64,000 bases of DNA from Rhodovulum steppense (GTDB lineage: Bacteria; Pseudomonadota; Alphaproteobacteria; Rhodobacterales; Rhodobacteraceae): the NCBI RefSeq assembly GCF_004339675.1, contig NZ_SLVM01000013.1, positions 1 to 64,000 of the forward strand. Reading direction: 5' to 3'. The position numbers and the translations under genes were made by a program. This document shows positions 1 through 64,000 of the stretch, in pieces. The notes beneath the pieces are model-generated. The model was not told the origin of the DNA, made no database searches, and saw nothing but the letters and a program-made list of their open reading frames with translations. Position 1 is the stretch's first letter. The number at the start of each line of letters is the position of its first letter.

Positions 1-30
1 CGCCTCGGTCAGCCAGTAAAGATTGCTCAT
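1..30 (-). mobile_element. IS5-family transposase, N-terminal fragment (cut by window edge)
   Basis: Ten codons on the minus strand read MSNLYWLTEA, the usual first residues of many IS5/IS427-group transposases. A ribosome-binding site (GAGGAGA on the minus strand, near 38-44) precedes the ATG at 28-30. The rest of the element lies left of the window, so neither integrity nor the inverted repeats can be judged. It reads in the same direction as pheS and lies just downstream of it. Only ten residues support the call, so it is tentative. Confidence 0.55.
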
Positions 31-118
31 AGATCAGGTCTCCTCGCGGAGCCTGAATCACGCCAAAGACCTGAAATCAATGGGTCTGGAGCCTAGTACT
101 CGATTTCTTACCTAAGGC
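31..118. other. Intergenic strip between pheS and the IS transposase
   Basis: These 88 bases hold the transposase leader and presumably the terminal inverted repeat of the IS. GGAGCCT occurs twice (48-54 and 88-94). CTAG at 93-96 and CTAA at 112-115 fit the YTAR target duplicated by IS5 elements, but without the other end I cannot say which base is the junction. No gene is seen. Confidence 0.35.
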
Positions 119-1192
119 TCACCCACTCAACCCCCCATGCAGCGTCGGCATGTCGAGCGCGCTGAACCCGTAATGCCTGAGCCAGCGCAGGTCTGAATCG
201 AAGAACGCCCGCAGATCCGGAATCCCGTATTTCAGCATCGCCAGCCGGTCGATCCCCATGCCGAAGGCAAAGCCCTGCCACTGGTCGGGGTCGATCCCGC
301 CCGCGGCCAGCACCTTGGGATGAACCATGCCGGACCCGAGGATTTCCATCCAGTCATTGCCCTCGCCGATCTTCAGCGTGCCGCCTTCCCAGGAACAACG
401 GATATCGACCTCGGCCGACGGTTCGGTGAACGGGAAATGCGAGGCGCGGAAGCGCAGTTCCACGCCCTCGACCTCGAAAAAGGCGCGACAGAATTCCTCC
501 AGCACCCATTTCAGGTTGGCCATGGAAATGTCGCGGTCGATGGCCAGCCCCTCGACCTGGTGGAACATCGGCGTGTGTGTCTGGTCGTAGTCGCAGCGAT
601 AGACCCGGCCCGGCGCGATCACCCGGATCGGCGCGCCCTGGGCCTGCATCGCGCGGATCTGCACCGGCGAGGTATGCGTGCGCAGGACATGCGGCGCGCG
701 GTTGTCGCCCGCGGCGCGCGCCATGAAGAACGTGTCATGCTCCTGCCGGGCGGGGTGTTCGGGCGGGATGTTAAGCGCGTCGAAATTGAACCAGTCGCTT
801 TCGATCTGCGGCCCCTCGGCGACGGCAAAGCCCATATCGGCAAAGATCGCGGTGATTTCCTCGGTCACCTGGCTGACGGGATGGATCGTGCCGCGCGGGC
901 GCGGGCGGCCGGGCAGGGTCACGTCCAGCCATTCGGCGGCCAGTCGTTCTTCCAGCGCGGCATCGGCCAGCGATGCCTTGCGCGCGGCCAGCGCCGAGGT
1001 GATCTCGTCCTTCAGCGCGTTCAGCTTCGGCCCCATCGCCTGCCGTTCCTCGGCCGACATCTGGCCCAGTTCGCGCATCTTCAGGCTGATCTCGCCCTTC
1101 TTGCCGAGGGCCTGAACCCGCACCTCCTCGATCGCCGTCTCGTCCCCCGCACCGGTAATCGCGTCGAGATATTTCTGCCTGAGATCGTCCAT
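119..1192 (-). CDS. pheS: Phenylalanine--tRNA ligase alpha subunit
   Basis: The 357-residue class II aminoacyl-tRNA synthetase subunit charges tRNA-Phe as an (alpha-beta)2 enzyme in the cytoplasm. Residues 1-90 form the N-terminal tRNA-contacting helical region. THTSPVQIR (about 172-180), the motif 2 segment GRVYRCDYD...FHQVEG (about 195-215) and motif 3 [10 protein letters not shown] (about 311-320) are intact, and the length is normal. In relatives pheS follows rpmI-rplT and lies near pheT. Here nifQ separates it from rplT and an IS fragment follows it. The beta subunit is not in the window. Confidence 0.97.
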
Positions 1193-1469
1193 TCCGGGGC
1201 CCCCTTGCTGGCATTTCGTGGGGTCGATAGCACAGGGTCCAGCGATTGCAAATGCGTGCGGCCGCCGGGCAGGGATTGCCGGTCACGGCGGCACCGGCGG
1301 GCGCATCTGCCGAAAAACCGGGCGCCGGGGCGGATCGGCGCAACGCCGCGCCACCGCAGCGTTGACCGCAGGGCCAGCGCGGCGACCATCAGGGGGCAAG
1401 CGGTGGACGCGGGTTGTCCGTCCAGGCCGGTGGACGCCGCCTCCGCCTCTTGCGCGAAAGGAGCCGGGC
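1193..1469. other. Divergent intergenic region pheS / nifQ
   Basis: This 277-base GC-rich gap must carry the promoters of both pheS (left) and nifQ (right). I looked for a sigma-54 site (TGGCAC-N5-TTGC) and a NifA-type TGT-N10-ACA site ahead of nifQ and found none. The only clear signal is the nifQ ribosome-binding site AAAGGAG at 1457-1463. No small reading frame here is convincing. Confidence 0.5.
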
Positions 1470-2090
1470 ATGACCGCAGACGAGGCCTATAGCTGGCTGA
1501 TCAGGGGGACAGCGCCGGACGCCGACCCGTTCGACGCCCATGTTCTGGCCTCGATCCTGGCGCTGGCGATTGCCGAGGGCGGCGTGGCGGGCAGGCTGTG
1601 CGCCCATTCCGGGCTGGACGCGCAGGCGCTGCGCGCCCTGTCAGACATGGTGTTTCCGGCTTGCGGCGCGGGGATCGAGCGAATGACCCGGCACCCCCCG
1701 CCCCCGGCAGAGATCGAAGAGACCTCGGTCCGCGATCTGCTGCTGGCCCATGCATGCGGCGCAAGCCCGTTGGAAACCCCGCTCGCCGCGATGATAGCCC
1801 GCCGCGCGATGGAACCCGACCACCTCTGGCAGGATCTGGGCCTGCGCCATCGCGGCGAACTGAGTGCGCTGCTCGACCGGCATTTCGCGCCGCTTGCCCG
1901 GCAGAATACCGACAACATGAAATGGAAGCGGTTCTTCTACCGCAGGCTCTGCGAGGACGAGGGCTTCGTGCTCTGCGCCGCGCCGGTCTGCACCGCCTGC
2001 AACGATTTCGAGACCTGCTTCGGCGAGGAAACCGGCGAGGCGCGTCTGGCCCGCATTGCAAACGGCCTGCCCGCCCACAGCCACGCCTGA
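1470..2090 (+). CDS. nifQ: NifQ, molybdenum donor for nitrogenase cofactor synthesis
   Basis: This 206-residue protein carries the NifQ C-terminal cysteine signature: Cys169-x4-Cys174-x2-Cys177-x5-Cys183, in a context of AAPVC, TACNDF and ETCFG, preceded by NMKWKRFFYRRLCEDEG. NifQ binds an Fe-S or Mo-Fe-S cluster and passes molybdenum to the NifEN/NifH complex during FeMo-cofactor assembly. The ATG at 1470 lies seven bases after AAAGGAG; longer in-frame starts back to 1218 have GC-rich translations that look non-coding. The gene stands alone on the plus strand between pheS and rplT, away from any nif cluster, and shares a terminator hairpin with rplT. It implies a diazotroph or a relic of one. 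Confidence 0.88.
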   Translation: MTADEAYSWLIRGTAPDADPFDAHVLASILALAIAEGGVAGRLCAHSGLDAQALRALSDMVFPACGAGIERMTRHPPPPAEIEETSVRDLLLAHACGASPLETPLAAMIARRAMEPDHLWQDLGLRHRGELSALLDRHFAPLARQNTDNMKWKRFFYRRLCEDEGFVLCAAPVCTACNDFETCFGEETGEARLARIANGLPAHSHA

Positions 2091-2108
2091 GCGCCCCCCA
2101 AGGCAAAA

Positions 2109-2137
2109 CCCCCGCCCGGCATGCGACCGGACGGGGG
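2109..2137. terminator. Bidirectional hairpin terminator between nifQ and rplT
   Basis: CCCCCGCCCGG (2109-2119) pairs with CCGGACGGGGG (2127-2137) with one mismatch around a 7-base loop. AAAA precedes the stem on the plus strand, giving a U-run for minus-strand transcripts from rplT. It lies 19 bases after nifQ and 24 before the rplT stop, so it can serve both convergent genes. Confidence 0.75.
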
Positions 2138-2160
2138 CTCAAACGCGATTGCGCGGTGGA

Positions 2161-2523
2161 TCAGGCCAGCGCGGCGCGGGCCCGGGCGACGATGGCGCCG
2201 AACGCCTCGGGTTCGTTCACCGCGAGATCGGCCAGAACCTTGCGGTCGACCTCGATCCCGGCGGTAGCCAGACCGTTGATGAAGCGCGAATAGGTCAGCG
2301 TCTCGTCACAGGCGCGGACGGCCGCATTGATCCGCTGGATCCACAGCGCGCGGAAATTGCGCTTGCGCTGCTTGCGGTCGCGGGTCGCGTACTGGTTGGC
2401 CTTGTCGACGGCCTGGGTCGCGGTGCGATAGGCATTGCCGCGGCGGCCGTAATAGCCTTTCGCCGCCTTGATGACCTTCTTGTGACGGGCGTGGGTGGTC
2501 GTTCCACCTTTGACTCGGGACAT
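2161..2523 (-). CDS. rplT: 50S ribosomal protein L20
   Basis: This 120-residue, strongly basic protein binds 23S rRNA early in large-subunit assembly. The N-terminus [16 protein letters not shown] and the segments [30 protein letters not shown] and [10 protein letters not shown] are family hallmarks. It lies 12 bases downstream of rpmI on the same strand and is surely cotranscribed with it. In many bacteria L20 represses its own operon by binding the leader mRNA; no such structure was identified here. Confidence 0.98.
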
Positions 2524-2535
2524 GGTTCGGCCTCC

Positions 2536-2736
2536 TCAGCGGTCGTAGGGCATGTAGGTCTTGACGATCTTCTCGTCCGGGGCCGACAGCGTCGAGGTCC
2601 CGCGGGCGCTGCGGATGAACTTGTTCGTCCGCTTGATCATGCCGTGCCGCTTGCCGGCCTGGGCGGCAAGCACGCGGCCCGTCGCCGTCACCTTGAAGCG
2701 CTTCTTGGCGCTCGACTTGGTCTTCATCTTGGGCAT
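2536..2736 (-). CDS. rpmI: 50S ribosomal protein L35
   Basis: This 66-residue basic protein begins [17 protein letters not shown] and contains [14 protein letters not shown], both typical of L35, and has the normal family length. The ATG at 2734-2736 follows a GAGGAGA ribosome-binding site on the minus strand; the track's longer frame to 3006 has no family resemblance. First gene of the rpmI-rplT pair. infC, often upstream, is replaced here by tag. Confidence 0.97.
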
Positions 2737-2974
2737 TTCCGTCTCCTCTTCGGGCGGTTCAGGCGCGACTCGGCATGCCACGGGGGCCGGCCGCGCAACT
2801 TCGAGCCGCCCCAATAAGACCCCCGGCCCAGCTTTGCAAGGGCAAAGCCCATCACGACCATGCCGCAAGAGACGCGCGCCCCCATTCTTCTGGCCGGAAA
2901 TATCCCGGGGGTCCCGGGGCTGGCCTCCGGACGGTCGCCGCGGCCGACCCGGCGCAAGACCCCCTGCGCCTCCA
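2737..2974. other. Leader region of rpmI-rplT
   Basis: This 238-base gap between tag and rpmI must hold the ribosomal operon promoter and leader. It contains a copy of an intergenic motif (2884-2910) flanked by GC-rich repeats. GGGCGG and CCGCCC segments nearer rpmI could pair over a long loop, but I would not call an L20 operator on that alone. No small gene is seen. Confidence 0.4.
2884..2910 (-). repeat. Recurrent intergenic motif, copy 1
   Basis: On the minus strand this reads CCCCGGG-ATATTT-CCGGCCAGAAGAA, the same plan as the copies at 6735 and 17869 (C-rich block, TATTT, then CCA(A)GAAGAA). It lies after the 3' end of tag, on the tag coding strand. I recall similar motifs between genes in Rhodobacterales; its function is unknown to me. 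Confidence 0.6.
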
Positions 2975-3550
2975 CTACCGCCCGGCCAGCGCCGCGACCT
3001 CGTCATGGCGCGGACAGGTCACGAGATGGTCGTTGACCATCCCCACGGCCTGCATGAAAGCATAGGTGATCGTCGGCCCGCAGAACCGGAAGCCCGCGGC
3101 GCGCAGATCCGCCGACACTTGACGCGACAACGGCGTCTCGGCGGGCACATCGCCCGGCGCTGAGAACCGGTTCTGGATCGGTCGGCCATCGACATGGCGC
3201 CACAGGAAGGGTGCGAACCCGTCGCGCGCCTCGAGGTCAAGCCATGCCCGCGCATTCCCGATCGCGGCCTCGATCTTGCCGCGATGCCGCACGATCCCGC
3301 GATCGGCCAGCAGGCGCGCGACCTCGGCCTCGCCCCAACTCGCGATCACCGCGGGATCGAACCCGGCAAAGGCTGCGCGGAACGCTTCTCGCTTTCTCAG
3401 GATGGTGATCCAGGCCAGCCCCGCCTGGAAGCCGTCAAGAATCAGCTTCTCGAAAAGCGCCCGATCATCATGTTCGGGAATGCCCCATTCGGTGTCGTGA
3501 TACGCAACGTAAAGCGGGTCCGTTCCACACCACCAGCATCGTTCGTTCAT
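2975..3550 (-). CDS. tag: DNA-3-methyladenine glycosylase I
   Basis: This 191-residue enzyme excises 3-methyladenine from alkylated [12 protein letters not shown] and VAYHDTEWG open the protein, and the zinc ligands of Tag appear conserved as Cys5, His18, His175 and Cys179. [13 protein letters not shown] is the family's helix-hairpin-helix lead-in. Length is normal. It is a single gene; the next gene rightward (EAL protein) is divergent. Confidence 0.95.
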
Positions 3551-3682
3551 TGAAAACCCTCTTTATTTCCATCTGGTTGGCGGGTCACATCCAGATTACC
3601 GAAAATTGGAACCTAATGCGAACATTCATTCGCCCTTAACGGCTTTGCCCACAACTGGTCCGCGTGGAAGCGGAGAGACAGC

Positions 3683-4522
3683 ATGCCAAGCAAGAAAGCC
3701 GATGCCAAAATCGTCGTGGAGCCTGGACAGGAAAGCCCGCTTTCCGTCGCGATCACCCAGCGGGATCGGGACATCCTCCAGACCGTGCACAAGGCGATCG
3801 AGCGGCGCGATGTGCTGCTGGCCTTCCAGCCCGTGGTGCAGTCGGTCGAACATGGGCAGGTCGCGTTCTACGAGGGGCTGATCCGTATCCTCGACCATAC
3901 CGGCCGGGTAATCCCCGCGCGTGACTTCATCGAGACGGTCGAGACGAACGAGATGGGCCGGATGATCGACTGTCTCGCGCTGGAGATGGGACTGATCGCG
4001 CTGACCGAGGCGCCGGACCTGCGCCTGGCGATCAACATGTCGGCCCGCTCGATCGGCTATCCGCGATGGAAAAAGACGCTGGAGGACGGCCTCGCCCGCG
4101 ACGCCACGGTCGCCGAACGGCTGATCCTGGAGATCACCGAAAGCTCGGCGATGGTCATGCCTGACCTCGTGTCGGTCTTCATGCGCGAATTGCAGACCAA
4201 GGGCATCGCCTTCGCGCTGGACGATTTCGGCGCGGGCTATACGGCCTTCCGTTATCTGCGCGAGTTCTATTTCGACATCCTCAAGATCGACGGCCAGTTC
4301 ATCCGCGGCATCGCAGACAGTCCCGACAACCAGGTACTGGCCCAGGCGCTGATCGCCATCGGCCAGCATTTCGACATGTTCACGGTCGCCGAGAATGTCG
4401 AAACCGCGCGCGATGCCGCCTGGCTGGCCGCGGCCGGGATCGACTGCATGCAGGGCTTTGCCTTCGGCGCGCCGTCGCTCGTGCCCCCCTGGCGCGAGGG
4501 CCGCGAAAAGCGCCGCGCCTGA
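3683..4522 (+). CDS. EAL-domain protein, putative cyclic-di-GMP phosphodiesterase
   Basis: This 279-residue cytoplasmic protein is essentially one EAL domain (about 40-270) with no GGDEF, PAS or membrane segment. The signature is EGL (64-66) rather than EAL. The other metal and catalytic elements are present: Asn118 in INMSAR, Glu150-ITES, DDFGAGYT (180-187), KIDG (201-204) and AEN (236-238). An active phosphodiesterase is therefore possible. The first 25 residues are charged and unremarkable. A longer translation starting upstream has no support. It stands alone, divergent from tag. Confidence 0.85.
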   Translation: MPSKKADAKIVVEPGQESPLSVAITQRDRDILQTVHKAIERRDVLLAFQPVVQSVEHGQVAFYEGLIRILDHTGRVIPARDFIETVETNEMGRMIDCLALEMGLIALTEAPDLRLAINMSARSIGYPRWKKTLEDGLARDATVAERLILEITESSAMVMPDLVSVFMRELQTKGIAFALDDFGAGYTAFRYLREFYFDILKIDGQFIRGIADSPDNQVLAQALIAIGQHFDMFTVAENVETARDAAWLAAAGIDCMQGFAFGAPSLVPPWREGREKRRA

Positions 4523-4658
4523 CGGCTGCGCCATCGTGCGGACGCCCGGCAGTTTCCCGCCTCGGCAGGGCATTCCCGGTCACTGACAGGGGGTGCCTTT
4601 CTGCATCCGCATCCCCTATAGTGCGCACGAAAATCGACCAGGGGAGAAGGACCCAACC

Positions 4659-5834
4659 ATGACCAATGTCGTCATCGTCTCGGCCGCGCGCACGCCGGTC
4701 GGCAGTTTCAACGGCTCTTTCGCAACGGTGCCCGCCCACGAGTTGGGCCGCATCATGCTGGAAGCGCTGGTTGAACGCGCCGGCATCGACAAGGCCGAGG
4801 TGTCCGAAACCATCCTCGGCCAGGTGCTGACCGCGGGCCAGGGCCAGAACCCCGCCCGCCAGGCCCATGTCAATGCGGGCCTGCCCATCGAATCGGCGGC
4901 CTGGTCGATCAACCAGGTCTGCGGCTCGGGCCTGCGCGCGGTGGCGCTGGCGGCCCAGCATGTCCAGCTTGGCGACGCCGCCATCGTCGCCGCCGGCGGG
5001 CAGGAGAACATGACGCTTTCGCCCCATGTCGCCCACCTGCGCGCGGGCCAGAAGATGGGCGATCTGTCCTTCATCGATTCCATGATCCGGGACGGGCTGT
5101 GGGACGCCTTCAACGGCTACCACATGGGCCAGACCGCCGAGAACGTGGCGAACCAGTGGCAGATCAGCCGCGACATGCAGGACGAGTTCGCGCTGGCCAG
5201 CCAGAACAAGGCCGAGGCCGCGCAGAAGGCCGGCAAGTTCGCCGACGAGATCGTGGCGGTGACGGTCAAGGGCCGCAAGGGCGACACCATCGTCGATGCG
5301 GACGAGTACATCCGCCACGGCGCCACGCTCGACAGCATGCAGAAGCTGCGCCCCGCCTTCACCAAGGACGGCAGCGTGACCGCGGCCAACGCGTCGGGCA
5401 TCAATGACGGCGCGGCGGGCGTGCTGGTGATGTCGGCCGACGAGGCCGAACGCCGCGGGCTGGAACCGCTCGCGCGCATCGCCTCCTACGCGACCGCGGG
5501 TCTTGATCCCTCGATCATGGGCGTGGGTCCGATCCATGCCAGCCGCAAGGCACTGGAAAAGGCGGGCTGGAAGGTCGGCGATCTGGATCTGGTCGAGGCG
5601 AACGAGGCCTTTGCCGCCCAGGCCTGCGCAGTGAACAAGGACATGGGCTGGGATCCGGCGATCGTGAACGTGAACGGCGGCGCCATCGCCATCGGCCACC
5701 CGATCGGCGCCTCGGGCGCGCGCATCCTGAACACGCTCTTGTTCGAGATGAAGCGCCGCGACGCGAAGAAGGGCCTTGCTACCCTCTGCATCGGCGGCGG
5801 CATGGGCGTCGCCATGTGCCTGGAACGGCCGTAA
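4659..5834 (+). CDS. phaA: Acetyl-CoA acetyltransferase (beta-ketothiolase)
   Basis: This 391-residue thiolase condenses two acetyl-CoA to acetoacetyl-CoA, the first step of polyhydroxybutyrate synthesis. The catalytic residues are visible: Cys88 in NQVCGSG, His347 in [10 protein letters not shown] and Cys377 in TLCIGGG. The start [15 protein letters not shown] follows GGGGAGAAGG; the upstream in-frame extension is not family-like. It is followed 96 bases later by phaB. No PHB synthase (phaC) is in the window. Confidence 0.96.
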
Positions 5835-5852
5835 GCCCGGGGACAAGATGGG

Positions 5853-5871
5853 CGCGCAATATTGTTGCGCG
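5853..5871. promoter_or_regulatory. Perfect inverted repeat between phaA and phaB
   Basis: CGCGCAA (5853-5859) and TTGCGCG (5865-5871) form a perfect 7-base inverted repeat around TATTG, 18 bases after the phaA stop and 59 before the phaB start. No T-run follows directly. It may be an operator, an attenuating hairpin or an RNA-stability element that sets the phaA:phaB ratio; the sequence does not decide. Confidence 0.45.
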
Positions 5872-5930
5872 TCCGATCTTTCTTGCGTAACACCGTTACC
5901 GGCACAATCGACACCCATTCTGGAGGAATC

Positions 5931-6653
5931 ATGGCAAGAGTTGCACTCGTCACCGGCGGCAGCCGAGGCATCGGCGCGGCGATCAGCAAGGCGCTGAAGG
6001 CGGCGGGCTATAGCGTGGCCGCGAACTATGCCGGCAATGACGACGCCGCGAAGAAGTTCACCGAGGAAACCGGCATCCCCACCTACAAGTGGAACGCCGC
6101 CGATTACGAGGCGTCCAAGGCCGGGATCGAGAAGGTCGAGGCCGATCTGGGCCCGATCGACGTGGTGGTGGCCAATGCGGGCATCACCCGCGACGCGCCG
6201 TTCCACAAGATGACGCCCGAACAGTGGAAAGAGGTGATCGACACCAACCTGACCGGCGTGTTCAACACCGTCCACCCGATCTGGCCCGGCATGCGCGATC
6301 GCAAGTTCGGCCGGGTGATCGTGATTTCCTCGATCAACGGGCAGAAGGGCCAGTTCGGCCAGGTGAACTATGCCGCGACCAAGGCGGGCGATCTGGGCAT
6401 CGTCAAGTCGCTGGCCCAGGAAGGCGCGCGTTTCGGGATCACCGCGAACGCGATCTGCCCGGGCTACATCGCCACCGAAATGGTGATGGCGGTGCCCGAG
6501 AAGGTGCGCGAGGCGATCATCGCCCAGATCCCGGCCGGTCGGCTGGGCGAGCCCGAGGAAATCGCGCGCTGCGTGACCTTCCTGGCCTCGGACGAGTCGA
6601 CCTTCGTCAACGGCTCGACCATATCGGCCAACGGCGCGCAGTTCTTCGTCTGA
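5931..6653 (+). CDS. phaB: Acetoacetyl-CoA reductase
   Basis: This 240-residue short-chain dehydrogenase reduces acetoacetyl-CoA to (R)-3-hydroxybutyryl-CoA with NADPH. The cofactor motif TGGSRGIG (8-15), NAG (82-84), Ser134 and the Tyr147-x3-Lys151 pair are present, with INGQKGQFGQVNYAATKAG-type sequence typical of PhaB. The ATG at 5931 follows TGGAGGAATC. It is in an operon with phaA and is followed by a strong terminator. Confidence 0.95.
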   Translation: MARVALVTGGSRGIGAAISKALKAAGYSVAANYAGNDDAAKKFTEETGIPTYKWNAADYEASKAGIEKVEADLGPIDVVVANAGITRDAPFHKMTPEQWKEVIDTNLTGVFNTVHPIWPGMRDRKFGRVIVISSINGQKGQFGQVNYAATKAGDLGIVKSLAQEGARFGITANAICPGYIATEMVMAVPEKVREAIIAQIPAGRLGEPEEIARCVTFLASDESTFVNGSTISANGAQFFV

Positions 6654-6675
6654 ACGCGGACTTCTGCGATCACGG

Positions 6676-6700
6676 GGGCGGCCCATCGGGGCCGCCCTTT
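6676..6700 (+). terminator. Rho-independent terminator of phaAB
   Basis: GGGCGGCCC (6676-6684), loop ATCG, GGGCCGCCC (6689-6697), then TTT. A perfect 9-bp stem with a tetraloop 22 bases after the phaB stop. Confidence 0.85.
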
Positions 6701-6734
6701 CTCATGCCCGCGTGCCGCGGGCGCGCTGCGCGCA

Positions 6735-6755
6735 TGGGTATTTTTCCAAGAAGAA
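6735..6755 (+). repeat. Recurrent intergenic motif, copy 2
   Basis: GGGTATTTTTCCAAGAAGAAG lies after the phaB terminator and a second GC hairpin (6706-6722). It matches the copies at 2884 and 17869, though the C-rich block is shorter here. Confidence 0.6.
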
Positions 6756-6813
6756 GACAGGAGGGCGCGAACCGCTCTGGGCGGCGCGGCGCGACCGGTA
6801 TAGAGGACGCGCC

Positions 6814-7686
6814 ATGTCCCGGTCCCGCGCCACAGCCATCGGATTCCTTGCCGTCCTGCTCTGGGCGCTTCTGGCGCTGTTGACCGTGGGCTCGGCGCCG
6901 TTGCCGCCGTTCCAGCTCAACGCGATCTGTTTTGGCATCGGGGGCATAATCGGGCTGGTCTGGGTAGCCGCGACCGGCGAGGCAAGGCTATTGGCACGCG
7001 TGCCGCTGAAGGTCTATGCCTTCGGCACGGCGGGGTTGTTCGGCTATCACGCGCTTTATTTCTCGGCGCTGCGACTGGCGCCCGCCGCCGAGGCGGGGCT
7101 GATCGCCTATCTCTGGCCGCTTCTGATCGTTCTGTTCTCTGGGCTCTTGCCCGGTGAGCGGCTGCGGGCGGGCCATGTGATCGGCGCGGTGGCGGGTTTT
7201 GCAGGGGCGGCGCTGATCGTGGCGCGGGGGGCAGCCGGGTTCGACGGCGCGGCGCTGCCGGGCTACGGGCTGGCGCTGCTCTGCGCATTGACCTGGTCGA
7301 GCTATTCCGTTCTGTCGCGTCGGCTGGGTGAAATCCCGACAGCAAGCGTCGCGGTGTTCTGCCTGGCCACCGCCGCATTGTCGCTGCCGCTTCACCTGGT
7401 GCTGGAGGAAACGGTCTGGCCGCAGTCGGGCATCGGCTGGTTCAGCGTGCTGGCGCTGGGGCTGGGGCCAGTGGGGGTGGCCTTTTATGTCTGGGACATC
7501 GGGGTGAAGCGTGGCGACATACAGCTTCTGGGGGTGGCCAGCTACGCCGCGCCGCTTTTGTCCACGCTAACCCTTGTGGGCGCGGGGATCGCAGCCCCCA
7601 CGCCGGTCCTTGTTGCCGCTACGGTGCTGATCACCGGCGGCGCCGCGCTGGCCGCCCGGGCCAGCGCACGGCACGATCAGGCCTGA
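6814..7686 (+). CDS. EamA (DMT) family transporter
   Basis: This 290-residue integral membrane protein has about ten hydrophobic segments in two EamA repeats, the layout of drug/metabolite-superfamily exporters. GYHALYFSALRLAPAAEAGLI and LLSTLTLV-type stretches are common in this family. The start MSRSRATAIGFLAVLLW was preferred because the longer frame runs through the intergenic repeat. The substrate cannot be told from the sequence. The 3' end overlaps the convergent YdcH-like gene by 10 bases. Confidence 0.85.
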   Translation: MSRSRATAIGFLAVLLWALLALLTVGSAPLPPFQLNAICFGIGGIIGLVWVAATGEARLLARVPLKVYAFGTAGLFGYHALYFSALRLAPAAEAGLIAYLWPLLIVLFSGLLPGERLRAGHVIGAVAGFAGAALIVARGAAGFDGAALPGYGLALLCALTWSSYSVLSRRLGEIPTASVAVFCLATAALSLPLHLVLEETVWPQSGIGWFSVLALGLGPVGVAFYVWDIGVKRGDIQLLGVASYAAPLLSTLTLVGAGIAAPTPVLVAATVLITGGAALAARASARHDQA

Positions 7687-7844
7687 GACAGCCTTTCGAT
7701 CTGTTCCTTGAGCCTGAGTTTCTGCTTCTTGAGGTCCGCGATACGGAAGTCATCCGCCGACGGCGTTCGCTGCGCCTCCTCGACCTGGTCCGAGAGCGCC
7801 TGATGCTTGCGGCGGAGTTCCTGAAGATGCGAACTCAGGTTCAT
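7677..7844 (-). CDS. YdcH/DUF465 small coiled-coil protein
   Basis: This 55-residue frame begins MNLSSHLQELRRKHQ, continues with KLRLKEQIERL near its end and stops within the 3' end of the EamA gene. The charged heptad pattern with the LxxKHxxL-like opening is the DUF465 (YdcH) pattern, which is usually 50-80 residues and of unknown function. The reversed ribosome-binding site GGAGAGGAGC lies just upstream of the ATG at 7842-7844. The gene is too short for most ORF lists. Confidence 0.8.
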   Translation of the reverse strand: MNLSSHLQELRRKHQALSDQVEEAQRTPSADDFRIADLKKQKLRLKEQIERLSQA

Positions 7845-7948
7845 GGTCGGTGCTCCTCTCCTTGTGTCATCGAACCATTACAGTGCAGCACGAAAAATGA
7901 GTCGTGTCACCTCCTTGAAAATCACGGATTCGCGCATAACGGGTTTCG

Positions 7949-8710
7949 TCAGGCTGGCCATGGGAGTGCGGCGCCCCGACGCAGGACATCAGAGATGGCC
8001 GGAACATAGCTGTCGCCATCCCGTTCGTGCCGGGAACCTTCGTGAAGAATCAATGGGCTATGCAACCTGAAGGCGCTCTTGCCCCCCTTCCTCGCGCGCA
8101 GGAGGACAAGTTTGGCGGGGCGGCCAGGGCGGGCTTCCAGGGGCAGGATCTCCACACCACCTAAACGTGTATCCATGGCCCCCAGCAGCGCGGGCATCCG
8201 CTCGGCGCGCTGGATCAGCGTGAGCCAGCCGCGGGGGGCAAGGCGGCGGGCGGCGGTCTCGATCCACAGCGCCAACGGCGTCGCCTCGCCCAGCGCTGTC
8301 TCGCGGCCCGGATCGGGGGCGGCGCTGCCGCGTGCGCGCAGGTGGTAGGGCGGGTTGGCGATGACATGATCGAAATCGCGCGCGCGCAAGGATGCAGGCA
8401 GCGCCGCCAGATCGGCGGTCACGATGTCGAGAGCGATGCCGTTCGCATGGGCATTCCCGCGCGCCAGCTCGGCATAGAAGGGTTGCAATTCCACCCCGGT
8501 CAGCGTCAGCCCCGGCACTCGAACGCCGAGGCAGAGGCTGGCCACCCCGACGCCGCAGCCCAGTTCCAGCACCGACTGCCCCGGCGTGGCAGGCACCGCG
8601 GCGGCCAGCAGAACCGGGTCGATCCCGGCGCGATAGCCTTGCTCTGGCTGGCAGATCGACAGCTTGCCACCCAGGAACGCATCGCGCGTGAGCCCCTCCA
8701 CCGGCCTCAT
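7949..8710 (-). CDS. TrmN6-like tRNA methyltransferase
   Basis: This 253-residue SAM-dependent methyltransferase has motif I LELGCGVG and the N6-adenine signature NPPYHL. It resembles tRNA1(Val) (adenine37-N6)-methyltransferase (TrmN6/YfiC) and its alphaproteobacterial relatives. The opening GLTRDAFLGGKLSICQPEQGYRAG is a family feature that binds the cofactor side of the fold. It overlaps the upstream DUF2007 gene by four bases (ATGA), so the two are translationally coupled. The exact tRNA substrate is inferred. Confidence 0.85.
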   Translation of the reverse strand: MRPVEGLTRDAFLGGKLSICQPEQGYRAGIDPVLLAAAVPATPGQSVLELGCGVGVASLCLGVRVPGLTLTGVELQPFYAELARGNAHANGIALDIVTADLAALPASLRARDFDHVIANPPYHLRARGSAAPDPGRETALGEATPLALWIETAARRLAPRGWLTLIQRAERMPALLGAMDTRLGGVEILPLEARPGRPAKLVLLRARKGGKSAFRLHSPLILHEGSRHERDGDSYVPAISDVLRRGAALPWPA

Positions 8711-8928
8711 CCGCTTTCGGGCAGGTCGATGCCGTTGTCGCGCAAAACGGCGCGTGCGCGGAACAGGTCGCGATCCGCCACCATGATCCGGCGCGGCAAA
8801 ACGCCTATCGAGCCCTCAAGTATGCTCATGTGGACATCCATCTGAAAGCAGACTATCTCCTCGCCTTGTAGAAGTGCCGAGACGAAGGCGATGATCGTCG
8901 GGTCGTTGGTGCGGATGAGTTCCTTCAT
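8707..8928 (-). CDS. DUF2007 domain protein
   Basis: This 73-residue cytoplasmic protein begins MKELIRTNDPTIIAFV and contains SILEGSIGVLPRRIMV, the fold of the DUF2007 'putative signal transducing protein' family. It has no enzyme motif. It is the first gene of a two-gene operon with the TrmN6-like methyltransferase and is divergent from the polyprenyl synthase gene, with only 56 bases between them for both promoters. Confidence 0.85.
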   Translation of the reverse strand: MKELIRTNDPTIIAFVSALLQGEEIVCFQMDVHMSILEGSIGVLPRRIMVADRDLFRARAVLRDNGIDLPESG

Positions 8929-8984
8929 GACAGCGAGTTAAGGCCAGAGCGCCCCGCTTGTCGAGCAACCCTGACGAGGCCGTG

Positions 8985-9986
8985 ATGGGCTTGGACAACG
9001 CAGTCACGAAACCGCATGAACGGCTGGCCGCTCTGCTGAGCGAGGAAATGGCCGCCGTCGACAGGCTGATCCGGGAACGGATGCGGTCGGATTATGCCCC
9101 GCGGATCGAAGAGGTGGCCGCGCATATCGTGAGTGCGGGCGGCAAGCGGCTGCGCCCGATGCTGACCATCGCGGCGGCGCGGATGTGCGGCTATGACGGG
9201 CCCTATCACGTCTACCTGGCCGCGACGGTCGAGTTCATCCATACCGCGACGCTGTTGCATGACGATGTGGTGGACGAAAGCGGCCAGCGCCGCGGACGGC
9301 CGACGGCGAACCTGCTCTGGGACAACAAGTCGAGCGTGCTGGTCGGCGATTACCTGTTCGCGCGGTCGTTCCAGTTGATGGTGGCGCCGGGCAATCTGCA
9401 GGTGCTGGACATCCTGTCGAACGCCGCCGCGGTGATCGCCGAAGGAGAGGTGCTGCAACTGACCGCAGCGCGCGATCTTGCGACGACCGAGGATGTTTAT
9501 TTCAAGGTGATCCGTGGCAAGACCGCTGCGCTGTTCGCTGCGGCGACCGAGGTGGGCGGCGTGATCGCAGGCATGCCCGAGGATCAGGTGCGCGCGCTGT
9601 ATACCTATGGCGATGCGTTGGGCGTGGGCTTCCAGATCGTCGACGACCTGCTGGACGTGGCGGGCGATGCCAAGGCGACCGGCAAGAATATCGGCGACGA
9701 TTTCCGCGAGCGCAAGCTGACGCTGCCGATCATCAAGGCGGTTGCTGCGGCCGATGACGAGGAACGCGCGTTCTGGAAGCGCACGATCGCCAAGGGCGAC
9801 CAGCGCGAGGGTGATCTGAAACACGCGCTGGACCTGATGCACAGGCGCGGCGCCATCGAGGCCACGCGACTCGAGGCGCTGGCCTGGTCGGCACGGGCGA
9901 AAGAGGCGCTGGCCTGCCTGCCCGATCACGAGATCCGCGACATGCTGAGCGATCTGGCCGATTACGTCGTCGCCCGGATCAGCTAG
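8985..9986 (+). CDS. ispB: Long-chain all-trans polyprenyl diphosphate synthase
   Basis: This 333-residue enzyme extends farnesyl diphosphate with isopentenyl diphosphate to give the ubiquinone side chain. Both aspartate-rich motifs are present: HDDVVDES in the first half and QIVDDLLD in the second, with GKRLRPML for substrate phosphate binding. I chose the ATG at 8985 ([14 protein letters not shown]); a TTG at 8958 would add nine residues. Product length (octa- or decaprenyl) cannot be read directly. ubiA, which attaches the chain, is at 37.5 kb. Its stop overlaps the convergent ispE stop. Confidence 0.93.
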
Positions 9987-10837
9987 GCCAACGCGGGTTT
10001 CAGCGTAAAGGGCTCCGCCGCGGCCACCCACCAGCCCGGGTTTTCGGCGCGCAGGGTTGTGGCGGCGGTCTCGGCCTCTGCACGGCTGTCATAGATCCCG
10101 AAACAGGTGGCCCCCGAGCCCGACATCCGGGCCAGCAGGCAGCCCGGCGTCGCGGCAATTGCCCCGATCACGGTGCCGATCACCGGGGCCAGCGCCCTTG
10201 CGGGCGCCTCAAGGTCGTTGCGCTGGGTTCTGAGCCAATGCGCCATGGTCGCGGCACTTGCCCAGCCCGGCGGATGCGGCATGGCCGGGTTGTCCTTGCG
10301 GGTCAGCGCCTTGAACACCGCGGGCGTGGGCACCTCGACGCCCGGGTTCACCAGAACCAAACCCATCGCGGGCAGGCGCGGCCCCTCGGTGATCTCCTCG
10401 CCGACGCCACGCATGCGCAGCGACCGGGGTGCAAGGCAGACTGGCACATCGGCGCCCAGCGACAGCACCGCCTGCGGCTCGGGCAGGGCGACGTCCCAAA
10501 GCTGCGCAAGACCGCGCAGCGCCGCCGCAGCATCGGACGAGCCCCCGCCGATCCCGGCCGCGGCGGGCAGGTGCTTGTCCAGCGTGATCGCCGCGCCCCG
10601 CCCCGGCCCGAACAGCGCCGCGGCCTTCAGCACCAGGTTGCGCCCGTCCGTGGGAACACCCTCGGCGCGGGGGCCGGTGACGGTCAGCGTCAGATCGTCG
10701 GCGGGCGCCAGCGTCAGCCGGTCGCCGCAATCGGCAAAGACCACAAGGCTGTCGAGCAGGTGATAGCCATCCGCCCGCTGTCCGGTGACATGCAGGGTCA
10801 GGTTGATCTTGGCAGGCGCGAAGGTCTCAACCGTCAT
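9983..10837 (-). CDS. ispE: 4-diphosphocytidyl-2-C-methyl-D-erythritol kinase
   Basis: This 284-residue GHMP kinase phosphorylates CDP-ME in the non-mevalonate isoprenoid pathway. [21 protein letters not shown] opens the protein, and the ATP loop [16 protein letters not shown] and C-terminal [12 protein letters not shown] are the expected GHMP motifs. The ATG at 10835-10837 gives the family start; the upstream extension is out of family. It overlaps the upstream TPR gene by 11 bases, indicating coupled translation, and abuts ispB convergently. Confidence 0.95.
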
Positions 10838-12536
10838 TGGCCGGATGCAGGGGCGGCGCCCCTTCTTCCTTGAGCACCTTGTCCAGCCCGATTTCCAGTT
10901 TGCGGCGGATGCGGTTGGCCTCGTCCTCCTCGGGGTCGAAGGACAGCGCGCGGTGCCACTGGAACCGCGCCTCGTTGCGCCGCCCCACGGCCCAGTAGAC
11001 ATCGCCCAGATGGTCGTTGACGATCGGATCGACCGGCATCAGTTCGGCCGCGCGTTCCATATGCGGCACCGCCTCGTCGTAGCGGCCCAGCCGGTACAGC
11101 ACCCAGCCCAGGCTGTCGGTGATATAGCCGTCATCGGGCCGGGCGGCGACGGCGCGTTCGATCATGTCGAGCGCCTGATCGAGATTGGTCTTCATCTCGA
11201 CCCAGGAATAGCCCAGATAGTTCAGGACCTGCGGCTGGTCGGGTTCCAGTTCGAGGGCCTGAAGGAAATCGGCCTCGGCCCTGTCCCAGATGTCCAGCCG
11301 CTCATGCGTGATGCCGCGGACGTAGTAGACGATCCACTGGCCGCGGGCGGGCTCGTCGAACAGCGCGATCGCCGCGTCATAGGCTTGCCGCGCTTCCTCG
11401 TAACGTTCCTGGCTGCGGAACGTGTCGCCCAGCGTCACATGGATGATGGCGATGTCGGGAAATTCCGCAGCCAGCGCCTGAAGAACCCCGATCGCAGCGT
11501 CGATATCGCCCGCCTTGCGCATCGCTTCGGCGCGGCCGAGCTCGGCGGCGTAGAAGGCCGGATCCTCCGCCCCGACACGGGCATAGGCGGCGATGGCAAG
11601 TTCGTACCGCTCCTGTGATTCCAGAAGGTTGGCGGACAGCAGAACCGCATCGGTATTGGCTGGGGCAAGGTATTCGGCAAGCCGGGAATAGACCAGCGTG
11701 TAGCTGTCCATCGCATCGCCGTTCAGCGCGCCCGCAACGGTGTAGAAGACCTCGGCTGCCCCCTCGGTCGCGTCGCGCACGACATCGAAGGGCAGCGGCT
11801 CATCCGCAGCCAGCCGCTTACTCAGCCGGGTCACCCCGGGATCGGTTTCGCTGCCGAAGGCCATCTCGACCAGTTCCAGCGCATCCGAATTGCGTTCGAG
11901 CTGGCTGAGAACCTGTGCGTGGGCGATCACGCCCCGCCGCGTCGCGCGCAACGGCCCCTCGGCCTCACCGGACAGGATCAGGTCGGCCCCCTCGAAATCG
12001 CCCGCCGCGGCCAGCGCCAGCGCCTTGTGGTACAGCCCGAACGCCCTGAGCCCGGACTGCGCAGAGGCCGCGTCGAAGGCCTCCAGCGCCTCGGACATGC
12101 GGCCCTGCCCGAACCGTGCCCAGGCGCGCAGCAGCGCATCGACCAGCGGCGCGGCACTGCGCCCGGCCTCCATGTCGGCCAGCATCTCGTCCCAGGCGCC
12201 GCGCTTCATCTGCTCGGCAATGATGACAAGGTTCGCGATCTGGCTGACATGCCCGCCGCTTTCCAGCCGCCGCGCGATCGGTACCGCGCGGTCAAGCTCG
12301 CCAAGCCCGACATGGGCGGTCAGGGCGTTTTCCAGAAGGAACGGATTGGACGGATCGCGCGCCAGCGCCGCATCGAAATAGCGCGCCGCCTCGGCGTAGT
12401 CGCTGTACATGCTGGCCTGGCGCGCGGCCAGATAGGCCCCGGCAAGACCCTCCTGCGCAGGGGCGGGCGTAGCCAGCGTCAGGGCCACAAGCCCGGCAGC
12501 GGCAAGAAATGCGAAACGCGGAAGGCGGTCAGCCAA
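10827..12536 (-). CDS. Exported tetratricopeptide-repeat protein
   Basis: This 569-residue protein has a cleavable signal (residues 1-27, ending TPAPAQ) followed by TPR units through most of its length. The repeats are clearest in the C-terminal half, with elements such as [33 protein letters not shown] and [18 protein letters not shown]. It presumably scaffolds periplasmic or envelope proteins; no enzyme motif is seen. Its 3' end overlaps ispE, an arrangement I recall from other Rhodobacterales. Confidence 0.85.
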
Positions 12537-12640
12537 GGATATACTCCGGTCGATCTGGGTTCAACCTAGAGCCCGGTGCCGGACAAGGCAATCGGCCGCC
12601 CCGAACCGCCCCGCGAAACCCTGCCCCCGTCGCGCGGATG

Positions 12641-14290
12641 TTACATGTTCGGATAGTTCGGCCCGTCACCGCCCTGCGGCGTCGCCCAAGTGATGTTCTG
12701 GCTGGGATCCTTGATATCGCAGGTCTTGCAATGGACGCAGTTCTGGAAGTTGACGACGAATCCCTTGTTGCCGTCCTTCTCGACCACCTCGTAGACGCCC
12801 GCCGGGCAATAGCGCTGCGCGGGTTCCGCGAAATCGGGCAGGTTCACCCGGATCGGCAGCGCCGGATCGGCCAGCCGCAGGTGGCTGGGCTGGCTTTCCT
12901 CGTGATTGGTGAAGGAGAACGCCACGTTGGTCAGCCGGTCGAAGCTGAGCACGCCATCGGGCTTGGGATAATCGATCTTGGGAAAATCCTTGGCCTTTCC
13001 GGTATGGGCGGCGTCGGTCTTTTCATGGTGCAGCGTGCCCAGCGGGTTCCAACCGGTCAGGTTCGCCATCCACATGTCGAACCCGCCCAGCGCGGTCGCC
13101 ATCAGGTTGCCGTAATGCGACCAGAGCGGCTTGACGTTGCGCACCCGCTTGAGATCCCTGGCGATCGCGCCCGCATGCAGCGCGGTGTCGTAATCCTCAA
13201 GCGTGTCGCCCGCGCGGCCCGCGCGGATCGCCGCGACCGCGGCCGTCGCGGCCTCGATCCCCGACATCATCGCGTTGTGGTTGCCCTTGATCCGCGGCAC
13301 GTTCACCAGCCCCGCGGAACAGCCCAGCAGCACGCCGCCGGGGAACGCCGCCTTCGGGATCGACTGGTAACCGCCCTCGGAAATCGCCCGCGCACCATAG
13401 GCCACGCGCTTGCCGCCCTTCAGCAACTCGGCGACCGCCGGATGATGCTTGAAGCGCTGGAACTCCATATAGGGGTAAAGATGCGGGTTCTCGTAGTTCA
13501 GGTGGACCACGAAACCGATGAAGATCTGGTTGTTCTCGGCGTGGTAGATGAACGAGCCGCCACCGGCATTGCCATCGAGCGGCCAGCCCATGGTATGGGT
13601 GACCGTGCCCTCGCGGTGCTTGGCGGGGTCGATCTCCCAGATCTCCTTCATGCCGATGCCGTATTTCTGCGGATCGCGGCCTTCCGACAGGCCGAATTTC
13701 GCGATCACCTGCTTGGACAGCGATCCGCGCACGCCTTCGGCAAGAAAGACATACTTGCCGCGCAGTTCCATGCCCGGTTCGTAATTCGGCCCCGGCGTGC
13801 CATCGGCCTGTCGCCCGAACTCACCCGCGATGACGCCCGCAACGCGGCCATCCTCGCCCCAGACGACTTCCGAACAGGACATCCCGGGGAAGATCTCGAC
13901 GCCCAGACCCTCGGCCTGTTCGGCCAGCCAGCGGCAGACATTGCCCATCGAGACGATGTAGTTGCCATGGTTCGACATCAGAGGCGGCATCAGCCAGTTG
14001 GGAAACCGGAACTGGCCCTTTTTGCCGAGAAACAGGAAATTGTCCTCGCGGACCGGCACGCTGACCGGCGCACCACGTTCCTTCCAGTCGGGGAAAAGCG
14101 CGTTCAGGCCCGTGGGGTCCAGCACCGCACCCGACAGGATATGCGCGCCGACCTCGGAGCCCTTTTCAAGCACCACGACGGACAGATCGGAATCGAGTTC
14201 CTTGAGCCGGATCGCGGCAGAAAGGCCCGCAGGCCCCGCACCCACGATAACGACGTCATATTCCATCGATTCCCGTTCGATCTCGGCCAT
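12641..14290 (-). CDS. Electron transfer flavoprotein-ubiquinone oxidoreductase
   Basis: This 549-residue membrane-associated flavoprotein passes electrons from ETF to ubiquinone. The FAD motif VGAGPAGLSAAIRL is at about 12-25. The C-terminus carries the 4Fe-4S cluster cysteines in CPAGVYEV, NCVHCKTCDIKDP. The ATG at 14290 was preferred because GAGGGGAAG lies just before it; a start at 14329 adds 13 residues. It would accept electrons from acyl-CoA dehydrogenases such as the one at 19.7-21.4 kb. The gene is monocistronic here. Confidence 0.96.
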   Translation of the reverse strand: MAEIERESMEYDVVIVGAGPAGLSAAIRLKELDSDLSVVVLEKGSEVGAHILSGAVLDPTGLNALFPDWKERGAPVSVPVREDNFLFLGKKGQFRFPNWLMPPLMSNHGNYIVSMGNVCRWLAEQAEGLGVEIFPGMSCSEVVWGEDGRVAGVIAGEFGRQADGTPGPNYEPGMELRGKYVFLAEGVRGSLSKQVIAKFGLSEGRDPQKYGIGMKEIWEIDPAKHREGTVTHTMGWPLDGNAGGGSFIYHAENNQIFIGFVVHLNYENPHLYPYMEFQRFKHHPAVAELLKGGKRVAYGARAISEGGYQSIPKAAFPGGVLLGCSAGLVNVPRIKGNHNAMMSGIEAATAAVAAIRAGRAGDTLEDYDTALHAGAIARDLKRVRNVKPLWSHYGNLMATALGGFDMWMANLTGWNPLGTLHHEKTDAAHTGKAKDFPKIDYPKPDGVLSFDRLTNVAFSFTNHEESQPSHLRLADPALPIRVNLPDFAEPAQRYCPAGVYEVVEKDGNKGFVVNFQNCVHCKTCDIKDPSQNITWATPQGGDGPNYPNM

Positions 14291-14517
14291 GGAACTTCCC
14301 CTCTCGAACGGCGCGGGCGCCGCCCCCACGTTAAGCTACCGCAAACCGTTAGCGCAGGCGGCGGGGCAGTTCAATCGCAACGCAACAAGATTTCGCTGCA
14401 GAGCGGCATTGCGCAACGGAACACCCCAGACGGCTTGGCGGAACGGCGCTCGCGGCTGGTGATGTACTCTTGCAATCCGCGCCGCTCTCGGTTCAGGTGA
14501 ATCGGAACCCAACCGCT

Positions 14518-14541
14518 GGCGGGCTGCACTTTGCGCCCGCC
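14518..14541 (+). terminator. Hairpin with T-rich tail upstream of greA
   Basis: GGCGGGC (14518-14524) pairs with GCCCGCC (14535-14541) over a 10-base loop and is followed by TTATTCTCTTT. It is 28 bases before the greA start. Nothing upstream on this strand needs a terminator, so it could be a leader attenuator or mRNA-stability hairpin of greA. The loop is long, so the call is cautious. Confidence 0.45.
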
Positions 14542-14569
14542 TTATTCTCTTTAAGTCCCAAAGAGTGCC

Positions 14570-15040
14570 ATGGAAAAGATACCTATGACCCGCGCGGGCC
14601 ATACCGCGCTCGATGAAGAACTGAAGACGCTCAAATCCGTCGAGCGTCCGGCCGTGATCCGGGCGATCGCAGAGGCGCGCGAGCATGGCGACCTGTCGGA
14701 AAATGCCGAGTATCATGCCGCGCGCGAGAAGCAGAGCTTCATCGAAGGCCGCATCAGGGAACTTGAGGCGCTCTTGTCCCGGGCCGAGGTGATCGACCCC
14801 TCGAAACTGTCCGGACCGATCAAATTCGGTGCGACCGTGACGCTGGTCGACGAGGACACGGACGAGGAACGGACCTACCAGATCGTGGGCGAGGCCGAGG
14901 CAGATATCGAGAAGGGCCTGCTGAACATCAATTCGCCGCTGGCCCGCGCGCTGATCGGCAAGGAGGAAGGCGACAGCATCGAGGTGCGTACGCCGGGTGG
15001 CGAACGCGGCTACGAGGTGCTCAAGATCCGCTACGTCTGA
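14570..15040 (+). CDS. greA: Transcription elongation factor GreA
   Basis: This 156-residue factor rescues backtracked RNA polymerase by stimulating transcript cleavage. It has the N-terminal coiled coil with [21 protein letters not shown] (acidic tip residues present) and the C-terminal FKBP-like domain with FGATVTL and [14 protein letters not shown]. Length is normal. A hairpin precedes it, and a membrane protein gene follows after 18 bases. Confidence 0.97.
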
Positions 15041-15058
15041 GGACGCGGGAGCCGTTAC

Positions 15059-16096
15059 ATGGCTTGGGAAAAGCAGGACAAGTCGTTCGACCCGGGAAGC
15101 TTCACGCGCCCGGTCCGCGAAAACGGGATCACGACGACGGATGTCGTGGTGGCGGTGCTGTCGGTCTTGTGGCTGGCCATCGCGGCGCTTCTGCTTGCCT
15201 ATGGGCGCGCGGCCGAAGGCGCTGCGGCGGAGCGGCTGGTCTTCGTGCTCGTGCTGCTGGCGGTCGTGACACCGCTCGCGCTGATCTGGGTGGGTGCGGC
15301 CGCAATGCGCAGCGCACGCATCCTGCGCGAGGATTCGGCGCGTCTGTGCGCAGCGCTGGACGCGCTGCGACAGAACCAGATCCAGCAGCAGCGCACCGGA
15401 AGCACGGATATCCGGCCCGCTTTGGAAAAGCGGATCGAGGAGATCGCCCAGGCGCAGCGCCAGACCGACAGCGTGATCGCCACCTTCGTGTCGACCCGGT
15501 CGCGCGAGGCGGAGCCCGAAGGGGGCGTCGATGTCATGCCCTCAGCGTCTCCCTCCCCTCCTGCCCCTACCGCGGACTCCCAGCCCTCGCTCGCGCTTGG
15601 CACGCCCTCCGAGGTGTTGCAACCGCCGCTGGACCGATCCGAATTCATCCGCGCGCTGAACTTCCCAGAGACCACCGGCGACCGCGAGGGCTTTCGCGCG
15701 CTGCGCCGCGCGCTCGAGGACCGGATGGCGGCCAAGCTTGTCCGCTCGGCCCAGGACGTGCTGACCCTGCTCAGCCAGGAAGGCATCTACATGGACGACC
15801 TGACGCCGGACCGGGCCCGGCCCGAAGTCTGGCGCCGCTTTGCCGAGGGCGAACGCGGCGCGGGCGTCTCCGCGTTAGGCGGGGTGCGCGACCGCTCCTG
15901 TCTGGCGCTGACCGCGGCACGGATGAAGCAGGACCCGATCTTCCGCGATGTTGCACATCATTTCCTGCGCCAGTTCGACCGCATGCTGGTCGAGTTCGAG
16001 CCAGACGCAACCGACCAGGAACTGAACGATCTGGCCGAAACCCGCACCGCGCGCGCCTTCATGCTGCTGGGTCGGGTGACGGGGATGTTCGGCTAG
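15059..16096 (+). CDS. Conserved membrane protein, function unknown
   Basis: This 345-residue protein has two hydrophobic segments near the N-terminus (about 23-45 and 58-82), a short charged coiled-coil stretch, a low-complexity Ser/Pro linker (about 160-185) and a soluble C-terminal domain of about 150 residues. I recognise no catalytic motif. It follows greA closely and probably shares its transcript. Both membrane segments being N-terminal places the C-terminal domain in the cytoplasm. Confidence 0.75.
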   Translation: MAWEKQDKSFDPGSFTRPVRENGITTTDVVVAVLSVLWLAIAALLLAYGRAAEGAAAERLVFVLVLLAVVTPLALIWVGAAAMRSARILREDSARLCAALDALRQNQIQQQRTGSTDIRPALEKRIEEIAQAQRQTDSVIATFVSTRSREAEPEGGVDVMPSASPSPPAPTADSQPSLALGTPSEVLQPPLDRSEFIRALNFPETTGDREGFRALRRALEDRMAAKLVRSAQDVLTLLSQEGIYMDDLTPDRARPEVWRRFAEGERGAGVSALGGVRDRSCLALTAARMKQDPIFRDVAHHFLRQFDRMLVEFEPDATDQELNDLAETRTARAFMLLGRVTGMFG

Positions 16097-16105
16097 AACC
16101 GGCGA

Positions 16106-16702
16106 TCAGGCGCCGGGCGGCTGCAACGCCGCCTCGGCAAGGGCAAGGTCGTCGGGGGTGTTGATGTTGAAGAAGGGGTCGATCCCCTCCGCCTCGAACC
16201 CGGCCGTTACCGCGCCCTTGGCATGGGCGAAGCCGCCAAGGCGACGCTCGCCCCGGGCTAGCGCGGCGCGCAATTCCTCGCGCAGCCCTACCGGCCAGAG
16301 CGCCGCCGTCGGGTGCATTCGCCCGCAGCTTGCCGCAACCGCCAATCCGCCTCCCGCCGCAGCCACCAGCCGCGCTACCAGATCGGCGGGCAGAAACGGC
16401 GTGTCCACCGCCGCGGTCGCGACCGCCTCGGCTCCCTCCTCTGCCGCCCAGTCGAGCCCCGCCAACACGCCCGCCAGCGGCCCAAGATTGCCCGGCGGCG
16501 GATCGGCCAGAACCGGCAGGCGAGCCTCGGCATAGTCCTCCGCAAGGCCATTCGCACTGAGCGCCAGCGCCGCGACCTGGGGTCCCAGCCGCGCGGCAAC
16601 GCGCGCCAGAAGCGTCGTGCCGCCCAGACGGATCAGCGCCTTGTCCACGCCGCCCATCCGCCGCCCCCGCCCGCCCGCAAGGATCACCCCGACCACCCGC
16701 AT
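16106..16702 (-). CDS. mobA: Molybdenum cofactor guanylyltransferase
   Basis: This 198-residue enzyme transfers GMP to molybdopterin to make the guanine dinucleotide cofactor used by DMSO-reductase family enzymes. The nucleotide-binding opening GVILAGGRGRRMGGVDKAL is complete, as is VDTPFLP. The ATG at 16702 is the family start; the track's longer frame is spurious. The gene stands alone between convergent and divergent neighbours. moaB and moaDE lie elsewhere in the window. Confidence 0.92.
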   Translation of the reverse strand: MRVVGVILAGGRGRRMGGVDKALIRLGGTTLLARVAARLGPQVAALALSANGLAEDYAEARLPVLADPPPGNLGPLAGVLAGLDWAAEEGAEAVATAAVDTPFLPADLVARLVAAAGGGLAVAASCGRMHPTAALWPVGLREELRAALARGERRLGGFAHAKGAVTAGFEAEGIDPFFNINTPDDLALAEAALQPPGA

Positions 16703-16779
16703 CGGATCCCCGTTTTGCGGTTGCACCCCATCGCCGGAGAGCTTACGCCCGCCGGGCACCTCAAGACCAGAGCGCGCCG

Positions 16780-17487
16780 ATGTCCGCCTCAAATGTCAGA
16801 TCGGCCTATTGGACCGGCGTCCGCCACGGCGCGCCGTTCGTTCTGGTCATCATGCCCTTCGGCCTGCTGTTCGGGGTCGTCGGGACCGAAGCGGGGCTGA
16901 ACATTGCCGAGGTTATGGGCTTTTCGATCCTCGTCATCGCCGGTGCCGCGCAGTTCACGGCCGTTCAGCTCATGGTGGATCAGGCGCCCACGATGCTGGT
17001 GCTGGCAACGGCACTGGCGGTGAATTTGCGCATGGCGATGTATTCCGCCGCGCTGACCCCGCATCTGGGCGGCGCACCGCTCTGGCAACGGGCGCTGGCT
17101 GCCTATTTCCTGGTCGACCAGACCTATGCGCTGGCCCAGGCCCGCTACGAATCGCGCCCAGAGATGAGCTTGGGCGAGCGGCTGGCCTATTACGCGGGCA
17201 GCATCACGCCGGTCTGCCCGATGTGGTATGTCGCGACGCTGGCGGGCGCGCTGGCAGGCCAGGCGATCCCGCCCGAATTCGCGCTGGACTTCGCGGTGCC
17301 GATCACCTTCCTCGCGATGGTGGCGCCCGCGCTGCGGACGCTGGCCCATGTGGCTGCGGTCGGCACCTCGGTCGCGGTGGCGCTGACGCTGGCCTTCCTG
17401 CCCTATCAGGCGGGCGTGCTGATCGCTGGGCTGGTGGCGATGATGGTGGGGGCGCAAGTGGAATTGCGGATGGGGAACCGGGAATGA
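16780..17487 (+). CDS. azlC: AzlC family branched-chain amino acid exporter, large subunit
   Basis: This 235-residue membrane protein has about seven hydrophobic segments and the family features GVRHGAPFVLVIMPFG and GAAQFTAVQLM. AzlC with AzlD exports branched-chain amino acids or their analogues. The stop overlaps the azlD start by four bases, and the two form a unit. The family is sometimes annotated as permease; direction is inferred from the Bacillus and Corynebacterium (BrnFE) homologues. Confidence 0.9.
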   Translation: MSASNVRSAYWTGVRHGAPFVLVIMPFGLLFGVVGTEAGLNIAEVMGFSILVIAGAAQFTAVQLMVDQAPTMLVLATALAVNLRMAMYSAALTPHLGGAPLWQRALAAYFLVDQTYALAQARYESRPEMSLGERLAYYAGSITPVCPMWYVATLAGALAGQAIPPEFALDFAVPITFLAMVAPALRTLAHVAAVGTSVAVALTLAFLPYQAGVLIAGLVAMMVGAQVELRMGNRE

Positions 17488-17813
17488 CCCAGTCGAGCCT
17501 GGAGATCTGGACGATCATCGGTCTGCTCGGGATCGGAACCTTCCTGATCCGGTTCTCGTTCCTGGGGATGATCGGCGAACGGCCCCTGCCCGACTGGCTG
17601 CTGCGGCATCTGCGCTATACGCCCGTCGCGGTACTGCCCGCGCTGGTGGCCCCCATGGTGGTCTGGCCGCAGGCGACGGGAGGGGAGACCGACCCCGCCC
17701 GGATGCTGGCCGCGCTTGCCACGCTGGGGGTCGGCCATGTCACGAAAAACGTGCTGGCCGCCATCGCAGCGGGGGCGGTCACGCTTTACGGGATGCTGTT
17801 CCTGCTGGGATAG
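17484..17813 (+). CDS. azlD: AzlD family branched-chain amino acid exporter, small subunit
   Basis: This 109-residue protein has four hydrophobic segments and the AzlD pattern GTFLIRFSFL near the N-terminus and LRYTPVAVLPALVAP centrally. It begins inside the azlC stop (ATGA), so the two are translated together as a small/large subunit exporter. It is followed by a hairpin and a recurrent intergenic motif. Confidence 0.9.
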   Translation: MTQSSLEIWTIIGLLGIGTFLIRFSFLGMIGERPLPDWLLRHLRYTPVAVLPALVAPMVVWPQATGGETDPARMLAALATLGVGHVTKNVLAAIAAGAVTLYGMLFLLG

Positions 17814-17848
17814 GCGCCGGGTTTCGGCTTGCTGCGCAAGCCGACCCG

Positions 17849-17867
17849 CCGGGGGCGCTGCCCCCGG
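17849..17867. terminator. Hairpin after azlD
   Basis: CCGGGGGC (17849-17856), loop GCT, GCCCCCGG (17860-17867). A perfect 8-bp stem between the convergent azlD and lipoprotein genes. There is no T-run directly after it; the intergenic motif with its TATTTT follows within a few bases. Confidence 0.6.
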
Positions 17868-17868
17868 A

Positions 17869-17895
17869 CCCCCGGGGTATTTTGGCCAAGAAGAA
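17869..17895 (+). repeat. Recurrent intergenic motif, copy 3
   Basis: CCCCCGGGGTATTTTGGCC then AAGAAGAA, directly after the azlD hairpin. It matches copy 1 best and retains the C-rich block, TATTT, GGCCA and GAAGAA elements. Confidence 0.65.
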
Positions 17896-17933
17896 ACACA
17901 AGGCGTTTCGCGCGCCTGGGCAGGATGCCGCGC

Positions 17934-18611
17934 TCAGTCCGCCGCGACAAGTTCTGCGACGCGGTCGCGGTGCTGCGCCGTCAGAACGGCGCGGTTCTCG
18001 TCCGGGTCGTCGTCGCGGATCGTTTCGGTGCGGACCCCGGGCAGCTTGGCGAAACCGTCCATGATGGCCCTGGGGCGGACGGTGGCGGGGATGGTCTGAA
18101 AGCCCGGCACCTGGCGCAGTACCTGGCTGACGGAGCGGCCGCACATCGCCTTGGGCGCGGCGCCAAAGGCTTCGGCCACGCGCAGCGCCCGTTCGGCGGT
18201 TTCGGGCGAAACCTCGACGGTCTGGGTGATGACGCGATAGGTCTCGCGCGCGTGGTAGTCGATGTAGAAATCCAGCATCGTGGGCGTGATGCCGTAAAGC
18301 ACATCGTTGCGCTCGGGCACGGTGCGGTGCCACCAGGTTCCGGCCGGATCGAAGATCACCCGCTGGCTGGCGCTGATCATCAGGGCCGAATGTGCCCCGG
18401 CATCCGACCGGTTGGCGATCACCGTGAAAAGCGTGATCGAGGGCGGGCCGGGATGGCGATAGGCGGCGCGGGCCACATCCTCGTCAGGCGCCCAGACCGA
18501 TTCGGCGCAGCCGGCCAGCACGAATAGAAGCAGGGCAGCGAGGAGGGGGAGTTTCGTGGCGGCGAAGGGGCGGTGCGCCCGTCCCACCGGCACCGGGTTG
18601 GTCGATATCAT
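17934..18611 (-). CDS. Putative lipoprotein, function unknown
   Basis: This 225-residue protein has a lipoprotein signal: a hydrophobic stretch ending LFVLAGC, so Cys35 would be lipidated (from the ATG at 18609-18611). The N-region before the hydrophobic stretch is long; in-frame GTG codons at residues 7 or 9 could be the real start. The mature part contains FTVIANRSDAGAHSALM, DPAGTWWHR and YIDYHARETYRV, which hint at a papain-like or DUF4105-like fold, but I cannot assign a family. It stands alone, convergent with azlD. Confidence 0.75.
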   Translation of the reverse strand: MISTNPVPVGRAHRPFAATKLPLLAALLLFVLAGCAESVWAPDEDVARAAYRHPGPPSITLFTVIANRSDAGAHSALMISASQRVIFDPAGTWWHRTVPERNDVLYGITPTMLDFYIDYHARETYRVITQTVEVSPETAERALRVAEAFGAAPKAMCGRSVSQVLRQVPGFQTIPATVRPRAIMDGFAKLPGVRTETIRDDDPDENRAVLTAQHRDRVAELVAAD

Positions 18612-18672
18612 CTGCGCGCCTTTTAACGTCTTCCTGCCCCGGGCGGCAGGCTAGCGGATCGGATGGGGGCTG

Positions 18673-19731
18673 TCACGCCCCCGGCCCCTCGGCGCGCTGA
18701 AACAGCCAGGCGCCATCCTCGCGTTGCCAGCGGCGGGCGCGGCCGGTCAGGAACAGGTGGTTGAGATGGCCCACCGCCTCGACCAGGGCGAGGACATATT
18801 CGGCCGGGCCGATCTCGCGCCGGTAGAGCGCGGGGAAGCAGTCGCAGGCGGTGCGCGGCCGGTCGATATGGGCGATCAGTCGGTCAAGCGCGCCGTGATG
18901 GTTGTCGATCAGTTGCACCAGCCGCGTGGGCAGGCCGGTAAAGGGCAGCTTGTGGCCGGGCAGCACCAGATGATCCTCGCGCGCATGGGCGGCAAGCCGG
19001 GTGCAGCTGGACAGCCAGGCCGCGACGGGGTCGTTCAGCGGTTCGGTGGCATAGACCCCGAGATTGGGCGAGATAGAGGGCAGGAGCTGGTCGCCGCCGA
19101 TCACGAGGTTACAGTCCTGGCTCCAGAGGGTGACATGGTCGCGCGCATGCCCGTCGCCCAGCCGCACGTCCCAGTCGCGCCCGCCCGCGCGGATCACGTC
19201 GCCCTCGGCCATGTCGCGAAAGCCCAAGGGCATCGGCGCCACCGTGTCGGCGAAATTGAACGGGCGCTGGACGGCGCGTTCGGCGTAAAGCGCGGGATCC
19301 ATGCCCGCGCCGCGCCAATGGGCCAGCGTCTCGGGCGCGGGGCGGTCCTGTTCGTCGAGTTGCAGCATGCGCGCGAACAGCCAGGCGACGCGGCTGGTCC
19401 AGAGTTCGGCGCCATGTTCGGACTGGAACCAGCCCGCCAGCCCCACATGGTCGGGATGGTGATGGGTGACGATGACGCGCGTGACCGGCTTGCCGTTCAG
19501 CGGCCCCGCCATCAGCGCCTGCCACAGCGCGCGGGACCGGCGCGAGGCGATGCCGGTATCGACCACGGTCCAGCCCGCGCCATCGTCCAGCGCATAGACA
19601 TTCACATGATCCAGCGCCATCGGCAGCGGCAGGCGCAGCCACAGCACGCCCTCGGCGATCTCGATGGCGGTATCGGGGCCGGGCGGATCGGGGAAGGGGT
19701 AGCGGATCGGGCCGCGCGTGCCGTCCATCAT
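18673..19731 (-). CDS. Metallo-beta-lactamase fold hydrolase
   Basis: This 352-residue enzyme has the zinc motif THHHPDH (HxHxDH type) about 95 residues in, GDGHARDH for the next ligand and LPGHKLPF for the last, so the di-metal site is complete. The start lies in ATGATGG over the upstream stop (19728-19731), meaning coupled translation with the acyl-CoA dehydrogenase. The long C-terminal region after the fold resembles LACTB2/RibF-like hydrolases. The substrate is unknown; a thioester is possible given the partner gene. Confidence 0.85.
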   Translation of the reverse strand: MMDGTRGPIRYPFPDPPGPDTAIEIAEGVLWLRLPLPMALDHVNVYALDDGAGWTVVDTGIASRRSRALWQALMAGPLNGKPVTRVIVTHHHPDHVGLAGWFQSEHGAELWTSRVAWLFARMLQLDEQDRPAPETLAHWRGAGMDPALYAERAVQRPFNFADTVAPMPLGFRDMAEGDVIRAGGRDWDVRLGDGHARDHVTLWSQDCNLVIGGDQLLPSISPNLGVYATEPLNDPVAAWLSSCTRLAAHAREDHLVLPGHKLPFTGLPTRLVQLIDNHHGALDRLIAHIDRPRTACDCFPALYRREIGPAEYVLALVEAVGHLNHLFLTGRARRWQREDGAWLFQRAEGPGA

Positions 19732-21434
19732 GCAGCCAGATCGTCGTCGGACAGCGCATAAAGCGCCGCCGCCCCGGCCCGGGCCTGGGCCAGCAGGGCG
19801 GGATGTTCGGGCAGCAGCCGCGCGATGAAGACCCGGGCAAGCGCGGTGCGCGGCCCCGCGCCCCCCTCGGTGCGGGCCGCCGCCAGATGGGCGTGGCCGC
19901 CCAGCACCCGCGCCCAGGCGCGCAGGAAGGGCACGGCACCGGCGAAGCGGTCGGTCTGGTCCCGGGTCAGCATCCATTCGGTCGTCTCGCGCAGCGTCTC
20001 GGCGGCGGCCCAGACCTCGCCGGCAAGATCGGGCAGCAGGGCGCGCGCGGCTTCGGCGCCTTGTTCGATCTCTTCCAGCAGGCGCCAGGCCGCCTCGCCG
20101 CCATCCATCAGCTTGCGGCCGACCAGATCCATCGCCTGGATGCCGTTGGTGCCCTCGTAGATCGGAGTCACGCGCACGTCGCGCAGGAATTGCGCCGCGC
20201 CGGTCTGTTCGACAAATCCCATGCCGCCATGGATCTGCATCCCGGCCGAGGCGACATCGACCCCGGTATCGGTGCCATAGGCCTTGGCGATGGGCGTCAG
20301 GAATGCGGCGCGGGTGGCCCAGTCGGCCTGTCCCGTGGCCTCCGCCATGTCGATCGCCACCGCGCAGGACAGCGCAATGGCGCGGGCGGCGAAGATCTCG
20401 GCCCGCATGGCGGCCAGCATCCGGCGGATATCGGCATGGCCGATGATGGCCTCGCCCTGCGGTGTCGGCCCCTGCCGCCGTTCGCGGGCATAGGCCAGCG
20501 CGTGCTGGAACGCGGCTTCGGCAACGCCGATCCCCTGCATCCCGACGCCCAGGCGGGCATTGTTCATCATGGTGAACATCGCCGCCATGCCGCGATGCGG
20601 CTCGCCCACCAGCCAGCCGGTCGCGCCGTCATAATCCATCATTGCGGTCGGGCTGCCATGCAGACCCAGCTTGTGTTCCAGGCTGACCACCCGCAGGCTG
20701 TTGCGCGCGCCGGGATTGCCCTCGGCATCGGGGATGTTGCGCGGCACAAGGAACAGGCTGATGCCGCGGGTGCCCGGGGGCGCATCGGGCAGGCGGGCAA
20801 GGACCAGATGGACGACATTGCCGATGAACTCGGAATCCGCCCAGGAGATGAAGATCTTCTGCCCCGTGATCGCGTAGGTTCCGTCGCCCTTCGGCACCGC
20901 GACGGTGCGCACCGCGCCCACATCGCTGCCCGCCTGCGGTTCGGTCAGGTTCATCGTGCCCGACCATTCGCCCGAGATCAGTTTTGGCAGGTACAGCGCC
21001 TTGAGCGCGTCGCTGGCATGATGGCTCAGCGCCTCGATCTGGCCCTGGGTCAACAGGGGCGCGATCTGAAGGGCAAGGCAGGCGCCGCTCATCATCTCGG
21101 TGACGGCCATTGCCAGCGTCTGGGGCAGGCCCATGCCGCCATGTTCGGCGGGCGCGGCCAGACCGATCCAGCCGCCTTCGGCGATGGCGCGCCAGCCCTC
21201 GGCGAAACCGGGGGGCGTGCGGACGATGCCGTTTTCCAGCCGTGCGGGGTGCAGATCGCCCACCCGTTGCAGGGGTGCCATGACGTCCTCGCAAAGTCTG
21301 CCCGCGCCGTCCAGGATCGCGGCGGTCAGATCCGGCGTGGCCTCGGCGAAACGCGCGGTAGCGGCGAGATCGGGGAAGCCTGCCACATGATCGAGCAGGA
21401 AGCGGATATCGGCCACGGGGGCACGGTACGACAT
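19728..21434 (-). CDS. Acyl-CoA dehydrogenase, DmdC-like long form
   Basis: This 568-residue flavoenzyme has the acyl-CoA dehydrogenase core with MNLTEPQAGSD and IFISWADSEF, plus QIHGGMGFVEQ and RDVRVTPIYEGTNGIQAMDL, and a C-terminal extension. The roughly 570-residue length with this extension matches 3-(methylthio)propanoyl-CoA dehydrogenase (DmdC) and its relatives rather than the roughly 380-residue short forms. Substrate assignment is therefore tentative. Electrons would go to ETF and ETF-QO (12.6-14.3 kb). It is in an operon with the MBL hydrolase. Confidence 0.88.
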   Translation of the reverse strand: MSYRAPVADIRFLLDHVAGFPDLAATARFAEATPDLTAAILDGAGRLCEDVMAPLQRVGDLHPARLENGIVRTPPGFAEGWRAIAEGGWIGLAAPAEHGGMGLPQTLAMAVTEMMSGACLALQIAPLLTQGQIEALSHHASDALKALYLPKLISGEWSGTMNLTEPQAGSDVGAVRTVAVPKGDGTYAITGQKIFISWADSEFIGNVVHLVLARLPDAPPGTRGISLFLVPRNIPDAEGNPGARNSLRVVSLEHKLGLHGSPTAMMDYDGATGWLVGEPHRGMAAMFTMMNNARLGVGMQGIGVAEAAFQHALAYARERRQGPTPQGEAIIGHADIRRMLAAMRAEIFAARAIALSCAVAIDMAEATGQADWATRAAFLTPIAKAYGTDTGVDVASAGMQIHGGMGFVEQTGAAQFLRDVRVTPIYEGTNGIQAMDLVGRKLMDGGEAAWRLLEEIEQGAEAARALLPDLAGEVWAAAETLRETTEWMLTRDQTDRFAGAVPFLRAWARVLGGHAHLAAARTEGGAGPRTALARVFIARLLPEHPALLAQARAGAAALYALSDDDLAA

Positions 21435-21574
21435 GGGATCCTCCCTCTCCTCCTGCCTTGTCCCCGGGGCGGGGCGGCTGTACCAGTCCGGCGGGGTATG
21501 GCAGAGGTCGAGCGCAGGGTAAACGACCGCCCCGCCCCATCAAGTCCAACGCAACGTCACCGGGGGCGCGGACC

Positions 21575-22540
21575 ATGAGCGCAGAGATGCTGAAGCCCGA
21601 TGCCGACGGGCTTGCCCGTGCGGCGACGCTGCTGGGGGCGGGCGAACTGGTCGCCTTTCCGACCGAGACGGTCTACGGGCTGGGCGCGGATGCGCACAAC
21701 GACCGGGCGGTGGCGCGGATCTTCGAGGCCAAGGGGCGGCCGCATTTCAACCCGCTGATCGTGCATCTGGCCGATGCCGCGCATGCGGCGCGATACGCGG
21801 TGCTGGACGGGGCGGCAGAACGGCTGGCATCGGCCTTCTGGCCCGGTGCGCTGACGCTGGTGCTGCCCTTGCGCCCGGATGCGGACCCGGATGCAAGGCT
21901 GTCGCCGCTGGTCAGTGCAGGGCTGCCAACCGTGGCGCTGCGCGTGCCCGATCATCCGGTGGCCCATGGCCTGCTGGCGGCGTTCGGCGGGCCGGTCGCG
22001 GCGCCCTCGGCCAACCGCTCGGGCAGCATCAGCCCGACGCGCGCCGCGCATGTGCTGCAAGGGCTTGGCGAGCGGATCGCGGCGGTGGTGGATGGCGGGG
22101 CCTGCCCGGTGGGGGTGGAATCGACGATTCTGGGCTTCGATCCCGCGCCGGTACTGCTGCGCCCGGGCGGGCTGCCGACAGAGGCGATCGAGGACTGTCT
22201 GGGAAGGCGGGTGGCGCCGCGCAGGGCGGGCGATGCGATCACTTCGCCGGGGCAACTCTCGTCGCATTACGCGCCGGATGCCCCCGTCGTCCTCGAAGCC
22301 GCCACGCCGCCCCCGGGCGCACTATGGCTGGGATTCGGGTCGGGCTGCGACGGGGCGGCGCTGAACCTGTCGTCCACGGGCGATCTGGTCGAAGCGGCAG
22401 CGAACCTGTTCCACGCGCTGCGCGAACTGGACGCGCGCGCCGAACCGGGCCAACGCATCGCCGTCGCGCCGATTCCCGATCACGGCCTTGGCAGGGCGAT
22501 CAACGACCGGCTGCGCCGGGCGGCTGCCCCCCGGGGCTGA
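21575..22540 (+). CDS. L-threonylcarbamoyladenylate synthase (Sua5 type)
   Basis: This 321-residue enzyme makes threonylcarbamoyl-AMP for the t6A37 modification of ANN-decoding tRNAs. The YrdC-like domain (about 10-200) has FPTETVYGLGADA, KGRPHFNPLI and PSANRSGSISPT; the C-terminal Sua5 domain (about 220-321) opens with SPGQLSSHYAPD. The ATG at 21575 gives a normal N-terminus; a longer frame is spurious. It is divergent from the acyl-CoA dehydrogenase gene, and its stop abuts the yqgE stop. Confidence 0.93.
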   Translation: MSAEMLKPDADGLARAATLLGAGELVAFPTETVYGLGADAHNDRAVARIFEAKGRPHFNPLIVHLADAAHAARYAVLDGAAERLASAFWPGALTLVLPLRPDADPDARLSPLVSAGLPTVALRVPDHPVAHGLLAAFGGPVAAPSANRSGSISPTRAAHVLQGLGERIAAVVDGGACPVGVESTILGFDPAPVLLRPGGLPTEAIEDCLGRRVAPRRAGDAITSPGQLSSHYAPDAPVVLEAATPPPGALWLGFGSGCDGAALNLSSTGDLVEAAANLFHALRELDARAEPGQRIAVAPIPDHGLGRAINDRLRRAAAPRG

Positions 22541-23098
22541 TCACGCCCGCCCGGCGGCCGAGGACAGCATCAGCGGTTCGATCCCGAGGGTCCGAAGCGC
22601 GCGCTCCCACTTGGCGGTATCAGCTGGATCGAACACGATCTCGGGCACCGCCTCGCAGGTCAGCCAGCCATTGTCCTGTATCTCGCCCTCGAGCTGGCCC
22701 GGCCCCCAACCCGCATAGCCAAGCGCCAGCAGAGAATCGGCCGGCCCCTGCCCCTTCGCGATGTCCTCTAGGATGTCGAGCGTCGCCGTCATCCCGAACC
22801 GGCCATCGACCCGCAGCGTCGTGTCGCTGCCGGAATTGTAGTCGCCCGAATGCAGAACGAAGCCTCGGGCATGTTCGACGGGGCCGCCGAAATGCACGCG
22901 GATGTCGCGGGCGCCGGGCGCCCGCGCAATGCCAAGCTGCTTGAGCAGATCGGAAAAGGACAGCTCCACCATGGGCTTGTTGACGATCAGCCCCATGGCG
23001 CCCTCCTCGGAATGCGCGCAGAGAAAGACCACGCTTTTCTGGAAGCGGGGATCACCCATGCCGGGCATCGCGATAAGAAGCTTGCCGCCGAGTTGCAT
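22541..23098 (-). CDS. YqgE/AlgH family protein
   Basis: This 185-residue cytoplasmic protein begins [19 protein letters not shown] and contains [21 protein letters not shown] and [15 protein letters not shown], all family marks. AlgH was linked to alginate regulation in Pseudomonas, but the molecular function is unsettled. It is divergent from the DsbD-N-like gene with 137 bases for both promoters. Confidence 0.93.
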
Positions 23099-23235
23099 CT
23101 GAAACGTCCCAGTCTACCAGACGGACAGAATGTGCCCGCGGGCGCAAGGGCGCAAGGGCGACGCACGACAATTTTCATGACGCTATCGCCCGAATGTGAT
23201 TTCACGGCGAAGGCGCGCTCGTTATCTTCGCCCCC

Positions 23236-24048
23236 ATGGCTTTGAAAAGATTTCTTCGTCTTGCCGCAGCGTCGACACTTGCGCTGGGAATTGCCCAGGC
23301 TGCTCTGGCGGGACCGCCCGAGAACGTGCTGCATGCCGAGATCTTGCCCGGCTGGCAGAATGCGGACGGCACTTACATGGCAGGGCTCAAGCTGCGGCTT
23401 GCACCCGGATGGAAGACCTATTGGCGGGCGCCGGGCGATGCCGGGGTGCCGCCGCGCTTCGACTGGTCGGGATCCGAGAACATGGCGGGCGTCCGGGTCC
23501 ACTGGCCGGTGCCGCGGGTGTTCACGTCGAACGGGCTGCGCACGATCGGCTATGAACGCGAGGTGGTGCTGCCGCTGGAACTGACCCCGCGCGAGCCGGG
23601 CAGCCCGGTCGAACTGCGCGCCCGGGTCGAGCTTGGGGTATGTCAGGACATCTGCCTGCCGATGGAATTGCGGCTTACCGGCATGTTGCCCGCCGAAGGC
23701 GGGGCCGAGGCGATCCGCGCGGCGCTTGACGCCCGGCCGCTCACCGCGCGCGAGGCAAAGGTCGGTGCGGTGCGCTGCATGGTGGAACCGATCCGGGACG
23801 GGCTGCGCCTGACCGCCGAGATCGAGGTTGGCGCGCTGGGGGCGGGCGAAACGGTGGTGTTCGAATTGCCGGACCCATCGATCTGGGTGTCCGAGGCCGA
23901 AATGGCGCGGCAGGGCGGGCGGCTGGTCGCGCAGGCGGATCTGGTTCCGGCAAGCGGCACGCCCTTTGCGCTGGACCGTTCGGAACTGCGCATCACGCTG
24001 CTGGGCGAGCGTCGGGCGGTCGATATCCGCGGCTGCGCGGGGCGCTGA
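23236..24048 (+). CDS. Periplasmic DsbD alpha-domain-like protein
   Basis: This 270-residue exported protein has a signal peptide (about 1-25, ending AALA) and a domain related to the periplasmic N-terminal domain of DsbD/ScsB, which relays electrons to periplasmic thiols. The redox pair sits in ELGVCQDICLPM, Cys-x3-Cys. No membrane domain or thioredoxin domain follows, so it is a stand-alone module. WKTYWRAPGDAGVPP is a family element. Role and partner are inferred. Confidence 0.85.
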   Translation: MALKRFLRLAAASTLALGIAQAALAGPPENVLHAEILPGWQNADGTYMAGLKLRLAPGWKTYWRAPGDAGVPPRFDWSGSENMAGVRVHWPVPRVFTSNGLRTIGYEREVVLPLELTPREPGSPVELRARVELGVCQDICLPMELRLTGMLPAEGGAEAIRAALDARPLTAREAKVGAVRCMVEPIRDGLRLTAEIEVGALGAGETVVFELPDPSIWVSEAEMARQGGRLVAQADLVPASGTPFALDRSELRITLLGERRAVDIRGCAGR

Positions 24049-24091
24049 GCGCCCGCTGCGAGCGAAACCCGGCCTATGGGGGTTACGTTGC

Positions 24092-27000
24092 CTAGCCGGT
24101 GCCCCCCGCGCGGGCCATGGCACGCGCAGCAAGCCCATAGGACAGCACCAGCATCCCCGCAGCACCGACAAGGAACAGCACCAGCGCCGCGGCCATCGGC
24201 TGACCGGCCATCCCCGGCAACGGCGCAGGCGGCGCACCCGTCGCCAGCACAACCCCGACCGTCGCCGCGAACAGCACCGCCAGCCCCACCGCCGCCAGCC
24301 CCGTCGCGCGCCCCACGACCGCCGCCCGGCCGCCGCGCGTGCGTCCGCGCAGGCCGTGGCGCAGAGCACGGATCTGGCGGCTGACATCCTGTTGCACCGC
24401 CAGAAGCGCCGGCACCACAAGCAGGACCAGCAGCATCCCGAAGCCCAGCCCGTAGACCAGCGTGATGACCGTCGGTTTCAGGAACTGCGCCTGTTGCGAT
24501 TTCTCGAACAGAAGCGGCATCAGGCCCAGCACGGTCGTCAGCGTGGTCAGCAGAACCGGCCGCAGCCGGTCGGCGGTCGCATCCACGATCGCGGGGATCA
24601 GGCCGCGCGAGCGGGCGTAATCGTCCACCGTGCTGACCAGCACGATCGAATCGTTGATGATGATGCCGACCATCCCGATCAGCCCGACCACGGTGAACAT
24701 CGACATCGGCACGTCCCAGGCCATGTGGCCATAGATCGTGCCGACCAGCCCGAACGGGATGATCGCCATCACCACCACCGGCCGCGACCAGCTTGAGAAT
24801 ATCCAGGCCAGCGTCAGGTAGATGCCGATCAGCCCCAGCCCCAGCCCCAGCCGGGCATCGGCCATGAAGTCCTGTTCCTGCTCGGACAGGCCGCCCAGGC
24901 GGAACGCGACGCCCAGATCGCTTTCGATCCGGGGCAGGACCACCTGTTCCAGCTCGCGCATGATCTCCTCGGCGCGGGCGGGGTCGTCCTCGGACAGATC
25001 GCCCGTGACCGAGACCACGCGCAGCCCGTTCTCGCGCCGCACGGTCGAGAACCCGGTGCTGCGCTTGACAGAAACGATATCGGCCAGCGGCAGGTAGTCG
25101 CCCGAAGGCGCGCGCAGAAGCGTGCGCTCCAGGAAATCCGCCGTCAGCTCGCCCGCGGGCAGTTCCACCCGGATCGCCGCCGAGCGCGGCCCGTCGGGAT
25201 AGGTCGCGGCCTCGATCCCGTTCAGCCGGTGACGCAGCACCCGGCCCAGCTCCTCGATGGTGAAGCCCAGCGCAGCCCCCTGCGCGGTCAGGTCGAGCAG
25301 CAATTCCTCCTTGTCATAGGCCATGCTGTCCTCGACCGCCGAAACCTCGCCATACTGGGCAAGCGCCGCCTTCAGCGCCTCAGCCGCGGACTTGAGCGTG
25401 GCGGCATCGGCGCCGTAGAACTGCACGTCCAGCGCATCGCCACCGGGGCCCGACCGCCAGCCGCGGAAGCTGACCGTCTCGGCCATCGGGTGCTCGCGCA
25501 CCTCGTCCTGAAGGTCGGCGACGAACTGGAACGAGGAATAGGGCCGCAGATCGGGGTCGATCAGCTCGATCGCGATCGAGCCCAGCAGGTCGGCATCCTT
25601 GACATCGGCCCCCGCCATCCCTCGCCCGGCATTGCCGCCGATCTCGGCGATGGCGTAATCGACCGGGTTGCGGCCATGCTCGGCCTCGTAGCGGGCCGCG
25701 ACGGCCTGGGCGGCGCGCTGCATCTCGCGCATCATTTCCAGCGTGTCCTCGCGGCTGGCGCCGGGCAGCATCGCGAAATTGCCGGTGACCGAACTTTGCT
25801 CGGGCGCGTTGAAGAACCGCCAGGACACATCGCCCCGGATCAGCAGCGCCACCTGGCTGGCCAGCAGCAGCACCGTCAGCGCCAGCACCGGATAGCGCGC
25901 GCGGATCACCAGGACCATGAAGGGCCGGAACAGCCGATCGCGCACCCAGCGGAACCCGCGGTTGAACGCGCGCGAGGGGGCGTCATACCAATGTTCCTTT
26001 GCCGTATGGGCCAGCGCATGCGCCATGTGATGCGGCAGGATCAGGAAACATTCCACCAGCGAGGCGACCAGCACCGCAATCACGGTAAAGGGGATGTCGG
26101 CGATCATGTGGCCGAAGCGTCCCCCGATCACGACCAGCGCCAGAAAGGCGATGATCGTGGTCAGCGTGGCCGAGAAAACCGGCGCGGCCATCCGCCGGGC
26201 GGCATTCTCGGCGGCCTCGACAGGCCCTTCGCGCAGGCGTCGGGCGCGGAAGTCGGCATGTTCGCCCACAACGATGGCATCGTCCACCACGATGCCCAGC
26301 GTGATGATCAGCGCGAACAGCGAGATCATGTTGATCGTCAGCCCGAACGCATACATCAGCGCCACGGTGGCCAGCATCGCCACCGGAATGCCCGCCGCGA
26401 CCCAGAAGGCGGTGCGCGCGTTCAGGAACAGGAACAGCAGCACCAGCACAAGGCCAAGCCCCATCAGCCCGTTGTTCAGCAGGATGTCGAGCCGGCCCGA
26501 GATGTATTCGGCGCGGGTGCGGATCAGGTCGACCGAGACGCCTTCGGGCAGGGTGGTGCGCAACTCTGCCGCCACGGCCTCGACCCGGCGCTGCAACTCG
26601 ATCGCGTCGCCCCGGTCCGAGCGGTCCACCCGGATCGTGATGGCGGGTTGATCGCCCACGAAATAGGCCCGCTGGCGGTCGACGCCCTCGACCCGGACGG
26701 TGGCGACATCGCTTATGCGCAGCGTCGAGCCGTCCGCGTTCGAACGCAGCACCAGCGCCCCGATCTGCTCGGCGCTGCGCTTTTCGGCACCGGTGCGCAC
26801 CCGCGCGGTGCCGCCCGACACATCGCCCGCAGGCGCGGTCGCGGCCTCGGCGGCGATGACCTGGGCGATCTGGGCCATCGTGATGTCATGCCGGATCAGT
26901 TCGGCCGATGGCACCTCGACCACGGTTTCGGGCGCGGCCAGCCCGCGCAGCGTGGTGCGCGTGACGCCGACCGCGAACAGCCGCGCCACCAGTTCGTCGG

Positions 27001-27487
27001 CCAGCCGGCCCAACTGGTCCACCGCGACGGGTCCGGTCAGGACGATATCGGTCACCTGATCGCGCCAGGATCCGCGGCGCACCTCGGGCACCTCGGCCTC
27101 GGCGGGAAGCGTGCGCACGGAATCGACCGCCGTCTGCACATCGTCGGCAGCGCGCGACATGTCCCAGCCCGGTTCGAAATCCAGCGTGATGAAGGCCGAG
27201 CCTTCGGTCGCGCGCGACGAGCTTTTCTCGATCCCGTCAAGCGCGATCAGGACGGGCTCCAGCACCTGCACGATGCCGGTATCCACATCCTCGGCGCCCG
27301 CGCCTTCCCATTGCACGGTCACGGTGACGCTGTCGATCACCACATCGGGGAAGAACTGCGCCCGCATCCTGGGCGCGGCAGCCAGCCCCGCGACGATCAG
27401 CATGACAAGCAACAGGTTCGCGGCGGTGCGGTGGCGGGTGAAATAGGACAGGACCCCTCCGACCGCGCTGGGGATCGGGCGCGTCAT
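24092..27487 (-). CDS. RND efflux permease with C-terminal membrane extension
   Basis: This 1131-residue inner-membrane transporter is the proton-driven pump of a tripartite exporter. The proton-relay aspartates are in GIVVDDAIVVGE (about residue 400), and IIINDSIVLVSTVDDYARSRG is the matching second-half segment. The twelve canonical helices end near GMLLVLLVVPALLAVQQ. After this, about 85 residues add two further hydrophobic segments, so up to 14 helices are predicted. The closest general type is the HAE-1 or DUF-style multidrug pump of alphaproteobacteria. Its stop is three bases before the adaptor start, in an operon with it. No outer-membrane channel gene is nearby. Confidence 0.93.
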   Translation of the reverse strand: MTRPIPSAVGGVLSYFTRHRTAANLLLVMLIVAGLAAAPRMRAQFFPDVVIDSVTVTVQWEGAGAEDVDTGIVQVLEPVLIALDGIEKSSSRATEGSAFITLDFEPGWDMSRAADDVQTAVDSVRTLPAEAEVPEVRRGSWRDQVTDIVLTGPVAVDQLGRLADELVARLFAVGVTRTTLRGLAAPETVVEVPSAELIRHDITMAQIAQVIAAEAATAPAGDVSGGTARVRTGAEKRSAEQIGALVLRSNADGSTLRISDVATVRVEGVDRQRAYFVGDQPAITIRVDRSDRGDAIELQRRVEAVAAELRTTLPEGVSVDLIRTRAEYISGRLDILLNNGLMGLGLVLVLLFLFLNARTAFWVAAGIPVAMLATVALMYAFGLTINMISLFALIITLGIVVDDAIVVGEHADFRARRLREGPVEAAENAARRMAAPVFSATLTTIIAFLALVVIGGRFGHMIADIPFTVIAVLVASLVECFLILPHHMAHALAHTAKEHWYDAPSRAFNRGFRWVRDRLFRPFMVLVIRARYPVLALTVLLLASQVALLIRGDVSWRFFNAPEQSSVTGNFAMLPGASREDTLEMMREMQRAAQAVAARYEAEHGRNPVDYAIAEIGGNAGRGMAGADVKDADLLGSIAIELIDPDLRPYSSFQFVADLQDEVREHPMAETVSFRGWRSGPGGDALDVQFYGADAATLKSAAEALKAALAQYGEVSAVEDSMAYDKEELLLDLTAQGAALGFTIEELGRVLRHRLNGIEAATYPDGPRSAAIRVELPAGELTADFLERTLLRAPSGDYLPLADIVSVKRSTGFSTVRRENGLRVVSVTGDLSEDDPARAEEIMRELEQVVLPRIESDLGVAFRLGGLSEQEQDFMADARLGLGLGLIGIYLTLAWIFSSWSRPVVVMAIIPFGLVGTIYGHMAWDVPMSMFTVVGLIGMVGIIINDSIVLVSTVDDYARSRGLIPAIVDATADRLRPVLLTTLTTVLGLMPLLFEKSQQAQFLKPTVITLVYGLGFGMLLVLLVVPALLAVQQDVSRQIRALRHGLRGRTRGGRAAVVGRATGLAAVGLAVLFAATVGVVLATGAPPAPLPGMAGQPMAAALVLFLVGAAGMLVLSYGLAARAMARAGGTG

Positions 27488-27490
27488 GGT

Positions 27491-28948
27491 CTAGCCCCCC
27501 ATCCGGGATTCAAGCCGCTCGACCACCCGGACGGGCACAAGGTCCTGTTCAAGCTGGGCGCGCACCCGGGCCTTGGCCTCGTTGGGCATCATCGGGTTGG
27601 ACTCGACAAAAGCGATCAGCGCGGCGCGGCGTTCGGGCGACAGCTCGACCGTTTCGGGGATGTCCCCGGCAGCCTCGGCACCGGGGCGCAGCGGGCGCAC
27701 CCGGATCCCCGCGCCCAGAAGCGGCGTGCGCTCGGCCACGACCTCGCGCCCGGCAAGACCCGCGGCGCGCACGATCACGTCGTCGCCCTGACGGCGCAGC
27801 AACTCGACCTGAACGGCCTCCAGCCGGTCATCCTCGTCCAGAACCAGCACCTGCGACGCCGCATCCAGCGCGGTCGCAGGCAGGCGCGCGACGCGGTCAA
27901 GCGGCGGTTCCTCAAGACGCACGGTGACGAAATCGCCCGGCCGCAAGCCCGGCGCGTTGTCGAGCCGTGCAAACAGCAGCCGCCCGGCCTGACCCTGCGC
28001 AACCGCGCCGCTTTCGCGGATCAGTTGGCCCGCCGCGGTCAGATCGGCGCCGAACACGTCCAGCACCGCGGTCACCGGGGCGGGGCGCAGCGCGCCCTTG
28101 TCGTCCAGCAGTCGGGTGTATTGCGCGGTCGAGACGCGGAACGCGACCTCGAGCGCGGAGGGGTCGATCAGTTGCGCCACCCGTTCGTTCGGCGCAACCA
28201 GCCCGCCCTCGACCAGCGACACCTCGGCCAGCGTCCCCGAGAAGGCGGCGTAAAGCTCGGTATCGGCCAGCGCGCGCTCGGCCTCGGCCAGCCGGATGCG
28301 CGCCCGGGCCAGCGCGTTATGCGCGGTTTCCACCGCGGCCTCGGCCTGCGCCTCGGCCTGGCGGCGGGCGACCACGGCCTGCGCGGCGGCAGAGGCGGCC
28401 AGCGCGGTATCCTCGACGGCGGCATCGGTGCCCACGCCGCGGGCGCGCAGATCCTGTTGCCGGGCCAGCGCCTGCGCGCGCAGCCGCGCCTGATCCTCGG
28501 TCGCGGCCAGTTCCTCGCGCGCAAGGACCAGCTTGCGTTCGGCATCGCGCAGATCTGCCTCGGCCCCGGTCAGATCGGTCTGCGCCACATCGCGCGCCCA
28601 TTGCGCGTTCGAGGGGTCCACCCGCAGGATCAGTTCGCCCGCCTTGACGCGGCCGCCTTCCTCGAACGCGGGATGCAGATCCACCACCCGGCCGCCCGCC
28701 TCGGCGCGCAGATCAAGCGTGCGGCGCGCGCGCACCTCGCCAAAGGCGGTCAGCACCGGCGATATGGTCTCGGGCGTGACGGTCACGACATTCGCCGCAA
28801 AGACACGTTCGCGGGCGGGGCGCTGGGCGGGCTGATCGGCAAGACGGGCCTGAATGGCCGAACTGACCATATGCCCGGCCCAGGCCAGCAACCCGAAGGT
28901 CAGGGCGACAAGGAACAGCCCGACAAGGCTGCGGCGGAGAAATCTCAT
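27491..28948 (-). CDS. RND efflux periplasmic adaptor (membrane fusion protein)
   Basis: This 485-residue protein has an N-terminal membrane anchor (about 10-28), a HlyD-like lipoyl segment (AGGRVVDLHPAFEEGGRVKAGELILRVD-type, about 85-115), a long alpha-helical hairpin rich in Ala/Glu/Arg (about 120-225) and a beta-barrel plus C-terminal region. It bridges the RND pump and an outer-membrane channel. It is immediately upstream of the permease on the same strand. Confidence 0.92.
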   Translation of the reverse strand: MRFLRRSLVGLFLVALTFGLLAWAGHMVSSAIQARLADQPAQRPARERVFAANVVTVTPETISPVLTAFGEVRARRTLDLRAEAGGRVVDLHPAFEEGGRVKAGELILRVDPSNAQWARDVAQTDLTGAEADLRDAERKLVLAREELAATEDQARLRAQALARQQDLRARGVGTDAAVEDTALAASAAAQAVVARRQAEAQAEAAVETAHNALARARIRLAEAERALADTELYAAFSGTLAEVSLVEGGLVAPNERVAQLIDPSALEVAFRVSTAQYTRLLDDKGALRPAPVTAVLDVFGADLTAAGQLIRESGAVAQGQAGRLLFARLDNAPGLRPGDFVTVRLEEPPLDRVARLPATALDAASQVLVLDEDDRLEAVQVELLRRQGDDVIVRAAGLAGREVVAERTPLLGAGIRVRPLRPGAEAAGDIPETVELSPERRAALIAFVESNPMMPNEAKARVRAQLEQDLVPVRVVERLESRMGG

Positions 28949-29048
28949 CTGCCAATGTCCTTTCCCGGCCGGTCAACCCGCGCCCGTGCCACAGCAATAG
29001 CGCCTGCCGGACCCGGCACCCAACACATATGCGTTACGCGCGATGTAT

Positions 29049-29591
29049 CTATTTCCGTCGCCGGTGTTCGTCGAGCCGGGGAAAAATCTCGACGAAATTG
29101 CAGGGCCGGTGGCGATAATCGAACTGGTGAACAAGGATCTCGTCCCAGGCGTCCTTGCAGGCGCCGGGGCTGCCGGGCAGCGCGAACAGATAGGTGCCGT
29201 TCGCCACACCGCCGGTCGCGCGGCTTTGAACCGCCGATGTGCCGATCTTCTGCATCGAAACGATGGTAAAGACGGTCGCGAAGGCCTCGATCTCCTTCTC
29301 GTAGATATCGCGATGCGCCTCGACCGTGACATCACGGCCGGTCAGCCCGGTGCCGCCGGTGGAAATCACGACGTCCACGCCCGGATCGGCGCACCAGTCG
29401 CGCAGTTGCGCGGCGATCTGGTCGCGTTCATCGGGCAGGATCGCGCGGGCGGCAAGGACATGGCCCGCGGCCTCGATCCGATCGACCAGCGTCTGGCCCG
29501 AGCGGTCTTCGGCAAGGGTGCGGGTGTCGGACACGGTCAGCACGGCAATGCGCACGGGGATGAAGTCCTTGGTCTCTGTGCCGTGGCTCAT
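29049..29591 (-). CDS. moaB: Molybdenum cofactor biosynthesis protein B
   Basis: This 180-residue protein belongs to the MogA/MoaB family that adenylylates molybdopterin before molybdenum insertion. VLTVSDTRT opens the fold and [13 protein letters not shown] is the signature loop; [12 protein letters not shown] follows near the C-terminus. The ATG at 29591 overlaps the upstream phosphoesterase stop by four bases. It is the last gene of a three-gene run with the phosphoesterase and the UDG. Confidence 0.93.
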
Positions 29592-30193
29592 GGCCGGGCT
29601 CCGATCTCGAACCAGTTGACCCTGGGGCCCAGATTGACCACGCGGGTCGCGCCGATCATGCCCTCGCGCCCCCAGCAATCGTGGATATGCCCGCAGACCG
29701 CAAGCTGTGGCTGCACCCGGGCGATGGCATCGCGGATCGCGGTCGAGCCGACCGAGAACCATCCCCCCGTGACATCGGCGATCCCCTTGGGCGGCGAGTG
29801 AAAGACCAGCACGTCGGCGGCAATGCAGGGCGCCAGCAGGTCTGCCGCCGCCTCCTCGGTCAGGTCGCAGGACCAGGCGCCGAAGGGCGTGACCGGCACG
29901 CCATAGCCCAGCCCGAACAGCCTCAGCCCGCCGATTTCGACCCCCTCGCCATGCAGCACATGCGCCCCGGCAGGCGCGGCCGCGCGCAGTTCGTCCAGGC
30001 TTTCGCAATTCCCGGGCACCATGACAAAGGGCACGGCGATCCCCTCGATCATTGCCATGGCCTGATCCAGACCTTCGCGGCGGTTGCAGAAATCGCCCGC
30101 GCCGATGACAAGATCGGCCTCGGCCGAGGCGGCGACCAGCGCATCGGCGGCGTCCTGCGAGATATGGAGGTCGGAAAAGGCCAGTATCTTCAT
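29588..30193 (-). CDS. Calcineurin-like metallophosphoesterase
   Basis: This 201-residue protein has the phosphoesterase metal motifs in order: FSDLHIS (about 5-11), GAGDFCN, PGNCES (GNHE equivalent), HSPPKG and GHIHDCWG. Both metal sites therefore look complete. The ATG at 30193 gives [10 protein letters not shown]; longer starts read through the UDG gene. It overlaps both neighbours by four bases, so translation is coupled. Substrate unknown. Confidence 0.85.
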
Positions 30194-30978
30194 GCGGTCT
30201 CCCTCAGACGGGCCTGAAGCATCAGAAGGTCGTGCCAGGCTTCGCGTTTCGCAATCGGATTGCGCAGCAGAAAGGCCGGGTGGAACATCGGCAGCACCGG
30301 CCGGCCAAGCGCCTGCGCCCAATGCCCGCGCAACCGGGTGATGCCCTTGCGGCCCAGCAGCGCGCCGCAGGAATGGTTGCCCATCAGCACCAGCACCTGC
30401 GGGTCGATCAGCGCCACATGGCGTTCCAGAAAGGGCAGCATCATCGCCACCTCCTGCGGCTCGGGGTCGCGGTTCTGCGGCGGCCGCCAGGGCAGGACAT
30501 TGGTGATGTAAAGCGCGCGGGCGGGGTCGGGTGCGGCGCGATCAAGGCCGATGCTGGCGAACATCCGGTCCAGCAACTGCCCGGCCCGGCCGACAAAGGG
30601 CTTGCCCTGGATATCCTCGTCCCGGCCCGGCGCCTCGCCGATGACCATGACGCGGGCGGCCGGGTTGCCGTCGGAAAAGACCAGCGATTTCGCGCCCTTC
30701 TTCAACTCGCAATGCTCATAGGCGGCAAGGGCCGCGCGCAGCCCGTCACGGTCCGCGGCACCGGCGGCCGCCGCGCGGGCAACAAGGACCGGATCGGCCT
30801 CGGGCGCGGGCGCAAGCGGCATGGCGGGCCTGGAGGGCTGCGGCGCAACGGCCAAGGGCGCCACGGGCGCGGCCTCGTAGCGGTTGACCGGCGTCTCGCC
30901 GATCGCCTCGGTCGCGCCCAGTTCGATCTGCCATTCCAGCAGCGCCAGCGCGGTGTGGGGGTCGATCCCGGAATCCAT
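30190..30978 (-). CDS. Uracil-DNA glycosylase, family 4-like without Fe-S cysteines
   Basis: This 262-residue protein has UDG motif [10 protein letters not shown] (114-122) with [12 protein letters not shown], and motif II in FHPAFLL (His233). Family 4 enzymes bind a 4Fe-4S cluster with four cysteines; here only Cys90 and Cys204 occur in the whole protein. This resembles the cluster-less alphaproteobacterial UDG-like proteins that I recall from Bradyrhizobium. A Pro/Ala-rich N-terminal region (about 30-75) precedes the catalytic domain. Which damaged base is removed cannot be told from sequence. Confidence 0.85.
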
Positions 30979-31081
30979 CGCGCAAGGCTAGGGCGCGGCC
31001 GGGGCGGCGGCAATGGCCATCGCGTCCCTTGCCGGGGACAGGCGCGCTTTCTATAAGCGGGGCGATCAGGTCGGAGGCCCC

Positions 31082-32038
31082 ATGACGTTCCGTTTCCGCC
31101 ACCTTCTGGGCATCGAGCCGCTGAAGGCAGACGATATCCGCACCATCCTGGATCTTGCCGATCAATATGTCGATCTCAGCCGGGGCGCGTCGAAACATTC
31201 CGACGTGCTGGCCGGGCTGACCCAGATCAACATGTTCTTCGAGGCATCGACCCGGACCCAGGCCAGTTTCGAGATCGCGGGCAAGCGGCTGGGCGCGGAT
31301 GTGATGAACATGTCGATGCAGGCGTCCAGCCTGAAGAAGGGCGAGACGCTGATCGACACCGCGCTGACGCTGAACGCGATGCATCCCGACCTGCTGGTGG
31401 TGCGCCATCCGCAATCGGGCGCGGTGGATCTGCTGGCGCAGAAGGTCAATTGCGCGGTGCTGAACGCGGGCGACGGGCGGCACGAACACCCGACCCAGGC
31501 GCTGCTGGACGCGCTGACGATCCGCCGCGCCAAGGGGCGGCTGCACCGGCTGACGGTGGCGATCTGCGGCGACATCGCGCATTCCCGCGTGGCGCGCTCG
31601 AACATCCTGCTTCTGGGGCGGATGGAAAACCGGGTGCGGCTGATCGGCCCCGCCACGCTGATCCCGGCCAAGGCGGCCGAATTCGGCGTCGAGGTCTACG
31701 AGGACATGCGCGAAGGGCTGGCCGGCGCCGATGTGGTGATGATGCTGCGGCTTCAGAAGGAACGGATGGATGGCGGATTCATCCCCAGCGAGCGCGAATA
31801 CTACCACCGTTTCGGGCTGGACGCCGAGAAGCTTGCGCATGCCAAGGAGGACGCCATCGTGATGCATCCGGGGCCGATGAACCGCGGGGTCGAGATCGAC
31901 GGCACGCTGGCCGACGACATCAACCGTAGCGTCATCCAGGAACAGGTCGAGATGGGCGTGGCGGTGCGCATGGCGGCGATGGACCTTCTGGCGCGCAACC
32001 TGCGGGCGGAACGGGCGGGTGGGGGTATCCATGTTTGA
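31082..32038 (+). CDS. pyrB: Aspartate carbamoyltransferase catalytic subunit
   Basis: This 318-residue enzyme joins carbamoyl phosphate and aspartate in pyrimidine synthesis. [12 protein letters not shown] carries the carbamoyl-phosphate STRT loop, and [10 protein letters not shown] and [12 protein letters not shown] are intact. The ATG at 31082 follows GTCGGAGG; the track's longer frame begins in the intergenic region. It overlaps the next gene by eight bases and heads a pyrB / PH-like protein / PyrC-like run, with plsY behind. Confidence 0.96.
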
Positions 32039-32465
32039 TCCCACCCTGTCGGCCGATCTGGAGGACGGCGAAACCGTGCAGGCGCAGTTCCGCGCCGACC
32101 GGGGCACCTATATCAAGGCGCATGTGTTGCTCGCGGTGATCGCCGGTGTGGGGGCGAGCCTGGTGCTGGTGCTGCTGGGCAACCCTTATCCCTGGGTCGG
32201 GATCGTGGCCGCGCTTCTGGGGATCGGGGTGCGCGGGGCCTATCTGATGGGCGAGGAACTCAGGGCCACCTGGACGCTGACCGACCGCGCGCTGATGGGA
32301 CCGGGCGGACGGCGGGTCCTGTTCGAAAACATCGACAAGGCCCGCAAGCTGGGCGCCGCGGTGCAGATCATCACCCGCTCGGGCGACAAGCACCTGATCA
32401 AGTTCCTGGCCGAACCGGATGCGGTCGTGGCGCGGATACTGACAGCAAAGGGCGCGCGGCGATGA
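32031..32465 (+). CDS. Small membrane protein with PH-like domain
   Basis: This 144-residue protein has two hydrophobic segments (about 32-47 and 51-70) followed by a roughly 65-residue domain, [14 protein letters not shown] through the C-terminus, that looks like a bacterial PH (DUF304-like) fold. It overlaps pyrB by eight bases and the PyrC-like gene by four, so it is wedged into the pyrimidine operon. The function is unknown. Confidence 0.75.
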
Positions 32466-33736
32466 GAACGCTTTTCACCAACGCCCGCCTGATCGACCCC
32501 GAGGCCGGGACAGACGCGCCCGGCTGGCTGCTGGTCGAGGGCGAGCGGATCGCGGCCACCGGAACGGGCGAGGCGCCGCCAGCCGACACCGTGATCGACT
32601 GCGACGGGAACTGCCTTGCCCCCGGGATCGTCGATATCGGCGTCAAGGTCTGCGAGCCGGGCGAGCGGCACAAGGAAAGTTTTGGCTCGGCCGGGGCGGC
32701 TGCGGCCGCGGGGGGCGTGACCACCATCGTCACCCGTCCCGACACGACCCCCGCCATCGACACGCCCGAGGTGCTGGAATTCGTCACCCGCCGCGCCCGC
32801 GACGCCTCGCCCGTGCGGATCAAGCCCATGGCCGCGCTGACCAAGGGGCGCGAGGGGCGCGAGATGGTCGAGATCGGGTTCCTGCTGGATGCGGGCGCGG
32901 TTGCCTTTACCGATGGCGACCGGGTGGTCGAGAACACCAAGGTCCTGTCCCGCGCGATGACCTATGCGCGCTCCCTGGGCGCGCTGGTGATCGCCCACCC
33001 GCAGGATCCGGGCCTGTCCGACGGGGCCTGCGGGACCTCGGGCAAGTTCGCCTCGCTGCGCGGTCTGCCGGCCGTCTCGCCCATGGCGGAACGCATGGCG
33101 CTGGACCGGGACCTTGCGCTGGTCGAGATGACGGGCGTGAAATACCACGCCGACCAGATCACCACCGCCCGCGCCCTGCCCGCGCTGGACCGCGCCAAGC
33201 AGAACGGCCGCGACGTGACCGCGGGCGTGTCGATCCACCACCTGACGCTGAACGAACTGGATGTCGGCGACTACCGCACATTCTTCAAGGTCAAGCCCCC
33301 GCTCCGGACCGAGACTGACCGCGTGGCGCTGGTCGAGGCGGTGGCCTCGGGCCTGATCGACGTGATTTCCTCGATGCACACGCCACAGGACGAGGAATCC
33401 AAGCGCCTGCCCTATGAGGCGGCAGCAAGCGGCGCGGTCGGGCTGGAAACGCTCCTGCCCGCAGCACTGCGGCTGTACCATGCGGGCGCGATCGACCTGC
33501 CGCGGCTCTGGCGGGCGCTGTCGCTGAACCCGTCGCGACGGCTGGGGCTTGCCACCGGGCGTCTGGCCCCGGGCGCACCGGCCGATCTGGTCTGGTTCGA
33601 CGCGGATGCGCCCTTCGTGCTGGACCGCTTCGCGCTGCGCTCGAAATCGAAGAACACCCCCTTCGACGGGGCGCGGATGCAGGGCCGGGTGCTGGGCACC
33701 TGGGTCGCGGGCGCGCGCGTCTTTGGAAAAGGCTGA
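32462..33736 (+). CDS. pyrC: Dihydroorotase-like protein, probably inactive (PyrC')
   Basis: This 424-residue amidohydrolase-fold protein is partnered with pyrB. In active type I dihydroorotases the first metal site is DxHxHxREPG; here the equivalent stretch is DIGVKVCEPG (58-67), so both histidines are Gly60 and Lys62. The catalytic Asp in the ATDHAPH segment is Met305 in ISSMHTPQ. A HH pair is kept at VSIHHLTL. This fits the non-catalytic PyrC' that stabilises aspartate carbamoyltransferase in pseudomonads. A second, active dihydroorotase should exist elsewhere. Confidence 0.88.
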   Translation: MRTLFTNARLIDPEAGTDAPGWLLVEGERIAATGTGEAPPADTVIDCDGNCLAPGIVDIGVKVCEPGERHKESFGSAGAAAAAGGVTTIVTRPDTTPAIDTPEVLEFVTRRARDASPVRIKPMAALTKGREGREMVEIGFLLDAGAVAFTDGDRVVENTKVLSRAMTYARSLGALVIAHPQDPGLSDGACGTSGKFASLRGLPAVSPMAERMALDRDLALVEMTGVKYHADQITTARALPALDRAKQNGRDVTAGVSIHHLTLNELDVGDYRTFFKVKPPLRTETDRVALVEAVASGLIDVISSMHTPQDEESKRLPYEAAASGAVGLETLLPAALRLYHAGAIDLPRLWRALSLNPSRRLGLATGRLAPGAPADLVWFDADAPFVLDRFALRSKSKNTPFDGARMQGRVLGTWVAGARVFGKG

Positions 33737-33742
33737 CCCCCC

Positions 33743-34351
33743 ATGCCCGTGATCGAAACCGCGCCCCTGACCCTCGGCCTCGTGGCGCTTCTGGCCTATC
33801 TGCTGGGGGCGGTGCCCTTCGGCATCGTCATGGCGCGGCTCTTCGGGCTTGGCGATCTGCGCAAGATCGGATCGGGCAATATCGGCGCAACCAACGTGCT
33901 GCGCACCGGCAACAAGCCTGCCGCCTTCCTGACACTGGTGCTGGACGCGGCCAAGGGCGGCATCGCGGTGCTGATCGCACGCGCCGCCGTGGGCGAGGAT
34001 GCGGCGCAACTGGCAGGCTTCGCGGCCTTCCTCGGCCATCTGTTCCCGGTCTATCTGGGATTCAGGGGCGGCAAGGGGGTCGCCACCTTCCTGGGCACCT
34101 TGCTGGCGCTGGCCTGGCCGGTGGGGCTGGCGGCCTGCGGCACCTGGCTCGCGGTCGCGGCGGCGCTGCGTTATTCCTCGCTCTCGGCGCTGGTCGCGGC
34201 GGTGCTGTCGCCGGTCTGGGCAATCGTTCTGGGACATGGCGAAATGGCGGTGTTGGCCGCCCTGCTGGCCGCGCTGATCCTGATCCGCCACGCGGCCAAT
34301 ATCCGCCGCCTGATCGCGGGGACCGAGCCGAAGATCGGCAGGAAGGGCTGA
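33743..34351 (+). CDS. plsY: Acyl-phosphate glycerol-3-phosphate acyltransferase
   Basis: This 202-residue integral membrane enzyme transfers an acyl group from acyl phosphate to glycerol-3-phosphate. The three cytoplasmic PlsY motifs are visible: [19 protein letters not shown] and a C-terminal [14 protein letters not shown]. About five hydrophobic segments. It lies six bases after the PyrC-like gene and is probably cotranscribed with it. Confidence 0.95.
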
Positions 34352-34502
34352 GCGGCGAGGGTCGGGTTTCCCTTACCCTGCGGCATTTTCGCTTTGCCTG
34401 CAGCCAGGCTGGACCTATTGTAAATCCACACAAACTCGACATTTTTGGCAGGCGGCACCGCTCGGGTGAAGCTCGTCCCGGTCCTTCGCGGGAGGTCGGA
34501 TC

Positions 34503-34838
34503 ATGGACACTTTTTTCTGGCTGATACTGGCCACGGCCATGACGGTCACGGGCGACTATTTCATCAAGCTGGCATCGGACCACGAGGACGGGATGACCTC
34601 GACGATGTTCCTTGTCGGGGCGGTCTGCTACGGCCTTCCGGCGCTGGCGTGGTTCTTCCTGATGCAACAGCACTCGCTGGCGATGATCGGCGTGCTCTAT
34701 TCCACGGCGACACTGGTTCTTCTGGCGCTGCTGGGTATCGTGGTCTTCAAGGAGGCCGCCTCGTGGCGCGATGCGCTGGGCATCGGGCTGGCGCTTGCCG
34801 CCGTGCTTGTCATGCACGGCGGCGACAGGGGCGCCTGA
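34503..34838 (+). CDS. Small EamA-like membrane protein
   Basis: This 111-residue protein has four hydrophobic segments and resembles half of an EamA transporter or the four-helix SMR family. The C-terminal half, with AMIGVLYSTATLVLLALLG and ALGIGLALAAVLVM, is the clearest part. Such half-size proteins usually work as dimers. GGGAGGTCGG at 34490-34499 is its ribosome-binding site. Substrate unknown. It lies 151 bases after plsY. Confidence 0.8.
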   Translation: MDTFFWLILATAMTVTGDYFIKLASDHEDGMTSTMFLVGAVCYGLPALAWFFLMQQHSLAMIGVLYSTATLVLLALLGIVVFKEAASWRDALGIGLALAAVLVMHGGDRGA

Positions 34839-34847
34839 AGGCCGGGC

Positions 34848-36218
34848 TCAGTAACTGTATTCGGCGTAGATGCGGGAGAGATCCCCGTTCCAGTCGCCAT
34901 GGTAATGCTCCAGCAGCTCGTCGGCCGGGGCCTTGCCGGTCTCGACGCTGTCTTCGAGCGCGTGCAGGAAATGGCGTTCGTCCTGCACCATGCCGCCCAG
35001 CCCCGGCCGGGCGCGGGCCTTGAGGCCCGAGCGCGCGATCGCGACGACCTCGCCGGCAAGCGCCTGCATCTTGCGTCCGCCCACCTCGGCCTGAAGCCCG
35101 TGGACCGAGGCCGCGACCCGCCAGGCGTCGCGCGTTTCGGCATCCCAGTCCTTGACCAGATCCCAGGCCGCATCCAGCGCCGACTGGTCATAGGTCAGCC
35201 CGACCCACAGCGCGGGCAGCGCACAGAGCCGCCGCCACGGCCCCCCATCGGCGCCGCGCATCTCGATGAATTTCTTGACTCGGGCCTCGGGGAAGATGGT
35301 GGTCAGGTGATCGGCCCAGTCCGACAGGGTCGGCACCTCTCCGGGCAGCGCGGGCAGGCGACCGGCAAGGAAATCGCGGAAGGACTGGCCCAGCGCGTTG
35401 ATATATCTGCCGTCGCGATAGACGAAATACATCGGCACATCGAGCGCGTAATCCACCCAGCGCTCGAAGCCGAAGCCGTCCTCGAACACGAAGGGCAGCA
35501 TCCCCGTGCGCGCCGGATCCAGATCGCGCCAGACGCGCGCCCGCCACGACTTGTGGCCGTTGGGTTTGCCGTCGAGGAAGGGCGAATTGGCGAAAAGCGC
35601 GGTCGCGACGGGTTGCAGGGCCAGCGCCACGCGCAGTTTCCGCACCATGTCGGCCTCGGACGAGAAATCGAGATTCACCTGCACCGTGCAGGTGCGGTAC
35701 ATCATCGTCTTTCCCATTGTCCCGACCCGGTCCATGTAGTCGGTCATCAGCCGGTAGCGGCCCTTGGGCATAACCGGCATGTCGTCATGCGCCCAGACCG
35801 GCGCGGCGCCCAGCCCGATGAAGCCCACGCCGATCTCGTCGGCGACCGAGCGGACCTCGCGCAGGTGCTCGTTCACCTCGTCGCAGGTCTGGTGGATGGT
35901 TTCGAGCGGCGCGCCGGAAAGTTCCAGTTGCCCGCCCGGCTCCAGGCTGACATTGGCGCCGTCCTTTTCCAGCCCGATGATATGCTCGCCCTCGAAGATC
36001 GGCGCCCAGCCATAGCGCTGGCGCAAGCCCTGAAGCACGGCCAGCACCGACCGCTCGCCGGTATAGGGAATGGGCTTCAGCGTCGCCTTGTCATAGCCGA
36101 ATTTCTCGTGCTCGGTGCCGATGCGCCAGGCATCCTGGGGCTTGCAGCCGGCTTCGAGATACTCGGCCAGTTGCGCCACGGACTCGATCGGGCCGCCGCC
36201 GGTTTGTGGGATGGACAT
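34848..36218 (-). CDS. gshA: Glutamate--cysteine ligase (plant/alphaproteobacterial type)
   Basis: This 456-residue enzyme makes gamma-glutamylcysteine, the first step of glutathione synthesis. The type-2 GCS pattern GTEHEKFGY (about 38-46) and GGQLELSGAPLETIHQTCDE are family marks, as is the long C-terminal region. Glutathione is the substrate carrier for the formaldehyde pathway at 60.8-62.8 kb in the same window. It is convergent with the small EamA-like gene and is monocistronic. Confidence 0.94.
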   Translation of the reverse strand: MSIPQTGGGPIESVAQLAEYLEAGCKPQDAWRIGTEHEKFGYDKATLKPIPYTGERSVLAVLQGLRQRYGWAPIFEGEHIIGLEKDGANVSLEPGGQLELSGAPLETIHQTCDEVNEHLREVRSVADEIGVGFIGLGAAPVWAHDDMPVMPKGRYRLMTDYMDRVGTMGKTMMYRTCTVQVNLDFSSEADMVRKLRVALALQPVATALFANSPFLDGKPNGHKSWRARVWRDLDPARTGMLPFVFEDGFGFERWVDYALDVPMYFVYRDGRYINALGQSFRDFLAGRLPALPGEVPTLSDWADHLTTIFPEARVKKFIEMRGADGGPWRRLCALPALWVGLTYDQSALDAAWDLVKDWDAETRDAWRVAASVHGLQAEVGGRKMQALAGEVVAIARSGLKARARPGLGGMVQDERHFLHALEDSVETGKAPADELLEHYHGDWNGDLSRIYAEYSY

Positions 36219-36278
36219 GGGCGCTGGCCTCCGGGTTCGTTCGCGTCGTTCGGCCTGTCACCTGCGACGGGGGGCGGG

Positions 36279-36800
36279 TCAAGTCAAGGCCGGGTGACGC
36301 TCGCGCCGCCAGACCATGACCGGCCCCTGGTCCGGGGTCCGGTCGAGTGCCGCGACAATATGGCCGGGGCGGGCGCCCGGCAATGATACGAAAGCATCGA
36401 ACAGCGCATCGCCCCCCTGCGCCGCGGCGGGGATCGTCACGGTGGGAAAGCCGGATTGCGCAAGCCGCCAGAGCCGGGCGCCATCGGCGTCGAAGACCAG
36501 TTCCAGTTCGGTCAGTTCGCTCAGCGCCACGAAGCCGCCATTGCCGGGTGCCAGATAGGTGATCTGCCCCTCGTCCACCTGCACGATCCCCGGCGCGCCC
36601 CCGCCCGGGACAAAGCGCAGCCGCCGGATCGCGACATAGCCCAGCGCCAGCGACAAAAGCATCAGCGCCAGCCCGAGCCCCTGGAAGAACCAGCCACCGA
36701 AGGTGAAGACCCAGCCCCCCGCCAGCGCCATCCCGCCCGCGGCCAGCATCTCGCGCGAGCGATCGAGCAGCGCGCGAATCTCGGGGCGCAGGAAGCTCAC
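36279..36800 (-). CDS. Membrane protein, function unknown
   Basis: This 173-residue protein begins with GTG at 36798-36800, overlapping the rsmE stop (GTGA), giving VSFLRPEIRALLDRSREML. Two hydrophobic stretches lie at about 22-50, followed by a hydrophilic domain with YLAPGNGGFVALSELTEL and DRTPDQGPVMVWRR. I cannot name its family. The four-base overlap implies it is translated with rsmE. Longer ATG-started frames upstream run through rsmE in another frame. Confidence 0.7.
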   Translation of the reverse strand: MSFLRPEIRALLDRSREMLAAGGMALAGGWVFTFGGWFFQGLGLALMLLSLALGYVAIRRLRFVPGGGAPGIVQVDEGQITYLAPGNGGFVALSELTELELVFDADGARLWRLAQSGFPTVTIPAAAQGGDALFDAFVSLPGARPGHIVAALDRTPDQGPVMVWRRERHPALT

Positions 36801-37531
36801 CCCCAATCCCCCAGCGCCTGCTGCCACAGCGTCATGGCGGCCACCGCCGCCGTGTCCGCGCGCAGCACCCGGGGGCCCAGGCTGACCGGATGGGCAAAGG
36901 GCAGGCCGCGCAGGCGGGTGCGCTCGGCATCCGAAAAGCCGCCCTCGGGGCCGATCAGGATGGCCCAGGGCCCGCGCGGCGCATCGCCCAGCGCCGCCCC
37001 CGCGCCCACCAGCGCCTCGTCGCAGAACATCAGCCGCCGCCCCTCTGGCCAGTCGGCCAGAATGTCGGACAAGCGCCGCAGGTTGCAGACTTCGGGGACA
37101 TAGGTGCCGCCGCATTGCTCGGCCGCCTCGATGGCATGGGCCTGCAGCCGATCCTGGCGGATCCGCTCGGCATTGGTGAAATCGGTCTGAACCGGACAAA
37201 TGCGCGCGGCGCCCATCTCGGCCGCCTTCTCGACGATGAAATCGGTGCGCGCCTTCTTGATCGGCGCGAACAACAGCCACAGATCGGGTGGCAGCCGAAG
37301 CGGCCGCGTCTGCCGCTCGCACAGCAGCGCGCCGCCGCGCTTGCCCGCCGTGGACACCCGAGCCAGCCATTCACCCGCGCGCCCGCCAAACACCAGAACC
37401 GCATCGCCAACCCCAAGCCGCATCACGGAAAAGAGATAATGCGCCTGCTCCGCCGCCAGAGGAACGGTTTGCCCTTCCCCCAACGGGTGCTCTACATAGA
37501 GCCGGATTTTCGCAGACCGGGGTTCGCTCAT
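36797..37531 (-). CDS. rsmE: 16S rRNA (uracil-1498-N3)-methyltransferase
   Basis: This 244-residue SPOUT-family enzyme methylates U1498 of 16S rRNA. IRLYVEHPL and QAHYLFSVMRLGVGD open the PUA-like domain; the knot has LIGPEGGFSDAERTRLR and LGPRVLRADTAAVAA, which form the SAM-binding trefoil. The ATG at 37529-37531 shares bases with the divergent ubiA start (CATG). It is followed by a coupled membrane protein gene. Confidence 0.95.
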   Translation of the reverse strand: MSEPRSAKIRLYVEHPLGEGQTVPLAAEQAHYLFSVMRLGVGDAVLVFGGRAGEWLARVSTAGKRGGALLCERQTRPLRLPPDLWLLFAPIKKARTDFIVEKAAEMGAARICPVQTDFTNAERIRQDRLQAHAIEAAEQCGGTYVPEVCNLRRLSDILADWPEGRRLMFCDEALVGAGAALGDAPRGPWAILIGPEGGFSDAERTRLRGLPFAHPVSLGPRVLRADTAAVAAMTLWQQALGDWG

Positions 37532-38510
37532 GGCCACCAGTGATACGTCCCAGACCGGCGAAACGCCAGAGGCCGAAGGCCGGGTCGCAGATGCGGTCCG
37601 GGGCAACCGTGTCGACACCCAGGCGCCGCCCTGGACGCGCCCCTATCTGCGGCTGTCGCGCGCCGACCGGCCGGTGGGGACATGGCTGTTGCTGATTCCC
37701 TGCTGGTGGGCGGTGACGCTGGCCGCGGCCTCGACCGGGTTTCTGTGGATCGACCTCTGGATCGTGCTGGGCTGCGCCATCGGGGCGTGGCTGATGCGCG
37801 GTGCGGGCTGCACATGGAACGACATCACCGACCGCGAGATCGACGCGGGCGTTGCGCGCACCCGCTCGCGCCCGATCCCCTCCGGGCAGGTGACGGTGCA
37901 GAACGCGGTGGTCTGGATGGTGCTTCAGGCGCTGACGGCCTTCCTGATCCTGATCACCTTCAACACTGCGGCAATCGCGCTGGGCATCGCCTCGCTGGTG
38001 CTGGTGGCGGTCTATCCCTTTGCCAAGCGCTTTACCTACTGGCCGCAGATGTTCCTGGGGCTTGCCTTCAACTGGGGCGCGCTGCTGGCCTGGACCGCGC
38101 ATACCGGCAGTCTGGGCTGGCCTGCGCTGTTCCTTTACCTGTCGGGGATTGCCTGGACGATCTTCTACGACACGATCTATGCCCATCAGGACAAGGAGGA
38201 CGACGCGCTGATCGGGGTGAAGTCCACCGCGTTGCTGTTCGGAGACCAGACGGCGCTGCGGCTTCAGCAGTTCGGAATCGCAAGCGTCGGGTTGATGGCG
38301 CTGGCGGTTCTGGTCGCGCTGACCCATAGCGCTGGACAGACAGCCGTGATCGTTGGATTGATGGGGGTCGCAGGCTTCGGCGCGCATCTTTACTGGCAGT
38401 TGCGTAATCTCGACGCGGACGATGCCGATGCCTGCCTGCGACTGTTCCGGGCGAACCGCGATGCCGGGCTGATCCCGGTGCTGTTCTTCGGGCTTGCAAT
38501 CCTGGCGTAG
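37530..38510 (+). CDS. ubiA: 4-hydroxybenzoate polyprenyltransferase
   Basis: This 326-residue integral membrane enzyme attaches the polyprenyl tail to 4-hydroxybenzoate in ubiquinone synthesis. The first Asp-rich motif is NDITDREID and the second is DTIYAHQDKEDD; the leading RADRPVGTWLLLIPCWW is typical. About eight or nine hydrophobic segments. The start overlaps rsmE's start on the opposite strand, so promoter elements must lie inside rsmE. The first 35 residues are poorly conserved, and a start further in is possible. Confidence 0.94.
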   Translation: MATSDTSQTGETPEAEGRVADAVRGNRVDTQAPPWTRPYLRLSRADRPVGTWLLLIPCWWAVTLAAASTGFLWIDLWIVLGCAIGAWLMRGAGCTWNDITDREIDAGVARTRSRPIPSGQVTVQNAVVWMVLQALTAFLILITFNTAAIALGIASLVLVAVYPFAKRFTYWPQMFLGLAFNWGALLAWTAHTGSLGWPALFLYLSGIAWTIFYDTIYAHQDKEDDALIGVKSTALLFGDQTALRLQQFGIASVGLMALAVLVALTHSAGQTAVIVGLMGVAGFGAHLYWQLRNLDADDADACLRLFRANRDAGLIPVLFFGLAILA

Positions 38511-38564
38511 GCGCGCGGCCTCTGGAGGGGGACGATCCATGATCCTTACCGCGGGACGACCCCA

Positions 38565-40442
38565 ATGACCCGCCTGAGTCCAAGACTGATCACGACCGCT
38601 GTGATCGCACTGGCGGGCGTGCTCTGCCTGCTTGCCGCCTTTCTGGCGGTCGGACAGATCGAATCGCGCACGGCAAAGGCGGTGCGCGCTGCGCTGTCAG
38701 ACAAGGGAATCGCCTGGACAGAGGCCACGCCCGACGGGATGCTGATGCGGCTGTCTGGTACAGCCCCGGACGAGGCGGCGCGGTTCCGCGCGCTCTCGGC
38801 CGCAGGCGAGGTGATTGACGCGTCGCATGTGCTGGACGAGATCACGGTCGAGGCCGCGAACCCACTGGCCGCGCCCCAGTTTTCTGTCGAGTTGTTGCGC
38901 AACGCCTCGGGAATCTCGGTGATCGGGCTGGTGCCGTCGACGACCGATCGGGGCAGGCTTGGACGCGATCTGGGTCGGCTTGCGCGCGACCTGTCCGTGA
39001 CCGACATGCTTGAAAGCGCCACTGCCCCGGTGCCCGAAGGCTGGGAGGCGGCACTTGCCTTCGGCATAAATGCACTGGGCCGGTTCGAAAGCGCCAAGGT
39101 CTCGATCATACCCGGAGAGGTCAGTGTCAGCGCCATCGCGCCAAACCCACGCGAACGCAACCGGATCGCACGCGAACTGCGCGCCGCTGCCCCGACGGGG
39201 CTGACTCCGGTTCTGGAGATCTCGGCGCCGCGCCCGATGATCGCCCCCTTTACCCTGCGCTTCGTCCTCGAAGGCGGCACTGCACGGTTCGACGCCTGCG
39301 CCGCAGACACCCCCGAGGCCGCCACCCTGATCGCCGAGGCGGCGCGCCGTGCGGGACTGACAGGCGCACTGGATTGCCCGCTCGGGCTGGGCGTACCAGC
39401 GCCCGGCTGGGGCAAGGCCGCAGCCCATGGGATTGACGCCCTGGCCGAGATCGGCGGCGGCACGCTGGCCTTTTCCGATGCCAATGTGACGCTGGTCGCA
39501 GTACCCGGCACCGAGCGTGCACGCTTCGACCGGGCCGTCGCGGCGCTTCGAACCGCGCTGACCGCCCCCTTCGAACTGACCGCCACACTGCCCGATCCGG
39601 CTGGGGCGGATGGCCCCGACACGGCAGAAGGTCCGCGGGAATTCGTTGCCACGCTGAGCCCCAAGGGCAAGGTGCAGTTGCGCGGCCGGGTGTCCGACGC
39701 GCTGGTGCAATCCGCGGCCGAAAGCTATGCGCGAGCGCGGTTCGGTCTGCGGAACGTGCGCTCTGCAACCCGTCTCGATCCCGGCTTGCCCGAAGGCTGG
39801 CCGATCCGGGTTCTCGCCGGGCTGGAGGCGCTGTCACAGCTGCGCAACGGCACCGTAATCGTGCGTGCCGATCTGGTTCGTATCTCTGGCGTCACGATGG
39901 ACGATACCGCTCAGGCAAGGGTGGCGCGTCTGTTGTCGGATAGGCTGGGCGAGGGACAGTCATTCGAAATCGACATCACCTATGTCGAACCGGAGGAAAC
40001 CCCGGACGGGCGGCCGACACCGGAGGCCTGCGTCGCCCGGATCGGCGAGATTATTGCCGAGGAAAAGATCACTTTCTCGCCCGGCTCGATCCGGATCGAG
40101 GGGGCCGCAGTCCGGGTGGTCGACCAGATCGCAGAAGTGCTGCGCAGCTGTCCCGATGCCCGGATTGAAATCGGCGGCCATACCGACAGCCAAGGCCGGG
40201 CGGCGCTCAACGAAAGGCTCAGCCGCGAGCGGGCCGAGGCGGTGTTGACCGCGCTGATGGCGCGGCGGGTGCTGACCTCGAACCTGACCGCGCGCGGCTA
40301 TGGCGCCAGCCAGCCGATCGCGGACAACGGCACTGAAGAGGGACGCGAGGCGAACCGGCGGATCGAGTTCCAGTTGGTGGCGGCGGAGCCCGAAGACGTC
40401 GAGAACGAAGAAGCAGAAGAAGAAACCGATGGACAGGACTGA
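38565..40442 (+). CDS. OmpA-family envelope protein with triple repeat
   Basis: This 625-residue protein has an N-terminal membrane anchor or signal (about 9-29), a BON-like region near 40-100, three spaced repeats starting GWEAALAFGINAL (159), GWGKAAAHGIDAL (281) and GWPIRVLAGLEAL (411), and a C-terminal OmpA domain (about 500-615) with IEIGGHTDSQGRAALNERLS, the peptidoglycan-binding motif. The C-terminal 20 residues are acidic. It overlaps the next gene by 14 bases. It is probably a peptidoglycan-linked envelope protein related to ArfA/OmpA-like porin systems. Confidence 0.85.
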   Translation: MTRLSPRLITTAVIALAGVLCLLAAFLAVGQIESRTAKAVRAALSDKGIAWTEATPDGMLMRLSGTAPDEAARFRALSAAGEVIDASHVLDEITVEAANPLAAPQFSVELLRNASGISVIGLVPSTTDRGRLGRDLGRLARDLSVTDMLESATAPVPEGWEAALAFGINALGRFESAKVSIIPGEVSVSAIAPNPRERNRIARELRAAAPTGLTPVLEISAPRPMIAPFTLRFVLEGGTARFDACAADTPEAATLIAEAARRAGLTGALDCPLGLGVPAPGWGKAAAHGIDALAEIGGGTLAFSDANVTLVAVPGTERARFDRAVAALRTALTAPFELTATLPDPAGADGPDTAEGPREFVATLSPKGKVQLRGRVSDALVQSAAESYARARFGLRNVRSATRLDPGLPEGWPIRVLAGLEALSQLRNGTVIVRADLVRISGVTMDDTAQARVARLLSDRLGEGQSFEIDITYVEPEETPDGRPTPEACVARIGEIIAEEKITFSPGSIRIEGAAVRVVDQIAEVLRSCPDARIEIGGHTDSQGRAALNERLSRERAEAVLTALMARRVLTSNLTARGYGASQPIADNGTEEGREANRRIEFQLVAAEPEDVENEEAEEETDGQD

Positions 40443-40755
40443 ATTCATCATCGTGACGACACTGGTTCTGTTCGCGACCTTCCTTTTGGGCTGGTTCGCC
40501 TCGTTGCTGGTGCATCGGGTGGCGCAGGTCACACACGAGAACATGGACGATCTGGATCACATGGCCCAGGCGCTGCACGAGGCCGAGGAACAGCGCGACC
40601 AGGCGATCGCTTATCTGCACCAGCGCGAGGCGGAGCTGACCAACCGTCTCAGCCAGACCGAGGCCGAATTGCGCGCGACGATGGACGGGCTGCGCGATGC
40701 GCGGGCCGAGGCGGGAGAGCTGCGCGCCCAGATCGACCGGATGCGCCCGGACTGA
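40429..40755 (+). CDS. Membrane-anchored coiled-coil protein
   Basis: This 108-residue protein has one N-terminal hydrophobic segment (about 6-28) and then a long charged coiled coil with AEEQRDQAIAYLHQREAEL and LSQTEAELRATM heptads. It resembles ZapG/YhcB-like or LPS-biogenesis coiled-coil proteins only in layout. It overlaps the OmpA-type gene by 14 bases, so it is translationally coupled and probably acts with it in the envelope. Function unknown. Confidence 0.75.
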   Translation: MDRTEFIIVTTLVLFATFLLGWFASLLVHRVAQVTHENMDDLDHMAQALHEAEEQRDQAIAYLHQREAELTNRLSQTEAELRATMDGLRDARAEAGELRAQIDRMRPD

Positions 40756-40795
40756 GCGTCCGAACGGGTATTCGGGTCAGGAAGAGGCGGAAAGC

Positions 40796-41242
40796 TCAGT
40801 CTTCGGACCAGCGGCCGAGCGCCTTTTCGTCGGCGTCCTTCGCCGCGACCCAGGCCGCGCCATCTGCGCCGAACTCCTTCTTCCAGAAAGGCGCGCGGGA
40901 TTTCAGGTAGTCCATCAGGAATTCCGCCGCGGCAAAGGCATCGGCGCGGTGGGGGGCGGCGGTCGCGACCATCATGATCGTCTCGCCGGGCAGCATCGTC
41001 CCGAAGCGGTGGATAACGAGGCAATCCCTCAGCGGCCAGCGCCGCGTGGCTTCGGACGCGATCCGCTGCAGCGCCCTTTCGGTCATGCCGGGGTAATGCT
41101 CCAGTTCCATCCGCGCGAGCCCGCCATCGTCGCGTACGATCCCGGCAAAACTCACAACCGCGCCCGCATCGGCCCGCCCGGAGGCGAAGGCACCGCATTC
41201 CGCACCGAAATCGAAGGGCTCGGCCTGAACGCGAACCCGCAT
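40796..41242 (-). CDS. moaE: Molybdopterin synthase catalytic subunit
   Basis: This 148-residue subunit converts precursor Z to molybdopterin with sulfur from MoaD. GAVVSFAGIVRD opens the fold, MELEHYPGMTE and HRFGTMLPGE follow, and the active-site Lys region KSRAPFWKKEF is present. The ATG at 41240-41242 gives the usual MRVRVQAEPFD start. It lies two bases after moaD in a pgsA-moaD-moaE run. Confidence 0.95.
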   Translation of the reverse strand: MRVRVQAEPFDFGAECGAFASGRADAGAVVSFAGIVRDDGGLARMELEHYPGMTERALQRIASEATRRWPLRDCLVIHRFGTMLPGETIMMVATAAPHRADAFAAAEFLMDYLKSRAPFWKKEFGADGAAWVAAKDADEKALGRWSED

Positions 41243-41244
41243 CC

Positions 41245-41493
41245 TCAGCCCCCGGTCATCGGCGGGAAAAAGGCGACCTCGCGCACGCCTGCCAGCGGGG
41301 CGTCGAACTCGGCAAGCTCCTGGTCCAGCGCCACCCGCACCGCCGCAAGATCGGCAAAGGCAGCGGCATAGCGTTCCTCGCGCGCCTTCAGTTCCTCGAC
41401 CAGATCTGCCACGGTTGCCGCCGAGGATTCCACCTGCTCCTTCGACAACCCGATCCGTTCGCGCACCCAAGCGAAGTAGAGCACATCGATCAT
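41245..41493 (-). CDS. moaD: Molybdopterin synthase sulfur carrier subunit
   Basis: This 82-residue ubiquitin-like protein ends in PPMTGG, the C-terminal Gly-Gly that is thiocarboxylated to donate sulfur to precursor Z. It starts MIDVLYFAWVRERIG, overlapping the pgsA stop by four bases. It is the normal length for MoaD. Confidence 0.95.
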   Translation of the reverse strand: MIDVLYFAWVRERIGLSKEQVESSAATVADLVEELKAREERYAAAFADLAAVRVALDQELAEFDAPLAGVREVAFFPPMTGG

Positions 41494-42056
41494 GGCCGCT
41501 CCTCCTCGGCGAGATAGGGCCAAGCCTTGGCGAAATAATCCGCCCCGGTGATCAGCGTCAGCCCCGCCGCCACAACAAGCAGCGCGGTTCCCAGGAATTC
41601 GACCGCGGGCAGGGCCACGATTCCATGGCCGATCAGCACCGAGATTGCCACCATCTGGACCGTGGTCTTCCACTTGGCAAGCTGCGTCACCCTGAGCTGC
41701 CCGGCGCGGGCGCCCAGAAACTCGCGCAGGCCCGAGACAAACACCTCGCGGAAGACGATCACGCCCGCGGCCAGCGTCATCACGACCGGCATACCGGCCT
41801 GCGCCACCACCACCATCAGCGCGATCAGCACCATCGCCTTGTCGGCGATCGGGTCGACCATCGCGCCAAAGCGGCTGACGACGTTCCATTTCCGGGCCAG
41901 ATAGCCATCGACCCAGTCGGTCGCAGCGGCCCCGACGAAAAGAACAAGCGCGATCCAGTCGGCCAGCGGACTGTCCCACAGGAAATAGACCGCCGGGAAA
42001 AGCGGCGCCGCGCAAAGGCGCAGCACGGACAGGATGTTGGGCAACGTCCACCTCAT
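41490..42056 (-). CDS. pgsA: CDP-diacylglycerol--glycerol-3-phosphate 3-phosphatidyltransferase
   Basis: This 188-residue integral membrane enzyme makes phosphatidylglycerophosphate. It begins MRWTLPNILSVLRL, and the CDP-alcohol phosphotransferase motif is present as DWVDGYLARKWN followed by FGAMVDPIADK. About five hydrophobic segments. It starts the pgsA-moaD-moaE run; gdhA, divergent, separates it from uvrC. Confidence 0.95.
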   Translation of the reverse strand: MRWTLPNILSVLRLCAAPLFPAVYFLWDSPLADWIALVLFVGAAATDWVDGYLARKWNVVSRFGAMVDPIADKAMVLIALMVVVAQAGMPVVMTLAAGVIVFREVFVSGLREFLGARAGQLRVTQLAKWKTTVQMVAISVLIGHGIVALPAVEFLGTALLVVAAGLTLITGADYFAKAWPYLAEEERP

Positions 42057-42205
42057 GGCGCGACCCTAGCGGGCGCTGCGGCCGAGGGAAAGGGGGGCGC
42101 GGCAGATCGGCGACCCGAAGGCGGGCAGCCAGGCCGCGCAAGATCCGCGGCATTTTTCGCGTGGCGATTAATGATGTGGCACTTCGCCTAAATTTCCGCC
42201 AATAG

Positions 42206-43585
<1,380 letters not shown>

Positions 43586-43594
43586 CAATCCGAC

Positions 43595-43623
43595 ATCCCC
43601 GGCCGGGCCGACCGGCCGGGGAT
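43595..43623. terminator. Bidirectional terminator between gdhA and uvrC
   Basis: ATCCCCGGCCGG (43595-43606) pairs perfectly with CCGGCCGGGGAT (43612-43623) around GCCGA. The 12-bp stem starts nine bases after the gdhA stop and its right arm touches the uvrC stop codon (43623-43625), so it can end both transcripts. No strong T-run on either side. Confidence 0.75.
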
Positions 43624-45503
43624 CAGCCGCGCTCGTGGAAGAAGCCGTAAATGGTTTCGGCCAGCGCGTCCGAAATACCCTCGACCGCCTTCAGATCGGC
43701 CAGCCCCGCGCGGGCCACGGCCTTGGCGCTGCCGAAATGCGCCAGCAGCGCGCGCTTGCGCGTGGCGCCGACGCCGGGGATCTCGTCCAGCGGGGTGGCG
43801 CCCACGGCCTTGGCGCGCTTCTGCCGATGCGCGCCTATGGCGAAACGGTGCGCCTCGTCGCGCAGGCGCTGCACGAAGTAAAGCACCGGGTCATTGTGCT
43901 TCAGCGCAAAGGGGCGCTGGCCGGGGCGGTGGAATTCCTCTTTCCCGGCATCGCGGTCGATGCCCTTGGCCACGCCCAGAACGGGAATGTCCTCGACGCC
44001 CAGATCGGCCATGATCTGCGCGACCGCCCCCACCTGCCCAGCGCCGCCGTCGATCAGCAAAAGGTCGGGCCATGTCTCGCCCTCGCGATCCGGGTCTTCC
44101 TTGAGCAGGCGCTGGAAGCGACGGGTCATAACCTCGCGCATCATGCCGAAATCGTCGCCCGGCGTCAGGTCGGTACCGCGGATGTTGAACTTGCGATACT
44201 GGCTCTTGGCGAAACCCTCGGGTCCGGCCACCACCATCGCACCGACCGCGTTCGTGCCCTGGATATGGCTGTTGTCGTAGATCTCGATCCGCGCGGGCGG
44301 GGCTTCCAGCCCGAACGCCTCGGCCAGCCCGGCCAGCAGCTTGCCCTGCGCCACGCTTTCCGACAGTCGCCGGGCAAGGCTTTCACGGGCATTGCGGGCG
44401 GCCCCGGCCACCAGATCCGCCTTTTCGCCGCGCTGGGGCACCGCGATCTCGACCTTGCGGCCCGCGCGTTCGGACAGCGCCTCGGCCATCAGGTCGCGAT
44501 CCTCGATATCGTCGGACAGCAGGATCAGCCGGGGCGGATCCTTGTTCTCGTAGAACTGCCCGAGGAAGCCGCGCAGCACCTCGGCCGGTTCGGCGCCGGA
44601 TCCGGTCCTGGGATAATAGTCGCGGTTGCCCCAGTTCTGGTTCGCCCGGATGAAGAAGACCTGCACGCAGGCCTGGCCGCCCTCCATGTGCAGCGCGATC
44701 ACATCCGCCTCGGCCACGCCGCGGGGGTTGATGCCCTGCACCGACTGCACCTGGGTCAGCGCCCGGATCCGGTCGCGCAGCGCCGCCGCGCGCTCGAACT
44801 CCATCGCATCCGACGCCGCCGCCATCTCGGCCGCAAGCGCCTCCTGCACGCCGGTCGTGCGGCCCTGAAGAAAGCGTTCGGCATCGCGCACCGCCCGGGC
44901 ATACTCGGCCGCACTGATCCGGCCGACGCAGGGCGCGCTGCACCGCTTGATCTGGAACAGAAGGCAGGGCCGCGTGCGGCTGTCGAACACCGAGTCCGAA
45001 CAGTTCCTCAGCAGGAACACCTTCTGCAACTGGTTCAGCGTCCGGTTCACCGCGCCCGCAGACGCGAAGGGGCCGAAATAGGCCCCCTTTTCGGCCTTGG
45101 CCCCGCGATGCTTGGTGATCTGCGGGAACGGGTGGCCGGTGGTGATCAGGATGTTGGGAAAGCTCTTGTCGTCGCGCAGCAGCACGTTGTAGCGCGGCTT
45201 GAGCTGCTTGATGAGGTTCTGCTCAAGCAGCAGCGCCTCGGTCTCGGTCCGCGTGGTCAGGAACATCATCGACGCGGTTTCCGAGATCATCCGCGCGATC
45301 CGGGGGCTGTGGCCGGACGGCTTGGCGTAATTCGCGACCCGTTTCTTCAGGCTTTTCGCCTTGCCGACATACAGAACGCGGGCCTGCGCATCGAGCATGC
45401 GGTAGACACCGGGCGAGTTGTCCAGCGTCGCAAGGTAGGACTGGATACAGGCATGGCTCTGCGGGCGGCGGGCGGCTTCAGCTTCGGTCGGGTTCATGGT
45501 CAT
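43623..45503 (-). CDS. uvrC: Excinuclease ABC subunit C
   Basis: This roughly 626-residue nuclease makes both incisions in nucleotide excision repair. It has an N-terminal GIY-YIG domain (SPGVYRML then [12 protein letters not shown]), a UVR motif near the middle, the RNase H-like endonuclease domain with DNSHIQG and [10 protein letters not shown], and C-terminal helix-hairpin-helix [18 protein letters not shown]. Starts at 45530 or 45497 are equally possible; there is no good ribosome-binding site before any of them. It follows the SDR gene on the same strand after a 300-base AT-rich gap. Confidence 0.95.
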
Positions 45504-45804
45504 GTCGTCGAGATCGTGATTCCCCGCCATCGCTGCAACGATACCCGGTCGGCCATCAAGTCCAAACATGTCCACGACTTCTGTGGACAAGTCTGCGTAT
45601 AAGCTTGGGGCGCGTGGGATTTTCCATTGGATTCCGACCCGTTCAACGGTTTGCTCATTTTTTGTGCGGCTCTTCAAGTGCTTGATAATTCATCACAAAA
45701 TTCACAATGTTGCAAATTGTTGAATTTCCTGAAGAAATGGTGAAGAAATTATGACCGGCTCCGGCAGAGGTGGAAAAGTTAACGCGCCACTCTTCCCGAG
45801 ACCG
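45504..45804. other. AT-rich region between uvrC and the SDR gene
   Basis: These 301 bases hold the uvrC promoter and leader. The part from 45640 to 45760 is far more AT-rich than anything else in the window, with short repeats such as TTCACAATGTTG and CAAATTGTTGAA. A near-FNR site, TTGATAATTCATCA (45682-45695), has the wrong half-site spacing. No LexA-like box was recognised. No gene is seen here. Confidence 0.5.
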
Positions 45805-46587
45805 TCACTCCACCCCCAGAACATCGGGTGTCTGCCAGGACAGGTGCTGGCCGCCATCGACGCACAGAAGCTGTCCCGTGACCGAGCGCGCATCGAGGAA
45901 ATAGTCGAGCGCGGCGCAGATCTCGTCGGGATCGGCACCACGGCGCAGGATCGTTGCGGCGCGCTGGCGGGCGAAATGATCCTCGGACTGCCGACCGCCG
46001 CGCAGCGTCGGCCCCGGCCCGATCGCGTTCACGCGGATCGCCGGGGCCAGCGCCTGCGCCGCGGTGCGGGTAAAGGCCCAGAGCCCCATCTTGGCGATGG
46101 TATAGGTCATGAATTCGGGCGTCGGCTTGAGCACACGTTGGTCGATCATGTTGATCACCAGCCCCGAGGCCAAGGGCTCGCCACCCTCGCAAAGAGCCTG
46201 ATCGGGCGCCTGATGGGCAAAGGCCTGCGTCAGCAGGAAGGGCGCGCGCAGGTTCGAACCGATATGCCGGTCCCAGCTTTCGCGGGTGGCGCTGTGGATG
46301 TTGTCGTATTCGAAGATCGAGGCGTTGTTGACCAGCACCGTCAGCGGCCCGCCCAGCGCCCCGGCCGCCCGCCCGACCAGCGCGGCGGCGGCATCCTCGT
46401 CCAGCAGATCGGCCTGCAGCGCCGCCGCATGCTGGCCCCGGGCGCGGATCTCGCCTGCCACCGCCTCGGCTGCATCGGCGCTGGCGGCATAATGGATCGC
46501 CACGTCGAAGCCGCGCGCCGCAAGGTGCAGCGCCATCGCCCGGCCCAACCGCCGCGCGCCGCCTGTCACCAGCGCACGATCCGTCAT
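45805..46587 (-). CDS. Short-chain dehydrogenase, pteridine reductase-like
   Basis: This 260-residue SDR has TGGARRLG (8-15), the Arg-containing cofactor motif of NADPH-dependent FolM/PTR1-type enzymes, NNAS, and the catalytic Tyr-x3-Lys in MTYTIAKMG. GPTLRGGRQSEDHF replaces the usual TPM loop. It may be a dihydromonapterin or dihydrofolate reductase, but substrate choice is uncertain. It overlaps the cation exchanger gene by four bases and ends the five-gene run that starts at 48546. Confidence 0.85.
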   Translation of the reverse strand: MTDRALVTGGARRLGRAMALHLAARGFDVAIHYAASADAAEAVAGEIRARGQHAAALQADLLDEDAAAALVGRAAGALGGPLTVLVNNASIFEYDNIHSATRESWDRHIGSNLRAPFLLTQAFAHQAPDQALCEGGEPLASGLVINMIDQRVLKPTPEFMTYTIAKMGLWAFTRTAAQALAPAIRVNAIGPGPTLRGGRQSEDHFARQRAATILRRGADPDEICAALDYFLDARSVTGQLLCVDGGQHLSWQTPDVLGVE

Positions 46588-47552
46588 GTCATCACCACCA
46601 GCGCGATGTAGAGCACGAAGAGGGCCGTGAAGATCGCACCCCAGACCCGGGTCAACGGCCAGCCCCGGAACACGAAGGGCACCAGAAGGAGCGTGGTCCC
46701 CAGCATCACCCAGAAATCGAAGCGCAGCATCTCGGGCGGGATCGGGATATTGCCGAAGAAGCTGGCAATGCCGACGATGGCAAGCAGATTGAACATGTTC
46801 GACCCGATCACGTTGCCCAAGGCGACATCCGCCTGTCGGCGCAGCGCGGCCATGACCGTGGTGGCAAGCTCGGGAAGCGATGTTCCGATGGCCACCAGCG
46901 TGAGGCCGATCACCGTGTCCGACACGTTCAGCGCCCGAGCAATCTCGATCGAACTGTCAACCAGAAGGTCCGCGCCCAATGGCAGACCGATGAGGCCCAG
47001 TACCAGGAAGACCAGGATTTTTGGCCAACCAAGGCCGGGATCGGCACCCTCGACCTCCTCTGGAGCGTCACCTGCTGCCACGCGCACGCCATTCTCACGC
47101 CTATGGTTTCGGGCGGTCAGGAAGGCATCGGCCAGAACGAAACCCAGCACCAGCAAAAGGCCGAAGCCGTGAACCCATGTGATCGTTCCAGTCAGCGAGA
47201 TCGCCAGGAAGAAGACCGTGGCACCCAGCATCAGCCCATAGGTGCGCCGCGTGTCGCATTCGTCAGTCCGGATCGCCACGATCAGTGCCGGCAGGCCCAA
47301 CACCATAAGCACGTTGGCTATGTTCGATCCGACGACATTGCCCAGCGCAATGCCCGGCGAGTCGCGCAGCACCGCCTGGATCGAGACCAGAAGTTCGGGC
47401 GCAGACGTGCCGAAGGCGACGATTGTGAGACCCACGATCAGCGTAGGCACGCCCAGCCGAAGCGACAGGTTCACCGCGCCCTTTACCAAGCTGTCCCCGG
47501 CCAGAACCAGAAGTGCCAGCCCGAGAGCGGCATAAAGCAACTGGAGTGCCAT
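46584..47552 (-). CDS. Calcium/sodium antiporter (CaCA family)
   Basis: This 322-residue membrane protein has two inverted five-helix repeats. The ion-binding alpha motifs are visible in both: VGLTIVAFGTSAPELLVS and IGLTLVAIGTSLPELATT, with GNVVGSNIANV and GNVIGSNMFNL as their second halves. The start at 47552 (MALQLLYAALG) leaves four bases after the zinc-ribbon gene. It is in an operon with the S49 peptidase, zinc-ribbon and SDR genes. Confidence 0.94.
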   Translation of the reverse strand: MALQLLYAALGLALLVLAGDSLVKGAVNLSLRLGVPTLIVGLTIVAFGTSAPELLVSIQAVLRDSPGIALGNVVGSNIANVLMVLGLPALIVAIRTDECDTRRTYGLMLGATVFFLAISLTGTITWVHGFGLLLVLGFVLADAFLTARNHRRENGVRVAAGDAPEEVEGADPGLGWPKILVFLVLGLIGLPLGADLLVDSSIEIARALNVSDTVIGLTLVAIGTSLPELATTVMAALRRQADVALGNVIGSNMFNLLAIVGIASFFGNIPIPPEMLRFDFWVMLGTTLLLVPFVFRGWPLTRVWGAIFTALFVLYIALVVMT

Positions 47553-47556
47553 GACC

Positions 47557-47739
47557 CTACCCCTTTCCGCAAGGGCAGGGTCCGCTGCCGATCCGGTGCC
47601 GCCCGCAGGCGGGGCATTTGCCGGTCTTCGCGCGGCCAAGGGAAAACCGGCCGCCCCCCGTTCCGGGCAGGCGCAGCCGTCCGAGCATGGCAAGCACCGC
47701 CATGGCGATCAGGAACAGGGTAACGATCTTGAGGAGCAT
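47557..47739 (-). CDS. Small membrane-anchored zinc-ribbon protein
   Basis: This 60-residue protein has one hydrophobic segment (about 4-21) and then KCPACGRHRIGSGPCPCGKG at the C-terminus, a Cys-x2-Cys ... Cys-x-Cys ribbon that probably binds zinc. It sits four bases from the exchanger and three from the S49 peptidase gene, which supports real coding. Function unknown. Confidence 0.7.
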   Translation of the reverse strand: MLLKIVTLFLIAMAVLAMLGRLRLPGTGGGRFSLGRAKTGKCPACGRHRIGSGPCPCGKG

Positions 47740-47742
47740 GAC

Positions 47743-48546
47743 CTACAATCCATAACGGGCCCACAGCGCGCGCGCCTCGATCTCGTCCATGACGCCCGCC
47801 ACCGCGGGCGCGCCGAGCCGCGACCAAAGCCCTCTGCGCGGGCTGTGCAGCGCGAATTTCACCTTCTCGCCGAAGCGTTCCTTCATCACCGGCACCATAT
47901 GTCCGATGCCATCCGCCAGCCCCAGCTCGACCGCCTGTTCGCCGACCCAGACATCGCCGGTAAAGAGGTCGCGATCCTCTTTCAGCCTTTTGCCGCGACG
48001 CGCGCGGACATGGTCCTTGAACGCGTCATGGATCGGCGTCTGCAACAGCATCAGCCGCGCCACATCCTCGGGCTTTTCGGGCTGGAACGGGTCGAGGAAG
48101 CTCTTGCTTTCGCCCGCGGTATGGACACGGCGTTCCACGCCGTAGCGGGACAGGAACTCGGGAAAGCCGAAGCCCGCATAGATCACCCCGATCGAGCCGA
48201 TGATCGAACTGCGGTCGATCCAGATCTGATCCGCCGCACAGGCCAGCCAGTACCCGCCCGAGGCGGCCACATCCTCGACAAAGGCATAGACCGGCACCTC
48301 GCATTCCTCGGACAGCCGCCGGATCCGCGCGCCGATCAGCGCGCTTTGCGCGGGCGATCCGCCCGGAGAGTTCAGCGCCAGCGCCACCGCGGCCGGCCGG
48401 CCCTTGCGAAAGGCGCGTTCGATCACGGGGGCAAGCCCCGCATCCGACAGGCTGGCCCCGCCCCGGCCGCCCGCCGCAATCGGCCCTGACAGACGGATCA
48501 CCGCCACCAGCGGGTCGGATTTGACGAATGGAAGCCAGCGTTTCAT
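47743..48546 (-). CDS. S49-family signal peptide peptidase-like protease
   Basis: This 267-residue protein resembles SohB/SppA. The nucleophile Ser is in VAASGGYWLACAAD and the general-base Lys in TAGESKSFLDPF, so the Ser/Lys dyad is intact; NSPGGSPAQSA is the oxyanion segment. There is no clear N-terminal membrane segment, so it may be cytoplasmic or peripheral. The ATG at 48546 is preferred over a longer frame. First gene of the five-gene run ending with the SDR. Confidence 0.88.
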   Translation of the reverse strand: MKRWLPFVKSDPLVAVIRLSGPIAAGGRGGASLSDAGLAPVIERAFRKGRPAAVALALNSPGGSPAQSALIGARIRRLSEECEVPVYAFVEDVAASGGYWLACAADQIWIDRSSIIGSIGVIYAGFGFPEFLSRYGVERRVHTAGESKSFLDPFQPEKPEDVARLMLLQTPIHDAFKDHVRARRGKRLKEDRDLFTGDVWVGEQAVELGLADGIGHMVPVMKERFGEKVKFALHSPRRGLWSRLGAPAVAGVMDEIEARALWARYGL

Positions 48547-48626
48547 GGACTCGCATGTAGAGTGAGGGGCGAGCCCGAACAAGACGCGCGCAGAAATGGC
48601 CCCGCGCTGTTGCATCGCCGCCCGGC

Positions 48627-49502
48627 TCAGGCGGGCTTGCGCGCGACGATCTCGGCCCGGCGGCGGCGCACGGTCCCGGTTCCGGTGCGCGCGGCTGTCG
48701 CCTTGGCGGTATAATCCACGCGCTCGACCGTCAGCCCTGCGGCCTCGAACAGCCCGCGCAGCTCTGTCTCGGCCAGGGGGCCGGTGCGCCGTGTCGGGCG
48801 GGTTGCCCAGAACCAGCCCGCAACCTCGGCCAACTCTGCCGCCTCGGCGGGCGCAAGCCCTGCGGCGCGTGCCTGTTCGGTCAGCCTTGCCTGCCGGGTG
48901 GGGATGTCGTCGGCGCCCGCTGGCCGCCAGGGCTCGCCCTCGCCATCCTCGGCCAGCGCGCTGGACATCAGCACCGCGCCCCCGGGCACAAGGCTTGCCG
49001 CCCAGTTCGCGACGACCCGGCCACGATGGTCGCGTGGAAAGAAGACAAGGAAGGAATGGGCGATCACCAGATCCATGCCCTCGGCACGGAAGGACAGCAT
49101 GTCGGCGGTGCAGGCGGTCAGATCAAGGCCCAGCTCGGCGCCCAGCAGGCGGTTCTGCATCACCGGCGTTGCGCAGCGGTCGACATAGGTGATCTGCGGC
49201 GTAACGCCCGCATTGCGAAACCCCGAGGCGACAATGGCCAGCACCCCGGTATCCGCCCCGCCCGAGATCAGCACGCGCCGCGCGCCCTGCGCCGCCGCCC
49301 GCGCAATCTCGGCGTGGAAAAACGCCCAGCCCGCGGGCGGCTTGCCCTGCGCCTGCACCAGCCGCAGCATGGACCAGGCCCGGTGGTAATCGGCGCAGCC
49401 ATCGCCGGGCGCACAAAGCGCGGGCGCCCAGTCCCAGGAAAACCGCGCGATCCGAGCCAGCGGCTCGATATCCTTGGGAGTCTGGGGCGTGTCCTGGGCC
49501 AT
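48627..49502 (-). CDS. Putative SAM-dependent methyltransferase
   Basis: This 291-residue protein has an S-adenosylmethionine fold: VLISGGADTGVLA (motif I) and MDLVIAHSFLVFFP (motif IV region), followed by GAVLMSSAL. No metal or additional domain. The ATG at 49502 was chosen over one at 49544. Substrate not apparent. It reads in the same direction as the S49 gene but is 80 bases away. Confidence 0.72.
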   Translation of the reverse strand: MAQDTPQTPKDIEPLARIARFSWDWAPALCAPGDGCADYHRAWSMLRLVQAQGKPPAGWAFFHAEIARAAAQGARRVLISGGADTGVLAIVASGFRNAGVTPQITYVDRCATPVMQNRLLGAELGLDLTACTADMLSFRAEGMDLVIAHSFLVFFPRDHRGRVVANWAASLVPGGAVLMSSALAEDGEGEPWRPAGADDIPTRQARLTEQARAAGLAPAEAAELAEVAGWFWATRPTRRTGPLAETELRGLFEAAGLTVERVDYTAKATAARTGTGTVRRRRAEIVARKPA

Positions 49503-49559
49503 GGCCCCGAATGAACCCCCGCCCCGCAGCCGCCGCAAGCGCAAACGCAGCCTGCGGGA

Positions 49560-49772
49560 TCACGCCTTGCGCTGGGCGGTGTTCAGATACCGGCACTTCC
49601 AGTTGGCAACGGTCCAGTTCGGATGCGTCGCGACCCACTTGGCCAGTTCCGGCTGGGCCCCCATCATGCAGGTCATGGGTGTGATGTCGGCATAGATGAG
49701 GCTGCGTTCCTCGCAGGCCCCTTGTTCATTCTGCGCCAGTCCAAAGCAGGCGACGAAGACAAGTTCGATCAT
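49560..49772 (-). CDS. Small cysteine-containing protein, function unknown
   Basis: This 70-residue protein begins MIELVFVACFGLAQ and has Cys residues in GACEERS, PMTCMMGAQPEL and NWKCRYL. The opening hydrophobic stretch may be a signal peptide. Similar small proteins with PMTCMMGAQPELAKW occur, as far as I recall, in Rhodobacterales. The ATG at 49772 lies close to GAGGTCGCC. Four cysteines suggest disulfides in the periplasm. Confidence 0.65.
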   Translation of the reverse strand: MIELVFVACFGLAQNEQGACEERSLIYADITPMTCMMGAQPELAKWVATHPNWTVANWKCRYLNTAQRKA

Positions 49773-49921
49773 GGCGACCTCGCGCTTTCCGGTTCCTGCC
49801 TCAAGGGTGGCAGGCAATCCTGCACCGATGGTTAACCGGGCGGGCGCATCGCGCAATGCTGCGCCGCAGCAATAACTCTACTGCAAATGCAAAGTGGAAA
49901 TCGGCGGCGGTTTCGCTGCGC

Positions 49922-49942
49922 TCTGCCCGAATCCCGGGCAGA
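49922..49942 (-). terminator. Hairpin downstream of the ABC transporter operon
   Basis: TCTGCCCG (49922-49929) pairs with CGGGCAGA (49935-49942) around AATCC, seven bases past the last gene of the minus-strand operon. A perfect 8-bp stem without a T-run, so it is a probable terminator or 3' stabiliser. Confidence 0.55.
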
Positions 49943-49948
49943 AAGCGG

Positions 49949-50740
49949 CTATCCCTTGCGCCGCATCAACCCCCGCGCCGGGTCATAGCCCAACAGCGCC
50001 AGCAGGAAGAACGCGACCGCCCCCGTCCCGACCCACAGCAACGCCCAGCCGTTGAACTGCGCATAAAGCGCAAAGCGGATCAGTTCGACCGCATGGGTAA
50101 AGGGGTTCACTGCGCAGATGTCGCGCAGAAGCCGCGAGGCTTCGGCCATCTTCCACAGCGGATAAAGCGCGGTCGACAGGAAGAACATCGGGAAGATGAC
50201 GAAGTTCATCACGCCCGCGAAATTCTCGAGCTGCCGGATCGTGGACGAGATAAGCAAGCCCAGCGCCCCCAGCATCAAGCCGCTGAGGACAAGCGCCGGC
50301 AGGACATAGACATAGCCCATCGCGGGCATCTTGATGCCCATCAGCGCCGCGATGCCGAGAAAGGCATAGACCTGCAACAGCGACACCGCCACGCCCGCCA
50401 TCAGCTTGCAGAACAGAAGCCACCAGCGCGGCCGGGGCGAGGTCAGCAACAGCCGCATCGAGCCCATTTCCTGATCGTAGACCAGGGACAGCGAGGATTG
50501 CATCCCGTTGAAAAGCTGGATCATCGCGCACAGGCCCGGCACGATATAGACCTCGTAGGTGATATAGGTCTGGTAGGGCGGCGTGATCGACAGGCCCAGC
50601 GCCGCGCGGAACCCCGCGGCAAAGATCACCAGCCAGACCAGCGGGCGCACCAGCGCCGAAAGGAAACGGCCGCGGTTCTGAAGAAACCGCATCGCCTCGC
50701 GCAGGACGATGGCATGAAGCGCGACCAGCCAGGCCTTCAT
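49949..50740 (-). CDS. ABC-2 type transporter permease, PQQ-alcohol dehydrogenase associated
   Basis: This 263-residue membrane protein has six hydrophobic segments and the ABC-2 arrangement, ending LGYDPARGLMRRKG. It resembles the 'alcohol ABC transporter permease' (PedC) found beside PQQ dehydrogenases. In Pseudomonas putida PedA1A2BC is needed for growth on low lanthanum. It overlaps its ATPase gene by four bases and is the last gene of the operon. Transport of a lanthanide species is inferred, not shown. Confidence 0.88.
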   Translation of the reverse strand: MKAWLVALHAIVLREAMRFLQNRGRFLSALVRPLVWLVIFAAGFRAALGLSITPPYQTYITYEVYIVPGLCAMIQLFNGMQSSLSLVYDQEMGSMRLLLTSPRPRWWLLFCKLMAGVAVSLLQVYAFLGIAALMGIKMPAMGYVYVLPALVLSGLMLGALGLLISSTIRQLENFAGVMNFVIFPMFFLSTALYPLWKMAEASRLLRDICAVNPFTHAVELIRFALYAQFNGWALLWVGTGAVAFFLLALLGYDPARGLMRRKG

Positions 50741-51474
50741 GCTGCGGCCTCGTCATTGCCGCCGGTCATCTCGATGAAGGCGTCGATCAGATCGCCCTCG
50801 CCCGCGATCTCGGCGGCGCTGGCCTGTCGCAACACCCGGCCGCGATGCAGCACCACGACCTCGTCCGAGGGCTCGATCTCGTCGACCAGATGGGTGGCCC
50901 ACAGAACGCTCAGCCCTTCGGCCGCCAGATCGTGGACATGGGCGGTGATCGACCGGCGCGCGGCGGTGTCCAGCCCCACGGTCGGTTCGTCCAGCAACAG
51001 CACCTCCGGCGCATGGATCAGCGCGCGGGCGATCTCCATCCGCCGCCGGTGCCCGCCATTCAGCGCGCGCACCTTCTCGCCCGCGCGCTCGCGCATGTTC
51101 AACCGCTCCAGCGCGGCGTCGATACGCGCGGTGGCCTCGCGCCCCGCCATGCCGTGCAGCGCCGCGAAATAGCGCATGTTGCGCATGACCGTCGTGTCCA
51201 GATCCAGCGTCGGCTGCTGGAACACCACCCCGATCCGGGCCAGCGCCGCGCGCGGATCGCGGGCCAGATCGAAGCCCGCGACCTCGATCCTGCCCTCGCG
51301 CGTCACAAGAAGCCGCGTGAGCAGCGAAAACAGCGTCGATTTCCCCGCGCCGTTCGGCCCCAGCAGCGCGCAGAACCGCCCCCGGTCCAGCGCAAAGGAC
51401 ACATCGTCCAGCGCCCGCCTTGCCCCGTAGGACAGGCTGACATTGGAAACGCAAAGGGCGGGAGTGCGGGTCAT
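50737..51474 (-). CDS. ABC transporter ATPase, PQQ-alcohol dehydrogenase associated
   Basis: This 245-residue ATPase has Walker A GPNGAGKST, a signature NGGHRRRMEIARAL (LSGGQ variant), and Walker B EVLLLDEPTVGLD. It is the type I recall as PedB/PQQ_ABC_ATP, next to its ABC-2 permease. It overlaps both neighbours by four bases (50737-50740 and 51471-51474), so all three are translated together. Together with the permease it forms the first of two transporters in this operon. Confidence 0.9.
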   Translation of the reverse strand: MTRTPALCVSNVSLSYGARRALDDVSFALDRGRFCALLGPNGAGKSTLFSLLTRLLVTREGRIEVAGFDLARDPRAALARIGVVFQQPTLDLDTTVMRNMRYFAALHGMAGREATARIDAALERLNMRERAGEKVRALNGGHRRRMEIARALIHAPEVLLLDEPTVGLDTAARRSITAHVHDLAAEGLSVLWATHLVDEIEPSDEVVVLHRGRVLRQASAAEIAGEGDLIDAFIEMTGGNDEAAA

Positions 51475-52082
51475 ATGTCCTGTCCGTTGGCAGGGGTGAG
51501 GATAGCGGGCCGGTCGGCAAGGTCCAGAATCCGGGTCGCCAGCCGTTCGGCCTCCGCTCGGGAATGGGTCACGAACAGCGTGGCGGGCCGTTCCTCGGCG
51601 ATCAGCCGCTCGGTCAGCGCCAACATCGCCTCGGCGGTGGCAGGGTCGAGCGAGACGAAGGGCTCGTCCATGATCAGAAGCTCGGGATGCCCGGCAAATG
51701 CCCGCGCGAGCGCAAGCCGCCGCTGCTGGCCCAGCGACAACTGGCCGGGAAAGGCATGCGCCTTGTCGCCGATGCCGACCCGGGCCAGCATGTCGCGCGC
51801 CGCCCGCCGCGTCAGGCCCGGATGAACCAGCGTCAGGTTCTTCAGCACGCTGCGCCAGGGCAGAAGGGTCGGCTCCTGGAACACCATCGCGATCCGGCCG
51901 GGCCGCTCGACATTGCCTTCGAACCGCTCGTCCAGCCCCGCAACGATGCGCAGAAGCGTCGTCTTGCCGATTCCGGAGGGACCAAGGATCGCCACCGTCT
52001 CGCCCTTGGCGACCTCGAAGGCCACGCGGCCCAGAACGGGGGTATCGCCAAAGGACTTACCGCGGATATCGACCCGGATCAT
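51471..52082 (-). CDS. ABC transporter ATPase, NitT/TauT type
   Basis: This 203-residue ATPase has GPSGIGKTT (Walker A), LSLGQQRRLALARAF (signature) and LLIMDEPFVSLD (Walker B). It is short for the family (usually about 250), as the N-terminal and C-terminal ends are trimmed. It pairs with the next two genes (permease and binding protein) as a nitrate/sulfonate/taurine-type importer. The start at 52082 is the only one giving MIRVDIRG; the track's longer frame is spurious. Confidence 0.9.
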   Translation of the reverse strand: MIRVDIRGKSFGDTPVLGRVAFEVAKGETVAILGPSGIGKTTLLRIVAGLDERFEGNVERPGRIAMVFQEPTLLPWRSVLKNLTLVHPGLTRRAARDMLARVGIGDKAHAFPGQLSLGQQRRLALARAFAGHPELLIMDEPFVSLDPATAEAMLALTERLIAEERPATLFVTHSRAEAERLATRILDLADRPAILTPANGQDI

Positions 52083-52828
52083 GCCACCCGCCAGCGCCGC
52101 GCGTGCCGCTCCCACGGTTGCAGGATCAGCCATTCGACGGCCAGCATCACCACGATGAAGGACAGCGCGTAGATCAGCACCATGCCCACGTCGAACAGCT
52201 GGAAGTAAAGGTGGATCTTGAAGCCGATCCCGTTCGAGCGGCCCAGGAACTCGACCACCAGGACGATCTTCCAGATCACCGCCACGCCGCCCCGCGCCGC
52301 CGCCGCCACGAAGGGCGCAAGCTGGGGCAACAGCACATGGCGCAGCCGCGCCCAGCCGGACATGCGATAGACCCGCGCCATGGCGTCTAGGTCGGCCGAC
52401 AGCGCCCGCGCGCCCTCGCGGATGGTGACGGTGACGTTCGGCACCTTGTTCAGCGTCACCGCCACGATGGCCGCTGTCTCGTTCAGCCCGATCCACAGAT
52501 AGCACAGCACGATCAGCACCAGCGCGGGCAGGTTCAGGAACACCACCAGCCACGGATCCAGCCAGCGGTTCAGCCGCTCGAACCGGCCCATCAGCAGGCC
52601 AAGGATCAACCCCAGGCTCATCGCAAGGCAGAACGCCCAGATCACCCGGACCAGCGTCTGGCCCAAGTGATGGGGCAGCGCGCCCGAGCGGATCTCGGCC
52701 AGCCATGGCCCCACCAGCGCAAAGGGCTGGGGCAGGATCTGCGGATCGGCGGTCAGCGCCGCGGCTATGATCCACAAGAGCAGAAGACCGGAAAGCGAGA
52801 TCGCCGGGACGGCGAGGCGGCCAAGCAT
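52079..52828 (-). CDS. ABC transporter permease, NitT/TauT type
   Basis: This 249-residue membrane protein has six hydrophobic segments and the binding-protein-dependent permease region EGARALSADLDAMARVYRMSGW (cytoplasmic loop that meets the ATPase). It overlaps the ATPase gene by four bases and follows the binding-protein gene by nine. The partner ATPase and binding protein identify it as a complete importer. Confidence 0.9.
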   Translation of the reverse strand: MLGRLAVPAISLSGLLLLWIIAAALTADPQILPQPFALVGPWLAEIRSGALPHHLGQTLVRVIWAFCLAMSLGLILGLLMGRFERLNRWLDPWLVVFLNLPALVLIVLCYLWIGLNETAAIVAVTLNKVPNVTVTIREGARALSADLDAMARVYRMSGWARLRHVLLPQLAPFVAAAARGGVAVIWKIVLVVEFLGRSNGIGFKIHLYFQLFDVGMVLIYALSFIVVMLAVEWLILQPWERHARRWRVA

Positions 52829-52837
52829 CGCCGCCGC

Positions 52838-53812
52838 TCACTCCAGTTCCAGGAACAGGCCCGCAGGCAGGGTCGAGGCCCGCCCCACCAGTTCCTCGCC
52901 GCCCAATTCGGCCATCAGCGCCAGAAAGCGGTCCGCCGCTTCGGGATCGACATTGCCCGGCGCCGGGATCCCCGCGCGGTAATCGTCGCGCAGCCGCTCG
53001 AACTCGGCATCGTTGGCGGCGTTCATGATCGGCCGGATCGCCTCCCATGCGGCATCGCTGTCCAGCAGCATCGCCTTGGCCTCGCGCGAGGCGGCGTAAA
53101 AGGCTTCGACGACGCCGGGATTCTCGGCCAGGAAGCTTTCCTTGAGCACATAGCTCAGAAGCGGCGTGTCGGGATCAAGCCCCAGCGCCGCCGAGGCATC
53201 CGCCACCGAGATCAGTTCGCGCATGCCCGCGGCCTTCATCTTGGCGAGGAAGTGCCAGAAATTGATCGCCCCGCCGGTTTCGCCCGACAACCCCGCCTTG
53301 AAGATCAGCGGCGGCGCGCCATAGACCTGTTCGGTCTCGGCGGCCAGATCCATGCCGTATTCGCGCGCGGCATAGGCCCGCAGCACCAGCCAGCTCTTAT
53401 CCAGCGGCCCACCCGCGATGCCGATCTTCTCCCCTGCCAGATCCTTCAGCGTCTGCGCCGGGCTGTCCGCGGGCACCACCAGACCACCCACCGCCCGCGA
53501 ATAGGGGATGGCGATATAGTCACGGCCCGCAGCGCGCTGGCGGGCGACCCAGATCCAGTCGACCACCATCAGGTCGGCCTCGCCCCCCTCGACCGCGACG
53601 CGCGTGGCGCCGTTATCGGCAAAGGGCGACAGCACCAACTCGAACCCATGCGCGGTATCGAGCCCGTTTTCCATGATCGTCGTCAGTTCCCAGGTCACGG
53701 TGCCCAACTGCAACACGGCCGCACGCAGCCGCGGCAAATCCTCGGCCCAGGCAGCGGCGGCGCTCCATAGCGTCACAAGGGCCGCAAGCGCGCCCGTCAC
53801 TCGGTTCAACAT
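52838..53812 (-). CDS. ABC transporter substrate-binding protein, NitT/TauT type
   Basis: This 324-residue exported protein has a signal peptide (about 1-23, ending AAAWA) and the SsuA/TauA-like fold with FADNGATRVAVEGGEADLMVVDWIW and GLVVPADSPAQTLKDLAGEKIGI. It is the first gene of the minus-strand ABC operon and diverges from DUF3280 at 54016. Its ligand is unknown; the operon context suggests a compound linked to PQQ-dependent methanol oxidation, possibly a metal chelate. Confidence 0.87.
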   Translation of the reverse strand: MLNRVTGALAALVTLWSAAAAWAEDLPRLRAAVLQLGTVTWELTTIMENGLDTAHGFELVLSPFADNGATRVAVEGGEADLMVVDWIWVARQRAAGRDYIAIPYSRAVGGLVVPADSPAQTLKDLAGEKIGIAGGPLDKSWLVLRAYAAREYGMDLAAETEQVYGAPPLIFKAGLSGETGGAINFWHFLAKMKAAGMRELISVADASAALGLDPDTPLLSYVLKESFLAENPGVVEAFYAASREAKAMLLDSDAAWEAIRPIMNAANDAEFERLRDDYRAGIPAPGNVDPEAADRFLALMAELGGEELVGRASTLPAGLFLELE

Positions 53813-54015
53813 GGTCTTCCTCCCGGTTTCTTGCGCGCGTTTCCGGTGTCGTTCTTGTCCGCCCCGTGCCGTCCGGACCGGCGGGCAGTATCGCCGCCAG
53901 CCCCCTCCCCGGCAGCGCAGGCAGAGTTTCGAGGATCGTGCCAGAGCGCAGAGCAAATGGGAAACCGATACTTAAGGCGCATTGCGACCTGTCCGGGCGG
54001 GGATAAGCTCGGCCG
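53813..54015. promoter_or_regulatory. Divergent promoter region of the two lanthanide-locus operons
   Basis: This 203-base gap separates the minus-strand ABC operon from the plus-strand DUF3280-SRPBCC-propeller-SoxYZ operon. Both must start here. I see no strong -10/-35 pair or operator that I would name. The minus side carries GGGAGGAAG before the binding-protein ATG. It is the obvious place for a lanthanide or methanol switch. Confidence 0.55.
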
Positions 54016-54531
54016 ATGAACCTGCGCCCCCGTCTTGCGGCTCTGGCCGCGCTGATCGCTCTGGCCGCGGCCCCGCTTGCGGCGCAGGTGCCGTTGAACC
54101 GCGACGCCCAGGTGGCGTTCTTCGGGATCGCGTTTCTCGATACCTCGACCGAAGGCGCCTATTTCGGCGCGCGTGAGGACGAACAGGCGCGCATCCTTCT
54201 GCTGGAGGACGAGGTGCGCGCGCGCTTTGGCGCCGAGGGGCTTGCGCTGATGGACAACGCGCCGGTTGCCGAGGATCTGGCCCGCATCAAGAACCCTGCC
54301 AATTGCTATGGCTGCGAGTTGCGCATCGCAGACAAGCTGGGGGCCGATTACGTTCTGGTCGGCGAGGTGCAGAAAGTCTCGAACCTGATCCTGTCGATGA
54401 ACCTGGTGATGCGCGATGTCGAAAGCGGCGCGATGGTGAGGGGACTGTCGGTCGATATCCGCTCGAACACCGACGAGTCCTGGCTGCGGGGCATGCGCTA
54501 CATCCTGAAAAACAATTTCTTCAAGGAATGA
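54016..54531 (+). CDS. DUF3280/DUF2380-like periplasmic protein
   Basis: This 171-residue protein has a signal peptide (about 1-23, ending PLAAQ) and a domain with VAFFGIAFLDTSTEG, NPANCYGCELRIADKLGADYVLVGEVQKVS and the closing SWLRGMRYIL. The Cys-x2-Cys pair in NCYGCE is the only chemical feature. Such proteins recur beside PQQ dehydrogenases. It is the first gene of the plus-strand operon. Confidence 0.75.
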   Translation: MNLRPRLAALAALIALAAAPLAAQVPLNRDAQVAFFGIAFLDTSTEGAYFGAREDEQARILLLEDEVRARFGAEGLALMDNAPVAEDLARIKNPANCYGCELRIADKLGADYVLVGEVQKVSNLILSMNLVMRDVESGAMVRGLSVDIRSNTDESWLRGMRYILKNNFFKE

Positions 54532-54542
54532 GGGAGGATTTC

Positions 54543-55085
54543 GTGAAGCTACAGGGGAGTCTGGCCGCGCTGACGGCCGTGGCGGTGATGCTGCCCGCTC
54601 TGGCACTGGCGCATGGTCCGACGCGCCAGAAGGTCGACGTGACCGCCGAGCTTGCCGCCGAGCCGGCCGAGGTCTGGGCGGTCGTGGGCGACTTTCAGGA
54701 CATGGGGTGGCACCCGGCGGTTCACGCCACCACGGGCGAGGGCGGCAACACGCTTGACGCGACGCGGCTGCTGACCCTGGGCGCGGCGGACGGGCCGACG
54801 ATTGCCGAAGAGCTTTACAAATACGATGCCGGGAAGATGACCTATTCCTACCGGATCACCGAGGTCGCGGTCGAGGTTCTGCCGGTGACGAACTATTCCG
54901 CGCATCTGACCGTCAAACCGCGCGCTGGCGGCGGGTCGGTCGTGGAATGGCGCGGGGCCTTCTATCGCGGCTATCCCAACAACGATCCGCCCCCCGAACT
55001 GAACGACGAGGCCGCGATCAAGGCCGTGACCGCGGTCTATGAGGCGGGCCTGTCCGCACTGGTCGACCGCTTTGGCGCGCCCTGA
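54543..55085 (+). CDS. Exported SRPBCC (START-like) family protein
   Basis: This 180-residue protein has a signal peptide (about 1-23, ending ALALA) and a START/Bet v1-like fold with DVTAELAAEPAEVWAVVGDF opening, then a hydrophobic cavity pattern. The start is GTG at 54543, five bases after the ribosome-binding site AGGGAGG (54531-54537); an ATG at 54528 would cover that site. It may bind a small hydrophobic ligand or cofactor in the periplasm. Role unknown. Confidence 0.8.
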   Translation: MKLQGSLAALTAVAVMLPALALAHGPTRQKVDVTAELAAEPAEVWAVVGDFQDMGWHPAVHATTGEGGNTLDATRLLTLGAADGPTIAEELYKYDAGKMTYSYRITEVAVEVLPVTNYSAHLTVKPRAGGGSVVEWRGAFYRGYPNNDPPPELNDEAAIKAVTAVYEAGLSALVDRFGAP

Positions 55086-56013
55086 CATCCTGGCGCTGGC
55101 GCTTGGCTGGGCGCTCGCCGCGCTGCCTGCGGCGGGCAACATTGCCTATGTGACCAACCAGAATGGCGGATCGGTCTCGATCCTCGATCTGGCCGCGGGA
55201 ACCGAACTTGCGCAGGTGCCGCTGCCCGGCCAGCCCGCCGGGATCGCGGTTGCGGCGGACGGCTTCTTCGCCGTCTCGCCCGACACCAAGTCGCTGCGCC
55301 GCTTCGATGCGGCGGGGAACGAGACCGGGCAGGTCGCGCTGGACGGTGGTCCCATCGGCATCGCCCATGATCCGCTGCGCGGACGGGTCTTCGTGTCGGA
55401 CTGGTACAACGCAAGGCTCTGGGTGGTGGATGCCGCCTCCATGTCGCTGACCGGAACGCTGGAAACGGGCACCGCACCGGCCGGACTGGCGGTGTCGCCG
55501 GATGGGCGCTGGCTTGCCTCGGCCGACAAGGAGGCGGGGCAGGTCTCGATCTTCGATCTCGAAAGCCTTGCGCTGGCCGGGACCGTGCCGGTCGGCATCC
55601 GGCCCTTCGGGCTGGGCTTTGCGCCGGACGGGCGGCTGTTCGTCGGCAATGTCGGCTCGAATGACGTGAGCGTGGTGGATGTGGCCGAACGCCATGTTCT
55701 GGCCACCCTTCCGGTCGGCGATCAACCCTATGGCGTGGCGTTCGCGCGTGGCCGGGCCTTTGTCACCAATCAGCATGCCGACACGGTCAGCGTGATCGAC
55801 CTTGGCACGCTTGCACCGCTTGGCGAAATCGCGGTCGGCGAATATCCCGAAGGGATCGACGCCACCGCCGATGGCGCGACCGTCGTGGTCGCCAACTGGT
55901 TTTCCAACAGCGTCAGCCTGATCGACGCCGAAACGCTGGCCGTGACCGCCGAGATTGCCACCGGCGACGGCCCGCGCGCCTTTGGCCGTTTCATTGCAGA
56001 ACGGGGGGACTGA
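55072..56013 (+). CDS. YVTN beta-propeller protein, PQQ-catabolism associated
   Basis: This 313-residue exported protein (signal about 1-21, ending LPAAG) is built of propeller blades: NIAYVTNQNGGSVSILDL, RVFVSDWYNARLWVVD, LFVGNVGSNDVSVVD, AFVTNQHADTVSVIDL. It belongs to the family I recall as PQQ-dependent catabolism-associated beta-propeller. I chose TTG at 55072 because it gives MARPDILALALGWALA, a clean signal peptide; an ATG at 55039 lies deep in the previous gene. It overlaps the SRPBCC gene by 14 bases. Possible roles are metal binding or electron relay. Confidence 0.82.
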   Translation: MARPDILALALGWALAALPAAGNIAYVTNQNGGSVSILDLAAGTELAQVPLPGQPAGIAVAADGFFAVSPDTKSLRRFDAAGNETGQVALDGGPIGIAHDPLRGRVFVSDWYNARLWVVDAASMSLTGTLETGTAPAGLAVSPDGRWLASADKEAGQVSIFDLESLALAGTVPVGIRPFGLGFAPDGRLFVGNVGSNDVSVVDVAERHVLATLPVGDQPYGVAFARGRAFVTNQHADTVSVIDLGTLAPLGEIAVGEYPEGIDATADGATVVVANWFSNSVSLIDAETLAVTAEIATGDGPRAFGRFIAERGD

Positions 56014-56017
56014 GCCC

Positions 56018-56827
56018 ATGCGCCGCCTTTTCCTTGCCCTCGCAATGACACTGGCACCCGGCCCCGCCCTAGCCCAGACCGCATGGGACGAATTGCGGCC
56101 GATGCTGTTTGCCGAGCGCGCGTTGATCCCGGCCGGCCCGCATATCGCCATCGCCAGCCCCTATCGCACCGCGGATGATGCAAGGACGCCGATCGGGATC
56201 CATGTCGAGGGGCCCGAGGGCCGGCTGATCGACAGGGTGACGGTGATCCTTGACGAGAACCCGATGCCGGTTTCGGCGGTGGTCGAGCTGGCCCGTCCGC
56301 TGCCCGCGCTGACTTTCGACCTGACGCTGCGCTTCAACGGCGCGACGGCGCTGCATGTGGTTGCCGAAACGACAGATGGCAGGCTGTTCCTGGCCGAGAC
56401 CCATGTCAAGACCAGCGGTCAGGGCGCCTGCGCCGCGCCGCCCGGCACCGATCCTGTCGCCGCGCTGGCCGATCTGGGCCAGATGAGTATCGAACTGACA
56501 CCGCTGACGCACGCGGGCGGGGCGGCGGCGCGGCTGGGGGCAGTCGCCACACGCACCGGTCGGATCGAGGTCGATATCCGCCACCCCAGCCATTCCGGCC
56601 TGCAAAAGGACCAGATCTCGCTGTTGTTCATCCCGCCCCGCTATGTCGAGACGGTCGAGGTCGCGCTGGATGGCCAGCCCTATGCAACGATCACCGGCAG
56701 CATCTCGCTGAGCGAGAACCCCCGCATCGGCCTGTCCGCCCCGGGCGCAACCCGGCTGGTCGAGGTCGCGATGAAAGACACCAGCGGCACCGTTACCACC
56801 GCCAGCCGCCAGATTCCGGGCTACTGA
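56018..56827 (+). CDS. Quinoprotein-associated SoxYZ-like carrier
   Basis: This 269-residue periplasmic protein (signal 1-20, ending ALAQ) fuses a SoxY-like domain (about 22-135) to a SoxZ-like domain (about 155-265). Cys138, in TSGQGACAAPPG, lies between them, where SoxY has its sulfur-binding cysteine in a flexible GGCGG arm. RHPSHSGLQKD in the SoxZ part is typical. The family is found with PQQ dehydrogenases and is presumed to carry a substrate on that cysteine. Its stop overlaps the convergent CXXCW-protein gene by seven bases. Confidence 0.85.
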   Translation: MRRLFLALAMTLAPGPALAQTAWDELRPMLFAERALIPAGPHIAIASPYRTADDARTPIGIHVEGPEGRLIDRVTVILDENPMPVSAVVELARPLPALTFDLTLRFNGATALHVVAETTDGRLFLAETHVKTSGQGACAAPPGTDPVAALADLGQMSIELTPLTHAGGAAARLGAVATRTGRIEVDIRHPSHSGLQKDQISLLFIPPRYVETVEVALDGQPYATITGSISLSENPRIGLSAPGATRLVEVAMKDTSGTVTTASRQIPGY

Positions 56828-57375
56828 GCGCCCGGCTCGCCGGGCTCTGGCGCTGCCCGCTCCAGCGGCAGGGCAAGGAACGTCCATCCATCGGTGCCTT
56901 CGGGAAACCAGTAGACGCGCGCATGACCGTATTCGAGCGCGCGTTTAGCGGCGTTCCAGCTCATCCAGCATTCATCGAGGCAGAAGAATACAAGCGGCCG
57001 CGCCAGGTCCCCGCCGGTCGCGCGGTCAAGGCCGTCGCGGAAATAGCCGTGCGTTACCTCCGCAATCTCGCCATAGCCCACATTCGGCAACCAGATCGCG
57101 CCGGGGATCGACAGGCGCGGCGGATCGCGCCAGATCGTGCCATCGGGCAGGTTCGGCGGCTTCGGTGCACGCGGCATGACATCGACGAACACCGCCCCGC
57201 CCGCTTGCCAGAGCGCATGCGCCTGTTCGGGGTCGATCACGGTGGCGCCCGCCAGCGTTTCGGGCACCGGGCCGCGATACTCGTCCATCCGGTAGCCCGG
57301 GGGTTCCGGCACCTCGGCCAGCCCCTGCCCCGCCCCAAGCCCCAGCACAAGTGCAAGGGCCGCAGCGCGGATCAT
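56821..57375 (-). CDS. Rhodanese-like CXXCW-motif protein, PQQ-catabolism associated
   Basis: This 184-residue exported protein (signal about 1-20, ending GLA) has a rhodanese-like fold. Its reactive loop is FFCLDECWMSWNAAKRA, with Cys132 and Cys136 separated by three residues. This matches the PQQ-dependent catabolism-associated family named for a CXXCW motif. Rhodaneses carry persulfide on such a cysteine, which invites a link with the SoxYZ-like carrier. It overlaps xoxJ by four bases and is the last gene of the minus-strand xox operon. Confidence 0.85.
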   Translation of the reverse strand: MIRAAALALVLGLGAGQGLAEVPEPPGYRMDEYRGPVPETLAGATVIDPEQAHALWQAGGAVFVDVMPRAPKPPNLPDGTIWRDPPRLSIPGAIWLPNVGYGEIAEVTHGYFRDGLDRATGGDLARPLVFFCLDECWMSWNAAKRALEYGHARVYWFPEGTDGWTFLALPLERAAPEPGEPGAQ

Positions 57376-58244
57376 TGCGCCAGGTCCCGCACCACCTTGC
57401 CGTAATCGTCCACCAGCGGCACGCCCGCCTCGTGCAGGATCGCGTTGATCTCGTCCTGATGGCGGCGGATCAACGAGTTCAACTGGCGCTGCCAGACCTT
57501 CTCGTTCAGCCGCACCCCCATGGTGATGCGATAGAACAGCCGCGGCGGCAATTCTTCGTGGACCAGCGGGATGACCTTGAATTCGGGGAAGTCGTTCTTG
57601 ACCAGCGGCCCGCCGATCGGCCCCCACAGGATCGCGCCGTCGATCTCGCCCGCCCTCAGCGCGGCCAGCATGTCGGGGCCCGGCGCCTCGTAGCGGCGAT
57701 CCACCATCAGGTCATAGGCCAGCGCCTTGCCGATCAGACCATGCCGCGCCATGTGCGAGGCAGGCGGCGTGCCCGCGACGACACCCAGCGCGCGCCCCTG
57801 CAAGGCCGGGTCGGACAGGGCCTCGACAGTCGCGAGCGGGCCATCCGCATCCACGATCAGCACATAGGTCGAGGTAAAATAGTGGTTGGTGTTCAGCACC
57901 AGCTCGTGCCCCTGGGCAAAGCCGATGATGACATCGCACTTGTTGGCACGCAGGGTATTCCGCACGAAGCCGGTCGCCATCGGATACCAGGTATATTCGA
58001 CCGGCAGTCCAAGCTTCTCCGCGAAAAGCTCCGCAAGCCGGTTCTCGAACCCGCGCCCCTGATCGTCCGACATCGGATAGCTGGCAGGATCGGCGCAAAC
58101 CCGAAACGCGGTCTTCGATATCAGATCCGAGGTTTGCGCCTGCCCCAGAACCGGCGCAAAACTCAGAAAGAGTGTGCCTATCGCGGCCGCCAGACGCGCC
58201 TCAACCACCGGCCATACACTCTGCTTCGAAGGAAGCAACCGCAT
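57372..58244 (-). CDS. xoxJ: XoxJ-like periplasmic binding protein
   Basis: This 290-residue protein has the type 2 periplasmic binding fold with FRVCADPASYPMSDDQGRGFENRLAEL and LVLNTNHYFTSTYVLIV. It is of the MoxJ/XoxJ type, a presumed chaperone or maturation factor for the methanol dehydrogenase. The ATG at 58242-58244 overlaps the xoxG end by 44 bases; a GTG at 58208 would reduce this to eight and would leave a shorter N-region ahead of the signal peptide. It follows xoxG on the same strand. Confidence 0.87.
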   Translation of the reverse strand: MRLLPSKQSVWPVVEARLAAAIGTLFLSFAPVLGQAQTSDLISKTAFRVCADPASYPMSDDQGRGFENRLAELFAEKLGLPVEYTWYPMATGFVRNTLRANKCDVIIGFAQGHELVLNTNHYFTSTYVLIVDADGPLATVEALSDPALQGRALGVVAGTPPASHMARHGLIGKALAYDLMVDRRYEAPGPDMLAALRAGEIDGAILWGPIGGPLVKNDFPEFKVIPLVHEELPPRLFYRITMGVRLNEKVWQRQLNSLIRRHQDEINAILHEAGVPLVDDYGKVVRDLAQ

Positions 58245-58731
58245 CCGACTTATCTTCTCTTTTGGCCGGACGGCCCCGCTGCAACGCTCCATCGCCGCGG
58301 GCCTTGAGATAGACATAGATGTCGTCGATGTAGCACATCACGTTCTTGTTCTGTCCGAAGGTCGGCATCACATTCTGATGCGAGACGTCGACATTCTCGA
58401 TACCGTTCGACACGATATAGACGAAGTCGTAGTAATCCATCCGCTCGACGGCGTCCTTCAGCGGCGGCGCGTAGGTCGAGCCCATGCCGTCAGGCCCGTG
58501 GCAGACATGGCACTCCGCGTGATAGCGGCGGAAGCCTGAAAAAGTCAGCCAATCGACCGTGCCGTCCTCGGCGATGAAATAGGTGGGTACCCCGTCCTCG
58601 GTGAAGTACCGCCCATCCTCCTTGTAGGCGGCAGGACCGTTGCCCGGCAGCCCCCTGTTCTCGGTGGCGCCGCCAGCGCTGGCCAGCCCCGCCACTGCGC
58701 CGAAAACCAGCGCCAGTCGCAACCTCTTCAT
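58201..58731 (-). CDS. xoxG: Cytochrome c, XoxG-like electron acceptor
   Basis: This 176-residue exported cytochrome (signal about 1-22) binds one haem at Cys74-His75-Val76-Cys77-His78, with Met122 in VMPTFG as the likely sixth ligand. It accepts electrons from XoxF. Two additional cysteines (133 and 172) lie outside the haem motif. GDPCQSTSRQ before the ATG at 58731 is leader, not protein. It is between xoxF and xoxJ on the same strand, 74 bases from xoxF. Confidence 0.9.
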   Translation of the reverse strand: MKRLRLALVFGAVAGLASAGGATENRGLPGNGPAAYKEDGRYFTEDGVPTYFIAEDGTVDWLTFSGFRRYHAECHVCHGPDGMGSTYAPPLKDAVERMDYYDFVYIVSNGIENVDVSHQNVMPTFGQNKNVMCYIDDIYVYLKARGDGALQRGRPAKREDKSDAVASFEAECMAGG

Positions 58732-58805
58732 CTTTCCTCCCTGTCGCGATGTGGACTGGCACGGGTCACCCCGTGCCAATCCGGCTCCTCCCCTCGCGCC
58801 GCCGA

Positions 58806-60605
58806 TCAGTCCGGCAGCTTGAACACGGTCAGCTGACCGCCGAGTGCGGTATAGTCGCTGAGCGCGGCATAACCGCCCACGGCACCCAGACCATCATTCG
58901 GGTTGGTCAGGCCCGCCGCCAGACCGATGCCGGCCCAGCCGCCGACACCCGACAGGATGCCGACATACTGCTTGCCGTCATGCTCGTAGGACATCACGTT
59001 CCCGATGACGCCCGACGGGGTCTTGAAGCGGTAGAGTTCTTCGCCGGTCTCGGCGTCCACGGCCTTGAGGAAACCCTCGAGCGTGCCGTAGAACACAACG
59101 TCGCCCGCGGTAGCCAGGGCGCCCGACCAGACCGAGAACTGCTCGGGGATCGACCACTTGATTTCGCCCGCAAGCGCGTCCCAGGCGATGAAGTTGCCCA
59201 TCCCGCCATGGCTGTCCGGCGCCGGATACATCGACAGCGTGGCGCCCACATAGGGTTGCCCGGCGGTGTAGCTGACGCGGAAGGGTTCGTAATCCATGCA
59301 AACATGGTTCGTCGGCACATAGAACAGGCCCGACTGCGGCGAGTAGGCCGCGGGTTGCTGGTCTTTCGTGCCCAGCGCGGCGGGGCAGATGCCAGTGGTG
59401 TTGACATCCTCGCCGTTCTGCGCGGTCGAGTAATCAGCGACCACCATCGGGCGGCCATAGGTCTCGGACGCAGGGTCCATGTCGACATGGGTCGCCCAGT
59501 TCACGGCCGGATCGTATTTCTCGGCGACCAGCAGTTCGCCGGACACGCGATCCAGCGTGTAGGCAAAGCCGTTGCGGTCGAAGGTGACCAGCAGCTTGCG
59601 CATCTCGCCGTCGATTTCCTTGTCGACGAGAATGTTTTCATTCACGCCGTCATAGTCCCACTCGTCATGCGGGGTCTTCTGGTAGACCCACTTGGCCATG
59701 CCGGTATCCGCATCGCGCGCGATGATCGTCATCGACCACTTGTTGTCGCCCGGACGCTGGGACGGGTTCCAGGTCGAGGGGTTGCCGGTGCCGTAATAGA
59801 TCAGGTTCAGATCGGGATCGTAGGAGTACCAGCCCCAGGTCGTGCCGCCGCCGATCTTCCACTGGTCACCTTCCCAGCTGTCGATCGAGGAGTTGGCCGG
59901 AACCGGCTTGCCCAGCGACATGGTGTTCTCGTCGAACAGGATCTGGTCGTCGGGGCCGACCGAATAGCCGCGCCAAGCAAGCTCGCCGGTTTCCATGTCA
60001 TAGGCGGAGATGTGGCCCTGAACTCCGAACTCGCCACCCGAGATGCCGACGATGATCTTGTCCTTGACCGGCATCACGGTCGCGGTGTTCGTCTCGCCGA
60101 TCGAGGGATCGCCATTCACCGCGGTCCACTTGACTTCGCCCGTCTCGGCGTTCAGCGCCACGATGGTGGTATCGGCCTGATGCAGGAAGATCGTGTTGTT
60201 GGCATAGGCCACACCGCGGTTCACGGTGTCGCAGCACATCACCGGTATGACGCTGCTATCCTGCTGGGGCTCGTATTTCCACTTGATCCGGCCGTGATCG
60301 TTCAGATCCAGTGCGTACACGATATTCGGGAACGGCGTGTGCACATACATCGTGTCGCCGATCACCAGCGGGCTGCCCTCATGGCCCCGCAGAACGCCGG
60401 TCGAGAAGGTCCAGGCCACCTGCAGGTTGCCGACGTTCTCGCGGGTGATCTGGTCAAGCCCCGAATAGCGATGGTTGGCGTAGTTGCCGGTCTGGATGAC
60501 CCATTGCGTCGGGTCGTTCATCAGTTCAAGCAGTTCGTCGTTCGCAAGTGCCGCAGACCCGGCGCAAAGCGCGGCCACGGACGTGAAAGCGAGCAGTTTC
60601 TTCAT
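58806..60605 (-). CDS. xoxF: Lanthanide-dependent methanol dehydrogenase XoxF
   Basis: This 599-residue periplasmic PQQ enzyme oxidises methanol. After a signal peptide (1-21, ending ALA) it has the vicinal disulfide pair Cys124-Cys125, and the metal ligands Glu192 (GGEFGV), Asn275 (GTGNPS) and catalytic Asp317. Asp319, two residues on in WDYDG, is the extra aspartate that marks lanthanide-dependent enzymes; calcium enzymes have Ala there. The ATG at 60603-60605 follows GGGAGAG. First gene of the xoxF-xoxG-xoxJ-CXXCW run. No mxa or pqq genes are in the window. Confidence 0.96.
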
Positions 60606-60856
60606 TTTTCTCTCCCTTAAGTTCTGATTCCGTCGAAGGGGCCGCAGACGGGTGCGGCTTGCCACCGCCCTTCGCCTGACCGCCAACCCCTGCCGCACCG
60701 AAACATCTGGTCCTCCCTTCGGTGCTGCACTCGTTCAAATCGCGTCAGTCCTCCTCTCTTTCCGTGATCACGTTAACTGCCGTGGCGCGGTGGTATCAGC
60801 GCGCGTTGCATGATTTTCTGCGCCGTTTGCCGATCCGCACCTCGCCCCGTTCCGCA
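60606..60856. promoter_or_regulatory. xoxF upstream region
   Basis: These 251 bases between xoxF and fghA hold the xoxF promoter and leader. The ribosome-binding site is AAGGGAGAG before the ATG. No transcription-factor site is recognisable by eye, and no good hairpin was found. fghA ends at 60857 with no clear terminator, so fghA transcripts could read into xoxF. Confidence 0.5.
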
Positions 60857-61693
60857 TCAGTTGCTCCGCCGGTGCAGGCGCTCGGCATGCCAGCCGACAT
60901 GGTCCCCTGCAAAGCTTGCGACGAAGTAATAGCTGTGGTCATAACCCGGCTGCATCCGGACCAGCCCGGCCTGACGCCGACGCGCCAGTACCGAGGCCAA
61001 CGCCTCTGGCCGCAGAAGGTCAAGGAACTGATCTCCGGCCCCTTGGTCGATCAGGATCGCATCCTTCCAACCATGCTCCTCAAGCAGCAGACTCGAATCA
61101 TAACATGCCCATGCCGATTCGTCGTCGCCGAGATAGGCACTCAACTGCTTGCGGCCCCAGTCCGAGCGGGTCGGGTTGGCGATCGGCGCAAAGGCAGACA
61201 GCGAATCGAACCGGTCGGGATTGCGCAGCGCCAGAGTAAGCGCCCCATGCCCACCCATCGAATGCCCGGTCACGCCATGGACATCGGCAATCGGCAGGTT
61301 GTCCAGAACCAGCCCGCGCAATTCCTCCAGCACATAGTCATACATCCGGTAATGCGCCGTCCAGGGCGCGCGCGTGGCATTGACGTAGAACCCCGCGCCC
61401 TGGCCCAAATCATAAGCATCGTCATCGGCCACCCCCTCGCCACGCGGCGAGGTGTCGGGGAAGATCACGGCGATCCCATTCTCGGCCGCGTGCCGCTGGA
61501 ACCCGCCCTTCACCATTGCGTTCTCATGGGTGCAGGTCAGACCCGAGAGATACCACAGTACCGGAACCGGCCCGTCCTCGGCCTGGGGCGGCAGGTAGAC
61601 GCCGAAGGTCATGTCCACGCCGCAGACTTGCGACGGATGGGTGCAGACCATCTGAACCCCGTCGAAGCAGCGATTCTGGGAAATGACCTCCAT
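60857..61693 (-). CDS. fghA: S-formylglutathione hydrolase
   Basis: This 278-residue serine esterase splits S-formylglutathione into formate and glutathione, the last step of glutathione-linked formaldehyde oxidation. The nucleophile is Ser145 in GHSMGGHGA, and CTHENAMVKGGFQ and the GYDHSYYFVASFAGDHVGWHA C-terminal segment carry the other family motifs. It follows the class III alcohol dehydrogenase gene by nine bases and surely works with it. Confidence 0.96.
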   Translation of the reverse strand: MEVISQNRCFDGVQMVCTHPSQVCGVDMTFGVYLPPQAEDGPVPVLWYLSGLTCTHENAMVKGGFQRHAAENGIAVIFPDTSPRGEGVADDDAYDLGQGAGFYVNATRAPWTAHYRMYDYVLEELRGLVLDNLPIADVHGVTGHSMGGHGALTLALRNPDRFDSLSAFAPIANPTRSDWGRKQLSAYLGDDESAWACYDSSLLLEEHGWKDAILIDQGAGDQFLDLLRPEALASVLARRRQAGLVRMQPGYDHSYYFVASFAGDHVGWHAERLHRRSN

Positions 61694-61702
61694 CGGCGCG
61701 GC

Positions 61703-62815
<1,113 letters not shown>

Positions 62816-62984
62816 CTTCGCTAACTCCTCCCCAGAACCTGACTTCTTATTTTTCTTAAGCATGGCGAGTATGCGAAGGCACACAGTGACCGGCAATTGC
62901 GACCTTGGTGGGTATTGGCCAGAACGGTCCCTTCGTGGACTTCGAGCCGATCCGCGTTAGACTTGCGCCGAGGGAGGAGAATCC
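62816..62984. promoter_or_regulatory. Divergent region adhI / 62985 gene
   Basis: This 169-base gap drives adhI to the left and the periplasmic gene to the right. The right ribosome-binding site is GGGAGGAG (62972-62979). TTCTTATTTTTCTTAAG (62845-62861) is an AT-rich tract next to the adhI start. No operator was recognised. Confidence 0.45.
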
Positions 62985-63596
62985 ATGACCGCACGCGCTC
63001 TCACCGGGGCTGCGCTCTTAGCGCTAGGAGCCGCAACCGTTGCCCCGGCCGCCGATTTCTCGGACCCCACCTGGCCCTGCATCCAGCGCAAGGTGGCACA
63101 ACTGTCCCCCGGGATCATGTGGCCCCATCCGATCGAGGCACAAAGTTTCGACGTCGAGACCGAAGCCGCGGTGAAGGAGCTTGTCGGCCGGATGGTGCTG
63201 CGTCGCATTCCGGTCGAGGATCTGGAACCGACGGTGACCGCCTTCACCGCAGCCCACGGCAATGACAGCGCCCTTCTGGGCCATGTCTTCATGTCGGCCT
63301 TCGAGATCATGTCGCGCCAGCGGCAGACCGTAATGAAGGGCATCGAAGACTACTCGCTCTCGCAGATCGCGCTTTCCGAACGGATCGAGGCCACACGGAT
63401 CGAGATCAACACCCTGCTGGACGCCGAGCCGCTCGACCATGACCGGATCGACGCTGCCGAGGAACAGCTTGCCTGGGACGAACGCATCTATACGGATCGC
63501 GCGCAGTCGCTGACCTATGTCTGCGAGACGCCGGTTATCCTGGAACAGCGACTTTTCGCGATCGGGCAGATGCTTGCCCGCTCAGTCACCGAATGA
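62985..63596 (+). CDS. Exported helical protein, function unknown
   Basis: This 203-residue protein has a signal peptide (1-22, ending APAA) and then a mostly helical sequence with SDPTWPCIQRKVAQLSPG near the start and VCETPVILEQRLFAIGQ near the end; its two cysteines (about 32 and 178) could form a disulfide. I recognise no domain. It is adjacent to the MBL-fold gene and to adhI, suggesting a periplasmic role in the C1 system. Confidence 0.75.
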   Translation: MTARALTGAALLALGAATVAPAADFSDPTWPCIQRKVAQLSPGIMWPHPIEAQSFDVETEAAVKELVGRMVLRRIPVEDLEPTVTAFTAAHGNDSALLGHVFMSAFEIMSRQRQTVMKGIEDYSLSQIALSERIEATRIEINTLLDAEPLDHDRIDAAEEQLAWDERIYTDRAQSLTYVCETPVILEQRLFAIGQMLARSVTE

Positions 63597-63614
63597 AAGG
63601 GGGGAAGGCGGGGA

Positions 63615-64000
63615 TCATTCCCATTCCAGTTCGGTGAAGGCAACGGTTGCGTTGCGCGCATTATGCTCATCGAACAATTGCCAGCGGTCGCGTTCTTCAG
63701 CGGCAATTCCGGCCACTGCATCGCTCAGCCTTTCCCCGCGGCCGATGGCGGCGTGCGTGTCCTGCGCCAGCACGTCAAGATACCGCGCCGTATCCTGCGC
63801 ACCGTCGGGCCAGGGCAATACCGGCCCGCCATGGCCCGGCACTACGCCGCTGGCCGGGATCGTCACAAGTTCGGCCAGCACGACCTGCCAGCCCCGCAGC
63901 GATCCATCGAGGGTCGGCAGATGCTTGTCGAAGACCAGATCACCTACGAAAAGCACGCCGCTGTCCCGGTCCAGCACGGTCAGGTCGGTCCCGGTATGGG
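63615..64000 (-). CDS. MBL-fold hydrolase, quinoprotein-relay type (5' end outside window)
   Basis: The C-terminal 128 or so residues of a metallo-beta-lactamase-fold protein on the minus strand. HTGTDLTVLDRDSGVLFVGD at the cut end carries a zinc-ligand His and Asp, and VPGHGGPVLPW has the final His. It continues beyond base 64000. The gene is next to the xox cluster, and MBL hydrolases of this type accompany SoxYZ-like carriers beside PQQ dehydrogenases. A GTG at 63977 would give a fragment lacking the first ligand, so it is not the start. Confidence 0.8.
   Translation of the reverse strand, partial: HTGTDLTVLDRDSGVLFVGDLVFDKHLPTLDGSLRGWQVVLAELVTIPASGVVPGHGGPVLPWPDGAQDTARYLDVLAQDTHAAIGRGERLSDAVAGIAAEERDRWQLFDEHNARNATVAFTELEWE

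What the first reader, a model, noticed from the sequence alone, without database searches (positions are those of the whole stretch)
54016..64000. Possible thiol-based relay around XoxF: SoxYZ-like carrier, rhodanese-like protein, MBL hydrolase
The SoxYZ-like protein has one cysteine (Cys138) placed like SoxY's carrier cysteine. The CXXCW protein is a rhodanese-like fold with Cys132 and Cys136. An MBL-fold hydrolase, the class that includes persulfide and thioester enzymes, is at the right edge. All are exported or adjacent to xoxF. Their chemistry fits a carrier that holds a C1 or sulfur adduct on a protein thiol and hands it to a hydrolase. This is an untested idea and the main candidate here for an undescribed system.
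Basis: inference. Interest (0 to 1): 0.8.

Follow-up and report, generated by a model that had tools for sequence, protein, structure and literature searches.

The report
Thiol-carrier module beside lanthanide methanol dehydrogenase
Next to a rare-earth-type methanol-oxidising enzyme sits a gene set that is named in databases but has no tested function: a SoxYZ-like protein with one cysteine and a metal-dependent hydrolase, which in the genomes sampled are found almost only where such rare-earth-type alcohol enzymes occur.

Summary
In detail: the SoxYZ-like protein has one Cys138, the rhodanese-like protein Cys132/Cys136, and the MBL, completed beyond the window (63615-64652), keeps its metal ligands. 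The proteins are not undescribed: NCBIfam names them (TIGR04557, TIGR04559, TIGR03865; 'quinoprotein relay system') and a 2026 review discusses P. putida and M. extorquens copies. My searches found no experiment assigning a function. Additions: MBL2 occurs only with the carrier (11 of 11 and 26 of 26 genomes). In two overlapping genome draws 50 of 51 carrier genomes with a PQQ alcohol dehydrogenase hold a lanthanide-type one, against 25 of 74 without carrier (p=1.3e-14; type by a recalled motif). XoxF also occurs without the module. The Cys is kept in 56 of 56 carriers found by profile. Three families without known function travel with it, two with invariant Cys. Disulfide maturation is weakened: dehydrogenases of genomes lacking the module mostly have the same CC pair. 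Most likely an accessory carrier-hydrolase cycle; whether the adduct is aldehyde-derived or sulfur is unresolved, and export of this window's MBL is unproven.

The parts
56018..56827 (+). SoxYZ-like carrier, paralogue B (SYZ_B), signal-like N-terminus, single Cys138 in G-A-C-A-A-P
   Evidence: TIGR04557 158.6 bits vs cut-off 140; Pfam SoxY + SoxZ; AlphaFold2 pLDDT 83.1, Foldseek best to chains of SoxYZ entries; Cys in 30 of 30 orthologue rows that cover the position, 2 further rows are gaps
56821..57375 (-). rhodanese-like 'PQQ_CXXCW' protein, signal-like N-terminus, Cys132/Cys136 (CX3CW)
   Evidence: TIGR03865 229 bits vs 128; both Cys 43 of 43; weak sequence kinship to rhodaneses such as YgaP, E about 7e-5
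63615..64000 (-). C-terminal part of the MBL-fold hydrolase MBL2 (gene runs to 64652 on the contig)
   Evidence: TIGR04559 366 bits vs 280; metal ligands H136 H138 D140 H141 H219 D238 H274 each 75 of 75
62985..63596 (+). EXP203, signal-like N-terminus, helical protein of unknown function, Cys32 and Cys180
   Evidence: present in 67 of 80 loci, both Cys 67 of 67; AlphaFold2 pLDDT 92.0, long helices; weak ZraP likeness
58806..60605 (-). XoxF, PQQ methanol dehydrogenase of the lanthanide type by motif (EWDYDG; vicinal CC); start approximate
   Evidence: TIGR03075 763 bits vs 480; motif read
58201..58731 (-). XoxG-type cytochrome c; start approximate
   Evidence: TIGR03874 242 bits vs 162
57372..58316 (-). 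XoxJ-type periplasmic binding protein; start uncertain
   Evidence: TIGR03871 282 bits vs 212
60857..61693 (-). FghA, S-formylglutathione hydrolase
   Evidence: TIGR02821 431 bits vs 282
61703..62896 (-). FlhA, S-(hydroxymethyl)glutathione dehydrogenase; start uncertain
   Evidence: TIGR02818 601 bits vs 544
55039..56013 (+). beta-propeller (YVTN-repeat) protein
   Evidence: TIGR02276 repeats; homologue found in 26 of 80 loci, SYZ_B in 32
54528..55085 (+). SRPBCC protein (MxaD-like by recall)
   Evidence: Pfam Polyketide_cyc2 116 bits
54016..54531 (+). DUF3280 protein
   Evidence: PF11684 169 bits

Best explanation
This is the 'quinoprotein relay' accessory module of lanthanide-type PQQ alcohol dehydrogenases. 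Its core is a fused SoxY-SoxZ-like carrier plus an MBL-fold di-metal hydrolase. Shown here: family identity, co-occurrence, conserved cysteine and metal ligands, and near-confinement to genomes with lanthanide-type enzymes. Inferred: it works as a carrier-hydrolase cycle, in which the carrier cysteine forms a covalent adduct with a reactive product of, or poison for, the lanthanide quinoprotein, and the MBL hydrolyses the adduct and frees the thiol. My preferred adduct is aldehyde-derived: aldehyde plus carrier-SH gives a hemithioacetal, the lanthanide enzyme oxidises it to a carrier thioester, and the MBL releases the acid. That would be a side path or detoxification, not the main C1 route. 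Estimates: family identity 0.97, carrier-hydrolase cycle of some kind 0.6, aldehyde-derived adduct 0.35. The rhodanese-like protein would be an optional thiol-maintenance partner.
For: Families over cut-off. MBL2 over cut-off only in genomes with a fused carrier: 11 of 11 in 212 Alphaproteobacteria, 26 of 26 in 299 Pseudomonadota; the draws overlap. Carrier genomes holding a PQQ-ADH: 50 of 51 have the lanthanide type, against 25 of 74 without carrier, p=1.3e-14; by genus in the phylum draw 22 of 22 against 15 of 33, p=1.4e-5. Carrier Cys in 56 of 56 distinct carriers found by profile, 52 by a regular expression and 4 by eye; the 80 of 80 is by construction, because the search pattern holds the Cys. 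MBL ligands 75 of 75, and MBL and carrier frames within 500 bases in 70 of 75 loci. In 14 ExaF/PedH-setting loci fetched, the lanthanide-type gene is next to carrier and MBL in 9, farther off in the same locus in 3. The model's confidence falls from the Cys onwards to the SoxZ half. flhA and fghA, the glutathione-linked counterparts, are in the block.
Against: No adduct is reported in what I searched. Ca-type enzymes make the same aldehydes (recalled) without the module. 25 of 75 lanthanide-type genomes lack it, XoxF holders among them, so it is dispensable. XoxF1 of M. extorquens makes formaldehyde in growing cells (PMC6414531). The carrier's kin are sulfur carriers and the third protein is rhodanese-like. 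The MBL is not a glyoxalase II by score (33 vs 200.8). The window's MBL has no clear signal peptide. G257 keeps carrier and MBL with Ca-type motifs only in the enzymes typed; G111 has carrier and MBL2 but no dehydrogenase over cut-off; G192 has a carrier fragment (123.9 bits, at a contig end) and only other motif types. L224 has a carrier without an MBL in about 20 kb.
Confidence: 0.4

Rival explanations
1. Sulfur clearance: the carrier takes up sulfite or sulfane sulfur as SoxYZ does and MBL plus rhodanese-like protein remove it, protecting the lanthanide-PQQ site from nucleophilic sulfur.
For: Carrier halves are SoxY and SoxZ by Pfam and by profile to solved structures, and the fold search finds SoxYZ entries first; rhodanese-like third protein; hypothesis printed in PMC12997753 section 15, which cites inhibition of methanol growth by thiosulfate in Hyphomicrobium.
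Against: PQQ enzymes of other types should need it too, but none of the 30 PQQ-ADH genomes without a WD[YF]DG enzyme in the class draw has a carrier over cut-off (1 of 30 if the G192 fragment is counted). The rhodanese-like protein is over cut-off in only 6 of 16 carrier genomes there. The window's genome has a separate SoxY/SoxZ-like pair.
Confidence: 0.3
2. Maturation or redox repair of the dehydrogenase (for example its vicinal disulfide or cofactor loading).
For: Proposed in PMC12997753; conserved linkage to xoxFGJ; Cys-bearing partners EXP203 and EXP150.
Against: The vicinal CC pair is present in most typed enzymes of genomes without the module as well; XoxF-like enzymes occur without the module (for example G112, G022, G418, G271, G399); a hydrolase is not needed for disulfide chemistry.
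Confidence: 0.15
3. The two carriers have split roles: SYZ_A with MBL2 does the cycle, SYZ_B serves the neighbouring beta-propeller/SRPBCC/ABC block (lanthanide or cofactor handling).
For: SYZ_B is one clade (100/100) on a long branch, often lies beside beta-propeller genes, and scores close to the family cut-off.
Against: Its Cys is still kept in 30 of 30 covering rows; S. meliloti 1021 has the block without a SYZ_B hit.
Confidence: 0.15

Closest known systems
NCBIfam quinoprotein relay set: TIGR04557 carrier, TIGR04558/TIGR04559 metallohydrolases, TIGR03865 CXXCW protein
   Same: All three proteins are over the curated cut-offs; the same names appear in annotated plasmids with similar neighbourhoods.
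   Different: Two carriers in the block; the window's carrier is a divergent paralogue; MBL with a Cys-rich N-terminal stretch; CX3CW. S. abyssi pPABY2 also has two carriers, so this arrangement recurs in related bacteria.
P. putida PP_2666/PP_2677/PP_2678 (ped cluster) and M. extorquens META1p1703-1705
   Same: Same three protein kinds beside PQQ dehydrogenases (PMC12997753, passages and section 15).
   Different: XoxF/flh setting here; the thioredoxin-like gene reported in M. extorquens was not among the proteins that I scanned in this block.
Sox SoxYZ sulfur carrier
   Same: SoxY and SoxZ domains, single carrier Cys.
   Different: Fused, Cys internal in GGCSAP or GACAAP rather than C-terminal GGCGG (GGCGG recalled and in the model's name); below cut-offs for true SoxY and SoxZ.
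Glutathione formaldehyde pathway (FlhA, FghA)
   Same: Thiol adduct, oxidation, then hydrolysis is the proposed logic; both genes are in the block.
   Different: Small-molecule thiol, cytoplasmic, serine hydrolase (recalled); analogy only.

Membership tests
TIGR04557 fused SoxYZ-like carrier | score over 140 bits, one reading frame | tested here: met
   158.6 (window) and 274 (neighbour)
TIGR04557 fused SoxYZ-like carrier | carrier Cys conserved | tested here: met
   56 of 56 distinct carriers found by profile; 18 of 18 in A1; 30 of 30 covering SYZ_B rows. 80 of 80 SYZ_A is by construction of the search pattern.
TIGR04559 metallohydrolase 2 | score over 280 bits and metal ligands | tested here: met
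   366 bits; ligands 75 of 75
TIGR03865 CXXCW protein | score over 128 bits | tested here: met
   229 bits; motif is CX3CW
Quinoprotein relay, as a periplasmic system | all parts exported | tested here: inconclusive
   both carriers, the CXXCW protein and EXP203 begin with signal-like sequence by eye; the window's MBL does not
Quinoprotein relay, as a relay | adduct transfer between proteins | not testable with these tools
   needs biochemistry
True Sox carrier (SoxY TIGR04488, SoxZ TIGR04490) | scores over 125 and 76 bits | tested here: not met
   30.7 and 41.1 (window); 52.1 and 48.1 (neighbour)
Rhodanese PF00581 | score over 22.2 bits | tested here: not met
   18.4 bits; weak kinship to solved rhodaneses
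Glyoxalase II (TIGR03413) | score over 200.8 bits | tested here: not met
   33.1 bits
ZraP (EXP203) | score over 200 bits | tested here: not met
   21 bits; Foldseek probability up to 0.99 but E about 0.8

The most novel reading that the evidence does not exclude
A protein-bound, periplasmic counterpart of the glutathione formaldehyde pathway: lanthanide quinoproteins oxidise an aldehyde held as a hemithioacetal on the SoxYZ-like cysteine to a carrier thioester, and the MBL hydrolyses it, with EXP150, EXP203 and EXP230 as undescribed partners. It would explain why genomes with dehydrogenases of the lanthanide type, some of which oxidise aldehydes, are nearly the only ones to keep the module.
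Probability: 0.2. Interest if true: 0.85.

Novelty: new member of a known kind. Interest (0 to 1): 0.5.

Why it matters
The module carries the name 'relay' in annotation without a tested function in what I could search. Its near-confinement to genomes with lanthanide-type alcohol dehydrogenases, with a conserved thiol and a hydrolase that is not found without it, says that something about rare-earth quinoprotein chemistry may call for a covalent carrier. Sinorhizobium meliloti 1021, a laboratory strain, carries the block with one carrier found, so the question can be put to the test with two gene deletions and mass spectrometry.

Tried and rejected
Rejected: a chance assembly of unrelated genes (conserved order). 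Weakened: disulfide maturation (CC pair also in most typed enzymes of genomes lacking the module). Rejected: the rhodanese-like protein as core. Not pursued: SoxH as a family; the other MBL-like proteins of this genome; whether Halomonas strains with the carrier hold a lanthanide-type enzyme. A first script gave wrong frames for the XoxF and FlhA queries; corrected. A regular expression for the metal-bridging Asp was too loose and was replaced by an alignment. A genus table left out genera with neither feature; a hand-corrected test and a full recount agree. The 80 of 80 Cys count turned out to be by construction and was replaced by carriers found by profile (66 frames, 10 duplicates dropped).

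Papers. Searches. 'Quinoprotein relay' occurs in one paper of the library, PMC12997753 (passages and section 15 seen). 'SoxYZ-like carrier' occurs in three: that one and two Halomonas papers, PMC10568851 and PMC11970703 (one passage each seen), where it is a passing annotation. In PMC6382920 (one passage) such proteins serve as a tree outgroup. META1p1703-1705 are named in no other paper of the library. Also seen in passages: PMC12628762, PMC11582611, PMC10875860, PMC7391723, PMC6414531. I found no functional experiment; most subscription papers are not held, and not every listed paper was opened.
Full report
What is there. The window is G000:C13:1-64000 of a 3.66 Mb, 70-contig genome. Its nearest named relatives are Rhodovulum: the neighbour carrier is 98% identical to that of R. 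tesquicola and the window's carrier 96% to that of R. strictum. In contig order the block reads: DUF3280, SRPBCC, beta-propeller and SYZ_B (plus strand); the CXXCW protein, XoxJ, XoxG, XoxF, FghA and FlhA (minus); EXP203 (plus); MBL2 (minus, 63615-64652); then, past the window, SYZ_A (plus), EXP150 and EXP230 (minus), a hybrid kinase, a FIST/NosP-like protein and a LuxR-type regulator. The last three match NahK, NosP and ErdR models below their cut-offs; the names FlhS and FlhR are recalled.

The observation. Cys138 is the only cysteine of the SoxYZ-like protein, and Cys132/Cys136 are the only ones of the rhodanese-like protein. NCBIfam puts the three proteins over curated cut-offs in families already called the quinoprotein-associated SoxYZ-like carrier, the CXXCW protein and 'quinoprotein relay system zinc metallohydrolase 2'. 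The idea of a relay is thus in print as annotation. PMC12997753 (passages and section 15 read) discusses the same trio in P. putida and M. extorquens, with maturation, or protection of PQQ from sulfur, as suggestions.

The second carrier. SYZ_A, just beyond the edge, scores 274 bits against 158.6 for SYZ_B. A tree of 48 carriers puts the 18 SYZ_B rows in one clade (100/100) on a long branch. SYZ_A with MBL2 is therefore the typical pair and the window's carrier is the side copy.

Conservation. Since the pattern holds the Cys, 80 of 80 SYZ_A with Cys says nothing. Independent support: 56 of 56 distinct carriers found by profile. Presence in the 80 loci: MBL2 75, EXP150 69, EXP230 67, EXP203 67, SYZ_B 32; many loci are cut by contig ends. 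In the 47 with both flanks: MBL2 44, EXP150 42, XoxF 38, CXXCW 37, SYZ_B 27. The five without an MBL2 hit are L179, L201, L211, L212 and L224. Cys: CXXCW both 43 of 43, EXP203 both 67 of 67, EXP150 four in 69 of 69, EXP230 none conserved. MBL2 keeps seven metal ligands plus a further Asp in 75 of 75. In three 1.4 Mb genomes (L048-L050) the metal-bridging Asp is replaced (by eye).

Who has it. In 212 Alphaproteobacteria, TIGR04557 is over cut-off in 18; two (G072, G165) are dropped because a stop splits them into SoxY- and SoxZ-like halves, leaving 16. MBL2 is over cut-off in 11, all among the 16. CXXCW is over cut-off in 6, all among the 16. TIGR04558 is over cut-off in 2, both carrier genomes without MBL2. 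In 299 Pseudomonadota, 50 are over cut-off; 11 are dropped for the same reason, leaving 39. All 39 have a PQQ alcohol dehydrogenase, found in 83 of 299 (hypergeometric 5.6e-26). MBL2 is over cut-off in 26, all among the 39.

Lanthanide link. I read the residue two after the catalytic Asp in the dehydrogenases; WD[YF]DG is taken as the lanthanide type, a rule that I recall and did not test. It was not proven for the more distant enzymes that share it. Class draw: all 87 listed enzymes over cut-off in 50 genomes; 14 of 20 lanthanide-type genomes have the carrier, against 0 of 30 others (p=4.1e-8). The 30 include genomes with other Asp-bearing motifs, not only Ca-type ones. Two carrier genomes (G111, G160) have no dehydrogenase over cut-off and are outside this count. 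G192 has a carrier fragment under the cut-off at a contig end; counting it gives 14 of 20 against 1 of 30 (p=5.2e-7). Phylum draw: 123 enzymes typed in 83 genomes, at least one each but not every enzyme; 38 of 39 carrier genomes have the lanthanide type, 20 of 44 others do (p=9.9e-8). The draws overlap; the union gives 50 of 51 against 25 of 74 (p=1.3e-14). By genus in the phylum draw: 22 of 22 against 15 of 33 (p=1.4e-5). Genomes are related, so the p-values are too good. The exception, G257, keeps carrier and an MBL, but what look by eye like a chemoreceptor and an aldehyde dehydrogenase gene follow where relatives have the lanthanide-type enzyme. The lanthanide type is thus nearly necessary but not sufficient. 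The vicinal CC pair is seen in most enzymes of all types, so it does not explain the distribution.

Neighbourhoods. I fetched 20 further loci. Of the 14 in an ExaF/PedH setting, the lanthanide-type gene stands next to carrier and MBL in 9 (G041, G142, G226, G387, G441, G464, G335, G324, G265), within the same locus but about 10 kb off in 3 (G386, G400, G382), and outside the locus or absent in 2 (G361, G257). S. meliloti 1021 pSymB has the window's block without a SYZ_B hit. An Azospirillum plasmid has MBL2, carrier and EXP150 beside tetrahydromethanopterin-pathway genes, so the module is not tied to glutathione. EXP150 and EXP230 matches also sit by the carrier in G204, G048 and G397, the last outside the class.

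Structure. SYZ_B (47-row alignment) gives pLDDT 83.1 and pTM 0.80, with lower confidence from the Cys to the SoxZ half. Foldseek ranks chains of SoxYZ entries first (E about 1e-6, target TM 0.68-0.82), followed at only slightly weaker E by unrelated immunoglobulin-like domains, so the stronger evidence is by sequence. EXP203 is a bundle of long helices (pLDDT 92.0) without a significant match (none with E under 0.001).

Mechanism. A conserved thiol in a SoxY-type setting, on a protein without which the di-metal hydrolase is not found, argues for a covalent carrier cycle. I favour an aldehyde-derived adduct because some lanthanide-type enzymes oxidise aldehydes: purified XoxF1 oxidises formaldehyde, and ExaF reduces methanol sensitivity of a fae mutant (PMC6414531, abstract and passages). 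Against a main route: the same paper reports that XoxF1 makes formaldehyde and not formate in growing cells; the transposon table of PMC7391723 (passages) does not list these genes; RB-TnSeq in P. putida showed little effect, but without rare earths (PMC12997753). Sulfur clearance is close behind.

Weak points. Export of the Rhodobacterales MBL2: its N-terminus (MFEVIVTLCLAAAPGICRD...) is not a classical signal, and by a crude count 72 of 75 have three or more Cys in the 65 residues before the domain (the count can include untranslated upstream frame). Clear signals in several other lineages make a periplasmic origin likely. Signal peptides were judged by eye throughout.

Noticed in passing
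L009:5742-6092 (contig 65741-66091): EXP150, small protein with signal-like start and four Cys kept in 69 of 69, no Pfam or NCBIfam match; found by SYZ_A in Rhodobacterales, Rhizobiaceae, Azospirillum, a 1.4 Mb genome and one genome outside the class.
   Followed up: partly
window 62985-63596: EXP203, helical protein with a conserved DPTWPC-like motif and two invariant Cys, between flhA and the MBL; faint ZraP likeness.
   Followed up: partly
L009:6089-6766 (contig 66088-66765): EXP230, protein of unknown family (no Pfam or NCBIfam match) found in 67 of 80 loci beside EXP150.
   Followed up: partly
window 49560-49856 and MBL2 residues 1-62: A small ORF and the MBL2 N-terminus share a similar spacing of four Cys by eye; possibly one small domain. 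No Pfam match for the small ORF.
   Followed up: no
L229 (Salipiger abyssi plasmid pPABY2): The module with xoxFGJ-type genes, both carriers, MBL2, gfa and pqqABCDE lies on one 189 kb plasmid.
   Followed up: no
L048, L049, L050: MBL2 of three 1.4 Mb genomes has lost the metal-bridging Asp but keeps the HxHPDH and the other His ligands.
   Followed up: no
L009:6811-11150: Hybrid kinase, FIST/NosP-like protein and response regulator resemble the NahK, NosP and ErdR models below cut-off; the P. putida ped table lists a similar trio (PP_2663-2665, PMC12997753).
   Followed up: partly
window 49949-53956: PedBC-type ABC transporter (TIGR03861, TIGR03864) next to a second ABC set whose best models are for aliphatic sulfonates, below cut-off; substrate unknown.
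   Followed up: no
L367 (G257:C3): Carrier and MBL kept beside dehydrogenases with Ca-type motifs only, with a chemoreceptor-like gene where relatives have the lanthanide-type enzyme.
   Followed up: yes
G000:C23:44078-44686: The same genome also has a split SoxY/SoxZ-like pair below the fused-carrier cut-off.
   Followed up: no
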